Origin: Opeltia flavorubescens
Taxonomy: Eukaryota; Ascomycota; Lecanoromycetes; Teloschistales; Teloschistaceae
Reading direction: 5' to 3'
DNA length: 64,000 nt
NCBI GenBank assembly: GCA_000442125.1
Contig: KE546985.1
Span: 614,377-678,376, forward strand
Shown here: positions 1-64,000 of the stretch, one piece after another
Layout of the letters: every line of letters starts with the position of its first letter
How positions within the stretch are numbered: the stretch's first letter is position 1
Translations under genes and position numbers: made by a program
The notes under the pieces: model-generated
Database searches by the model: none
Seen by the model: only the letters and a program-made list of their open reading frames with translations
Told to the model about the DNA's origin: nothing

Positions 1-329
1 TCATCGTAGTAAAGGTCGCAGTTGTAGTATAATAGAACTAGAGGAGCCTCGTCTTCTGTGCCGGGAATTTGAACGTAGTATTTCGTATTGACGATAGCCT
101 TCAACTCCGGATGGTTTTCTGGCCTATCGTCTTCGCAAATGACAATCTTCCAAGGACTCCGGCCGAAGATAAAGTGATATAATACGTCTTGCTTATTAAA
201 GTTTAATTACGGGTCGACCTGGCAATATTTCAAGTGAATGGGTCTTACCCCTAATACCTCTGTCTATATCTAGTCGCGCAGCTCCGGTGTGAGACGTAGG
301 AGAGGAGATTTCAAAGCATTCTGGTCCAT
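1..329 (-). pseudogene. 2EXR/F-box-like protein, 5' part, RIP-damaged, runs off window
   Basis: A single minus-strand frame runs from an ATG at 329 to the left edge. It begins MDQNALKSPLL and continues RLTPELRDQI, which resembles the LPPELR.QIY/W motif opening fungal 2EXR or F-box-like proteins, then a well-composed stretch with the segments HFIFGRSPWKIVICEDD and KYYVQIPGTEDEAPL. Three in-frame stops interrupt it: TAG at 272-270, TAG at 266-264 and TAA at 209-207. Each fits a Gln codon (CAG or CAA) changed C to T at CpA, as RIP would do. The 3' part lies outside the window, so length and full domain content are unknown. The coding nature is clear from composition over 70 codons; the family name is inferred from one short motif. 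An intron hiding one stop cannot be excluded. Confidence 0.6.
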
Positions 330-1849
330 GCTGGATACAGGCGGACTATCAGCAGATTGGAGTTTTGGGCAGAGATTGAAACAGGAGTGGGAGCGGGAGC
401 AATATAGCCTTCGTAGATGCACTCCTCGCCCCCTCTGGCTTTTCTGGACTCTTACGCTTGATCATGCTATTGGTCGTGCCCACAAGATGGCTGTTGAAAG
501 ATCCCAAATATCGAATTAATTTTAGAATCGAGCACGCGACCCTGGACGTGTTGAGTGGAGGCACGTTGACTTTCTCGGATTTGAGATCTTACATCCGTAA
601 AAGTTTTCCTTAGTACTCTTTATACTTGTCTATCACTTTTCCTGTTGCGTATACCATGTCGCATCGACAAAAAATAGGCCAGGCGATATACTGGGTGGAA
701 ATTTCATGGACCAAAATCAACTGGCACGTACATTTAGTTCCTGCTTTCGCATCATGAGTGTCTATCAACCATCAGACCAGTCTAATTTCCGTTCGAGTCC
801 ATATCATCTGCAGAGTCCATTTTTGGTGCAAGGCTGATTACAATCCAGGTTTCCAGCGACGCGGGGCTTATTAGGCGACAGGGTATGGGAAGGCTGATCT
901 CGCCAGCGGACACGTGGCGGTAGCATTACTATACACTATGTAGGTCTGCCAGTCTACTGATAAAAGTTTCAGCCTGATCCCCGTTGATCCCCGTTGAAGT
1001 GCGCGACTTTTAGAGTCTCAGCTGAAGATTCAGCTGCATGGTCTGCAGTATAACAGTCCATTCGGTTTCCAAGGCTACATTCCATGGAGTGTCTAAGTAG
1101 TGCTCCCTCAAACGTACATCTTTATGCGAGAAGCCAACTAGCCCGATCAGTCGAGATGGAATGGCTGGATAGACGATTGGGTCCATCGTAAAGTCCTGAT
1201 GGTGTGATCGACGCCCGGCATTCGCAGATCCTGCACGTCACATGCCGGGTTACCTTTCCCCTTGGGATTGTGTGCAGGCGTTCCATCCAATCGGATCCCT
1301 ACTGCTACACCCTGAGGGTGGTAAGCTTGATACCGGGGATTAATTGAAGCCATGCGAGGCTAGCCAATTAAAGATTCAATCAGAGACGGTATGATTACCT
1401 GGTAGATATCTGGCGTTCCATTTACTACCCTATACATGAACCTCGCTGCCAATGGGCCCCACATCACCGATATCGCTGGACGGAGGAGTCAGAGCGATAT
1501 AGAGGCCAAATCAGTTCTAAATAATGGGGAAACCTAAGCGCGGAGACTTTTCGGCAAATGCCACCAGGCTCGATTTTAGTATAGAATGTTACGGAAGGTC
1601 AAACTTACCTTCGTTCATTCCCTCAGTCTTTCTTCTTCTGATTCTTGTCTCGCTCTCTGCAAATCCGCCGCAGGATCCTCTATTTTATTTGTTATTTCAA
1701 TCGTCCCGGGTTGCAATTGAATGTTTTCTAAGCGAGGTGGCATTCTTCTATAATAATACAATTCTAATCACTTCAGACTCTATAACACAATCAGATTTTA
1801 CAGCCACGTAGTTCAGTTGACTCGACGTTTATTATAAACAAAGCAAGTC
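330..1849. other. Intergenic region, no supported gene
   Basis: About 1.5 kb of near-normal composition. Short ORFs occur on both strands (for example 1,147-1,353, minus) but none has a recognisable domain or convincing composition. A perfect 10-bp direct duplication, GATCCCCGTT twice, lies at 976-995. I see no RNA gene or clear regulatory site. Confidence 0.5.
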
Positions 1850-2981
1850 ATGTTACGAGATATCGTCCGCCTTTGCAATTCCAGGGGTATCTGTACCCTC
1901 CCTCTCCCCTCCTTCCCGGCCTCGGCGACCACGGACGATCTGGCTGCACCATCTACGCATAGTTCTGTGATCGAAACACCAACTGTTACGCAGCCCCCAG
2001 CGGCCTCTGAGACGGCTATAGCAAGCCTCGCCTTGACGACATTATTCAACACTCCCATCGAGTGCGCCAATTCCTTGACACTTCTCGAAGCTAGGAACAA
2101 TGAGACATGGTGGAACGAGCTATTGCCAGTCCCTGAATCTCCACGCTTCGATTGCTACGCTTCGGAGTTTTTATAAGCTATACAATGGTCTTTATTACCG
2201 ATACACTTCCACTATCCAGTCCTCTGGTTTGCCAAGCCAACTACAGGACGGTCTTTTCTACTCCCGTGGATACAGATGTATATATCGTGCGCCGTCCTAG
2301 GTAAGGATAGATCAGTCGTAAGTTCGTACAAGGTACTAATATAGATAGTGGATCTATACTGTTTCCTCCGAGTATCATAACCGCTGCAAGACTTGCTCAC
2401 GGGGGCAAATGCTATAGCGATATCTCGACGACAGTGGTGAAGTGTTACGATACGGAATCCTATATAACTACTAAGACCGTGAGTGACACAGGAGGAGGGC
2501 TCCGGGCATTCGCTCCTCTGATGGAGGGTTGGCTATGGTCGGAGTAGCAAGGGCAGCCCATAGCGCAGGAGCAAGTCCAATAACAACTTCGGGCAACGAG
2601 GGATTGGGATCTCTCAAGAATTCGACCAACCCCGCGAAAAATACCAGTTCAGTACAGGTCAGGTCCTAGGAATCCCTGCTTTCGGAACCTGATGGTTGAC
2701 TCGTCGCGTTATAGTCTGGCGGCTTATCCCCCTCGACGGTATAACGAATCGAAATTGCAGTACCGGTTGGGGTTGGGTCGATCCTTGTTATCTTTGCTAT
2801 TCTCGCGGTGTGGAGGTTATGGAAACCCAAGAAGTCTCGTATCAGTGGGCCTAGAGGAAACTACCTCGACTATAATGACTCGCACCAAGCAGCGTATCTG
2901 CAACTGGATACTACAGCCGACACGGTCAAACACCATCGATACGCAAGAAGTAAACAACGAAGGTCATTACAACTAAGATAG
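1850..2981 (+). pseudogene. Relic of a Ser/Thr-rich type I membrane protein
   Basis: Three consecutive coding-like segments lie on the plus strand. First, an ORF at 1,850-2,176 has a Thr/Ser/Pro-rich centre. Second, a segment from about 2,185 contains a candidate 48-bp intron (2,301-2,348), and joining across it keeps the frame through a Cys-containing stretch to about 2,548. Third, a frame from about 2,490 to the stop at 2,979-2,981 encodes a Ser/Thr/Pro-rich stalk, one hydrophobic segment (about 2,763-2,810: VPVGVGSILVIFAILAV), then WRLWKPKKSR and a hydrophilic tail of about 50 residues. Stalk, one membrane span, basic stop-transfer and tail is the layout of many fungal cell-surface proteins. 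Stops within the third segment (for example at 2,749-2,751) fit CAR-to-TAR change. A frame change near 2,490-2,550 is unexplained. The membrane part is clear; that the 1,850-2,176 part belongs to the same gene is less certain. Confidence 0.5.
2301..2348 (+). other. Candidate 48-bp intron in the membrane-protein relic
   Basis: The donor is GTAAGG at 2,301, the branch-like TACTAAT is at 2,335-2,341, and the acceptor AG ends at 2,348 (a nearer AG ends at 2,344). Removing 2,301-2,348 keeps the flanking frames joined and removes the in-frame TAA at the donor. Length and signals are typical of ascomycete introns. Confidence 0.5.
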
Positions 2982-3392
2982 CGAAGGCTTAATATCATTT
3001 ACAGCTCCACCGCGATTCCCTATCCTTCCATTTTCGGTACAACTCTTCCAAGTGCCTCTTGAACGTTTGCCTCGTGCTTTCCAGCTCTTCAACAGCTTTG
3101 TATAGCGGATAATATGTATGGTGCGGGCGGTATATACCAACCTTATTAATGAAATTCCTTTGTTTTTTTGTATTTTATCCGGCAGCGGCATTTTACCTAA
3201 TAATTGAACCTTATTAGGAGATAAGCTCGATCGTCGGAAAGATAAGCCAAAGGTTGGGCCCTTATAGCCCCGTGGTCTCTCTAAGTTGTAGAACTTCTCG
3301 AGATGCAGTATATATAGTACTGCAAAGATATCGGCTTTGCAGAGAGAATTTTTCTTTATATCCTTCTCCGCCGTTATCTGGGGAAGGCGCAA
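2973..3392 (-). pseudogene. Unidentified coding-like stretch
   Basis: An open frame of 139 codons on the minus strand overlaps the 3' end of the preceding relic by a few bases. It has patches of plausible protein, such as KADIFAVLYILHLEKFYNLE, but no motif I can assign. In a second minus-strand frame the last third reads as a well-composed hydrophilic segment containing NVQEALGRVVPKMEG with TAG/TAA stops, so the true frame may change within the region. It may be a remnant of another gene or of a kinase-like neighbour. I cannot name it. Confidence 0.25.
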
Positions 3393-3563
3393 CTATATAC
3401 GATAGGCACGTGAAAGAGCTATTCGGTTGTCGTGGGATTGTTTCGTAAAGTCGAAAATTGTGGTTTTGGTCAAATCTGGACTTGGGTAGTATAAAGTAGC
3501 TCTACTAGAGCGTTACTTGGTACTTATATAGATAGAAACAGCCAACGTCCCGGTGAGATAGCG

Positions 3564-5711
3564 CTACGGCAAGCGGTTTTCTCTTGAATGATTCTTATGC
3601 TCGCGGCACGAAGAAGCTTCCTCCCGGACGAGAAGCGCCGCTAAAAGATCTACGTTCGTGGAAATATTCTCGGCTGCTGCTAGGATATGGATAGGAGTAT
3701 TGCCTTGTCTATATTGAGTTATTACCTGCGCTTCATAATCTAGAAGTACCTTGACGGCGGCTTCATGACCTTGTTCCACTGCTAGAAATAAAGCTGTTTT
3801 TCCACTCGGGGACCGGTCCTTAATATTAGATATATAAGGGTTCACTTCTTGGGAGGAGATGTTGTCATGAAGATAGTGCTTGAAGATTGTTTCGATTTTG
3901 TTTGTACGACCTTCGCAAGCAGCTATCTGTAAAGGTGTCAAGTCTGTCCTAGTATTTCTCCGCCGCAGCTGATACTTTTTAGAGTACGCCTTATAGGGTA
4001 TATGATAGCTTTTATCTATCTTATCAGTATTTTTTTCAATTAAGTCTGTCGGGGTGAGCCTATTTGAATTTTGCACAAAGAGCGGCCAGTTGTGCTCTAG
4101 TAAATCCTTAACTCTATTAGAGTCCTTCCGCTGCGCCGCTCTGTGTAAAGGAGTTGAGACGCTATTGGGAATTCGACGAGGAGGTCGCTGAATGTAAAGT
4201 GAGCGATCCCCAAGTTTTTGCCTCCGGTCAGCATACATATTCGAAATGGGATAAAGGTCCAGCTCCGCCTCCCAGGTATAGAGACGGCTTCCTGGATCTG
4301 CGGCCATGAGTCCTTCGGCAGCGGCGAGTAGGTTACTCATTCGACTACTATGACCTCCACTATCGTGCTTCAGCTCTTCGATCATCTTGTTCACGATAAT
4401 TGGGTTATTGTGGAAAGAGTCGTCGCCGTCTGCTCATTCTCGGTGAATTGGCCTTTGTTTGTGAGGATTGTCACGTCTTGCTTTCCTGAAGTCTCTAATC
4501 TTCTGCGATTTCCATCCGTAGACGATAATGATAGCTAATTCAATCATAACACATCCGATAGCCCAGCAATCGAATGCACGACCATGTGGCTTGTCCGACT
4601 TTTTACCTTGTTCATCTCTGTACTCCGGAGGCTCATATTCGTAGGTGCCGAGTGGGTCCCTTCCTGTAGCTGAGCCTAGGGCAGCAGGCCGTAAACGTGC
4701 ATGCCCAAAATCAGCAAGCTTGAAAAATGATCCAAAAACCAGAATGTTGCTGGGCTTGATATCGTGATAAGACCCGATCTTACCATCTTTTTCTTTGTAT
4801 AGGTGTGATAGAGCAGAGACAAGGGTATATATCTGAAGGTAAATATTCTCTTTGGTGTCGTCCTTCAAATCCACATCGGGATTGGGTTGTCTTTCAAGCC
4901 AAGTCTTCAGGTCCATATCAGCCCATGGAAATATAAGATGCAGGGTCATAATTTGGGTTGTGGATGCCTGATCCCGCCGGAAGTAAGATGCCAGAAGTGG
5001 GACAACATGAGGATGCCGTCGTTTCTCAAGAGTAACAATCTCGTTGCGAAAGCGATTCCACTCCTCAGCAGTACCGATATCATTGTCGAAGGAACGAATC
5101 AATTTCTCCGTATAATCTGGTATCTGTATTACGTTAGTAGGAGAAGAATCATAGTAGTAACTATCAGCTTACCTTACTAGTACTCTTCAAGTGACCTTGA
5201 AGGGCGTAACTTTATATACCGTGCCGTAAGACCCGTGATCTTTCTTAGCTCTTCTTATCCAAGGCAAAAATATATCCTTCGATAGCCTTAGCAATTTTGC
5301 TGGATATAATACAGCTCCAACTCGATTACGATACTGGCGAAAAAAGCTTCTTTGGCTATCCGATGAGCTGGAAAATTGGTAAGCTTCCATAAAGGAAGCC
5401 TCGTCAAGTAGTATATAGTCTCTGGTGTCATTCTTGACGAATTCTCCATAATGAAATTCCAAATCAGCGATTAACAGCACTGCAAAAAGTATACGTGCTT
5501 TTTCAATAGTCGTGTAGTCCAGATTAACTCCTCGATCTCGAATGAAACTCGAAATCATCTGAGCAGTTATACATTCTTCGAGCGCTTTAATAGGTGTGAA
5601 TTCTTTATTATCGTAACCCTTTTAAAAGATCGCAGGATCTAGGAGCTTATCTCGAATACTCTGTGTAGTCGTAGTCCGCTCTCGGCGGGTAAGGAGAAAT
5701 AGTTTTGCCAT
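3564..5711 (-). pseudogene. Protein kinase with C-terminal ankyrin repeats, broken by three lesions
   Basis: The gene starts at the ATG at 5,711 (context accATGg; N-terminus MAKLFLLTRRE). It continues through an N-terminal extension to the glycine-loop end GSYGTVYKV (about 5,210), then past a 49-bp intron (5,124-5,172). The kinase core has YHDIKPSNIL (catalytic HxDxKxxN), LADFGHA (DFG), GTYEYEPPEY and DCWAIGC. The ankyrin part (4,394-3,564) shows at least four repeats, including STPLHRAA, LTPLQIAACEG, KTALFLAVEQGHEAAVKVLL and NTPIHILA. Fungal kinases with HDIKP in place of HRDLKP are common, so the core looks catalytically competent. Three lesions break it: an in-frame TAA at 5,622-5,624 (fits CAA), a one-base frame change near 5,195-5,210 just before the intron (at a CCC run), and an in-frame TGA at 4,434-4,436 between kinase and ankyrin parts. 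The homopolymer indel could be a sequencing error; the stops argue for a pseudogene. A TAG at the 3' end may be the true stop. Confidence 0.8.
5124..5172 (-). other. 49-bp spliceosomal intron of the kinase-ankyrin gene
   Basis: Read on the minus strand it begins GTAAGC, contains a perfect TACTAAC branch site, and ends ACAG. Splicing joins HLKSTSK to IPDYTEKLIRSFDND in one frame. The intact signals suggest the gene was functional until recently. Confidence 0.75.
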
Positions 5712-5881
5712 GGTAGAAAGGAGTAAGACGAGAATTATGTGTAAGACCTGAGTTTACTGGGTTGATAATTGATATTTGGAGTTCACAGTTGAATAGTAGT
5801 AAAATAATTTGAGAAGTCCTAAGCAAAGATAGCTTGCTCTATCAGTCCAAGAGTCTCAAAACCGTCCAGTCTATAGGCAAT

Positions 5882-6060
5882 CTCAAAGGGCCACTTTGGC
5901 GATGTTCTCCACCTCTATATGATATGTCTGTTCCTTGTCCGTGTCATCTTCAATCTGGAACGGTCAGATATCCACGTCAATTATTGCGGTATGATTGGTT
6001 TACAGCATATTTGGTGTTGCTGCTTCTAAATTCAAGGACTTTACCCTTGCGCCATTTTTC
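5882..6060 (-). pseudogene. Small unidentified coding relic
   Basis: One minus-strand frame contains KNGARVKSLNLEAATPNML and, after a TAA, IIDVDI, then a TGA, PFQIEDDTDKEQTYHIEVEN and IAKVAL. The composition is protein-like and acidic. The TAA fits a CAA. The TGA does not fit a CAR change as simply, so the frame is only moderately supported. No family is recognised. Confidence 0.3.
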
Positions 6061-6764
6061 TATCAGATCAGCTAGAGCCTACCAAGCAGAGAGTGTGGGG
6101 ATCCCTACTGTTGCGAAAGTACCACACGTTGTCGTTGGGTTCGTACTTCGTTTCGAACGTTGAGCCTTGGGGTGGAGGGGGAGGCATTATATCACCTACA
6201 GGCTAAAAAGGCAGTACAATTTGTTAAGTACTTTCCTGTAGACGTGGGAGCCCACTTTGGGGAAATGAGCTGCCTTTTAGGCTGCAACCAAGTAACAAGG
6301 CTGCGTTCGATGAGCCTTATAAGAAGAGGGTGCCGATCGGGCGGATTTGGTGAGTTTAACCATTGAATATGGAATAACCACTACTACTAAATACCATTTC
6401 CGTTATGCATTCTTTCCTCTCTCTCTTGTCGTATCGTTGGTTTGGTCAATCTGCAGGGTTCTGTATAGATGCGTGGGTGGAATGGTTCGGCTCAACGTGA
6501 TTTGGATAGACCAGTTGCCAACCCCTGTCGACTACCTGTGAACAAGTATACTAGTGCTGATGAAGCCTGATCGGCTAAAAGGCTAGACAAACGTAATCAT
6601 TGTACTTGGTACTTTGCCGACCGTTCTTTAGGGACGCAGTACGGAGCATTGTATGGATCGCTGACTGATTTATAGCCACTCTTGAGACACTGCCTGCGTG
6701 GAGTGCTTTAAGATGGTAGAGTTAAGAATACGCGAGGTTTTACAGTCTACGAGGAGCATTAACT

Positions 6765-7022
6765 TCAGCTCAAAGAATCGAGCAAACTGAGTGTAGAGCG
6801 CGAGAATACCCTTGCAACTACGTCCTTCAATGTAGCATCTAGATAGAATGCGGAGAGGTTTTTGGTCGTGCTCGGTAAAGAATATCCGCCTCTAATTGCG
6901 ATACAGAATCGAAAAGAACCGGAGACCATGGTACAGTCACCCAATCGTTCAGATTGATAGAGTGCTGAAATGGCAAATTGTTGTAGCTTGTTCGATGATT
7001 CTACTTGTTCTGCAATGCTCAT
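6765..7022 (-). CDS. Hypothetical 85-residue ORF
   Basis: An uninterrupted frame from ATG (7,022) to TGA, starting MSIAEQVESSNKLQQFAISA. Composition is balanced rather than shadow-like, but there is no domain, signal peptide or neighbour that supports function. It could be a fragment of a decayed gene or chance. Confidence 0.2.
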   Translation of the reverse strand: MSIAEQVESSNKLQQFAISALYQSERLGDCTMVSGSFRFCIAIRGGYSLPSTTKNLSAFYLDATLKDVVARVFSRSTLSLLDSLS

Positions 7023-8927
7023 GCACGACAGGATAGCATGATATTAACCTTTCTCGCTGGTCGTATGGTTGATAACATGTCGTACATTAGATTAATCGTG
7101 AGAGTCAGATATAATAGACTTCAAATCTTACCTTAGATTTATTTGATATTATACTGCCTTGCGCCCAGCTGAATCTGGTCCCAATCCTTCCCTTTTAGAG
7201 GTTACGAGACGCTACAGCTAGTGAAGTGCCTTGTCCAGCACTTGAAGCAACACATCATGGACTAGCGCCGTACGCAACGAAAGTTCTTCTCTACGTGTGA
7301 AGCACTCCATTCACTAGGACAGCGATCTCACACGTGTCGATAAAGAACCCTTTCTCAAATCGATTTTCAAGTTATTGACCAATAGCTTTTTAAATCATGC
7401 ACAATGACTTGTAATACCAGGGCCGATATATCCAATTTCTCCGCCGAGAAACGCTGATTGTCCATTCATACTCTATCTAGTGTACGAAACATTCTCTTCT
7501 TCGGCGAAGCATTTTAAAAGATACTGCAGTTATAGTCGATACCTCCCTTGAAACTCCGCTGAAAGCGTCAAGAATAGGCGAATGTTACTTTGACTAGTTT
7601 ACCACTTCGGTTATCCCAGCTCTTATCTTTGTATTGGCTCGTATAGGCCTATCTGTAGCTTCTCTGTATTTAAATATCTTTTTAAGATATTATAGTCTAG
7701 TGGAGTGCAGTGGACTATAGTAGCTTAGGATGCAATGTTTATGCGGGATAATCCCTTCTTCTCTTTAGGAAGAGTGTAGTTGATGATTCAGTACTATCCG
7801 CAGAGATTGATGCTGACGACTGCTAAAATCGCAATTTAATTATCTTTAACTAGTACCGGAGATACGGCGAGGGATGCAAAGAGGATCTACTAAGAGATTC
7901 CCTGTTCGGATCTGACTAGAGAGGAATCCTGAGCAAACCATCTCCAAAAATCGAGCCAGAGAATCGAGAATTCAACAGGTCGATCTTAATGAGTAGCCTT
8001 TCAATTAGAACTAGACGGGTTTGTAAGTGTATTTTGAAAGCGGTAAATATACAGTATACTTCGAAGTTGATAGACGCAGGAATACTATTCCCATTCCCAT
8101 TTCGGAGGTCCATCCAATAAAGAAAACGGGTATGCGAAAAATTGCACAAGGTGATGTATTGGATTCGCTTTTTGTATTTATCTTTTTGAAGCGTGTGTCC
8201 GTGAGGAAATGTAGTAATACGACGATACGAGAAAAGCAAGGAGTGGAAGGAAACAAAATACGTAAGATTACAAGCCGCCCACGGCGTAAAGCGAATCAGG
8301 TTAATATATGTAACAAGAGGAAAGGCATGAGTGGTGGAGGATGAATAAATATTTAGGGGTTTAGGTTACGAAATCTGAAATAGGAAAAAAGGACTCGACG
8401 AGGTAAGATACTGGTAGCAAGCTCTACAAAACAGTCGCATATATACTATACTTATGGTTGACTAGAAGTTGCAGTCTTCCTGCTGTTCTCTATATGATCT
8501 GGAGAAGATTTGGTGCTAGACGTATAACCGATGCATGCATCACTTTATACCTCATGCCTATGAGGCGAGCGTATGGCGATGTTTTTACCAAGTCATCCAT
8601 GGATCAATCCCCATGTTCCCATGCAATATCCCCAGGCTTCTTCTTCTCGCAGCAATTATGGTTCAAGCAATGGATCGGCTTGGTTCTCGGGGGATGGTCG
8701 AAATACTATTAACGGGTGCCAATGCAATTAGCTGGAAGCTGATGTGGTGACCTAGGATTAGTATCGATATATACGCGATCGATGAATCTAGCTCCTTGAA
8801 AGCGTGAAGTTCGGGGTATACAGACTCGGATGGACTGGGCAATTATGCACCGGGTTGTCTGTAACCCAGCTTATTGTTCGCTGTTATCCTCGTGTTTTAT
8901 ACAATGGTATCGGACAGAATACTGCGT
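7023..8927. other. Long intergenic stretch, no supported gene
   Basis: About 1.9 kb with only short ORFs. The longest (8,027-8,344, plus, and 7,916-8,239, minus) overlap each other in antisense and have poor composition. The stretch around 7,600-7,700 is rich in TATA-like sequence. I see no RNA gene and no transposon terminus. Confidence 0.4.
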
Positions 8928-9747
8928 TTAGGTCCATAGAGATGGTTTGTGTGCCTTGGGGCTCTTACTGCATTCCTATGAACCGTGGAATGCGTAGGAG
9001 AGCAGGGGCGAAACCGGCACATTCACCGTCGCGAACAGAGAAGATCCTTCCGCTTCGATGTAGTGGACGGCAGAGCAAGCATCGTTGCAGTCGAAGGCGT
9101 TGATAAAGTGACTGTTGCTTTCGTTGCTGAAGCCCTATACGCCGAAATCCTTGCATGGGAAAGAGCGACCATGGGTTGCTGCTAAGTAAGAGGTACCCAT
9201 AGAGAATCTGCTGTGAAGGTCAGCCATCAACTCAACTGTAACGTTTGCTAGTTTCTCGGTCTGCTTCTTTTGCCGTCACACCAGGCCATACATCATCCCG
9301 TCACCACCTTCCCTTCCTTTATCCGTCACCGCTACAATGGCATACACTCGTGCCTTGATATCCTAAATAGCGCCCTCTCAGCCCAGCTTCAAGATCAACG
9401 GATTCGTGCCCCCACTCCTTGAGATGCGCCGAAGAACAGCTGATGTCCACGCCATCGGCTATCTTGATAGGGTCAACTCCACTCAGTAACTTCGGATCCA
9501 GAATCTAGAGCGCGGATGGTCTCGACTGATATCCGAGAATCTTAACCTGCGAGGTCGGAAAATAGAGCTACAATGCTGGTTCAACAACGATACCGGAGCA
9601 GATATCATCAGTACCGTGAAGGAAATTTCGAAGACGAATATACCGCTCAGGGGGAAAAGGGACCGCACGGGATAGACATGTTTCGCCGGCAAATGCGCTC
9701 AAGGCATCGAGATCTCTTATACATTTTCCTGAAGCCCGGTCAATCAT
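8928..9747 (-). pseudogene. Unidentified gene relic with RIP-type stops
   Basis: The frame from the ATG at 9,747 reads through IDRASGKCIRDLDALSAFAG, FPPERYIRLRNFLHGTDD, ILDPKLLSGVDPIKIADGVD and HLKEWGHESVDLEAGLRGRY to about 9,310. It is broken only by two TAGs that fit CAG. After a poorly readable stretch, a second convincing segment (about 9,165-8,930) contains GFSNESNSHFINAFDCND, VHYIEAEGSSLFATVNVPVS and LLSYAFHGS, again with TAG stops. The two segments are probably one gene with an intron or indel between them. It is clearly former coding sequence; I do not recognise the family. The C-terminal half is Cys- and Ser-rich. Confidence 0.5.
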
Positions 9748-11258
9748 CAACGTACAGAAAAAAATAATTCCCGGTGTTTAAATGAGTTGGTACCCTCGCT
9801 GATTATAGCTTATAAGCGAAGCGCTAACATATTCTGAAATACCCGACAGGGGTGCCTCTGGGTAAGGATCAAGGGTCCCAGGGTTTTGTTTGTTGGAAGG
9901 GAGAAGAGAATCCATCAGTTTCGATCAGATCCGATGGCTATTGACCTTAAGAATGCCCCCAGGACCCAACCAGAAGTTCGAGGATCAATTAGGGGGCGCA
10001 GAGTGAGGCGCGCTGCTGCCGTATACGACGATGTGCTATAAATTGCGGGTGGTTTGGCCGGCAGTGGGATATACACGCTGATATGTTTTAAGATTATTGA
10101 GTTTTGAACACTTGGAGATGAACGCAGGATCCTGCGGCAACGTCCAGGATATCTCGCACCGAGTGAAAGAATTGGGAGGAGATATGAGTGCCAGCAAAGG
10201 ACCTGGACGGTAACGATATGTACAAGTTGGACGAGGGACGAGACCTGTTGCTGGAACAGCAATGATTTAGAGATAAGGTGATGCAACGGAAAGCAGCAAG
10301 CTGATTATAGTCTTGATAAAAATGCTGTCCAGTAGCTACCTATATTTCGATATGGACTACTGAATACCAATCTGTTTTCATTACAATATCTGAACTTTTC
10401 GATATCGGAGAAGCTACGTATTAAATTATCTCTCTAACACCACAAGAATTTTAGTGCGTTTCAGAAGGGTAAAGAGCGTACGTATTCGCATGCTTCGATC
10501 TCAAGAATTTGTTTTTGCACTTGAGATATGTTCCAAATTTAGTATACCTCGACGTAACCAATACCAGCAAGGATTGCTGATGCAAGGCTTGCAAGGTTTG
10601 TTGATCAGACCGAGCCAGTAAAGTTCTCTATGGGTATCTTCTGACGAGATAAGGTTTCATTGGCAGAACGAGAAGGGTAAATAGGTCAAAGATTAGGCAT
10701 TGCGCATCCTAAGTCGAAAGCATTCGATCCTGATAATAATTCAATAATTCAAGACCTCGTATAACCTTAACGCTCTCGCTGTTCGTTGGACTAAACGAAT
10801 ACAATTCAAATTGTTAGGGGCGTATTGCATATAGGAAGATTCTGCAAGCTCTCTATCCTATGCGCGAAGCAATTCTCAATATTACACTTCGGCCTCGGAT
10901 CTAAAGATATTGGCAAGACCCCAGGTTTCTGGTGTTTGGAATCTTGCTGTAATGGACTTGTAACACCTACGTATTAGAGAATACAGGAGCTTTAATATCT
11001 GTTTTGTATCGCGTTTCTCTCTATATCTCATGTGCAAGATGCGCTGGTTGACAAGAGTATCACCTGATCGCCACCGGAATGGCTCGTGATAAAATCGTTT
11101 ATGATTTGCGATTACAAAATTGGCTCAGCTATGGTAGATACCAGGTAGCGTGGGTAGTAGAGCAACCATTCAAGCGAGCACGTCAAGGGCATACTAGACA
11201 CGCGACTTTGATTAAGAGAAACCCGGTGTTGACTGCTTGACGAGTTGTCGAGAATCAA

Positions 11259-11274
11259 GTGATACATGTATCAC
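11259..11274. promoter_or_regulatory. Perfect 16-bp palindrome, copy 1
   Basis: GTGATACATGTATCAC equals its own reverse complement and is followed by TTTTAG. It lies 554 bp upstream of the 853-codon ORF. A related copy follows 188 bp later. It could be a binding site for a dimeric regulator; this is inference from symmetry and repetition only. Confidence 0.35.
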
Positions 11275-11446
11275 TTTTAGTACGCTTCCACAAGGTCACT
11301 GAAAAACAACCTTATCCTTGCTCAGTATGGTATTGAAGACGCTATTGCTCGCGTATAAGACGTATTTATTTGTACTTGATGAGGAAAGTTTTGCGATCTC
11401 GCCACCGAGTGGGCACGTTAGGCTGGCTCGATGGACCGAAGATCAA

Positions 11447-11462
11447 GCGATGCATGCATCAC
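11447..11462. promoter_or_regulatory. Near-perfect palindrome, copy 2
   Basis: GCGATGCATGCATCAC has a perfect 12-bp core (GATGCATGCATC) and matches copy 1 except for transitions. The match extends on both sides (ATCAAG before, TTTTAG after), about 25 of 29 bases overall. It lies 366 bp upstream of the kinase-like gene. Two copies differing only by transitions could be duplicated operators or a small RIP-touched repeat. Confidence 0.35.
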
Positions 11463-11827
11463 TTTTAGCGGGCCTCGGTAAAATCTCGTGAAAGCGAAAG
11501 CTTGGCAATCTCGCTTAGTCGAATCGGTGATAAAGTGCCAAGGACAATGACTAAGCTCCTCGGCCTCATGGCGCGCGTTAAATGTATCTTTGTTTACTGA
11601 TAGCTCTCATGCAATCTTCAACCCAATTGCTTGCTGGCTTCCTCGCGAATCTCTTCCAACGAAATGCGCTCGAGAAACTTTTTCGCTCAGCGATCATGCT
11701 GCATGACTATTAATCCATAGCTCCTCGACTGTCGTCTGTGCTGAGCTTCGCTTACCTTTCCCTACCGCTCAACTCTCCACCACCGGATACACCTTCGATA
11801 TCAACTCTGCATCCTTGATTCGTCGCA

Positions 11828-14389
11828 ATGCCTCCCGCTAAGATGGATTCTACGGACACGATTGCTGAGATGGCAGCGGAGATGCAGGCTTTACGGCTCA
11901 AATTGCTGGACGCGACGCATGGACAAGAGGAGGCTGAGCGCAAACAAATGGAAGCGGAGCAAGGGAAAGAGGAGGAGAAGCGGGGACGAGAGGAGGCAGA
12001 GCGTCAACGAGAGGAGGCAGAACGTCAACGAGAGGAGGCAGACCGTCAACAAGAGGAAAACAATCGGCAAATCCGTCCTACAACGCTCTACGAAATGCTT
12101 GGGTTCTGCCACCAGTTCATTGACAGTAAATTTGTCGTAGAGACAGACCCTGCATTGACGACGCNTGGGAAAATCACCGATGTCAAGGGCAAGCATTACC
12201 CTCATGTTCTCGAGCCTTGGGAAGATTTCGAGGAGCTTCAGGCCATCAGCTTTGGTATCATCCAATCACTCTTTCATCCTGCCGATGCCGAACCCATCCG
12301 TGCTTTCAAATCACGGCACTTTATCGAGGAAACCGGCAAGACATGGATACAAAAGATTGCCAGTGAACCAGATCTTGTATCGTTCCAGCGTCCCATGGTC
12401 GAAAACTTTGTTCGCGATGTCCTCTCATATCTAATGCCAGCATCAGATGTCACTTTTGACAATACTACGCACGCTCTTGGCCAAAACACAGACAGTCAAG
12501 ATCCAGGGAGCAATCCAGAACTCGACCAAGATACATCCATCGCTGCAGCCTCAGATCAATACCCTACTCGCTCGAAAAAGCTTCCACCAGTACCCCAACC
12601 AGGAGGCATTGATCAGATTTGCGTTTTTCGGGATATCAACGGCGAAACAGAATTGTTCATGGTGGAAGAATACAAGGCCCCGCATAAAGTAAGCAAGGAA
12701 GCTCTGCGCGCTGCCCTACACTCGCGGGATTCTATCCATGTTGGGGAGATTAAAGACCAGGAAACGATCCCGACAGACCCTGACAAGAATTTCCTCTATA
12801 ACTCGAAGCTTCTTGTCTGCATGGCGGCAACACAAACGTATGATTACCTCATACGTGGTGGGTGTACACATGGGTGTATAGTAACGGGTGAATCAATCAT
12901 CTTTCTAAGAATCAACGAAGAGGATTCCACTCGTCTGTCATATTATCTCACCGAACCCTTTCTGGATGCAGCAGCCAATGTGGAATTTGACTATTCCAAA
13001 ACCGTGATTGCTCGGCTCACCAGCTTTTCTCTCATGGCTTTCGAGTCGCCGCCAAAAGATCAGAAGTGGATCCGAGACGCTAAGGACATTGCGGACAAGT
13101 GGATCATCACCGAGAAACTTTGGAAGGAGACGCCTAAGAAGTTGCAAGCATTGATGGAGAAAAATGATCGGAAAGATACCTCCTACAGTCCACCCAAAGG
13201 ATTAGTCCCCGGCGATAGATTATCACCTGTCAAGACTCGCCAATTCCTCAAACGTTTGCAGTCTTTAGGATGCAAGACTCCGACGAAGGGTTTCAAGTAT
13301 GAACAGGATGACTTCGACCCTGATCAGCAGGGCCACGATGACCTAGCAACGCCGACGAAACCATCGAGCTCGAAAACCTGCCAAGGAAAACAAGTACAGC
13401 AAAGCAGCCGAGGATCTGGTGCCGCTGGAAAGCAACGACAGCGCAAATATTGTACCCAAGCGTGTCTCCTAGGCCTGGCGCAAAGACGTACGATTGACGA
13501 GAGCTGCCCCAACGCCGGTCTACATCCAAGAGGCAAAAGAGGCGACACGCATTCTTTGACAAAGCCTGTCCTCCGCCAACTTCTCCGTCAACAGCTTGTT
13601 AGAACCATGGACGAAGATTGTGAGAATCTGAGGCTCAAGGGCGCTCGAGGCATGCTATTCAAGCTATCTCTTGCGGAACATGGGTACACGTTCGTTGGGA
13701 AGGCGACCATCGATCGATTCATTCCTTATCTACAACACGAGGGTCGCGTCTACCATCAGCTGCGTAAGTTCCAGGGTCAATTGATCCCCGTCTGCCTTGG
13801 AAACGTCGATCTTGAGATACCCTGGTTTGGAATTGGTGTGGAACTCGTGCACATGCTCCTCCTATCGTACGGCGGCAAAGACCTCTGCTGTCACCCCATC
13901 GAGGATCAATGGCAACAAGCCGCAGATTTCGAGACCATCATAGCTCCTTTCGGTGTTACGCATGAAGATATGCGATCAAATAACATGCTCTGGAACGAAG
14001 AACTTAGGCGGGTGCTTTTCATCGACTTTGAGCTCTCGACTCTCAAGCCCCAGCCGAGATCGCCAAAGAGCAAAGCATCAAGGACCATGTCGCCAAAGGC
14101 CAAACCCGCGAAGCTTAAGACGAATGCCAAGACTGCGAAATCCAAGGGTCTTGTCAAGTCCAGAGCACTCCAGGAACTTTCAATTAATCAAGTCTCTACG
14201 TTACCGAAGAAGTCTGCAGCTCCAACGGCAGACGCAGAGAAGTCTTTATCGCCAGTGAAAACTACAGTATTGGGTGTACCACCGTCGAAGATTACAGGAC
14301 TAGGGATCTCGCCAACCAAGAAAACCTCAGCATCGGCCCAAGAGGCGCATGATCAAGAATCATCGATCCCCGACTTCATTTATATTTAG
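11828..14389 (+). CDS. Coiled-coil protein with C-terminal kinase-like domain (853 aa), intact
   Basis: Starts in a good context (cgtcgcaATGcc) and is uninterrupted to TAG. Residues about 14-80 are a charged coiled coil, with the heptad REEAERQ repeated at 54-74. Residues 90-580 form an unannotated region ending in a Cys motif, YCTQACLLGL (541-550) and DESCPN (C560), which I associate with a widespread fungal family of hypothetical proteins. The C-terminus is kinase-like: ARGMLFKLSLAEHGYTFVGK with candidate ATP-binding K625, HEDMRSNNMLW (H712, D714, N719) as catalytic loop, and DFE (D733) in place of DFG. A basic tail (about 740-845) carries repeated Ser-Pro-Lys motifs (SPKSK, SPKAK, SPVKT, SPTKK), resembling DNA-binding or nuclear tails. 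Database entries for this family are often labelled metalloprotease without support; I see no HEXXH. Codon 113 contains an ambiguous base (12,165). No intron is needed. It is the only long intact gene in a RIP-damaged neighbourhood. Confidence 0.85.
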   Translation: MPPAKMDSTDTIAEMAAEMQALRLKLLDATHGQEEAERKQMEAEQGKEEEKRGREEAERQREEAERQREEADRQQEENNRQIRPTTLYEMLGFCHQFIDSKFVVETDPALTTXGKITDVKGKHYPHVLEPWEDFEELQAISFGIIQSLFHPADAEPIRAFKSRHFIEETGKTWIQKIASEPDLVSFQRPMVENFVRDVLSYLMPASDVTFDNTTHALGQNTDSQDPGSNPELDQDTSIAAASDQYPTRSKKLPPVPQPGGIDQICVFRDINGETELFMVEEYKAPHKVSKEALRAALHSRDSIHVGEIKDQETIPTDPDKNFLYNSKLLVCMAATQTYDYLIRGGCTHGCIVTGESIIFLRINEEDSTRLSYYLTEPFLDAAANVEFDYSKTVIARLTSFSLMAFESPPKDQKWIRDAKDIADKWIITEKLWKETPKKLQALMEKNDRKDTSYSPPKGLVPGDRLSPVKTRQFLKRLQSLGCKTPTKGFKYEQDDFDPDQQGHDDLATPTKPSSSKTCQGKQVQQSSRGSGAAGKQRQRKYCTQACLLGLAQRRTIDESCPNAGLHPRGKRGDTHSLTKPVLRQLLRQQLVRTMDEDCENLRLKGARGMLFKLSLAEHGYTFVGKATIDRFIPYLQHEGRVYHQLRKFQGQLIPVCLGNVDLEIPWFGIGVELVHMLLLSYGGKDLCCHPIEDQWQQAADFETIIAPFGVTHEDMRSNNMLWNEELRRVLFIDFELSTLKPQPRSPKSKASRTMSPKAKPAKLKTNAKTAKSKGLVKSRALQELSINQVSTLPKKSAAPTADAEKSLSPVKTTVLGVPPSKITGLGISPTKKTSASAQEAHDQESSIPDFIYI
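11987..12049 (+). repeat. 21-bp in-frame repeat, three copies, encoding the heptad REEAERQ
   Basis: Three adjacent 21-bp units differ at a few bases (AERQ, AERQ, ADRQ). Because 21 bp equals seven codons, copy-number change would lengthen the coiled coil by whole heptads without breaking the frame. Confidence 0.85.
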
Positions 14390-15951
14390 TACCAACCCTA
14401 CACTTGCCGCACGGTATGGATCGTCCAACAGCTTTCAGAGTCCGGGACTCTGACCGAGCATGGGGAGTACACATTGAGCGAGGGGAAAGTGGAAGGCTAA
14501 GGAAACAATAAGATACCATTGATGATGCAAGCTGTTTCATTCATCCTGCACAAGATACCCCTATCAGCAAGGCGTTGGGGATTGACATTGTTTTTATCGA
14601 CTTAGATAGAGAGTTAATAGAGGTGATACGAGCAGTATCTTGGCTGGTTCTCTTCCACGAGTAACTGATCTCTGAAATAATACGAATTTTGTAACCAATG
14701 CTGGAGTTGATAGTTAATCAGACTTTTCCCTTTAACTCTAATCGCTCTATCCGTAATTTAACTACTGATTCTGCTGGGCCTAAGGGACTGACGAAATAGT
14801 GCGCTGGGGAATCAGAGAATTGAGAAGGTGAAGAAGGTGGTGAAGGGACTGTTGGTCGTGATAATACAGGTGTCGTTGCCCATGGAGGCGTAACAAGATT
14901 GGTCTTTACTATTAGGTCGTCGAAGCAGAAGCGTTCTTGGGGCCTTAGGAGGTATTTTCGGGAGCAGTCGCTGAGGCGGAGACGTTTACGATGGTGATTG
15001 TGGTCGCCTCTTGAGGTGGTAATAAGAAGCGGGAGTAAATATATTCTTGGTCAGTGAGTGGTCTGTACTATCAAGGGGTAGTAAAAGGTGAAGCTTTTTC
15101 TAGAGAGGGGATGATGCGCTGATAAGGTATAGTAACGATACATAGGTATTTAATTTATTTAATGTTACCAGGTAAAAATATCGAGAGATGACTTCTATTC
15201 TTCCTTTTATTCAACGGTCGCATTTATAGGTCGGTGATTCGTTCGTCCCCCTTTTGTTTTGCTTCTAGAGGTTGCTTCTAAAGTCTCAAGTTATACTAAT
15301 CTATACCTTTTCCTTTGCTGTAAATTTTGCCCTGTACTTACACTCCTTTTGGGCAGAGAAGGTACTATAGGGCTGAATAATCAACACGGGTGCCGAAGTT
15401 CATCCGACTCCGCAAATTGGACTCTGTATACAATCGTTCCAATGTCTAGTGCATCAGGAATCATCGAAGATTATACACCGAGGTATCCATTAGAGGTTAC
15501 TTCATCAAACTAAGTAACTTCAGGTCCATTATCTCACACACTCTCGCTTGAACTCCGAAAATAGAAAAAGGAAATTGAATTGGCTGGATCTATCTACTCC
15601 ATTATCGGTTACAGTCTGACCTTTGGTGTCTTTCATCTCGCTTGTTTTTTGGTCTGCTTGTTTGATAGCTGTTTGATCTTTACTTCGTTGTTCACCCAAT
15701 TGACCTTCAAATTCAATGAATCATCCCTTGGCCCCCACGACAATTGGATGGATCAGCCTAGTCTAGAGAATACCTGGAATAAAGAGACCACTATTAACTA
15801 GTCAGCAAATCTGCAAATCTAATTTTGAACTCTCTTCTCCCCCCTCCAGTAAAAGAAGGAATATTTTAGAATATAACACAGTATAGGTAAAGAAGAGAAA
15901 AAAATCTTACAACTGTTCTCACGCCAAGTAGCGGAATAATTCATCGACCAT
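14390..15951. other. Intergenic region with weak coding traces
   Basis: About 1.6 kb. On the minus strand around 14,700-15,060 there are short stretches of plausible protein (VVKLRIERLELKGK, PLTDQEYIYSRFLLPPQEAT) in changing frames with TAA/TAG stops, suggesting a heavily decayed gene. The plus-strand ORFs at 15,259-15,513 and 15,580-15,801 have no domain. The second is partly hydrophobic (GVFHLACFLVCLFDSCLIF) but is more likely chance. Confidence 0.35.
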
Positions 15952-16140
15952 TCATCCTCGTTTGCATGGGAAAAAGAGCCGCAACTGAAGAAGAAGAAGC
16001 TTGCTGGACCGGAATGGTGGTCGTGCGGGTAGTATTCCGCGGCTGTTGGAGAGACCAACTCCAGGACAAAAAGGCGCCCGCGAGGGAAGCATTGACTTGT
16101 ATAATACTGGTCGAGGTAACGCTGCTTTTACGAAAGAGTA

Positions 16141-16310
16141 TCCATGGAGTTGCATTGTATAGAAACCTCTGACCGTGGTGGATTTTGGCAATGCCGATTC
16201 GAGTCGGGGGAAGTATCTTGATGTTGATGAATGAGGAGGGTAGCCATGGAGTTGTCGTATCGTATGGAAACCTCTGAACCTCGTGGCCATTGCGTTTGGT
16301 AACGCCGATT
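16141..16310. repeat. Imperfect direct repeat, two copies about 102 bp apart
   Basis: Segments starting at 16,141 and 16,243 share CCATGGAGTTG, then a GAAACCTCTGA block and a GCCGATT block. In the overlapping minus-strand frame they encode RGFYTMQLHGY and RGFHTIRQLHGY, so the 3' part of the gene held a roughly 35-residue repeat. Confidence 0.6.
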
Positions 16311-17232
16311 TGCCAGCTGCTGGACTGGATTTGGATCTGAGTCCTGTGGGAGTGTAATCGTTGCTGTAGCTGTCCATACCGTTCTCGCCCCGTTTAATAT
16401 CTTTGAACGCGAGGAAGAGGTCTGGTGTTCTACTCATGTAGTCGCTTGCGAAGAATTCGAAGACTGTCGATAATTGGTCGTACTTCTGTTGGACCTCAAT
16501 TGCCTTCGACTCCGGATGCCCGGCTTGCCCAGTTTGATCTTTGGGACCTTCCTTGTTATTGTTTTCATTATCTCCGCACAGCTCTCCTCGGATGCGTATA
16601 AAGTTTTGAAGCACACTTTGCCCGGGCCTAAGTGGATCTTGGAGTCAGCAGTGTTTTCTAGAGTTGTATTCAGGTCGATCCAATTAAACTTTTCTGCGCC
16701 CTCCCATACTTCCAACTCTCCGAATTCCAACAGGTTGATAGGGATGAGGATCCTATTATATTGATCACAAAGCCCAAATCTAATCAGTATGAATATATCC
16801 GAGAGCCGTGCAGCGTATCTGAGTGCACGGTCCTCAGAGGAGGTCATGTATGCGAGCAACTGCGGGGATGTCAAGGTTACAAGCTCCAAGAAGTGTACTT
16901 CTGAAATATCTTCAGGGAGGCCTCCGATGTATTGATAGATATCTTCTCGACTTACAGCCCACAGTGTTCGCAGAGCTTGATATACCTATCTCATTGTGAA
17001 AGTATGGGTATATGAGATCTCAAGGTCGCTTTCAAGTTGGAGTTGATCCGAGTCCTGGATTTTTGGCTGCGTTGGGAAAGTATGACCTTGCCGACGAAGT
17101 TCTCCATCTTCCACACGCCATTCATTGAGGCGGATCGAGTTATAGATATCCCGAGTAGCAATGAGGCGGTTCACACGTTTGAGCTCAGCTACTTCTTCTA
17201 TATGGATGGGCAGAAGCTTATTATCTTTAAGT

Positions 17233-17265
17233 GTTGCTAAAAGGTCCTTTTCGTTGCTAAAAGGT
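17233..17265. repeat. 20-bp tandem duplication causing a frameshift
   Basis: GTTGCTAAAAGGT occurs at 17,233-17,245 and again at 17,253-17,265, a 20-bp period. Twenty is not a multiple of three, and removing one unit joins KLYLLAT to LKDNKLLP in a continuous frame of the overlapping gene. This is probably a replication slip. Confidence 0.7.
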
Positions 17266-17439
17266 ATAACTTATCACTAAAGAATATAATTTCTTTAAGG
17301 ACCGCTATATCACAAGACGCTCGCTGCTTTACAGTTTGATAAGAGGATAGGAGTAGACGTGCAAGATAAGGAAGCCAAGTAAGAGCGGCGTGCAAAAGAT
17401 CTGAAAAGATCCCATATACTTTTTCTATCAACAGTTATA

Positions 17440-18769
17440 TGGATCACAGTTGAAGTGATGATAAAAAAGGAATAAAGGGAATCAGCAGTATTCAAGATTA
17501 ATTACAAACAAGATTTTCTGTAATTTCAAAGGAACAAGGAGGAAACTGAAAAGTTACACGTATATTTCTTTGTCAGTCAATGCGCATCAACGCCGCTGCG
17601 TTATCTAAGAAGAATATTGAATAATGGTAGCTTCCGCTGTAGGTATTTGCTACTCATCGGTACCTACCAAGGGGGTCCAACGGTTTTTCAAGGAAACAAG
17701 AGATCATCCACAATATCCGAAGAGACTGCATTTGTCGTGGAATATCTATAATATACGTTATCTACCGCAACAGTGGTAAGCCTGTCCTTTATCATTACCC
17801 CTACTATTTTACTCAATCAAGCAAATGGATTCTATCAAGGGGACGTTGTACCAAGGCTTTAATATATATATACGATTTATAGATCCAGTAAAGTAATTCT
17901 TAGCGTTAGCGAGATCCTTCTTTATTGTGAATATTAAGCTTTATAGTGCAGAGAGGTGCTCCTGGTATCCTATTTGCCTACTAACGACGTCTCGATCTTA
18001 TACGCACCAGAGCATTTGGGCGTGAGTGTATACCGGGAGTTCCTAGTTACTCTAGTGTAAGTAGATTTTTTCTTAAAAATGTATTATTAGAGTGTTGAGG
18101 ATATACTATAATCGACCTCAAGGCCCTTATCTCGAAGCCGCAGATATTGCAATACTTACCATGATAACTGGCTGAGGCGGAATCGCCCATGGTTTCTTTG
18201 CTCGAATAACGCTATTGATTTGTTAAAAGCGAATGGAAGCAGCCTTGGTATTCGCTGTTTCGGCTTGCGAGCGTACGATTTGGAGTTTGTTTGAGCAATA
18301 TCCTTATCGAAAGAACTCCGTCACTTCAGCTATTCTTTAGCCTCGCTATAAAGAATTGAAAAGACTTTGAAACAACAGGGTTTATATTGTAACAACGAAT
18401 CTTTTATAGGCCTGTAAATGTTAATTTCAGCCGGGAAAATTTGCGATAGCCTCTGATGTATATAAGCTCGCTGCTTTTTGGTAGCCCCTATTCAACTTGA
18501 GGTCTTCGACAGCCTAACGAAGGAAAGGATAGGATAAGAGAAAATAAGGAAGGGTCAATCTAAGAATAAGTATAGGAAAAACGATGCGTCCTTATAGATA
18601 ACAAACGAGGACTTTTTACAACAGTTTTGACTGGAGAAAATTATTAGGTTGTATGCGTATATAGCTACGTTACCTGTAAAATAGTATTTATCGAGTACTA
18701 ATATCACCTACTCGCTGTACCAGTTCTCTATCTTTGACTTCTAAAATCTGGATTGCTATAACTATCCAC
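17440..18769. other. Gene-free stretch with decayed sequence
   Basis: About 1.3 kb without any frame I can support. It is somewhat AT-rich with many TA-rich runs, consistent with moderate RIP of former repeats. I see no terminal repeats, tRNA or clear coding composition. Confidence 0.4.
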
Positions 18770-19215
18770 CCTATTTCCGCTTTTTATCCTGCGCCAATAT
18801 CTTGAGTAATTACAAGTCCAGCATATTGTATACAACTACGTTCGCTACCTCGAATACTTTATACAGGATCGCAAACTGCGCTTAGGCTTTTGTCGCTCGA
18901 GTCTCCGTATCAGATACGCTAGTCTTCATCTTTTACATCTGCTCGTTGACCGCGCGAGCTTCCCGCTTACACTGACTGTTCCCGGTAATCAGCTTTATAG
19001 TTTGTGATACATGTTCGTTCATCCGACTACTCGCCTCCTGGAGCTCTTTCTCTAGCCGGCAACATCGAGCTTCGGAACCTTGAGCGCGTTTCTCGAGCTC
19101 CTTCACTTGCTTCTCAAGCTCCTAGTTGGCGATATACTCCTTCTCTAAAACTTGTAATAATCGCGGTTAGACTGTTTCTGGATCACAGCGTCTAGGCTCG
19201 CTCCGGTAGTATTTC
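18770..19215 (-). pseudogene. Coiled-coil protein relic with CAR-to-TAR stops
   Basis: One minus-strand frame reads SEPRRCDPETV, then a TAA, PRLLQVLEKEYIAN, then a TAG, ELEKQVKELEKRAQ, RLEKELQEASSRMNEHV, CKREARAVNEQM, then a TAA, KMKTSVSDTETRATKA and AILYKVFEVANVVV. Every stop falls where Gln fits the coiled coil, so the damage is plain C-to-T at CpA. Leu and charged residues recur with heptad spacing. It may be the coiled-coil tail of a transposase or another mobile-element protein, but no catalytic motif is left to show it. Confidence 0.55.
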
Positions 19216-19754
19216 CGGATTCTGTGAAGTTCAGCGTAGTCTTATTCGGAGACGCGTTATTACGGACCGGATGTAATCCGTGTGATTTCCTGCTATATTT
19301 TATCTGTCATCCAGTTCGTCGTCTCTTGAGCCCAGGATTTTTTTTCGTCCAGGATTCGTTTTGCTGGTGAGTCATTGAGATCGCGGTAAGTATTTTTCGA
19401 CGTGTCTATATTCATCTCACCGATAGTATTATTGAATGATTATACGAGGATTGATGGGAATTAAAATGATATTAGAAGATTTATTTGATTACTCGACGAA
19501 TTGCAAGGTCGGACCGATGGAGAAGAAAATAAAGAAGAGAGTACAGGACTATATTAATAGAAGTCTAATTTCGCTTTGCGCACGCCCGTGATAAAGAAAG
19601 CTCTATAAATAAATTCTTGTCCAGAAATAACCGGTAGGAACTCTAATCGTGTTAAAAAACTCAGAGAATATAGTAAACGCAATAGAAACCGGAGGATAAA
19701 GAAACAAAAGATACATAGATAAAGGAGGTACAGATTGAGGAATAATACTAGGAG

Positions 19755-21350
19755 ATGTCGGATAATAGCTGAAATGAAATCTTCGATAACGATTCATCCG
19801 TCTTGGCTACGGAACCAGCGGGATCAAGTTAGTCGCCGGCGGACCTGGAGTAGTTCGAAAGAGCTGGACTTTATTCGACTATTATGCACCAATCGGGAGA
19901 ATAACAGCCGAAGGGCCATCGTCAAGTCCTGCAGCTTGCTCTCGGGAGGTGCAAGAAAGGCGAATCAAGGCTGTCCCGTGATATAATTGCGAAATATTGT
20001 AGGAATTAATACCTAAATAATAATTCGTGCTAACTGGCACTAATTTACTACATGAACATTAAAGATTTTCAAAGCTCAAAAACTCGTTGGGCCGTCTACG
20101 GTTAAGCGGTTAATCTCCTATTGCGATACCAATTACCAGTTCATTAACCTGGCTGGCGTTAATCGTAAAGGTCCAGGCGTAACAAAAAAGGTAGCTATTA
20201 ATATACCGAGCGAGGTACAACTAATAGTATTCTAAAGCTTCGTGGACCAGTCCCTATAGCTTTTCTACAGTCCTGTATTATATCTTTAGTATGCGAGTGC
20301 GCAAATAAGTATATTATTGAGCACCCCCGCGCCAAGGAATACGATTCCCATACCTTTGCTAGGTATGACTTTCCTATTAATCAGAATTCAAATGTCGAAA
20401 AACTCGATAGTGTTGGTATCGTCTCATTCGACAACTTTGGAGAAATCAAGGACGAATCGATCCTATAGGCAGTGAGGAATCTGTGGACCGAATATATTAT
20501 ATCGGCTATCAACGAACAAAAGGTAGTAGCCACGGAGCTGAGGGCAAGCTGCTCGACCTTTTCTGCCAATTCTCGCAGCTCTATCGCTGGCGTAGCTTTT
20601 ATAGGCTGAGCTGGAGGCCCAGTATAACACGCCGATAAGGACGAGTGGTCTAGTTTACAGCCCTACCTATACGGCTAGACTCCACAGCGCACCGATATAC
20701 CGTTAGTCCTGTCCTTAGTGAAAAGTATTATAAAGGCGGCACGCGAGGATAAGAGCGCCAGCTATAAACCTTAATAGGTATCTAAGATCGCTACACCGAT
20801 TATAACTCGACTTCGAGAGCTTGATTCCTCCGTGGTAAAGGGTAGAGCTATTAAAGACTTGAATATATAAGCATACTTCGCAAGCGGCTGAACTTCGCTA
20901 CTAACGCAGGTGGTGCAGATCTTTAGTGTTTATTCCCAGTTCGAGCTTTGTCCAAAATCGGTGGTTAACACTTTCAAGCACGGGAATAAAAAGGTCGACT
21001 ATACCTTTACTCTCGAGTTAACTAATATAGAGCAAATAATACACAAGAGTACTATTACTAAATATTGTATCTAGGGCGGTACCAGCATCAACTATACCCA
21101 AGGCTGGACTGTATTTATACCGATGTTCCAGTATACCGAAGTAAAAGTCGACGCTTGCGACCCATTGATCCAGTTGGCAATCCTGATATCAGCGGAAATA
21201 ACAAATCGAGATCTTAAGGGTCTAAAGATAGGAGTTGCTAAAGCTGCATCGCCAAGTGGATCTCTGAGCCGCAAAGGCCGGAACGGAAATCAAGTATAGG
21301 TCCCGCTCCCGAAAATAAAAGACCCTTTGGCCTCGTAAAAGCCTAGTCGG
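19755..21350 (+). pseudogene. Long unidentified gene relic, RIP-inactivated
   Basis: From an ATG at 19,755 one frame encodes NEIFDNDSSVLATEPAGSS and ERAGLYSTIMHQSGE, then GHRQVLQLALGRCKKGESRL, interrupted by TGA/TAG/TAA. Around 20,065-20,290 another frame is more protein-like (LISYCDTNYQFINLAGVN, VAINIPSEVQLIVF). From about 20,290 to 21,350 the first frame is again clearly coding: YIIEHPRAKEYDSHTFARYD, VEKLDSVGIVSFDNFGEIKD, NLWTEYIISAINEQKVVATE, IPLVLSLVKSIIKAAREDKS, QIFSVYSQFELCPKSVVNTF, GWTVFIPMFQYTEVKVDACD and ITNRDLKGLKIGVAKA. About a dozen stops there are mostly TAA/TAG at expected Gln sites. An open frame of this length with only RIP-type stops is strong evidence of former coding. The fold and family are unknown to me; a large mobile-element or host protein are both possible. 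Confidence 0.55.
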
Positions 21351-21634
21351 AATTGAGTACTGGGCAGTATAAAATCCTCCTCTCCTAGCTTTCCTCCTGT
21401 TATAAATTGTTTCAACTCAGCTGAATTATTGTGGCCAGATTCTTGGGTGGGCGACTCTTGAGCATCTGCTAGGGGCTCTCGACTTGCGTAGTACCAGGCA
21501 GACCCATTGGGATAGGTGAACGATGGTATAGGGTTTGAATGGGCTGGTATACTGAGGTGTGAGTATTGGATGGTGGTGGAAGATGGTGGAGTGGACGGAG
21601 AGGATAGAAGTGTCGTTAGAGCAGACGATAGCAA
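21290..21634 (-). CDS. Hypothetical Ser/Thr/Pro-rich ORF, possibly a fragment
   Basis: An open frame of 114 codons starting MLSSALTTLLSSPSTPPSS and continuing PSFTYPNGSAWYYASREPLA and KQFITGGKLGEEDFILPSTQ. Composition is protein-like and the frame is unbroken, but it overlaps the end of the plus-strand relic, so one of the two is a shadow over the last 60 bases. There is no domain. It may be the surviving piece of a larger minus-strand gene. Confidence 0.3.
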   Translation of the reverse strand: MLSSALTTLLSSPSTPPSSTTIQYSHLSIPAHSNPIPSFTYPNGSAWYYASREPLADAQESPTQESGHNNSAELKQFITGGKLGEEDFILPSTQFRLGFYEAKGSFIFGSGTYT

Positions 21635-21904
21635 CCTTACCCATACCGAACTTCAAGTACTCGAAACATGGATGGTTTTCACAGCGGATAAAAGAGCTCG
21701 GAATCGATGTTCGGGCGTATATAAAGGAATACATAATCAATTGTCACGTGAAAGGTTTTTTGATAATAAGAAGCAAGGGCACGATAGTATAAGTAACAAG
21801 ACAATACACTGCAAGGGCACTATTGGAGATGGAGAGGCTTTGGAGGGGACTGAAATCTGTCGGCTTCAGGTGGTAAGAAACATGCGACCACTGACCGCTC
21901 CTTG

Positions 21905-22290
21905 GTCGCGTTAACTATTCTATGCTTTGTCTCTCCATAGGCTACTCCCTGTCCTTCCCGATGTTGTCCCTATACAAGCCAAGTCCTGACTTCCTCGCAT
22001 TTCCTTGACCTGTCCCTCCGCCAGCTCCTCTTAAGCCTGCTCGATGTTCCCTGTCTCGTCCCATTTTAGCCCTATACTCGGTGTAATGGCTTATGCCTTG
22101 TCCTGCCCAATGTTGCCATCTGTTGTGCGAAGCTCTTGCTATATCCGCCAGCGGCCGCTCTTCCTTTCTCCACCTTTATTAGCTCTTCCGCCATCAGGTG
22201 AGACTTATGGACCATTCTCGCATTAGTATCCCTTCGTAGAATAGACCTAGGGAAAGTCTCCATGATCGTGGGCAAGTCTGGCGTTGCTCA
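21905..22290 (-). pseudogene. Small hydrophilic coding relic next to the AT-rich block
   Basis: Two minus-strand frames are protein-like: METFPRSILRRDTNARMVHK with LIKVEKGRAAAGGYSKSFAQ (about 22,262-22,100), and then, one frame over, ITPSIGLKWDETGNIEQA, a TAA, EELAEGQVKEMRGSQDLAC and TTSGRTGSSLWRDKA (about 22,100-21,915). The TAAs fit CAA. It is probably a fragment of a mobile-element or host gene, with a frameshift at about 22,100. Confidence 0.35.
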
Positions 22291-22869
22291 AGCTTATAGA
22301 CTATCACTTTGGTTTTATCGGGTTTGATAGCTTTGTTTGTTGTTGGAGGACTGCTCGCCTGAATGTTTAATGAGCGCTGGGCTGTTGCCAGACGAGCGGG
22401 CTCACCAGAACGAAGGTGAGCCGGCGCCGCTGGAGCTGTATATTCGGACCAATACTGACTGTGCTTGTTTGCGTGATGGTTATAGGTCTTCCTATACTAT
22501 ATTTCGAAGCACGAAAGGAGATTAAGAGGCTTGTAGTTCTGCTACTACTATTATAAAAAAGTTTTGCGGTTGTAAGAAAGCTGCTATAGCTTCTTACTAT
22601 AGGAAGCATTTCTTTAGCTTACTCGAATACCCTTATCTATAGGGTAATAGTAGCGTTTAAAATTGCTCGAGCCTTTTAGGCTCTCTTTCCCTTATAGCGG
22701 CTCCGCTCCGAGCGGAGGNGTATTTAATCTATTCCTACTCTTTCCCTCTTAAGGCTGCTACTAGCGAGCGAGCCTCCTAGATAGTGGGCGTATAGTAGCC
22801 GGTACGAGGTGTATATAAGAGGTAAGATAGAGAAGGGTGCGTGTTAGAATAGTAGGAGAAATTAGTGGA
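22291..22869. other. Transition zone from normal to RIP-saturated DNA
   Basis: Up to about 22,540 CA and TG dinucleotides are common. From there they fade and by about 22,870 they are rare, while CC, CT and CG persist. This marks the edge of the mutated block. A GC-rich hairpin with a 7-bp stem (22,701-22,717) and an ambiguous base (22,719) lie inside it. Confidence 0.7.
22701..22717. repeat. GC-rich hairpin at the edge of the AT-rich block
   Basis: CTCCGCT-CCG-AGCGGAG forms a perfect 7-bp stem with a 3-base loop. It is surrounded by AT-rich DNA and followed two bases later by an N, which suggests it was hard to sequence. Confidence 0.6.
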
Positions 22870-23869
22870 TATAAAGCCTTTAAAACTTATTATACGAGGA
22901 TTAATAAGTGGCTGTAGAAGGTATAGATATAATTTATCCGCGTAAATTATTATTTACCCTATTAGTATAACCTTTCTCGAAGTTAAATAATAAATAAGAC
23001 TTGTTTATACTATTAGATTTAGTTTTAAAAGCTTTAAAATTGAATATAACTAGTAGCAGTAACCTCTAGCTAGTAATATTATTAGCTATATACCTTTTTA
23101 AAATTTTCTTTAATAGTACTAGAACAAATAATAGCTTTTATATATAACTAAAGATAAGATTAATTAATATATTTTATATCGTGATATATAGTATATATAA
23201 GATACTTTTTTCGAATCCGAACTACTATATATTGCCGCTTCTATATATAATCCTTACTATAGTCTATTAATATAAGAGCTAGAGGTTGCTAATATTATAT
23301 ATTCTTTTATAGATTTAATAGCCTAGTAGCTTATAATAAAATTGATATAGATTTTCTAGAAAATATTTAGCTAATTTCTACTTTTTTTTATAGATTATTC
23401 TACTTTTATTTTAAGCCTTTCCTCTACCACAAAATCTCTCTTATATTTTAAGCCTTCCTTTTACCGCGAATCTTTCTTTAATTTACTGCTTACTCCTCCT
23501 GTTATATAATAAACAGATTTTTATCTATTAATATTTAATAAGCTATAATTAATACCGCTATAATTTAAATAATTTTAAATATAAAAAGAAGAAGACCTAT
23601 ATTATTTTATCTATATCCTATTTATCTTTATATATAAGGTTTTAATTATATAATTCTAGAGAAAAAGAAGTTTTTAGCTCTAATAGACGAATATTATAGC
23701 GATATTTTAATTATCTAGCGGCTTATTTTATAATTCAACTATACAGGCTTTTAATTATATAGTCCCTAGAATTAATAGTTTTTGGATTTTATAAGAGGAT
23801 AACTTTAAAGGGTATATACCTATAATTAAGGTATATACGGTTTATAATTCTTTTAAGGGATAGGGCAGG

Positions 23870-23960
23870 GGTTTTTTTACCTGGCTTATCCGAGATGTTT
23901 ATAAGAATCTTAGAAGTGGCGCGGTAACAGCCACTTGTTCGACGAGTGGGAGATAAAGCG
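23870..23960. repeat. Less-mutated GC-richer island with alternating hairpins
   Basis: CA and TG reappear here within the RIP block. AAGTGGC (23,914-23,920) pairs with GCCACTT (23,930-23,936). The same CCACT (23,931-23,935) can also pair with AGTGG at 23,945-23,949, giving two mutually exclusive hairpins. It may be a remnant of a younger insertion or a unique segment between repeats. Confidence 0.45.
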
Positions 23961-26900
23961 GTATTATTATAGTTCGGTTATAGTAAACGGCTGGTTAAAT
24001 ATTTAGTATAAAGAAGTTCTATAATAGGTAATTTATTATATTTACTTAGTATAATTATATTAGCGATATTTATAATATTTAATTCGGTAAAAAAGCTTTA
24101 CGGAGAAAACTAGAGGGAAAAATAGTAAAGGATATTATTAATAGGGATAAAGTATACTATATAGACTTTAATAAAAGAAAAGGATTAATAATATATAAAA
24201 TAAATATTAAGTAATTTAATTAATATATTAATTTTTAGTTTAATAGGTAGTTATATTACTTTTTACCTATAGTTTTAATAAGAGGCCTAATATATAATAA
24301 ATAGTTATAATATATTATAGTATACCGAGTTCTATTATATAGATCCGAATATAAAAAAAGTTATTTTCTATATTAGGGTTTTCTATATTAATAGCTAGTC
24401 TAGTTTAAAATTCTATCTATCCTTAATAACCTTTTTATAAGGGATATATACTGTATTTAGCTTATCTAAACTTATTTATACTTTAAAAGCGTTTGATTTA
24501 AAATACTACAGTTAATATAATAGCTTTAAAAGGGTACAAATAGTAATATTATTCCTTTATTAGGTCTTTTATATAGTAAAAAAAAACGATATAGGATTAT
24601 TTTTAATTTAATCTATATAGGCGCCTTTATATACTACTTTTACTATAATTTTCTAATATAATTAATAAAAGGACTATAATAAAGGTATTTCTATTAAAGC
24701 GTTAAATTGGTAAGCTATACGATAAATTTCTATATATAATTATATACTTCTTTATCTATTTCCTATCTTATAGCTTTTTAGATATCTTTTATAATATTAA
24801 TACGAACGATTAATAATCCCGAGTACGTTTTTACTTAATTTAATATCTCTCTTTCGAATTATACCCGATATTTTATAGTCCCTTAATTAAGTAGGTGTAT
24901 TAGTTAATAGTATATCTCTTATATTTTATAATAAAAATTTGTATTACTAATTTCAATCGGTTTAAGTATAACTTAAATAAATAATAAGTTAGTTAAAGTA
25001 TAGTAGATTATAAAAAATATTAAAGTAGTTAACTAAATATTAATTTTATTTAAAGAAAAGGTAATAAATCTACTTATACCCGTTAACTACGATTTTTAAT
25101 ATTAATAAATTAGTATTTTAATTTATAAGCTTTTTTTTATTAAAGCCAGTACTAGTTTAAATAGTAAATTAAACTTTTAAATCTTTTATTATCTATTCTT
25201 TTTTTAATTTAAAGTTTAGGAAATTTAGATATTTTTAAAGGAAATCGGTAAAAGATTAATTTAAGCTATAGTAAAGGAATAGAATACTTATAAAAATATT
25301 ATTAATTAATATATTATTTCTATAATCCAGTTTAAATACTAGAACCTAATTAATTATTCTACTAATAAGGATAGTCGAGCTTTTATTATTAGTATTAGTA
25401 ATACTTTTATTAATAATAATTGGTTCTTTTATTAAAGAAGTTAGCTGGATTTTATTAGATATTATATTATAACTCTTTTTAATACTATTATTAGTAAATA
25501 GTAGCTTTAATAAAGTAAAAACCTATTTATATATTTTAAGCGATAGTATTATAATAGAAAATCTTATAGTTTAATAAAATAATAGAGATTAATTTCCTTT
25601 AATTTCATTTATATACTTTCGCTTAATAGTAATAGCTAGCGTTTTTATAAATTATATCTATCGACTTTTTTATTTACTATATTTATTAAGGTAGAAATTA
25701 TTTTATAGTATCTAGGAGGAAGTAATTATTAAAAAAAAACTTTTTTAATTTTTATAAAGTATCGAATTCCTTATAATAGTACTTTTAGGATTTATTAATT
25801 AGTAACAATAAATTTAATTTTAATTAGATTAGAAAAAAAATCTAGATACTTTAAAATTTAATAGAATATATATATACTTCAAGCCTATTAAATCCTTATA
25901 GAGCGTATATATAGTTAGAAAAAAGAATCTAGACTTCCGTATACGTTAAATATCTATTTAAAAAACTTTTAGTTAATAAAATTTAAAATTTATTATAATT
26001 AAAGTAGAATTAAATTTAATATAGTTTAAAAATAATATATTTTTTTTTTTTTTATAAATTAGCGAAGCTCTTTTACTCGGTAAAGATATAAAAGAGATTC
26101 CTTGACTTTTAGCCTGAAATTATAGTTCTAGATAATAGGTCGAATTAAAGGCGTTAGAACCTTAGAGTACTTTATTTTTAGATAAATAACCGCGTTTTTT
26201 TTAAACTACCTTTTTATTATTTATCTCTTTATAATACTTATCCGAACCAGTTATTATCCTTTATATATTTTCGACTTTTAAAGGGCGTTTTTAAAGTAGC
26301 TGATTATTAATAATCTTATAAAGCGGTTACCGCCCTTTAAATTTATCGGGTTTATAAGCGCGAGAGCGTAATTTTATAGTATATAATAGACCTCTAGATT
26401 TTTATAGCTATTACTATATTTTTTTTACAATATTTTAAATCTAATATTGGATTTAGGTATAATAGAAATATCCGGTTGATAGTATATAAATTCTAGAAGA
26501 TTAAGAAAGGAAATCTAGTTATTATTACTGCGTTAACTATTTATAGCTTTATACTAAAGAGAATATTACTAATCTATATATAGTAATCGACTCTATATAT
26601 ATAAAAGGTTAAAATATATTAAAAAGGCGGTTTAGTTTAAATTTAGTAATATAGATACAAATATAGAAAAAAATTTTATAGAATAAGTATAGTAACGTTA
26701 TAAATAAAACTTAGTTGACCGGGTAATAGGTAAGACTTAATATTCTTTTCTATATTTCCGCTATTCTATTTCTAATTACCCGTGGTCTTTAAAAGCTTAG
26801 CGCCTTCTATAGTATTTATTTATTTATATATATCTAAATTAGGCAATTATTAAGCTATTTATATATTTTAAAATACTTTTTCTAGTAAAGTAGGCTAGTA

Positions 26901-29900
26901 TATAGGGTAATATTATATAATACGTATCTAAATAAGCTATATAGGACTCGCTGGCGCCTCTCTCTATTAGATATTTTAAGAAAGTGGAGTTATTAACCTC
27001 TAAACCCCTATTATTAATACTATAATCTAGGCTGGGAAATAGCGACTTCTCGCGATTAAAAATTATATCAAATTATTTAGATTAAATACTATTAAAAGTA
27101 TATTTAAGTTGTCGATATTCGTTATTAATATATAAAATTTTTATATTTATTTTTAATTTAGCGGTATAGCTTTTTATAACTATTAGTTAGTAACCGAATT
27201 ATACTACCTTTAGTTAGAGAATATAAGTATTCCGTTTTAGTCTATTTATATAATATACTTATCTAAATTTAATAAAAGTTAAATAGCTTTTAGCGCTATA
27301 TTTTAAGGATAGATCCTTAAAAATAGCTACCGCCTTTTCTCTATAGTTATATAGAGTATATTAATAACCGACCTCCTAACCTATTATAAATATAATAAGT
27401 ATTTTTAAATTAAGCCGTCGACTAGTAATAATATTTAAATAAAAAGAAGGTAATTATTATTATAGAAAGCGGTAATAATATAATTAAGGATAAATAATTA
27501 AAATCTATTTAAACCTTATTTTTAAAAACGCTCCTATATAATCTAATATACGGTTAGAAATTTTAATACCCGCTTTTAATCTAGCGAGCCTACGAAGAAT
27601 ATAAAAAGAAGTACTATATATTAAGCTAAAAAACACAAAAGTAATACGGCCGATAAAAGTATAAGTATAAAATATAAAACTTCTATTTTTTAGTAAAGAA
27701 TTATTAGGATATATATTACCTAGTTTTTTTAAAAATTTTTTTTTAATATTAAATAGGTTATAGTATTAAAGCTTTATTTTTTCTTTTAAATATAATATAT
27801 CGTCTAATATTTTATAGGATTATAGATATTAAACTGGAGTAGTATACTAATATCTAAATAGCGGCTACTAAATATTATTTTTACCTATATAAAGATTACT
27901 TTAATAAATAGGATAAAAAGTAATACGGGCTTATTAACTAAATAGTAATTTTTAGATATTTATCCACTTTATCTTCGCGTTAATAAAAGAGTAGTACTTA
28001 ATTATACTTACTTTATATTAGATTAATATTCTTTTAATACTATTCCTCCTATTTTAATTTTTTTAAATTCGAATCTTTACTAACCTGGTTATATTAATAT
28101 TTATATATTATCCAACCATCTTCTAGATTCTTACTATATTTAAAGAAATAATTTTTATAGTAAATTTATATTTTAATCCTTTCCCGCGTCTATTAACCGG
28201 CTACTAAAACGTAAAAATAATTAAAAAAAAATTTATACTGTAAATAAATTCGTATTTTTAATAATACCAGGCCTTTTAAATAAGTAGTCGCGCTTATATT
28301 AAGTTTTAATACTAATAAAAAAGGTTTATAGTCGTTTATAGATAATTTTAAGCCTGTTATAGTACTAATATAANCTTACGGAATATTATATATATAGATA
28401 GGTATATAAAGTTGCTTATATAAAATCACGCTACTTAGTACTTTAGTTAAACGATAGAAATAGAATTATAAATTATTATTTTTAATAGTATTTACTAGAA
28501 TTTCTAAAAATACTCTATAAAAAATATTTATAAGTTCGGTGTAATAGTATAGATAACAAATAGCGTTTTTACTATTACGTATCTATTTTAAAGGATTTAG
28601 TATATTTAAAACGTTAGAAAAAAATAGAAGAGACCTTTATACTTAATAATTTATACGAATTTTTTATTAAATAACCGAGTTTAAATATTAGTTATATAAA
28701 GTTTAAAGAGTTTATTTAAGCGGGCTTTATTAATTTATCTATTATAAGCCCTAAATTAATAGATTATAGAACCTGAATTACGGCTTATAAGAAGCGAATT
28801 CGGGAAGCCTGGAAATTAGGTCCCTACGATATATTATTAATTAAAAAGTATTAGCCTATTAAACTACTATTTCGAAATACTATAAAGCTTTTATATAAAT
28901 TGGCCGAATATATAGATTATTATTATAGAAAATCGGCTATTTTTATAATTATTAAAGAAGATATATTCTAATACTTAGATTCGAAATATTTTAAAATCGT
29001 ACTTGAATTTTTAGTATTTAATAAAGACTATATTTATAGCTTAAAACCGCGTAACGTTACTACTATATTTTAGAAGATAAGCGATACTAGTAGAAAAAAA
29101 TAAATCTAGACTGTAGTATTAAATTTAATATAAAGTTATAATATCGAGAAATCTATTACTAATAGCTTTATTAGGTCTGATTTTAGTAAATATAATATAT
29201 ATACCGGCTATATAAATTATAGAGCCGCACGGGAGATAATAGATAAAAAAAATTAAATTAGAAATACGGACTTACTAATATAAACTTAGAGTTTATTAGT
29301 ATAATATTTTTATAAATATAGTAGGTTTAATAATAAATAGGATAAAATTAGAAATACGAGCTTATTAATAGAAAATCAGAGCCTATTAATATATTATCCC
29401 TGAAAGCGCCGCGAGTTATAGAAAGTAACTAATTTAAAAGTTAACGATTATTTAATAAAAATAAGATTATTAGATTATACTACTAAAGTTAGCAGCGTTA
29501 AATAGTACTTTTTTATATTTATCTCGGATTGATATATACTTTCCGTTTTATATATATCTAGAAATTTAGGTTACCTTAATTCTTTAAAGTTTCTACGAAA
29601 AAGAGAAGATTAATATATAATATATATATCCCAGTTAAATTATAGACTTTTTTTATAGATTTAACGTTATTAAATTATATTAAGAATATAAATTTAAAGG
29701 TCCCTCGATATTAAATAAAAGTTTTTAGCAATTATAAAGCTTAATCGCCGATATTAATCTTTAATAGTTTAAAAGACGATAATAATAGTATAAAAGTAAT
29801 ACTAGAATATACGAGTATTTACGTTATTTATATTTTTAAGGATTAATTAAATAATAATACTATCTATAAACTTATTATTCGGATAGGTTTAGGCGTATAT

Positions 29901-32900
29901 ATCGTCGTTAATAGTTATTAGGTTAGAGAGGTAGTTTTTTCTAGACCCTTGTATTAATATATTAAAAATGTTCTATATATACCTTTAATAATCCTTTTAT
30001 ATAATAATAAATCTAAAAAAAATAATAATCGATATAATTATTAATCGCTTAGAGTTTTCTATCTAAATATTAAAATTATTATTTATTATAATTTATATAT
30101 CTATTTATAAATCGTTATTCAAGCGAAGCCTATTTTATAATAAATATTTTTATAACTTTTAAAAGAGGATCTATATAATATAGTATAGTAAGAGATAATA
30201 GAATCTTTTTTTTTATTTTAATATTTATTGTTACTAGCTTATAATTTATTAATCGGCTTATTAATAGCTGAATAATATAGACTATAAATATTACCTAATT
30301 AAAAATCTGTACTCTATTATCGCTTACTAGCTACTGTCGAAAGTTATTAACTTAATATTCCTCTAATAATTTTAGGCGAACGATTTAAAGAAGTAGAAAA
30401 ATATATAATATTTAAACTTTATAGTTATAATCTAAGATATTAATACTATATTAAGCAGTTACTAACTATATAAAAATAATAGTATAGACTTTAAACTATC
30501 TAATTTAATTAATATATATTAGAAAAAAATAAAGTAGAATATAAAAGATTTTAATAATAATTTAGATATTTAAATAATAAAAAAATAATATACGCGCTAA
30601 ACGCGTAATAATATATATAAAGAAATAATTCTCTAGATAAATAAATACCTTTTTTTCGAGTTTTATATTTAAAGAGAATAATAAATCTAGACTTTATAAG
30701 ATAATTTTTTTATACTTTTATAACTTTAGTACCCGAGTTTTTAAACTCTTAATATAAATATTATAATATTATTTATTATAAAGGAGATATTTTAAAAAAT
30801 AGAGAGTTTGTTTTAAGAAGCTAAAAATAATCTAAAAAAGATTAAGTCGTTTTAAAAAAAGGCAGTTAATAATATTATTAACGAGTTATATAAAATATTT
30901 ATACTTTTATTATAAGTAAAGTAATAGTATAGATATCTAATTTAATATTATAAAATTTTAATATTTTATAGTATTATTTAATATAAATAAAGATAGTATA
31001 GTTTATAAATAAAGTATTAAAAAATATAATATTAGATTTAATTTATATTATTCTATTTACTTTTTATTTTTCTTTACTTTATATTTTATTATTTTTTTTT
31101 ATCTTTAGCTAGCTTTTACCATTATATTCAGTAAAATTATATCGTTAATATATTTATAGACCGTCGGTACCAGTAAAATCGATTATAGTCTTTTCTAGTA
31201 TAGCTAATTATTCGGGATATTTCTAGTATATTATTATTCGAATATAAATACTTTAACTAGCTTTAAATATTATTATAATTATTATATCGACTTTAATATA
31301 ATTTTTATTATATCCGCTAAATCTTACTGCTTTATTAAAGTAAATACGCCTAATTTATTATTTTTATATTTAAGTTTTAGTAAAATTTAGCTCTAATTAT
31401 AATCGTTAACCGAGGTTATTATAAAACGCTAATATAGGAAAATTCGATAATTTAAAAATAAAGTTAGATTGGATTTTCTAGCTCTAGCCCTTTAAATATA
31501 ATTCTAGTATAGGGCTGGGTTTTTTATTATTTATTTTATTAAAGGTTAAATTATCTTTATTAAAGATTATATAATTTTTATAGGCGTCTCTTCTTATAAT
31601 TTATATAAACTAGGTAAGTATTAGATATAATTTATATTAAGATACTTTTATATTTTTTTCTATTTTATTTTCTATTAAAAGAACTTTAAAAGCTTTTTTA
31701 TAATATTAATTCCTATAGATATCCCGGTTCTACTTTATATTTAAATAAAGGTTTTCTATAGTATAGCCGGATTAAATAACTATTAAGATATTAGCTTCCC
31801 CTAGAATTAGGGTAGTTATACTATCTCTATTATTATTTTACCTCCTTTTATTATATAATATCTTTACTATAAACTTTATATTATATTAATTATTAGTTTA
31901 AAACCGTTTAAATCGCTTTAAACTAGTTATAATAAAAGTTTAAATAAAAACCATTCGAATTAGCCTCGAAAATTAGATTTAAACAAAAGTTTAAGTATTA
32001 CTAATAAAATATAAAGCCTGCTACTAGATTACAAGCTCTAAATTATATTTAATTTAATAAATTATAAATTTAACTACTGTATATTTTAAATAGCCTATAT
32101 TTATATATTAAAAAGCTTTTAATTATATATCTAATAGTTAGATTAATAATATTTAACCTCTATATAATTAAAAAAATCTAATTTTAAATTTTAATAATAT
32201 ATTTATTTTCTATAATCGATTAGGGTTAAATACTTAACTATTTTGCGTTAAATTATTATATTTTTTAGATTAAAGTTACCCTAGTTTAAACGCTTTATTA
32301 GATTTTTTTCTATTATAATTTAAGTATCTTAGCTTTAAATTAAACTAGTTATAAAAATTTTTTAATTTCGACTAATAGTATATTTAAATAGTTTTTAAAT
32401 ATTATAAATAATATATAGACTATAGTATTAACTTTATAAGTAATTTATTATTATTTATAATATAGCCTTCTTTTTTTTTATAATTTATTTTATAAATTTT
32501 AAGCTTACTTATTATTTACTAATAATAATTTATTTTATTACTATTAGGGAAATTTTATAAGTTAATTTCCATCTAATAAAATTATAATTTTCGTTCTATA
32601 AAGATTTTTTACTCGAATATATTAAAATAGTAGGCTAATATCTTAATTTTATACTATAAATTTTTTATATTTTTTTTTATTTAAAATAGGTTTAACTTAA
32701 TTTTTATATATATTAATATAATTTTTTTAGTTACCTTTTCTTTTAAACTTTTAATTATATTTATTAACTTTTCTTATAGATTTTAAAGGCTGTTTATTTA
32801 TAAAAGCTAGATTTTATAAGTTTTATATATTATTTTCCTTTATTTTTTTTTTTTTTTTATATTTTTAGGTTATTTATTTATTAAAGTTATTTTCTTAATT

Positions 32901-35900
32901 AAAAAACTACTTAAATTAATATTATATTATATTATTATACTAGCTTATATTTTTTATATAATTCTAATAATTTAGGTTCTACTTTATTTTATTATTTAAT
33001 AGTTTTATTTATTAAATTATTATTCTTATTATTAGTTTAATATTAATATTAACTATAAACTAAAAATCTTTAAAATAAAATTATTAAAATATTAAAAATA
33101 TTAGACTAAAAATCTATTATAATAGATTTTATTATAAAAGAGCCTTTTTATATTTATAATAACGTTTATAGCTAAAATAATATAGATTAGCTTTATAAAT
33201 TTTAAAACGGCGTTAAGGTCCTGTTTAATAATAAAAATAATATATTAATAAATTACTCTATATTTTATTTTTATTAGATTAAACTTATAAATACTTATAA
33301 TAAATATAATTAAAGTTAAATATATTTAAATATTAGTTTTAAGGCGACTATTAATTTTTTACCCGATTTATACTAATTTAATATTATAAATATTAATAGA
33401 TCTATAATAAATTTATATAGTTATTTAAAGCTGCCGTTTATTTTTTTTCTATCTACTTTCTATTAATTTATAATAAGTTAGAAAGATAATAGTTAGTTTT
33501 AAAATTAATAATTACTTATCTCGGCTACTTATTTATATAATAGAAACTCGATTTTATTAAATTTATTTAAGTATAAAATCCGTAATCTTAATTTATAATT
33601 AGCGCTGAATAATATTAATAAAATTAAGCTAATAGTTTATAATTCGTTTCTTCTTTTAAATAAAATTAAAAAAAAAAAATTATTTATACTTTATAGCTTT
33701 AAATTACTATATAAAATTATCGAGGTTAATAATAATAAAAAGAATATATAAAAAATTAATAAAAATAATACTTTAATTATAAAGTAATTTTATTATATTT
33801 TTAATATAAATTCTAATTAATACTTAATAAAGGTAAATTGAATAAAAAAGAATATACTATATTAAAGCCTCGGGATAATTAGGAATTAAAAAAATTTAAG
33901 GATAAAAAAATTAGCGCGAGCCTAGTAATCGATTTATAAGAGTTTATAGTAGCTAGAAATAATAAAAACGAAAGATAAAAAATTATAGCCCCTTATTATA
34001 ATATCTAATATATTTAAACTAGTAAAGTAGGTAGTAAACCTAAATAGGTTTAAGACCGAATAGTATAGTATATTTAATATTATAAATTAGGAAAGTAAAA
34101 AAAAAAATTTTTTAAGTTATAGTTTCTAGTCTATAAATTTATAATATTTTTATAGAAGCTAATACTAATTTAAAGCGTATAGTTTTATTTATTATATATA
34201 AAAGTAATAAGTATAAATATATTAATACTCTATTTTTTAATATTTTAAAAAAAGATTATATAAATTTTAAAAAAGAATTAAAAAATTAAATTATATTGTA
34301 ATAAATTTTAAAGCCGGCGTTATTTTATTAGATAACTATAACGGCTAGAAAATTAAAGGTATAAAATCCCTTTTATATTATTATTAGCTATTAGGTACGT
34401 TATTTATAAGGTTGAAAAAATTAGGTAAAAAATAGCCGTTTAATAGTTTACTAGCCGATAAAATAGACTTTAAAAAGACGGTTATAAAGATATAATAATA
34501 GTTATAAACGCTCTTAAACGTAAGAATAAAATAAAAAATATTTTAATTATTTATAGTCCTTCGCTAATATTATAATAGTAGCTGGAATTAGATAAATATA
34601 CTAATAAGAGTATTTTTAATTATATTTTAATCTATTATAGCTTATTAAAAATTAAAAAACGCGGGTAAAAGTATATAATAGAATTTATTAATATAGTTAT
34701 TATAACCTATTAAAATATAATTTATTTTTATCTATTTTTTATATTTTTAAAGGAGTTTAAAACCGATAAAAAAAAAGAATAATAGTAGTAAAAGAATTAA
34801 AATAATAAATTCGGACTTTTTTATAAAGTCTACTTCTATTATATAATTTTCGATAAAATATAAGTAATTAAGAACTATATATTATATATATCTATCGTTT
34901 ATTAAACTTTTTTAGCTTACTATAAATAAATAATTTTAGGAATACTGATTTATAATAAAATCGAGAAACTTTTTTTTTATTTTAAAATCTTATATATTAA
35001 GTATTTAAGTATTTTTACGATATTTAAATAGGAGTTTTATATATTTAAAGATTAACTTTATATTAATAAACTTTATACTTATTTATTATAGTTTATAATT
35101 TAGCGTATTTATATAGATTATATATTTAAAGTATTAATAATTAAATTATCTAAAGATTATTTAAAAATAATTACTTTTACTATAAGTAAAATCGAAATAT
35201 TTATTTATATTATAATTAGGACGAGTTATATAAAAGCTATTAATATTATAATAAAAACGGGCTTAAAAAAAAAGATTAAATATATAGTAATAAAAATATT
35301 TATACGCTTATATTAAATAATAGCTTATTTATTTCTAGTATAATATATTATTTAAAATATATTCGACGAAATATTTATTACTTTTCTAGCGAAGTTGGTA
35401 AAATATAATAAACCGAACTGCTATTTAATAGTAGTTATAAAGATATTAATTATTATTAAAAAGAAATATTAGATTTTTAAAGACGGCCTTTAAGCGAAGT
35501 AAAAATATAAAAAATAGAACGATTATTTTAAATCTTTTATAGTATTTTTTAAGGAGTTTTAATAATTTCTACGCTTTTTTATAATAAATTCTAATATATT
35601 TAGTCTTACTAAACGAATTAATTATAGATTTTATAGGGAAGTTCTATAAAATCCGTATATAACCAGCTGTATATATATTTTTTATTATATATACTTATCT
35701 ATTATAATTTATTAAATAGTAGAAAATAATAAAAATAATATTTTATATAATAAATATAGTATTATATTTATAGTAAATATATTATATAAAAGTATTAAAG
35801 AGCTCGGGTAGATTTCTACTTTAGAAATAATATATTTATAAAAAGGCTTTAAAAGATATAAGCCTTTTAATAATTTTTTATATTAAATCCGCAGGCTATA

Positions 35901-38900
35901 TAGTATTTTATTATTTATAAAAAGTATAGCGGTCGTTAATTAGAATAAATAGTAGCTAATAAAAAACCCCGATAATAAAGTTCTTATTTTCGCCTAATAG
36001 TTTATAATATAAATAGTTTATTAAATTGTTACCTATTAGGTTTAATTAAAAATAGGCTCTTTATTATAGTATATAAGTATATATAGCGAGATTAGGGTTA
36101 TATAATTATAATTTCGATTTTCTACTTTAAGTTAATAGAATTAATAGTAACTTATAGTATATTAATAAGATAAACTATATAGCGCGAAATTAAATAATTT
36201 CGAATTTTAAATAGGATATAAATAATAAAATTATATTTATCTTTTTTAAAGCCGGGGTATTAATTTAAAATTTATAATAATATCGAAAGTTATTTATATA
36301 AACCTATAATTTAATAATTATATAGAATAATAGAGTAAATTCTAAAAAAAGGCCGAATATATCCTTTTTAATATATTAACTTATAGAATAGTATATTATT
36401 ATATTATTTATATCTATTAAAGGTTAGAAATATATATTAAACGTTTTATTTTTAAAAGAATAATCGATAAATATTTTATTACTTTATAAAAAAAGAAAAA
36501 AAGAGTTATTAAGCGTATATTTAATAATATATAAATCTTTAAGTAATTTACTTTTAAAAATCTAATATTTTTATTTAGTACTATTCGCTCTTTTATTATT
36601 AGAGAAAAAAAAAAAGACTATATTAATATTAAAAGTATTAAAAAAAATAAAGAAGAAACGTTAATAAAAATCTAAAATAGATATTTATTAAATTTTACGG
36701 CTTTTAATTAATAAAGTTATTATTTTTAAATATTATTATTTAGCGGTATAAATAATAGATAAAATATATTATTTATATTATATAATATCGATATTATTAT
36801 TATATTATTAGATTTTTTCTAAATTTAAAAATTTAAAATTTTAGAATTTTATTATATCGATAATATCTATTAAAAATATTTAATATATATTTTAATAGGT
36901 TAATTATTTTTTAAATTAGCTATAGACTTTAAATATCCTATTTTTTAATTATATTATATAGAGTTTTAATTAATAATATAACTTTATTTATTATTTTAAA
37001 TTAGACCTTAAATTTTTAAAATATTCTATAAATAGAATAAAAATTATAGTATTAGCCTAATATCTTCTTTTTAATAAAGTAGAAAGAAGAAAAAATCGGT
37101 TAGTATTTTTAAATAGTTAATAATTTTAAAAAAATTCTAATTTATAATTTAAATCCCGTTATAGCTTTTTTAATTATTTATAATATAAAGAAATAAATAA
37201 TTTAAATATTTCTTTTAATAATAATTATATATTCGCCGCTTATTTATAGTTTAAAATAAAACTATTTAAAAAAAGTAATATAAGTTAAAAAATTAAGAAT
37301 AGGAATTTAATTAATCTATTTTTTAAAAAATTATTAGTAATATAGTAATTAAAATACTTTTTTAAATTTAAAAAGAGTATAATAATTAAATTTTACGCTA
37401 GAATTCGATATTTTATATAGATTATAAAGTTTATAAATTTTTAAATAATAGTATTTCGAAATAATATAAATTAATTTATATTATATATATATAATATTAA
37501 TTAGTATTTTATTTTATAATCTTATATTATTTTAATTAGAATATTTTCTATTTTAATATTAATATTAAAAAAGAATTATTTTAAAAATATAATAACTTAT
37601 TAAATATTTATTATTAATAAATATTTTTGCTTTTATAATTTATATTATAAAATAATATATTTTATATTTTTAAAATTATTATTATTAGTTTATATTTTTT
37701 ATTAAATATTTTATTATATATAAATAAAATAATATAATTAATTCAGGCTTTTATTATTTTAAAGCTAATAATAACCAGTAAATTTTTAATATTATAAAAT
37801 TTTTTTATTAAAAAGGTTTAAAAAGATTCGTTTTAATTTAAATTTACTATTTTTCTTTATTTTATAAAAAAATATTACGTAATATATTCCGCGAGATTTA
37901 TTAGTAACTATTATTTAATTAAATTTATATTTATTCGCCCGGTTATAAACTATTTATAATAATATTATATTTTAATTATTTAACTATATTAATAATTATC
38001 TAATTAAGGTACTAATAATAAAATTTCTATTTTAAATAAATCAGATCGATAATAAAAGTTTTATCTCGCTAGTTATTTTTTAAAATAAAGCTTAAAATTT
38101 TTTTTAATCTTTTATTTTATAAATATTAATATTTTTTTATTTTTTTTTCTATAATTTAATTCGACTAAAGTTTATAAAATAATTATTAGTTATTCCGAAA
38201 CTATTATTACTATTATAATTTTTTTTAATATTAATATTTTCTATTTTATTTATATATTTTAAAAAAGAGTTTTATTTAAACTAGCTTATAAATAATATTA
38301 AAGAATTTTATTATTTTTTATAAAAAATTATCTTTTTTAAATTAATAACTTTTTATAATTTTAAATAATATATTTTTAATAGATTTACTAGGCGGATATA
38401 TTTAAAAAGTATTAAAATAATACTTCTAATATAAGTATAATCCAATTTAACTAGTTAATTTTTTATTTATTTATATTAGATTATTATAAATTTTTTTAGC
38501 TATAGTTTTATTCTATTCCGCTACTATAATAAACTTTATTATTTTTAATTTATCTAATTTTAGGGTTTTAGTTTTTTTAAAAAGATAGTTTTTATATTAT
38601 ATTAAAATATTAGTTTAAATTTTTAATAAAAAATAAATATAAATTTATTTTATTATATTTTATATTAAATTTATAGTAATTTAATAGTATAGTATATAAT
38701 AGCTATAATTACTTTAAAAAACGGAGTTTTAGTATTTAAACTTAAAAGGGTTAGTCCTTCTAAAAAAATATAAATTTTATTTAAATTTCTAGAGTAGAAA
38801 TCGGCTTATTTTTATTATAAAAGTAATTAGAAAAGCTAATATAGAAAAAAAAGAAATAAAAAAAAATAAAATAAATATAACTTATTAATATATTATTAAT

Positions 38901-41900
38901 TATAATTTTATTAATAAAAAAATAAGTAATAAAATTTTATTATAAAATAAAAAAGAATTTTAATTATTTTCTATTATATAATATATTAATATAGCTATAA
39001 ATTTTAGGTATATATATAAAATAAAAATAGATTATTAATATTAGAAATATATTTAACGCCTATTAAAATAATATAATTCGTTTTATAAATAGGCTTTTAT
39101 ATTAATTAATTTAATAAAAGGTTTAAAATAAAAAATTATTTAATAATAATTTTATTTAATTACTAATAATAATTTATATTAAAATATTTTTTTTAAAATT
39201 TAATATTTTTTTTCTAATATATCTTTTAAACTATATATTTTATTAATTTATAAAATATTAAATCGTTTAATTTTATTTATATAATCTAATTAATAGTATA
39301 ATTTAAAGGGTAATAAAAAAATTTTTTATTTTTAATTTAGTTTTTTACTAAACTATATATAATTAGATTACTCTAGTTAGATTCTATAATTTTTAATAGT
39401 TTATTTTCTTTTAGATTATTTATTACTATTAGCTATAAAATTTAAATTTATTATTTTTTTATAATTTATAGTTTAAGTAAAAATATTATTTTTTAATAAA
39501 ATCGATTTTAAATAATAATAAAATTTATTATAAAAATATTATAATTTTATTAGGATCTTCTTTATAAAGTTATATAGATTATATTATATATTAATATTCT
39601 AAAATTTTATATTAAACGAAGATATAGATATTTAGTTATTACTAGAAACTAAGTATATATTTAATAGATTTTTTTATTATTTTAATAGTTTATTTCGAAA
39701 AATAATATATTATTAAACTAGATTATAATATAAATTTTTTTATTAAATACTATATTATATTTTATATAGTATTTAAAATTCTATAATATATTTTATTAAA
39801 TTTTAAAGTTTTAATATTTTTATTTTCTTAATTATTTAAAATAAGTATTTATTATTATAATTTTTACTAATAGTATTTATAATATATATTCTTATTTTAT
39901 AGTATAGGAAATACTATCGTTTAATAATTTCTATAATTATTAAATTTTTTACTATTATATTAAAGGCTTTAAATATAAAATAATAGCTAATAATATTAAA
40001 AAAACGGATTTTTACTTTAATAAAATAGTATATATATAAAATATTATAAAATATATATTATTTTTTTTTTTAACTTTTTTTTAAGTATTTTTATAGTTAT
40101 TAATCTTTAATCCGGTTATATTAGGATCGTAATAATAATAAATTTCTAAATATTTAAGAATTTACCGGTTATACCGTCTAATATTACTTTTAGTTATAAA
40201 AATAAATAAAAATAAAATTAATATTAATTACTAAATATATAAAGATAGTATAACTACTTTCGATAATATTATATATTTAGATTATAAAAAATATAATAAT
40301 TTATTAAAGCTATTAATAGGTATATAAATCGAATATATTATAATACTATTTAATATAACTTTTCTTAATTATAGAAATAAAAGAAGGATTTATATAATAA
40401 AATATCGAATATTAAACTATTAAAAGTAGTAAAAATAAAAAATAATTAATTTTTTAGATATTAATATTTTATAAACTATAAATTAATTAAAAGTTTAATA
40501 CTATTTATAATATTAAAATATTTTTATTTATTAAACGGGTAGATCTATTTATAATATTATTTTCGACTTTAATTTCTAAAATTATTAGAATATATTTCAA
40601 TTAAAATTTAATATTAAATATTTTAATATATAATATTTAATTTATTAAAGATCGTTTAATATAAGTAAAAATAAAATTATAAATATTAATAAAATATATT
40701 ATTTCTATATAAAATTATTAAATTATCTATATATAATATTATATAAAAAGCCGGTAGTAAATTTTATAAATAATTGAAGCTTTTTTTAATTTCTAGTTAT
40801 TTTATATAGTTAATATATTTAAATATATTTATTTAAAATATTTAGAATTATATTTATTAAATAATATTCGAATTATATTAGCCGGGAAATAATTTTCTAC
40901 GGTTATTATCCTTTTATTAAAAAGTAGATAATTTATAATATTAAATAGAAACTTTATAATAATTTAGGGAAAGAAGATACTTTATATTTTATCGAAGTAT
41001 CGACTTTTATATAGTTTATAATAAGCTTAAAATAAGTAAAACAGATAGATATTAATTAAAAAAATATTCTAGATTTTAGAAAATCGCTATTTAAAGACTG
41101 GTTTTATTTTATTATTAAAAAAATTATTAAAAATAAAATTTAAAATAATAATAGTACCTTTAATATTATTTAATTTATATTTATAAAATATTATCCTCTT
41201 TTATTTTTAGTTATTAATATTAGATAATATTTTATTTATAGATTAATTATTATAAAAATATATTTTAATTTAAATTATAATATTTAGTAGTTAAAGTTTA
41301 AAAGTTTTATATATATTTATAATTTTTTTTTTATATTCTACTTAGATCGAACCGCCATTTTTTTTTCTTTTTTTTATTTAATTACTTTTAGAATAAAAAA
41401 AGATATTAAAACGTTTTAATAGGATATATTAATTTTAAAAAAAAAAGATTATATAAATATTTTTATATTAAAAGAGAATTTTTTATAAAAAGTTATTTTA
41501 TTAATTTATAATTTCTTTTTATTATTTTTATTATTAAATTTAATCTTTTAAATCTTTTATTATTAATTATTATTATCTCGATTTTTTTTTTTATTTTTAT
41601 ACTTTTATTTTTTTAGTTTTTTTTTTTTATATTCTATCTACTAATTTATTTATTCACCCCGCTATTTTGTATTAATTAAAGCCTTATTATATTTTATAAC
41701 TAATAATAATCTAGTATATTTAATATTAAATTTAAAATCTTAAATTCTAATATACCCGCCGTTTTTATTTTAAGCGCGTATCTATTATAATTTTTAAAAA
41801 TATTAAAATATTTATTTTTTATCTCGCGAATTTTAATATAATAAAGTTTATTTATAAAGTAATCGATAAGATTAAAATATTAATAATAGATATAGGTAGT

Positions 41901-44611
41901 AATAAAAATTAAGCTTTTAAAGCTATTAAAACTAAATATTTAAATTTTAAAAAAAAAATAATTTTTTAGAACTTTTAATATATTTTTAAAGAATTTAATA
42001 TAAATAAAATTATATTTAAAGCTATCGAGCCTATAATAATCTTATTTTTTAAACTCTAGCTTATTAAAGGTAAATATATACTATAGGTTCTAGTAATATT
42101 TAACTTTTATTATTATTTAACTCGTTTATTATATTTATTAAGCGATTTTAGTTAATTATTTATTTTTATTTATTTTAATCTCCGCTTTAAAATCTATTTA
42201 AAAATATTAAATATTTTATATATAAATTTAATATATTATTATTAATTAAAAAGTAATCGATATAATAGAATTAAATATATTAATAGAATTAGTAAAAATT
42301 ATAATAAATATAATATAGATTTTATAATATTTAAATTAATAAAACTAATTTTTTAATTTTAACTATTATTTTTATTATATAGGCTAGCTTTATTATAAAA
42401 ATCGTATACTTATTTTTATAGTATTTAAACTATTTAATTAAAAATATATAAAATTTTATTTATATAATAAATCTTTTTAAATTAATATTAATAGTAGTTT
42501 TCTATAATAATATAATATAATTAATAAAAAAATTCCTATAAAAATCTATAATTAAATAATATATCGATTTTTTTTTATAATTATATTTTTTTTATCTATA
42601 CTTTAATAATAGATTAATTCGAAATTAGTAGTATAATTACGCTATTAATATAAAAAGTATTTATAATTTTATATTATCTAATAATTATATATTATTTAAA
42701 TAATATTATAGACTAGTAAATTTAATAATAGCGTTATATATAATATTATAAATATAATTATAAATTCTAAATAACTAAATTTTTTATTAGTAGAATAATT
42801 AATTTAATAATTAGATCGCTTTAATAAAAAAAAACGCTATTAATAAATTATATAATTAGATTACTAAAATTAAATATTAAAATAATATTTTTTATTATTT
42901 TTATAGGGTATTTTATATTATAGTTTATTTAGATTTTTATTAATATATTTTATAAATATAAAGTTATAATTTTAATCTATATAATATAATATAAAAATCG
43001 AAGACGAAGTATTAATTACTAGAAAAATTTTTATTTTATATTATAATAAATAATATTATTAATAGTAAAGTTTTATAGAATTTATTAAAATACTAGTATT
43101 ATATCGACTAGTTTAATATTAGTTTTATAAAAAACTTTATACTTTTTTTTTTTAAAAATTTAAATTTCGAATCGATCTAAAATAATCAAAAAAAGCGCTA
43201 TATTTATAGAAAGTATCGTTTAGTTTATATAATTAATAAAAATATCTATAGTTAAACTCGGCTTTAAAAAAGCGGTAATTAATAATAAAAATTTAGCTAA
43301 TTTCTAATTAAATTATTTTTATATATTTACGCGTAATTTTTTTTAAAAAGTTTATATTTCTAATTATAATAATATATAATATTATTATTAGCGTCTATTA
43401 ACCTTTAAATATATTAATAGTTAAAATTTTTAATTTTTTTAAATATTTTTAGTTTTTAACTCGGTTTTTATTATAGTTATATATTATTTTATAAAAAATA
43501 AAAATTATAATAAATTTAGATATAAATTCTATTTTAATATATAAATCCGCTAATATTAATTTTAATATTATATCGAACTTTTTTTTATTAATTTTTAAAT
43601 AATTAATTTTTATAGTATTATTATCTATTTTTTATAAATTTATAAATAAGTATAACTATTTTATAATATTTTTTATTTATTTTTAAATAATTAATATTAT
43701 TTAAATTAATTTTAATAATATTATATTATTAATACTATTTAAAATTTACTAATTATAAAATATATATTTTATAATATTAAAATAATCGCGGTTTTTATAT
43801 TAATATTATAAATATAGTTTAACTTTTTAATATCTATTTTTTATTTTATTTATAAACGAGCTTTTATTAATTTAAATAAAAAAATTATCGAATATTATAT
43901 CGTTTCCCGCTAGAATAATTTAATAGATATTTTTAAATACGGTTAATATTTAGTTTAAATTATTTATTAATACTAAAATTATAATAAATTCCGTATTATT
44001 AATTATAATTATTTTTTATAATTAATTATAATTAATTTAAAATATTATAATTATTAAATAAACCGCTATTATAATCGTTTTAATAAAAATACCGGTTTTT
44101 TTTACTAAAAACCGATCCGCGATCTTTTTAAAAAATTTTTAAAAAATTATATACTTATTTTTTTTAAACGACCCGCTTTAAAATAAATATATAAAAAAAC
44201 CTTTATATTTTATATATAATTAGTTATATTTTTTAAATATTTTTAATTTAGATAATTTTATTTTTATTATTTTAATAAGTATTATATACTTTTTTTATTT
44301 TATAAAAAACTATTTATATATTTTTATTTTATTTTAAAATATATAATATTTTTTATTTAAATTACTACTAATAAAAAATATTATTTTTATTATTAATAGC
44401 TTTTAAACTATTATAATAATATACTATCTAGATATTTATTAATTTAATATATATAATAAAAAAACTTTTTTATATTATAACCGCGATATTTATAAATTCG
44501 ATATTTATAAAAAAAAAAGTTTTTTATATTAAAACCGTAGTATTTTCGGGTTTAAAATATAGGTTTAATAAAATTTCTTTATTTATAATTAAAGTTTTTA
44601 AATATTCTAAT

Positions 44612-45484
44612 ATTAAGCCTAATAGTAATAAAAAATAGGAATATAGTATATTTTTAGAAATATACTAATTTAATTAGTTTAAGTCTACTAATTTATTTAA
44701 TTTTTCGATTTATTCCTAGTTAATTTTTTATTTAAATTTTTATCGTTTAAAATTTAAAATATCGCTAAATTTTTATAAATAGAATTTAAAAATAAGCTAA
44801 ATATATTAAAATATATTTTTTAAAATTTTATTAAAAGGTTTAATTATAAAATAATTAATTAATAAAATTATCGCTAGCGAATTTTAATAAAAAATATTAA
44901 AACGTTTTTTTATAATTTAAAATTAGTTTTTTATTTTTTTAAATTTAATTATATTTTTATTTTTTATTATTAAATATTTTTTTTATTTTAACTATTTTTA
45001 TATTTAATTTAAAAATAATTTTTATAAATTTAAAAAACTATTTAAATTATAACTACTAATATATAAATAAAAGAAATAATAAATAATTTATATTAAATTA
45101 AATTTTATAATTAGAATTTAGAATTATTATATTAATTATAATAAATATATAATATATATAAATATTAATATTAACGGTTATAAATTTTTATATTAATTTT
45201 TAATTTTTTATAATAAAAAATAAAGGTATAATATATTTTTATAAATTTATTAATTTAATTAATTTAAATTTATTAATTTATTTAAATTTTTAATTTATTT
45301 TTAATCGGTTTATATTTAAATTCTAATTATTAAAAAATTAAAATATTATTTAACTTTTATAAATTAAATTTAAAAATAAATTAAATATTATAAAATATAT
45401 TTTTTAAAGTTCTTTTAATAGGTCCGATTATAGAATAATTAACTAATAAAATTATCGCTAGTAGATTTTAATAAAAAATACTAA
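44612..45484. repeat. Diverged direct repeat pair, about 280 bp each, 584 bp apart
   Basis: The segments 44,620-44,895 and 45,210-45,484 match along their length, ending in ATTATCGCTAGCGAATTTTA at 44,867 versus the same with TA for CG at 45,451. The differences I compared are mainly transitions, with a few-base indel. They could be solo or paired long terminal repeats, or a tandem duplication. Confidence 0.55.
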
Positions 45485-47644
45485 GTTATCCTTTTATAGC
45501 TATTTTAATTAAAATTAAATAAAAAATTAATAATAAATAATAAAAATATAATTAAATTTGAAATAGTATAAAATAAATTATAAATTATAATATTAATATT
45601 ATAAATCTAATAATTAGATATAATATATTTATATCGTTTAAATTTTTTAGAATATTAAAAGTATTAAAAATATTATAATTATTTTTAATAAAAAACTATT
45701 ATTAAAATTATTTAAAAAAAATTATTAAAATATTAAAAAATAATTTTAAATTTATTTAATTTAAAATATTTTATTTTATAAAAAAAATATTAATATTTTT
45801 TTAAATAAATAAATAATATTTATAATATTAATATCTATTATATTTTATTTAATTATTTATAATAATTAATAATAATAATTATAAATAATATAATTTAATT
45901 TAAAATTAAATATAAGATTTAAAGAAAATTTCGAACTTTTTTTTCTATAATTACAGGATTTTTATTTTATTTATTATATTTATTTAATTTTAGATAAAAA
46001 AACTTTTAATTAAAAAAATTTATAGAACCTTTTTATATAAAATATTCTATTATTTTTTTATTATTATCTCTACTTATTAATAAATATTACTAGTTTTTAA
46101 TTTAATTTTCCTTTATTATCGACTTTTAATATTCGGATTATTAATAGTCTATATAGAATATTAATAGTATATTAACTAATTATAATTAATTTTTAAAATT
46201 AAACGCGGATTTATTATTAAATTTTTATACTTTTAAAACTTTTTAAATTTTAAACTATTAATTAAATTTAATCTTTAAAATTAAGCGTAAAAATTATTTT
46301 TTTTTTATTTTATATCCCTAATATTATTTTTTTAAAATAAAACTTTTATATTTTTTTATTTTATATATTTATATTTTTTTTTTTATCTTTTTATTTTATT
46401 TTATTTTCTTTTTTTAAGAACGTTTTAATAAATAAATAAAAAAAGTCTTTTATTATTTTTAATAATAAAGAAAAATATATATAATAATTTTTATAATAAT
46501 AAATTAATTAAATAAATTTTATAGCTTATTAAATAGAAATATTAACTATATAATCCGAATTTATCACTCGAAATTTATTTATAATAATTATAGTTATAAA
46601 TTTACCTTTTAATATAGCTATTATATAAATTATTTTCTTTTTTATAATTATTCCTCCTACTTTTAAAAAAGAGAATTAAAATTTAATTAATATATATTCT
46701 TTTATTTATTTATAAAGCCCGAATTTATTTATAAATAAATTTAAATATTAATTAATCTATTTATAATCTAGGTTTTACTTACTAATAATCGATATAGGGT
46801 TATTATATAAAATCCAGCGTATTTTTTCTTTAAAACTATTTTTTTTTATAAATATATCTAGTTAAAGTTTATTTAAATTTTTTACTAAAATTTAAAATCG
46901 ATTTAGTTATAATTTATATTTTTTATTTTTAAAAAGTAATTAACTATTATTATTTACCTTAAATATTCGCTATAAAGTTAAATATAAATTATTACTACCC
47001 GCTATTTATTTTATTATTAAGCTTAATATAAAGTTTTATATAATATTAAAAANGGATAAAATTAAATTAAAATTATTTTTATTTATTATCTATTCTATTA
47101 TTAAATTTAAGGAAAGATTTTATATAATTTTAAAAATAGATAAAATTAAATTTTAACTATTTTTATTTATAGTTTATTTAATTATTAAATTTAAAAAAAA
47201 ATTTAATATAATACCGGAAGTAAATTTATTTAAAAACTATTATATTTTATACTTTTAAACTAATCTAATAAAATTTTAAATACTTATTATAAATCCTTTT
47301 TTTTTATTTCTATCTATAACTACTAATTTCTTTAAGCCTTAAATATTTATATATTCTATTATCTATTATTTATTAATATATAAAATCTAAAATATAACTA
47401 TTTCCTTTATATAGCCTTTTTAACTACTAATAGTTATATAAAATTATATTCCTTTAATTTATTATATAGCTACTACTAGGAATAATAAGTCTAGTATATC
47501 TAATAAAAATAATTTAAGTAATAAATTAGAGGATAAATAAATTTTATAATTTTTCGAGCGAATTTTATTAATAGGCTTATTACTTTTATATTACTAGTAT
47601 AGGTTATTTTAAATTAATTCTTTTTATATTTTAAAAAATAGCTT

Positions 47645-47825
47645 TAATAATAATTATAACTTTAATAAAAATTTTAATAATAATTTTATTAAAGGTTCCG
47701 ATAATAATTTTAATAAAAATTTTAATAATAACTTTAATAAAAGTTCTAATAATAATTTTAATAAAAATTCTAATAATAATTTTAATAAAAATTCTAATAA
47801 TAATTTTAATAAAAGTTCTAATAGT
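47645..47825. repeat. 24-bp tandem array, about 7 copies
   Basis: Units of AATAATAATTTTAATAAAAA plus four bases repeat with an exact 24-bp period. The period is a multiple of three and in one frame reads NNNFNKNS per unit. Before RIP the A-rich codons would have been G-richer, so this is plausibly the relic of a protein with an 8-residue repeat. No adjoining open frame remains to prove it. Confidence 0.7.
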
Positions 47826-48572
47826 ATAATAAATATAAATACTAAATTTTTTTCTACTATCGATTACTATAATATAAATTTTAATATTTAAATTCCTTTT
47901 TTAATATTATTTTTATTATATTATATTTTTAAATATTTTCGATACTAAATTAATATAGTTTTAAATACTACGGCTTAATATATATATTTATATAGTAAAT
48001 AAAACTTTATTAANNTTTTAAATAGTAATTAATAGNNGTAAANATTNTATTATCTAGTTATTTATAATAGCGCGATATATTAACTAGTTATAATATAAAA
48101 TATTATAAATTTATTCTTTAAAGATTAAAAAAGAGATTTAATTATACTACTATTTTTATATTTTATAGAAATATTTAAATAGGGTACTATAAAATAAAAT
48201 TTTTTTAATAATAAATAAAAAGTTTTTTTTACTAGCTAGTTATAACTCTATAAACTTGACTTTTAAATTTTAGAATATAGATATTTAGAATAGATATTTA
48301 TATTAAATATTTAAATTTAATAGAAATAAAATATTAATAATTTTATCGCGTATATTAAAAATCTAATTATTTATAAAACGGTCTTTAAATTTATATATTA
48401 TTTATTATATAATTAATATATTATAAAAAATTAAAAAATAATTATTAATAGAATTAAATCTAACTACTATAAATACGTCCNGCTTAATTATAATATCGAT
48501 AATAGTAGCTAGAGTTATAATATATATATATTATTTTTTATAATATATATACTATAATATATTTAGAAAAAG

Positions 48573-48612
48573 AATAGAAAAAAAAAGAAAAAAAAAANAA
48601 AAAAAAAAAAAA
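48573..48612. repeat. Purine/A-rich low-complexity tract
   Basis: Long A runs broken by single Gs and one N (48,598). It is simple sequence within the RIP block and no function can be assigned. Confidence 0.7.
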
Positions 48613-51456
48613 TAATCCTTTTATTTTATATAATAAATAAATAATTTAAATTAATAAAATTATTATTCTAGTTTTAAAGGCTATTTATAGTATTAAAATT
48701 TTTAGTTAATATACCGCGATATAGAATAATATATTTATTAAAACGTATATTTATAATAAATACCGGTAAATAAAAAAATAACCTATTAATCTAATCTATT
48801 CTATTTTAATTTTCCGCTTTAAAGTATTTTAATATAAAGTATATATATTAATTAACTAGCGGTTAGAGTTTTAATAATTTATTTTAATATTATATATTTA
48901 TAGTTTTAAATTATTTATTATTATTAATTTAATAAATTTTAATTAAATATAAATAGATTATTTTATATATTTAAATTTACTTTTTAATACTTTTTTTAAA
49001 ATTATACCTTTTAAAAAAACCTATTTTAATTTTAGTTTTAACAATTTTTTTATTTATAATAAAATTATATTATTATTTAAGAAATTTTATTTATAAAAAT
49101 AAATTAAAGTTTTTAATAATTTTTAAAATATAGTATAATATTATAAAATCGATTTTTATTTATAAATATTAACCCGTAATACGGTTTTAATATTAATAAA
49201 ACTAGTAAAAAATAATTAACTCTATTATTTATAAAAAATCGTATATTTTAAAATATATAATATTATTTTTAATTTATTCTATTTTTTTATTAAAAATATT
49301 TTTCTTTTTATTAATTTTCTATTTAAAGCTTTTAATTTTATTTAAACTAAAATTAATTAATAAAACGCTATTAATAAATAAAAAAATAATATTTATTAAA
49401 ATTTATATAATCCTAATACCTCTATATAAACTATATAAACTAAAGTTTATATTATTAAATAGTTTTTTATAATAAAAACTAGATTTAATAAAGCTTTTTA
49501 TAATATAATAAAATAAATTAAACTTTTTAAATATTTAAATAAACTTATATTTAATAAAATAATAAAATTTTTTAAAATCTATTAAAAATTTTAAATTATT
49601 TTTATTATATTTAAAATTCTAGACTTTTTATTTTAAAACGTTAAATATTAGTAATTTCTAATAATTTTTAAAAAAACCAATACTAACCTCTTTATTATAA
49701 CCGCCGCTACTAACTATTAACTTTTTTAGCGCTTAAATATTTAAAATATTTTTAAATTTATCTATATTTAAATTAATTAATAGTTTTTTTTTTTAAAAAT
49801 TTTTATTATTAAGTTTAAATTAGTTTATAGGTAAAAAACTATATTTTTTATTATATAAAAATATTTTAATATTATTATTTAAGTTTTTACCTATATTTTA
49901 CGTATAATATATAAAAGCTAAACTTTATAAAAATTCGAAGCTTTATAAAAAAAAAGCTGGTAATAAATAGTTAAAATAAAATACGTAGGGTTATTTATAT
50001 AGCGAGATTCCGTTTATTTTAATATTTAGAAAATTAAGCGGTATAGCTTTAATTATTAATAAATCCTATACGATTTTAGTTTAATATTATTATTTTAGGT
50101 TTTCTACTAGAAATATTTTTCTATTTTTAAAATCGAAATAATTCTAGATTTAAATATAATTAACGCGTTTTAATAATACTTTTAAATATAATAAAATATT
50201 ATTAATATTATTTTATAATAAAATAATAAGCTTATTAAATTATAAAAAATAGTTTTATAAATATAAATAGTATAAAATAGATCTATAATATATTTAAAGA
50301 TTTATTAGAATTTATAAAACTTTACTACTAAATTAATTATTTAAATATATTTAAAATAAATATAAAATATTTTTAAATATTATATTAAAAAAAATTTCCT
50401 TTTAAATAAAATAAAAAATATTAAAAAAATATTTTATAATATACTATTTTAGAATTAAAGTAACGGTTTTAAAAGTTTATTATTTTATTTTATATTTAAA
50501 ATTATTAAATTCGAACTCTAAATTACTTATTTTTATAAATTAAAAGATTTAAATAATAAAAGCTTTAAAATTTTTAAAATTTAATCGGTTTTTTTATTAT
50601 AAATAAATTATATATAAGAATTATTTAATTTCGAAAATCGTATCACAGGTAATTTATATAAACTTATATAAAAATAAAAATAGTATTATCTATATATATA
50701 ATTTATATTTATTATTATTTAAGATAAACTAACTTTAAAATATATATAAAAGTGATTTAAATATTTAATCTAGTTAATTAATTATTATTTTTTAATTTTT
50801 TTCTATTATAATAATAATCAAATTTATAGCGAGTATAAAGCTTTAATTTTTATTAGGCTAGTAGTAAAAGCTAAAGCTAGAAGTAATTAATTTTAACTAT
50901 ATTATATTAACTGGATTATTTTTATAATTTTAATAAAATTATTCTAGCTTTTTAAATATAGATTAAAAGGTTATAAATTCTATTTATATTCTTTTAAATC
51001 CGTCCTTTATTTAAATAGTTACTATTTTTTTAAAAAATAATATAAAAGATTTAGTAAAAATATTAAAAAGGCGTTATAAATCGCCGCGATAAAGGTATTT
51101 AATATTTATAATATACTTATTAAAGAAATTAAAAAAAAATATATTTTTAAAATCGTTATAATTATAGTTTTTATATATAAATAAATAAAAAAAATAATTA
51201 AATATATATATTCAATTAAATAATTTATAAAATTAAATAAAATATAAAAATTTATAACTTTATATAATATTTATAAAGATAGAAATAATAAAAGAAGCGA
51301 TATTAATAATAAAAAAATATTAAAATTATTTTTTAAATTTAAAGATTAGATATTATAAAATTAAAAGAATCGGGTAATATATAAAAGATTTATATAAACA
51401 ACCGTATTTATTTATAAACGACTTTAAATTTTTAATAATTATTAAATAATTATACC

Positions 51457-51478
51457 GAATTTATTTATAAATAAATTT
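51457..51478. repeat. Member of a dispersed 22-bp palindrome family
   Basis: GAATTTATTTATAAATAAAT plus TT is a near-perfect palindrome preceded by CC. Related copies occur at 46,721-46,742, 52,751-52,770 (AACTTATTTATAAATAAGTT, perfect), 59,848-59,869, 61,056-61,077 and three to four times in the 37-bp array at 54.5 kb. Sharing of flanking bases such as CCGAA suggests a true repeat family rather than chance in AT-rich DNA. Confidence 0.5.
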
Positions 51479-54469
51479 AATATTTTATTAAATTTATTTA
51501 ATAACTAGAATATTAATTTCTATTATTATATAATAAAGTATTTAATAATATTTATTTTAATATTAATTTATTTAAATTAATAAAGTTATAATAGTAATTT
51601 TAGTTTTAATAATTTATTAATAGCTATATTAAAGGGTTTATTAAAAAATAGAAATTTAATCTTCTATATAGTATTATTATATTACCGTTATATTAAAAAA
51701 TAAAAAAGCTCTATTTCTTTAAACTATAATTTCTAGTATAAAAATTTTATTAACTTTTCTATAATTTTAATATTATATTAGCGGGTTTTAATAAAAGCGA
51801 TTTTTTAAATTAAATATTAATTAAGTTATTTAATTAAAAACTTTTATAGTTAAAATATTCCTCGTTTATTTTTTTAAATACTCTTTATTACTATATCTTT
51901 TTATAATATCTAGATCTAGTAAAATTTTATAATTTTTTCGTTTAATTTAATTTTAAAGTAATAAAATTTATTAAAATTTAAATATTAGTTTTTTTTAGAT
52001 TATTATTAAAAGATTTATTTTTTATTAAATTTAAAATATTTAAATACTTTTATATAAACTAGTTTCGATATTATATTAATCTATTTAAATTATAAATACT
52101 ATTAAATTTATTAGTAAACGTTTAAATATTATATTTTAACTATTTATTTTATTAAATTTATTTATAAGCGAGTTAATTTTATATATTTTTTTTTTATTAT
52201 TTTTATTTTATATTATTTTATTTTATTTTATTTTATTTTTTTATTAATAAATATTTATTAATAAAGGAAATTATATTATATAACTTTTACTAATAATTAT
52301 TAGGTATATAAATTAATATAAATATAAAATTATTTTTATAAGCTTTAAATTTCTAACTTTTTCTATATTATATTTTATATTCTTTTTCTTTTATAAATAT
52401 TCGGTTTTATTTACTACTTTATATTTTTATTTTTAATTAGATTTTATAACGCGATTTAATATTTTTAAAAGCTTTATTATATTATACTATAATTATTTAT
52501 TATTTATAGTAGTATATTATTTTATTTAAAGCTTTATTTAAAGGTTTAATATATTATTAATTAATATTTATAATATAATAGAATAATTTATACCGATTTT
52601 AACTATTTATTATATTAATTTTATAATTTTTATAATAACTTTAATACTTTTAACTTTTATTATATCTTTTTATTTATTAATTAACCTTTATTCTATAATA
52701 TATTATAATTTAAAAGATAAATTTTAACTAAATTTAATTATAGAAAAGTTAACTTATTTATAAATAAGTTCAGCGGCTTTTTATTTTTTATTTTATTTTT
52801 TTTTTTTTTTTTCTAGTTAGCCTACTAATAAATTCGATAGGATATCTAAATTTTTAGTATTTAACTTATTTATAAGTAAATACTATTAATTAGAGCTTTT
52901 ATAACGACTAGAAAATATATTAAAAAATATAAATTAAATAGGACGTTAGAACCGATTATAAAATTAGAGAAAGTTACTATAAAAGCCGATTTTTATTATA
53001 TTATAGATAAAAAAGTTTAGATTATCTAGAAAAACCTCTTTAAAATATTAGCTATTAATTCTAATTAGCTTAATAATATTATATAGCTCGTTTTTTACCT
53101 TAAAATTTTAAATATTTTTAATATTTATAGATTTTTATATAATTTTATTATTTAACCTATTTTTATTAAATATTTTAAAAAGTATATTAAAACCTTTAAT
53201 AAAATAAATAACTAGATTTTTATAAATATATTCCTTATATTTAATTTTAAAAAATATATTTTTTAATTATTTATTTTAACGCTTCTAAATAGTAATATTA
53301 TTAATATTTATAATTATTAAAAATAGGTAATTATTTATTATATAATTTTAGAAATTTTTAATATTTAATTTAATTTAATATAGGATTATATTAATAATAA
53401 ACTAGCTATTAAATATTAGAGGTTTATTATAAAAAATTAGACTCGCGGCTATATTTTACTATAATTTATTTAGAAAAAAAAAAAAATATTATAATTTTAA
53501 ATTTTATTCCTTTTAATATTTATTAAATTTTAGCCGTTTTTATAATATTTATAACTTTTAATAATTAAAAGCTCGATTTAAAGATATTATAAAATATATT
53601 AAATATTATAATTAAAAAAAATATACTAATAAAATTTATTAAAATAATATAATAGCTAGAAAATAAAAAATAATTAAACCCGCGACTTAAATTAAAAATA
53701 AATTAAAAAAAAAAAATAAAATATACAAACGATTTTATAAGCTATTTAATTATTTTTAATTTAAATAAAATTTAATTCTATAATTTTATAAAATATAATT
53801 ATAAAAATAATCTATAGGTTTTAATATTAATTTAATAGTAGGCTATTTTAATAAAAATCTAGTATAATTTTAAATATATAAAAATTATTTATTTTAAAAA
53901 TTTTTTTTAAATTATTTTATTTATAGTAGAAATATAATAGGAAAAATAAAAATAGNNNNNNNTTATTAATAAANTTACGGAGGTTATTATTAAAAATATT
54001 ATTTAAAAAAACTTTAATAATTATTTTAAAAAAAAAAACTTTTTTAATTTATTATTTAAAAATTTATTTATTTTTTAANTTNTATTTAATAATTTATATA
54101 ATATAATATATACTAGTATAAATATTTATAATATAATACNNNTTTTATATTTAAAAGTCTATAAATTTCTAGATTTAAATTTTATTATATTAATTTTTAA
54201 ATATAATATTTAAAAGTCTTTTTATATATAATAAATCTAATATATAATTTAAAAAGCGAATATTAAATAAGTTTTTAAAGATATTATTTTAACGGATAAT
54301 ATAAGTTTAAAAAAAATATTATTATTATTATTCTATATAGTATACGCGGTAGAGAGTATATAATTAGAATAGAAAAAAAGAAATAATAGTAAATAAATCT
54401 TTTAACCGTAATTATTTTTTTATTCTATTTTATTATCTAGCTAGTTTAATAATAAATAGTTATTTTATT

Positions 54470-54612
54470 AAATTTACCTATAAACGAGTAGCTTTAATAG
54501 TAGTCCTATTTATTTATAGATAAATTTAGTAAAATACTAGTTTTATTTATTTATAAATAAGTTTAATAAAGTATTAATTTTATTTATTTATAAATAAGTT
54601 TAATAAAATAAT
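54470..54612. repeat. 37-bp tandem array, four copies, each with a palindrome
   Basis: TTATAAATAAGTT recurs at 54,551 and 54,588, with diverged copies at 54,514 (TTATAGATAAATT) and 54,478 (CTATAAACGAG), all spaced by 37 bp. The leftmost copy keeps C and G where the others have T and A, so the array shows a RIP gradient and hints at the unmutated unit. Confidence 0.65.
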
Positions 54613-57600
54613 AATCGATTTTTTTATAAATATTATTAATTTAATTATTATTTTTTTTAAAAATAAAATTATATTTTTTAAAATTATTTAATATATAAAA
54701 GAAGTAATATTCTAGTAATATAAATAAAAGATAGATATTTATAAATAAAATTAATTAAAATATTTTTATAATTAATATTTTCGATATTATTTTTAATAAT
54801 AATATTAATATAGCCGATAAAATATTTAAAAAAAAAATATTTATTATTAAAATATTAAATTAGTTTTTATATTTTTTTAATTAAATTTTTTTTAATATAA
54901 TTTAATTTTATTTTAAATTTTTTAACTCGCGTTTTAAAATTATTAGAAAAAGAATAATTTAATTTATTATCGATTTTTAAGCGTATAAATATTATAAAAT
55001 AGTATTATTAATTAATAAAATCAGAAATAGATAATACCGCCTAACTTTTATTATTTATAAAAATTTAAATAGTTAAATATAATATAAAAAGCTTTTAAAA
55101 ATTTCTATTTTAATATAATATTTTTATCTATTTTATAATAGCTTTAATTTATAGTTAAATTTAGATTATTATAAAATTATATTAAAAACCGATATTATAA
55201 ACTTTTTTAAAAATATTTAATAATTATTCGATATTTTATATATTTTAAAATAGATATATTTTATTATTTATAATATTTAAATAAACTAATTTCTAGATAT
55301 AAATTCGAATTTAGATTTTTATAAATAGCGGTATTTTAAATTAAGCGATAAAAATAATATAAAAGAAATAAATAAGCTAGTAGAATTAGATATAAAATAT
55401 TAATTATTTTATTTAAATATTTTTAAGCGTATATAAATAGCTAAAATCTTTTTTATTAATATTCTATATAACTAGTATATTAATCTATTATATAGTATTT
55501 ATAATAAAGTATATTATTTTTAAAATATTTTAATTTAAATATATAAATTAATTAATTAATTAAATATTTAATATTATAATTTAATAACCGCTACTTCTAT
55601 ATTTAATAAAAAGGCTGATTTTTAAAATTTATTATATTTTATTTATTTAAATAATATTGAGGAAAAAAATAAATATTTAGATTTAAAAGAATATAAATAA
55701 ATTAAAAAAGTATTATATAATAAAAAACTATCTATTATATAATTAATTAAATATTAGTACTTTTTTTATTTATAAACCTTTTATAATATCGCGAAATTTT
55801 AATAAAGCTAGTAGTTAGAATTTAATACTATAATAGATCTATTTTTATCGCTTTTTTATATAATATATCTATAATAAATATTTATATTTACTATTAATAA
55901 TATTAATAAGCGTATTATTATTATTAGCGAATTTATCTTTTATAATAAATAGATAACTTTAGAATTTAAAAAAAGGCTATTAAAAATATTTAAATATATA
56001 TTTATCTATATTTTTTATATTTAAAACTTTAATAAAGGCGTTAATAAAAAAATAAAAAAANNTAAATATAATATATTTAAATATCGNTATTTAAATTATA
56101 TAATATTCGCTTTTTTAATAAAAAAGTTTATTATAAATTTAAAAAATAGTATTATAGATATAAATATATAATATATAATAAATAATTATAATATAATTAA
56201 CTTTTTTTTTATAATTAGAACTAATATTTAATACTTTATTTTTTAAATAAATATATAGTCTATTTTCTATAGAATTTATTTATAATCGAATTTAATAGAA
56301 TTAAAATTTTTAAAATTTAAAATTAACTTTATTATAAGCTAGAGTTAATATTTATAATTATATAATATATCTATTAGTTAAATTAAAAGCTATTATTATT
56401 TTTATTTATAATTTCTATTATATTTATTAAAGGAAATTTTTAATCTATTATAAATAGCCGGTTATATAATAGTTAATTAAAAGTTTTTTAATAAATTTAA
56501 AGTTTTTTATTATATTAATTTAGTTAATATATAAATAATATAATAAAAATATTATTATAAATAAATTTAACGACTTTAATAATAATATTATAGAATTAAT
56601 TATTAGTATATATATTTCCGCGATTTTTAAAAACTTTTAATTTAAAAAATCGGATATTATATTTCTAAATATATATATTAATATATAATTTATTATTTAG
56701 ATATTAGGCCGTATATTAAAGCTTAAATAAAAAAAAAAATATACTTTTTATATTATAATAATATTATATTTATATTATTAAATATTAAATACTTTTATAA
56801 TTTAGAAAATATATTTAATTATTATTAAATAAACTAATATTAAAGTTCTTTAAACTATAATAAATAAAATCCGCGTTTATATATTAAAAGAAGATTTTAA
56901 AAATATTTTATAAAATTTTATTAGTAAATATATATTAATATAATTAAAAATTTTTTATTATAATTTATTTAAATAATATTATTTTTAATTATATTAAAAA
57001 TTAATTTAAAATATAATAATAAAAAATTTATTATTAAAAAAAAAGAAATTTATAAAAAATAAAAAAATTAAAAAATTTTTAAATTAATTAATTCGGGAAA
57101 AAAATTTTTATAATATTTAAATATATTAGGATATAGATTAGATTATTATTAAAAATTTATTATTTTTATTTATATATTTTCTAGTATTAAAATATTAAAA
57201 TTAATATTAAATAAAATCTATTAAATATTTAATATAAAAAATAATCTAGTTATTTATTAAAAAGAAGAGTATATAATTAATATTATTAGTAATTTCTAAT
57301 TATTAAAAAATTATTAAGGGGAAAATAGATTTATTAATTTTATATTATATAGGTTTTTTAAATTAATTAACCGATTTTAAAAAAAAAAAAAAAATATATA
57401 AAAAAAAAAAAAATTAAATTAAATAAATATTTTAATAAATATTAATAATAAAATCTAGTATTTTTAATAAAAACTATAATTAATATTTAATAAATAATAA
57501 TATTTATAATAAAAATAAAACGTATAAAAGTTAAATAAAAGAAAATAAAAAATAAAAAAAATTTAAAAATAGTTAAAACTATTAAAAAAATATAAATAAA

Positions 57601-57839
57601 AAAAAATTATATAATAATTATAGCTATTAAAAAGATTTAAAAAAATATATTAAAATAGTAAAATTTTTAAACTAAAATATATAATTAACTAGCTCTTTAT
57701 AATTTAAAAAAAAATTAGTAAAATTAATTTAAAAAAAATAAATATTTTATTATAAATTTTATTATAAATTTATATTAATAANTTTAATAAAAAATTTTTA
57801 AAGTTATTTTTATTTTTAAAATTTAAAAAATCCGATAAT

Positions 57840-57915
57840 TTTAAAAAATTTAAAAAATTTAAAATATTTAAAAAATTTAAAATATTTAAAAAATTTAAAA
57901 AATTTAAAAAGTTTA
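57840..57915. repeat. 9-bp tandem array (AAAAAATTT type)
   Basis: TTTA recurs every 9 bp for about eight units. Its mirror copy lies at 63,010-63,085. Regularly spaced A-tracts can bend DNA, although 9 bp is off the 10.5-bp helical repeat, so any net bend would be a shallow superhelix. Confidence 0.7.
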
Positions 57916-59538
57916 ATAATTTTAATAAATTTTTTAAATTATTTAAATAATTTTTTTAAACGGTTTTAAATATATATAGCTTTATTATTTATTTAAATAT
58001 AAAAAAATATAAATTAATTAATATAAATATTAAAAAATATTAATTAATTTTAATTATACTACTATTTACTTTTAGTAAAAAATTTAGTTTTTTTTATTTT
58101 TTTTAATATTTATTTTTAAATATTAATATAGATTTATTATTTTTAAAATACTTATATTATAATAAAAAATATTAAAATTTAAATTTTTTTATATTTATAT
58201 TTATTTATAAATAAATATAATAAAAGTTTTAAAAAATAATATTAATAAAAATTTATATAATATAGATTATTTTTATTTAATTTATTTAGCGATATTATTT
58301 TATTTTTTTTATATTTATATTAACTATTTTATTTAAAGGTTATTTAATTATTATATTATTAATAAATATTTTTATATATTTAAATTAAATTTTTTTTTTT
58401 AATAATATAGCTAGTATTAATATTATTTTTTTTATACCTGTTTTTAATATAATTTTTATATAAAAAAATTATTATTATATATTTATTAAATCGCGTTTAT
58501 ATATTAATACTTTTTTAATAATATTATTCGAATAAATATTTATTTTAAATAAATTTAATATTTAAATAATTTAATAAATATTATTTATTAATTTTATTAT
58601 TAATTATTTAAAATTTTTAAAAAGTATTATTATATTAAATAGGCCTTTTAAAATTTATTCTATTTAATAAATATTATTAAATAGGGATAAAGCTAATTAG
58701 TACTTTATATAAAATATTAAATTATATAATTATACTATATTTAATAGTATTATAAATAGATTTTAATTATATATAAATAGATTTTTTTTAAATTTTTTTA
58801 TAACTATTTTATTTAATACTTTTTTTTTTTTTATTTTATTTAATTTTAAATAAAATTTATTATTATATAATTTAAAAGCTTTCTACTTATTTTATAATTA
58901 TTTATAATTTATATTATTTTTATTTATATATTTTATTTATATTAATATAATTCGTTTATTATAAAATTTTAATTATATTATTTATAATAGTTTAACTACT
59001 AATATTAATAATAAATTATAAATTACTATTATTTATAGTTAATATTATTATATAGTTATATATAATAAGCGTTATTATATATAATTATATAGTATATAGT
59101 ATAAGTATTATTATATTCGATTCTTATTTATTAGAAGTAATTAGTTTTAAAAAATTAAAAATTATTAATAAAAGGTTACTTATTTAATTATATTAATAAT
59201 TTAATATAGTTATTATTTAATATTAATAAAAAACCTTTTATTAATTAGTAAGCTATTTAAAAATTATAAATAAAAAATTTAAATAATAAAAAATTAAAAA
59301 AGATTTAAATTATAAAGGTTTTTTTATTATTAAAATTTTTTAAAAAACGGTATAAATTAATATTAAAGGCGATTTAATAAAATTTCTAGAATTTATATAT
59401 TTTTTTAAATAAAGTTATTTTTTTTTTTAATTATTATTTTAAATAATATATAGTAAAAATTATAAAAAATTATTTTTTTTTTTAATTAATTTTTAGGTTT
59501 AATTATTAATATTAATAGTATTATTAAAATAATTTTTA

Positions 59539-59711
59539 TATATTTATTAGTTTATTATATAAATATTTTCCGCGGTATTTTTATATCCGCCTATTTATTA
59601 TATAAATATTTTTTATAGTTTTATTATATCTATTAGTATATTAAATAGTTATTTTTTATAGATTTTTTATATCTATTAATATATTATATAGATATTATTT
59701 ATAAATAAAAT
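59539..59711. repeat. 43-bp tandem array, four copies, left arm
   Basis: Units begin at 59,539, 59,582, 59,625 and 59,668 with TATAT followed by C/T-rich CTATTAG-like sequence, exactly 43 bp apart. Two units keep CCGC or CCGCGG where the others have TTATA-like sequence, so copies differ mainly by transitions. Confidence 0.75.
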
Positions 59712-60430
59712 TATATATTTTTATATATAAAAATCTATAGATAGATATAATAAAAATATTATATTAAGATATTTTAAATACTAATTTTATATATTAATTT
59801 AAATTTATAATTATTTTTTTTAAAATTAATAAATTATAGTTATTTTTAAATTTATTTATAAATAAATTCGGTTTAATATTTATATTTAATTTTTAAAAAT
59901 ATTATTTTTTTAGATTTTAATTAATTTTTAAAGTTATTTCTTTTAATTAAAAACTATAGATATATTATAAAATTTTATTAATATTAGCTTTTATAAAATT
60001 CGGTTTTATAATTATTAGTTTAAATTTAAAGGTTATAAAAATATTATAAAATCTAATTAAAGTCCTATTATATAATATTTAACTTTTTAAAAAATAATTT
60101 TATTACTAGCTAGAATAATCTATTTTAATTATAAAGGATATTCTAATTTTATATATATATTAAAATATAATTTTATAATTATAGTTAAAAGGTTTAAAAT
60201 TAAATAATTTATAATTATAATTATAGTTTTTTTAATTCGTTACTTTTAATAATAATTTTTATATATAATTTAGGATTTTAAATTTAGTTTTAGATTATAT
60301 TAAAACCTATATTAGTATATAATATATAATTATTTATACTCGCCTATAATTAAGTTCGATTATTTTTTAATTTTTATTTTTTATATTAATCGCGACTATA
60401 GGATTATAATAAATATTATTAAATTCTATA

Positions 60431-60494
60431 ACCGGTATTTTTAGTATTTAAATAATTCTACCGAAAAGTTAGTATCTATATTATTTTTATTTAA
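60431..60494. other. 64-bp asymmetric centre of the giant palindrome
   Basis: Outside this segment the two strands match; inside it they do not. It contains CCGG (60,432-60,435) and CCG (60,461-60,463). A short non-repeated centre is what is expected when an inverted duplication forms by fold-back or template switching around a small spacer. Confidence 0.75.
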
Positions 60495-61213
60495 TATAGA
60501 ATTTAATAATATTTATTATAACTTTATAGTCGCGATTAGTATAAAAAATAAAAATTAAAAAATAATCGAATTTAATTATAGGCGAGTATAAATAATTATA
60601 TATTATATACTAATATAGGTTTTAATATAATCTAAAGTTAAATTTAAAGTTCTAGATTATATATAAAAATTATTATTAAAAGTAATAAACCGAAAAAATT
60701 ATAATTATAATTATAAATTATTTAATCTTAAATTTTTTAATTATAATTATAGAATTATATTTTAATATATATATAAAATTAGAATATCTTTTATAATTAA
60801 AATAGATTATTTTAGTTAGTAATAGAATTATTTTTTAAAAAGTTAAATATTATATAATAGGATTTTAATTAAATTTTATAATATTTTTATAGCTTTTAAA
60901 TTTAAATTAATAATTATAAAACCGAATTTTATAAAAATTAATATTAATAAAATTCTATAATATATTTATAGCTTTTAATTAGAGGAAATAATTTTAAAAA
61001 TTAATTAAAATTTAAAAAAGTAATATTTTTAAAAATTAGATATAAATATTAAACCGAATTTATTTATAAATAAATTTAAAAATAATTATAATTTATTAAT
61101 TTTAAAAAAAATAATTATAAATTTAGATTAATATATAAAATTAGTATTTAAAATACTTTAATATAATATTTTTATTATATTTATCTATAGATTTTTATAT
61201 ATAAAAATATATA

Positions 61214-61386
61214 ATTTTATTTATAGATAATATCTATATAGTATATTAATAAATATAAAAAATCTATAAAAAATAATTATTTAATATACTAGTAGATATA
61301 ATAAAATTATAAAAAATATTTATATAGTAAACGGGCGGATATAAAAATATTACGGAAAATATCTATATAATAAACTAGTAGATATA
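61214..61386. repeat. 43-bp tandem array, four copies, right arm
   Basis: Exact mirror position of the left-arm array with the same copy number. ACGGGCGGAT (61,330-61,339) and the TACGG near 61,351 keep more G and C than neighbouring units. Confidence 0.75.
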
Positions 61387-63009
61387 TAAAAACTATTTTA
61401 ATAATATTATTAGTATTAATAATTAAATTTAAAGGTTAGTTAAAAAAAAAAATAATTTTTTATAATTTTTATTATATATTATTTAAAGTAGTAATTAAAA
61501 AAAAAAATAATTTTATTTAAAAAAATATATAAATTCTAGAAATTCTATTAAATCGCTTTTAATATTAATTTATACTATTTTTTAAAAGATTTTAATAATA
61601 AAAAAACTTTTATAATTTAAATCTTTTTTAATTTTTTATTATTTAAATTTTTTACCTATAATTTTTAAATAATTTACTAGCTAATAAAAGGTTTTTTATT
61701 AATATTAAATAATAATTATATTAAATTATTAATATAATTAAATAAATAACCTTTTATTAATAATTTTTAATTTTTTAAAACTAATTACTTTTAATAAATA
61801 AAAATTAAATATAATAATATTTATACTATATACTATATAATTATATATAATAACGTTTATTATATATAGCTATATAGTAACGTTAACTATAGATAATAGT
61901 AGTTTATAATTTATTATTAATATTAGTAGTTAAATTATTATAAATAATATAATTAAAATTTTATAATAAATAAACTATATTAATATAAATAAAGTATATA
62001 AATAAAAATAATATAAATTATAAATAATTATAAAACGGGTAGAAAACTTTTAAATTATATAGTAATAGATTTTATTTAAAATTAAATAGAATAAAAAAAA
62101 AAAAAATATTAAATAAAATAATTATAAAAAAATTTAAAAAGAGCCTATTTATATATAACTAAAATTTATTTATAATATTATTAAATATAGTATAATTATA
62201 TAATTTAGCGTTTTATATAAAGTACTAGTTAGCTTTATTTTTATTTAATAATATTTATTAAACGGAATAAATTTTAAAGGGCTTATTTAATATAATAATA
62301 TTTTTTAAAAATTTTAAATAGCTAGTAATAAAATTAATAAATAATATTTATTAAATTATTTAAATATTAAATTTATTTAAAATAAATATTTATTTAAATA
62401 ATATTATTAAAGGAATATTAATATATAAACGCGATTTAATAAATATATAATAATAGTTTTTTTATATAAAAATTATATTAAAAATAGGTATAAAAAAAAT
62501 AATATTAATATTAATTATATTATTAAAAAAGAAAATTTAATTTAAATATATAAAAGTATTTATTAATAATATAATAATTAAATAACTTTTAAATAAAATA
62601 ATTAATATAAATATAAAAAGAATAAAATAATATTACTAAATAAATTAAATAAAAATAATTTATATTATATAGATTTTTATCGATATTATTTTTTAAAATT
62701 TTTATTATATTTATTTATAAATAAATATAGATATAAAAAAATTTAAATTTTAATATTTTTTATTATAATATAAATATTTTAAAAGTAATAGGTTTATATT
62801 AATATTTAAAAATAAATATTAAAAGAAATAAAAAGAATTAAATTTTTTATTAAAAATAAATAATAATATAATTAAAATTAATTAATATTTTTTAATATTT
62901 ATATTAATTAATTTATATTTTTTTATATTTAAATAAATAATAAAGCTATATATATTTAAAATTATCTAAAAAAATTATTTAAATAATTTAAAAAATTTAT
63001 TAAAATTAT

Positions 63010-63085
63010 TAAACTTTTTAAATTTTTTAAATTTTTTAAATATTTTAAATTTTTTAAATATTTTAAATTTTTTAAATTTTTTAAA
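63010..63085. repeat. 9-bp tandem array, mirror copy
   Basis: AAATTTTTT-type units with a 9-bp period at the mirror position of 57,840-57,915, with the same length and order of variant units. Confidence 0.7.
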
Positions 63086-64000
63086 ATTATTAGATTTTTT
63101 AAATTTTAAAAATAAAAATAACTTTAAAAATTTTTTATTAAANTTATTAATATAAATTTATAATAAAATTTATAATAAAATATTTATTTTTTTTAAATTA
63201 ATTTTACTAATTTTTTTTTAAATTATAAGGAGCTAGTTAATTATATATTTTAATTTAAAAATTTTACCGTTTTAATATATTTTTTTAAGCCTTTTTAATA
63301 GTTATAGTTATTATATAATTTTTTTTTATTTATATTTTTTTAATAGTTTTAGTTATTTTTAAATTTTTTTTATTTTTTATTTTTTTTTATTTAATTTTTA
63401 CGCGCTTTATTTTTATTATAAATATTATTATTTATTAAATATTAATTATAATTTTTATTAAAAGTACTAGATTTTATTATTAATATTTATTAAAATATTT
63501 ATTTAATTTAATTTTTTTTTTTTTTATATATTTTTTTTTTTTTTTTAAAATCGATTAATTAATTTAGGGAATTTATATAATATAAAATTAATAAATTTAT
63601 TTTTTTTTTAATAATTTTTTAATAATTAGAAATTATTAATAGTATTAACTATATACTTTTTTTTTTAATAAATAACTAGATTATTTTTTATATTAAATAT
63701 TTAATAGGTTTTATTTAATATTAATTTTAATATTTTAATATTAAAAAGTATATAAATAAAAATAATAAATTTTTAATAATAATCTAATTTATATTTTAAT
63801 ATATTTAAATATTATAAAAATTTTTTTTTTAAATTAATTAATTTAAAAATTTTTTAATTTTTTTATTTTTTATAAATTTCTTTTTTTTTAATAATAAATT
63901 TTTTATTATTATATTTTAAATTAATTTTTAATATAATTAAAAATAATATTATTTAAATAAATTATAATAAAAAATTTTTAATTATATTAATATATATTTA

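Follow-up and report, generated by a model that had tools for sequence, protein, structure and literature searches.

The window analysed here, 64,000 bases of the forward strand of contig KE546985.1 (C21) of Opeltia flavorubescens, closes with a large palindrome. An independent repeat finder identifies a single inverted pair, 56925–60430 on the + strand and 60495–64000 on the − strand, with arms of 3506 nucleotides that are 94% complementary and lie 64 nucleotides apart, and a mirror comparison of the window places the axis exactly at 60462.5, bearing out an earlier note that had described mirror arms of at least 3.5 kb about this point. Alignment of arm against arm gives 219 transitions, no transversions and no gaps over 3505 sites compared, in agreement with the claims made there that all differences are C/T or G/A and that there is no net indel, even in A runs and four-copy arrays. 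As the alignment has no gap, A/T runs of up to 16 bases are equal in length between the arms, each of which also carries a four-copy array of a 43-bp unit (59529–59703 and 61221–61391). An N at 57782 in the left arm is the exact mirror of a right-arm N at 63143, and other copies of the sequence have C or T at this site.

The symmetry holds for the arms but not for the 64 bp at their centre (60431–60494), a feature that the earlier note did not take in. This asymmetric spacer continues the right arm, and in the junction alignments its − strand is colinear with all seven single copies of the repeat described below. When the full 3538 mirrored bases are compared, 12 of the 239 mismatches are transversions, and because the arms proper have none, all 12 lie in the spacer. 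The homology at the junction consists of TATA (60427–60430, + strand; mirror partner 60495–60498), or of the five bases TATAG with two of the copies, C2 and C18; random junctions match over at least four bases with a probability of 0.094, and this homology is weak evidence. Position 64000 is the end of both the window and the contig (678376), so that the right arm is cut there and may be longer in the genome. That contig end lacks a telomere, which the earlier note likewise did not consider.

Chance is not a serious option for the palindrome: AT-rich DNA matches reversed controls at about 65%, far under the 94% seen here. Sixteen further stretches at contig ends or close to them, among them five of the six other telomere-less ends, were scanned for mirror symmetry with arms of 400 bases starting 60 bases off centre, and none had a mirror centre above 75%.

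A subtelomeric repeat shared by the arms and seven other contig ends

The arm sequence is a subtelomeric repeat, of which seven other contig ends each carry one copy. None of these seven is palindromic and all are oriented towards the nearby telomere, and a palindromic form as a fixed trait of the repeat is thereby rejected. The left arm (+ strand) likewise heads to the side where a telomere would be expected, and the inner part of the repeat extends to its left (47661–56924, + strand), colinear with C18 from 47661 and with C2 from 49076; it has no mirror copy within the contig.

Pairwise comparison of the nine copies, the two arms included, gives 219–1098 transitions and 0–5 transversions. 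Transition-only divergence poor in indels, which the earlier note had remarked upon in the palindrome, is thus present but is common to all nine copies rather than peculiar to the arms. Either arm differs from any other copy by 568–1098 transitions, as against 219 between the arms, and one transversion and one 1-base deletion occur in both arms and in none of the seven other copies. Because they have these two private changes in common and the fewest differences, the arms look like sister copies, as judged from the alignments. We note that the deletion sits in a T run and could have arisen by repeated slippage or from a systematic error.

Coding remnants

A candidate SNF2-like helicase remnant lies at approximately 54200–55700 (+ strand), a place transferred by alignment from matches in C18 and C2, with positions placed by hand and rounded. 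The matches themselves (C18:7741-7932, E=4.3e-4; C18:9103-9186, E=0.023; C2:2400227-2400340, E=0.023) are all below the Pfam cut-off, and no copy of the subtelomeric repeat matched Helicase_C in a profile search. Pfam searches returned only two weak SNF2 matches from translations of L019 in six frames, L022 in the three + frames and L023 in the three − frames, and solved-structure searches with two pieces of L019 gave no relevant match. There are no complete open reading frames of at least 120 aa in L019 or L015, and the longest open frame reaches 122 aa in C18 (16 kb examined) and 107 aa in C2 (15 kb). Frames of 205 and 286 aa, reported by one scan next to two of the SNF2 remnants, were not reproduced on recount. 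No coding function is seen in the palindrome; most likely it is the scar that end repair left, since overwritten by genome defence.

Probable RIP before and after the doubling

The divergence between the arms is genuine RIP. At each of the 19 CpGs that differ between them, CG in one arm faces TA in the other and neither TG nor CA occurs, a pattern that strand-wise read errors would not give. C-to-T and G-to-A change in duplicated DNA with few transversions characterizes the arms and all nine copies, and CpA is the preferred target, with accumulation of TpA; it is the most affected context in every copy, the fraction lost ranging from 0.31 in C2 to 1.00 in the C21 arms. The two arms together retain no CpA and one TpG, where shuffles lead one to expect about 106–112 per arm, and their G+C content has fallen to 6.5–6.8%.

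Much of this decay appears to be old. Among 1503 ancestral C/G columns, 239 are kept in the left arm, 228 in the right and 124 in both, corresponding to survival of 0.54 and 0.52, and capture-recapture, on the assumption that losses were independent, puts the ancestral C/G left at doubling at about 0.29, with a range of 0.17 to 0.89 across 350-bp bins. By this estimate most of the AT-richness would be older than the palindrome. The proposal that an inverted duplication was RIP-mutated separately in each arm is therefore supported, with the amendment that what was doubled was an already RIP-mutated subtelomeric repeat.

Most late losses (160 versus 59) affect one physical strand, the same in the two arms, with + strand C losses of 75 in the left arm and 85 in the right, and + strand G losses of 29 and 30 respectively. 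As to direction, the strand coherence of the two arms amounts to a single coin flip. An excess of + strand C over G loss is also seen to the left of the arm at 51.6–56.6 kb (p=2.9e-4), with none evident at 47.6–51.6 kb (p=0.77), and the CpT bias is without significance in 56.9–58.7 kb alone (p=0.13). Six other copies have over 20 private losses each, and a bias this strong is seen in C18 alone (18:6). In Neurospora, one round of RIP is reported to act on a single strand in 91.9% of clusters (PMC7296669). It is possible, and we suggest it tentatively, that late RIP took the large inverted repeat as one physical unit, mutating the same strand through both arms and perhaps as far as ~52 kb, and sparing a few hundred bases close to the centre, at which two duplexes were perhaps unable to pair. 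The left arm might then extend over approximately 51600–56924 (+ strand), and the pattern of loss would gauge the unseen length of the palindrome at ~8 kb per arm.

Origin of the palindrome

The palindrome probably represents a genuine inverted duplication of a single chromosome end, arising by sister fusion or fold-back and followed by RIP in both arms. The arms resemble sisters, the breakpoints are symmetric and the spacer is short; sister fusion or fold-back is favoured because the breakpoints agree within 64 bp, which should be rare for unrelated ends. The subtelomeric repeat had reached eight or more contig ends and been RIP-mutated. One chromosome end would then have lost its telomere, and broken or been trimmed within the repeat, after which fusion of two sister ends, or fold-back and copying of the end, would have given an inverted duplication with the off-centre 64-bp spacer and 4–5 bases of junction homology. 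The dicentric product presumably broke again, with the end re-capped beyond the contig, and in each arm RIP in later sexual cycles would have taken about half of the C/G still present, chiefly along a single physical strand that runs through both arms.

Misassembly of two truly distinct copies is a rather unlikely but possible explanation, because the palindrome ends exactly at a telomere-less contig end, where misassemblies gather. On this reading a fold-back or chimeric read would have turned the draft round at the contig end, and the right arm would then have been built or polished from a closely related subtelomere missing in the assembly; both arms would be real RIP-mutated sequences, unjoined in the genome. 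Telomere repeats are absent from 7 of 46 contig ends, that of C21 included, and two more read N, so that a further copy could be unassembled; the assembly also has unresolved joins, such as the end of C20, which equals the start of C22 over the 4000 bases compared. Mixed reads are suggested by the Ns, since C18 carries a C or G at 23 of the 25 that align and one pair of them is mirrored. Fold-back reads make up ~0.55–0.6% of nanopore genomic data and virtually none of PacBio HiFi data as given in PMC12870357. A missing copy would, however, need to be the arm's closest relative, with its transversion and deletion, and to have by chance a mirrored strand bias of similar size, and five other telomere-less ends show no fold-back.

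A true end-to-end fusion of two different chromosomes, with the right arm leading into the other chromosome, is improbable. It would account for the absence of a telomere on the palindrome side of C21, and several contigs lack one partner end, but two unrelated breaks would rarely agree so closely and the arms look like sisters. At five other telomere-less ends sampled (the starts of C22 and C23 and the ends of C1, C3 and C20; the C7 end was left out), matches to the right arm are about those of reversed-sequence controls, the best being 244 versus 202 bits (C1), and a continuation into any of these ends is rejected, as no match is clearly above control. A pure sequencing artefact, in which a hairpin-type read of one locus had its arms differentiated by strand-specific C-to-T miscalls, predicts the + strand C-to-T excess seen in both arms but is highly improbable and is rejected, given 219 RIP-type differences of which 59 are losses on the other strand, all 19 divergent CpGs altered on both strands together, and arms free of indels even in their longest A/T runs.

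Comparison with known systems

If the palindrome arose by inverted duplication of a chromosome end, it has parallels in the palindromes that follow telomere loss in budding yeast (PAL survivors, short-inverted-repeat-induced synthesis; PMC4981268), which are likewise chromosome-end inverted duplications whose arms are separated by a short inverted sequence. At the hotspot described in that study the inverted sequence is AT-rich and 12 bp long (PMC4981268), whereas the inverted sequence here is only 4–5 bases and the loss of the telomere is deduced. The description of such palindromes as unusual in fungal nuclear DNA is fair, but a precedent is reported from Zymoseptoria tritici, also a filamentous fungus, in which a large palindrome lies in gene-poor inserted sequence and sister-chromatid fusion was proposed as the start of breakage-fusion-bridge cycles (PMC3681731). 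That palindrome, at 500–550 kb of chromosome 14, is described as having Copia remnants on its flanks (PMC3681731), whereas the one reported here consists of a subtelomeric repeat shared among contig ends, with heavy and separate RIP in each arm. Duplications subjected to RIP in Neurospora crassa (PMC7296669, PMC4858203) similarly show C-to-T change over duplicated DNA, on one strand per round, and as described there they differ from the O. flavorubescens arms, where the same physical strand is preferred from one inverted arm into the other and G+C is so low.

Telomere-linked helicases are helicase-like genes, of RecQ type, repeated beside fungal telomeres and read towards them, and the helicase-like remnant here shares both the telomere-adjacent repeat and the direction of reading; it differs in giving only a weak SNF2 domain match and no Helicase_C, in a comparison covering these two domains. 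RIP requires a methyltransferase, RID or Dim-2, and passage through the sexual cycle; in Neurospora crassa it prefers CpA, and yeast is not known to have it. Among titles and abstract openings in the open-licence literature, where RIP with palindromes and subtelomeres led to one paper, on Verticillium centromeres, we found no account of a chromosome-end palindrome mutated by RIP, although one may exist.

Implications

Where the assembly of a RIP-active fungus folds back on itself, the test of CG against TA at divergent CpGs offers a simple way of telling true RIP divergence apart from read error. Should the joint prove real, the locus would preserve, in order, a series of events at the end of a fungal chromosome – spread of a repeat, RIP, loss of the telomere, inverted duplication, and RIP again – and its arms, whose starting state is known in part, would serve as internal replicates from which the strand preference and context preference of RIP, together with effects of the palindrome centre, could be read from natural sequence.

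A palindrome at the end of contig C21

The window, G000:C21:614377-678376, ends where the contig ends, since C21 (KE546985.1) is 678376 bases long. The earlier note had proposed two mirrored arms of at least 3.5 kb about 60462.5, differing only by transitions and never in length, and both parts of this description hold: a repeat finder returns an inverted pair of 3506 nt at 56925-60430 (+ strand) and 60495-64000 (- strand), 94% complementary and 64 nt apart, and alignment of the arms proper gives 219 transitions, no transversions and no gaps over 3505 sites, with no indels in the long A/T runs. Direct mirror comparison about the axis yields mismatches at 239 of 3538 positions; as the arms proper have no transversions, the 12 that it counts fall within the central 64 bp (60431-60494), which are not symmetric.

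The arms belong to a subtelomeric repeat. A 463-base arm query matches seven other contig ends (410-431 bases, 77-86% identity), many further matches at 65-75% identity being AT-rich background, and a 3-kb query from the copy on contig C2 recovers the same seven and both C21 arms, with 8 of 8 candidates scored. Contigs C1, C2, C4, C12, C13, C18 and C19 carry one copy each, all in the same direction and 2.1 to 13.6 kb from an end with telomere repeats (only about two units are seen in C12), and no fold-back was found at these seven ends. The C1-C4 repeat alignment spans 19 kb, and colinearity between C21 and C18 extends from 47661 to the junction. Mutation is lightest in copies C18 and C2, whose G+C across the arm region is 33 and 37%; their longest open frame in one scan is 122 aa, a separate output giving longer ones, and both contain weak SNF2-domain remnants, below Pfam's cut-off, that read towards the telomere and correspond to about 54.2-55.7 kb of the window. 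A further helicase remnant close to a telomere lies at G000:C5:1949944-1950126, some 1.6 kb in from the telomeric end of that contig; it is a Helicase_C match (E=1.2e-4) that is broken and contains three stops. An 853-aa open frame occupies 11828-14389 (+ strand), in the gene-like part of the window.

The arms resemble sister copies

From their shared changes, the two arms look like sister copies: a transversion at alignment column 43 and, in a T run, the loss of one base at column 1909 are common to both and absent from all seven other copies, and the arm-to-arm distance is far smaller than that of either arm to any other copy. Among 1503 ancestral C/G columns the left arm keeps 239, the right 228 and both 124; with losses treated as independent, 0.29 is estimated to have been retained at doubling, with survival since of 0.54 and 0.52. 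Across full 350-bp bins the estimate spans 0.17 to 0.89, and in the bin 2100-2450 from the spacer the arms have one site in common. Copies C4, C12 and C1 keep 667, 641 and 698 of these columns, so the C21 end was already the most mutated at doubling.

RIP separately mutated the two arms

Divergence between the arms is due to RIP. Over about 3.5 kb the nine copies differ pairwise by 219-1098 transitions and 0-5 transversions, and CpA is the most often lost context in each of the nine, the fraction lost being lowest in C2 (0.31) and reaching 1.00 in both C21 arms, which together retain no CpA and one TpG where shuffles expect about 112 and 106 per arm. As the earlier note suggested, the arms were mutated separately: CpG stands at 33 places in one arm or both; the two agree on CG at 14 of these, and at the other 19 CG in one arm faces TA in its partner, with no TG or CA among them. 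Single-strand read errors would leave TG or CA, and the arms are thus two different real sequences. Where C2 has CG, other copies mostly have TA, with few TG or CA; a first RIP strike leaves CpA on one strand, and that CpA is then struck too. We note that the AT-rich right end of the window (23001-64000, 40 kb) shows a fall in CpA plus TpG per kb from 113 (1-23 kb) to 5.7, 1.7 and 0.14 towards the contig end.

The late losses are strand-coherent. Plus-strand C was lost in one arm alone at 75 (left) and 85 (right) sites and plus-strand G at 29 and 30, a bias supported by site-adjusted tests (left p=0.0027, right p=3.8e-5); the pooled 160 vs 59 gives p=5.9e-12, unadjusted for sites and linked CpG changes. 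CpT shows the strongest bias (both arms lost 0.63 on the + strand, and 0.29 and 0.35 on the other), which is seen at CpC in the right arm only (0.58 vs 0.06, small numbers), while CpG has none (0.39-0.42 lost on both strands), in agreement with the two-step route. A Neurospora study documents one RIP round acting on one strand (PMC7296669). Strong bias is not general, given the private losses by strand in the other copies (C4 77:74, C1 53:51, C12 92:79, C19 53:39, C13 20:13, C18 18:6, C2 5:6). Agreement in direction between the two arms would arise by chance one time in two and is no proof of linkage. Going left, the bias persists as far as about 52 kb (p=2.9e-4 over 51.6-56.6 kb, p=0.77 over 47.6-51.6 kb), and for CpT alone gives p=0.012, 0.012 and 0.017 in the three bins covering 52-56.9 kb, p=0.13 at 56.9-58.7 kb and p=0.0008 at 58.7-60.4 kb; this continuation may hint that the arms are longer than seen.

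In the 350 bp nearest the spacer the arms retain 0.30 and 0.28 of their C/G, vs 0.06-0.22 in farther full bins, the first bin being small (129 sites); retention over 60081-60844 is roughly double that found elsewhere in the arms. No clear comparable trend is present in C4, C12 or C1, and RIP pairing could have been hindered close to the turn.

Origin of the joint

The right arm runs on colinearly into the spacer, as do all seven single copies, and the change to left-arm sequence comes at TATA. Homology at the switch is TATAG with C2 and C18; at least four matching bases would occur at a random junction with probability 0.094. Spacer orientation would not discriminate, since symmetric dicentric breakage can leave either half.

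As a matter of judgement rather than computation, we consider it probable that the palindrome is real, whatever its origin, and sister fusion or fold-back of one chromosome end, held a little less firmly, is our favoured source. A misjoin of two real copies is the rather unlikely alternative. Telomere repeats are seen at 37 of 46 contig ends, seven lack them and two read N, and the joint lies at one of the seven. Moreover, the aligned part contains 25 Ns, 23 of them at columns where C18 has C or G; the Ns span 48014-57782 and 63143, include a run of seven over an all-G/C stretch, and the N at 57782 mirrors that at 63143. These Ns look as if reads of less mutated copies had been cross-mapped and so mixed into the calls, and their placement and mirrored pair indicate that reads of different copies were probably locally mixed. 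Against a misjoin, and for a real joint, are the sister-like arms and breakpoints within 64 bp, to which the mirrored strand bias of similar size and the absence of indels between the arms in long A/T runs are added; nor did 16 stretches, among them five of the six other ends at which no telomere was seen, yield another fold-back. Fusion with another chromosome would also give a real palindrome, and we regard it as improbable. An artefact of one locus is scarcely credible in view of the 19 CG/TA places. Separately, contig C20 ends in 4000 bases (751050-755049) identical to C22:5495-9494, near the C22 start, and on this identity the two are probably one chromosome left unjoined.

Comparable cases are on record: chromosome-end palindromes are described in yeast after telomere loss (PMC4981268), and both sister-chromatid fusion and a large palindrome in Zymoseptoria (PMC3681731). 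C21 differs from these in combining a palindrome of a known kind with heavy, separate and strand-coherent RIP of its arms.
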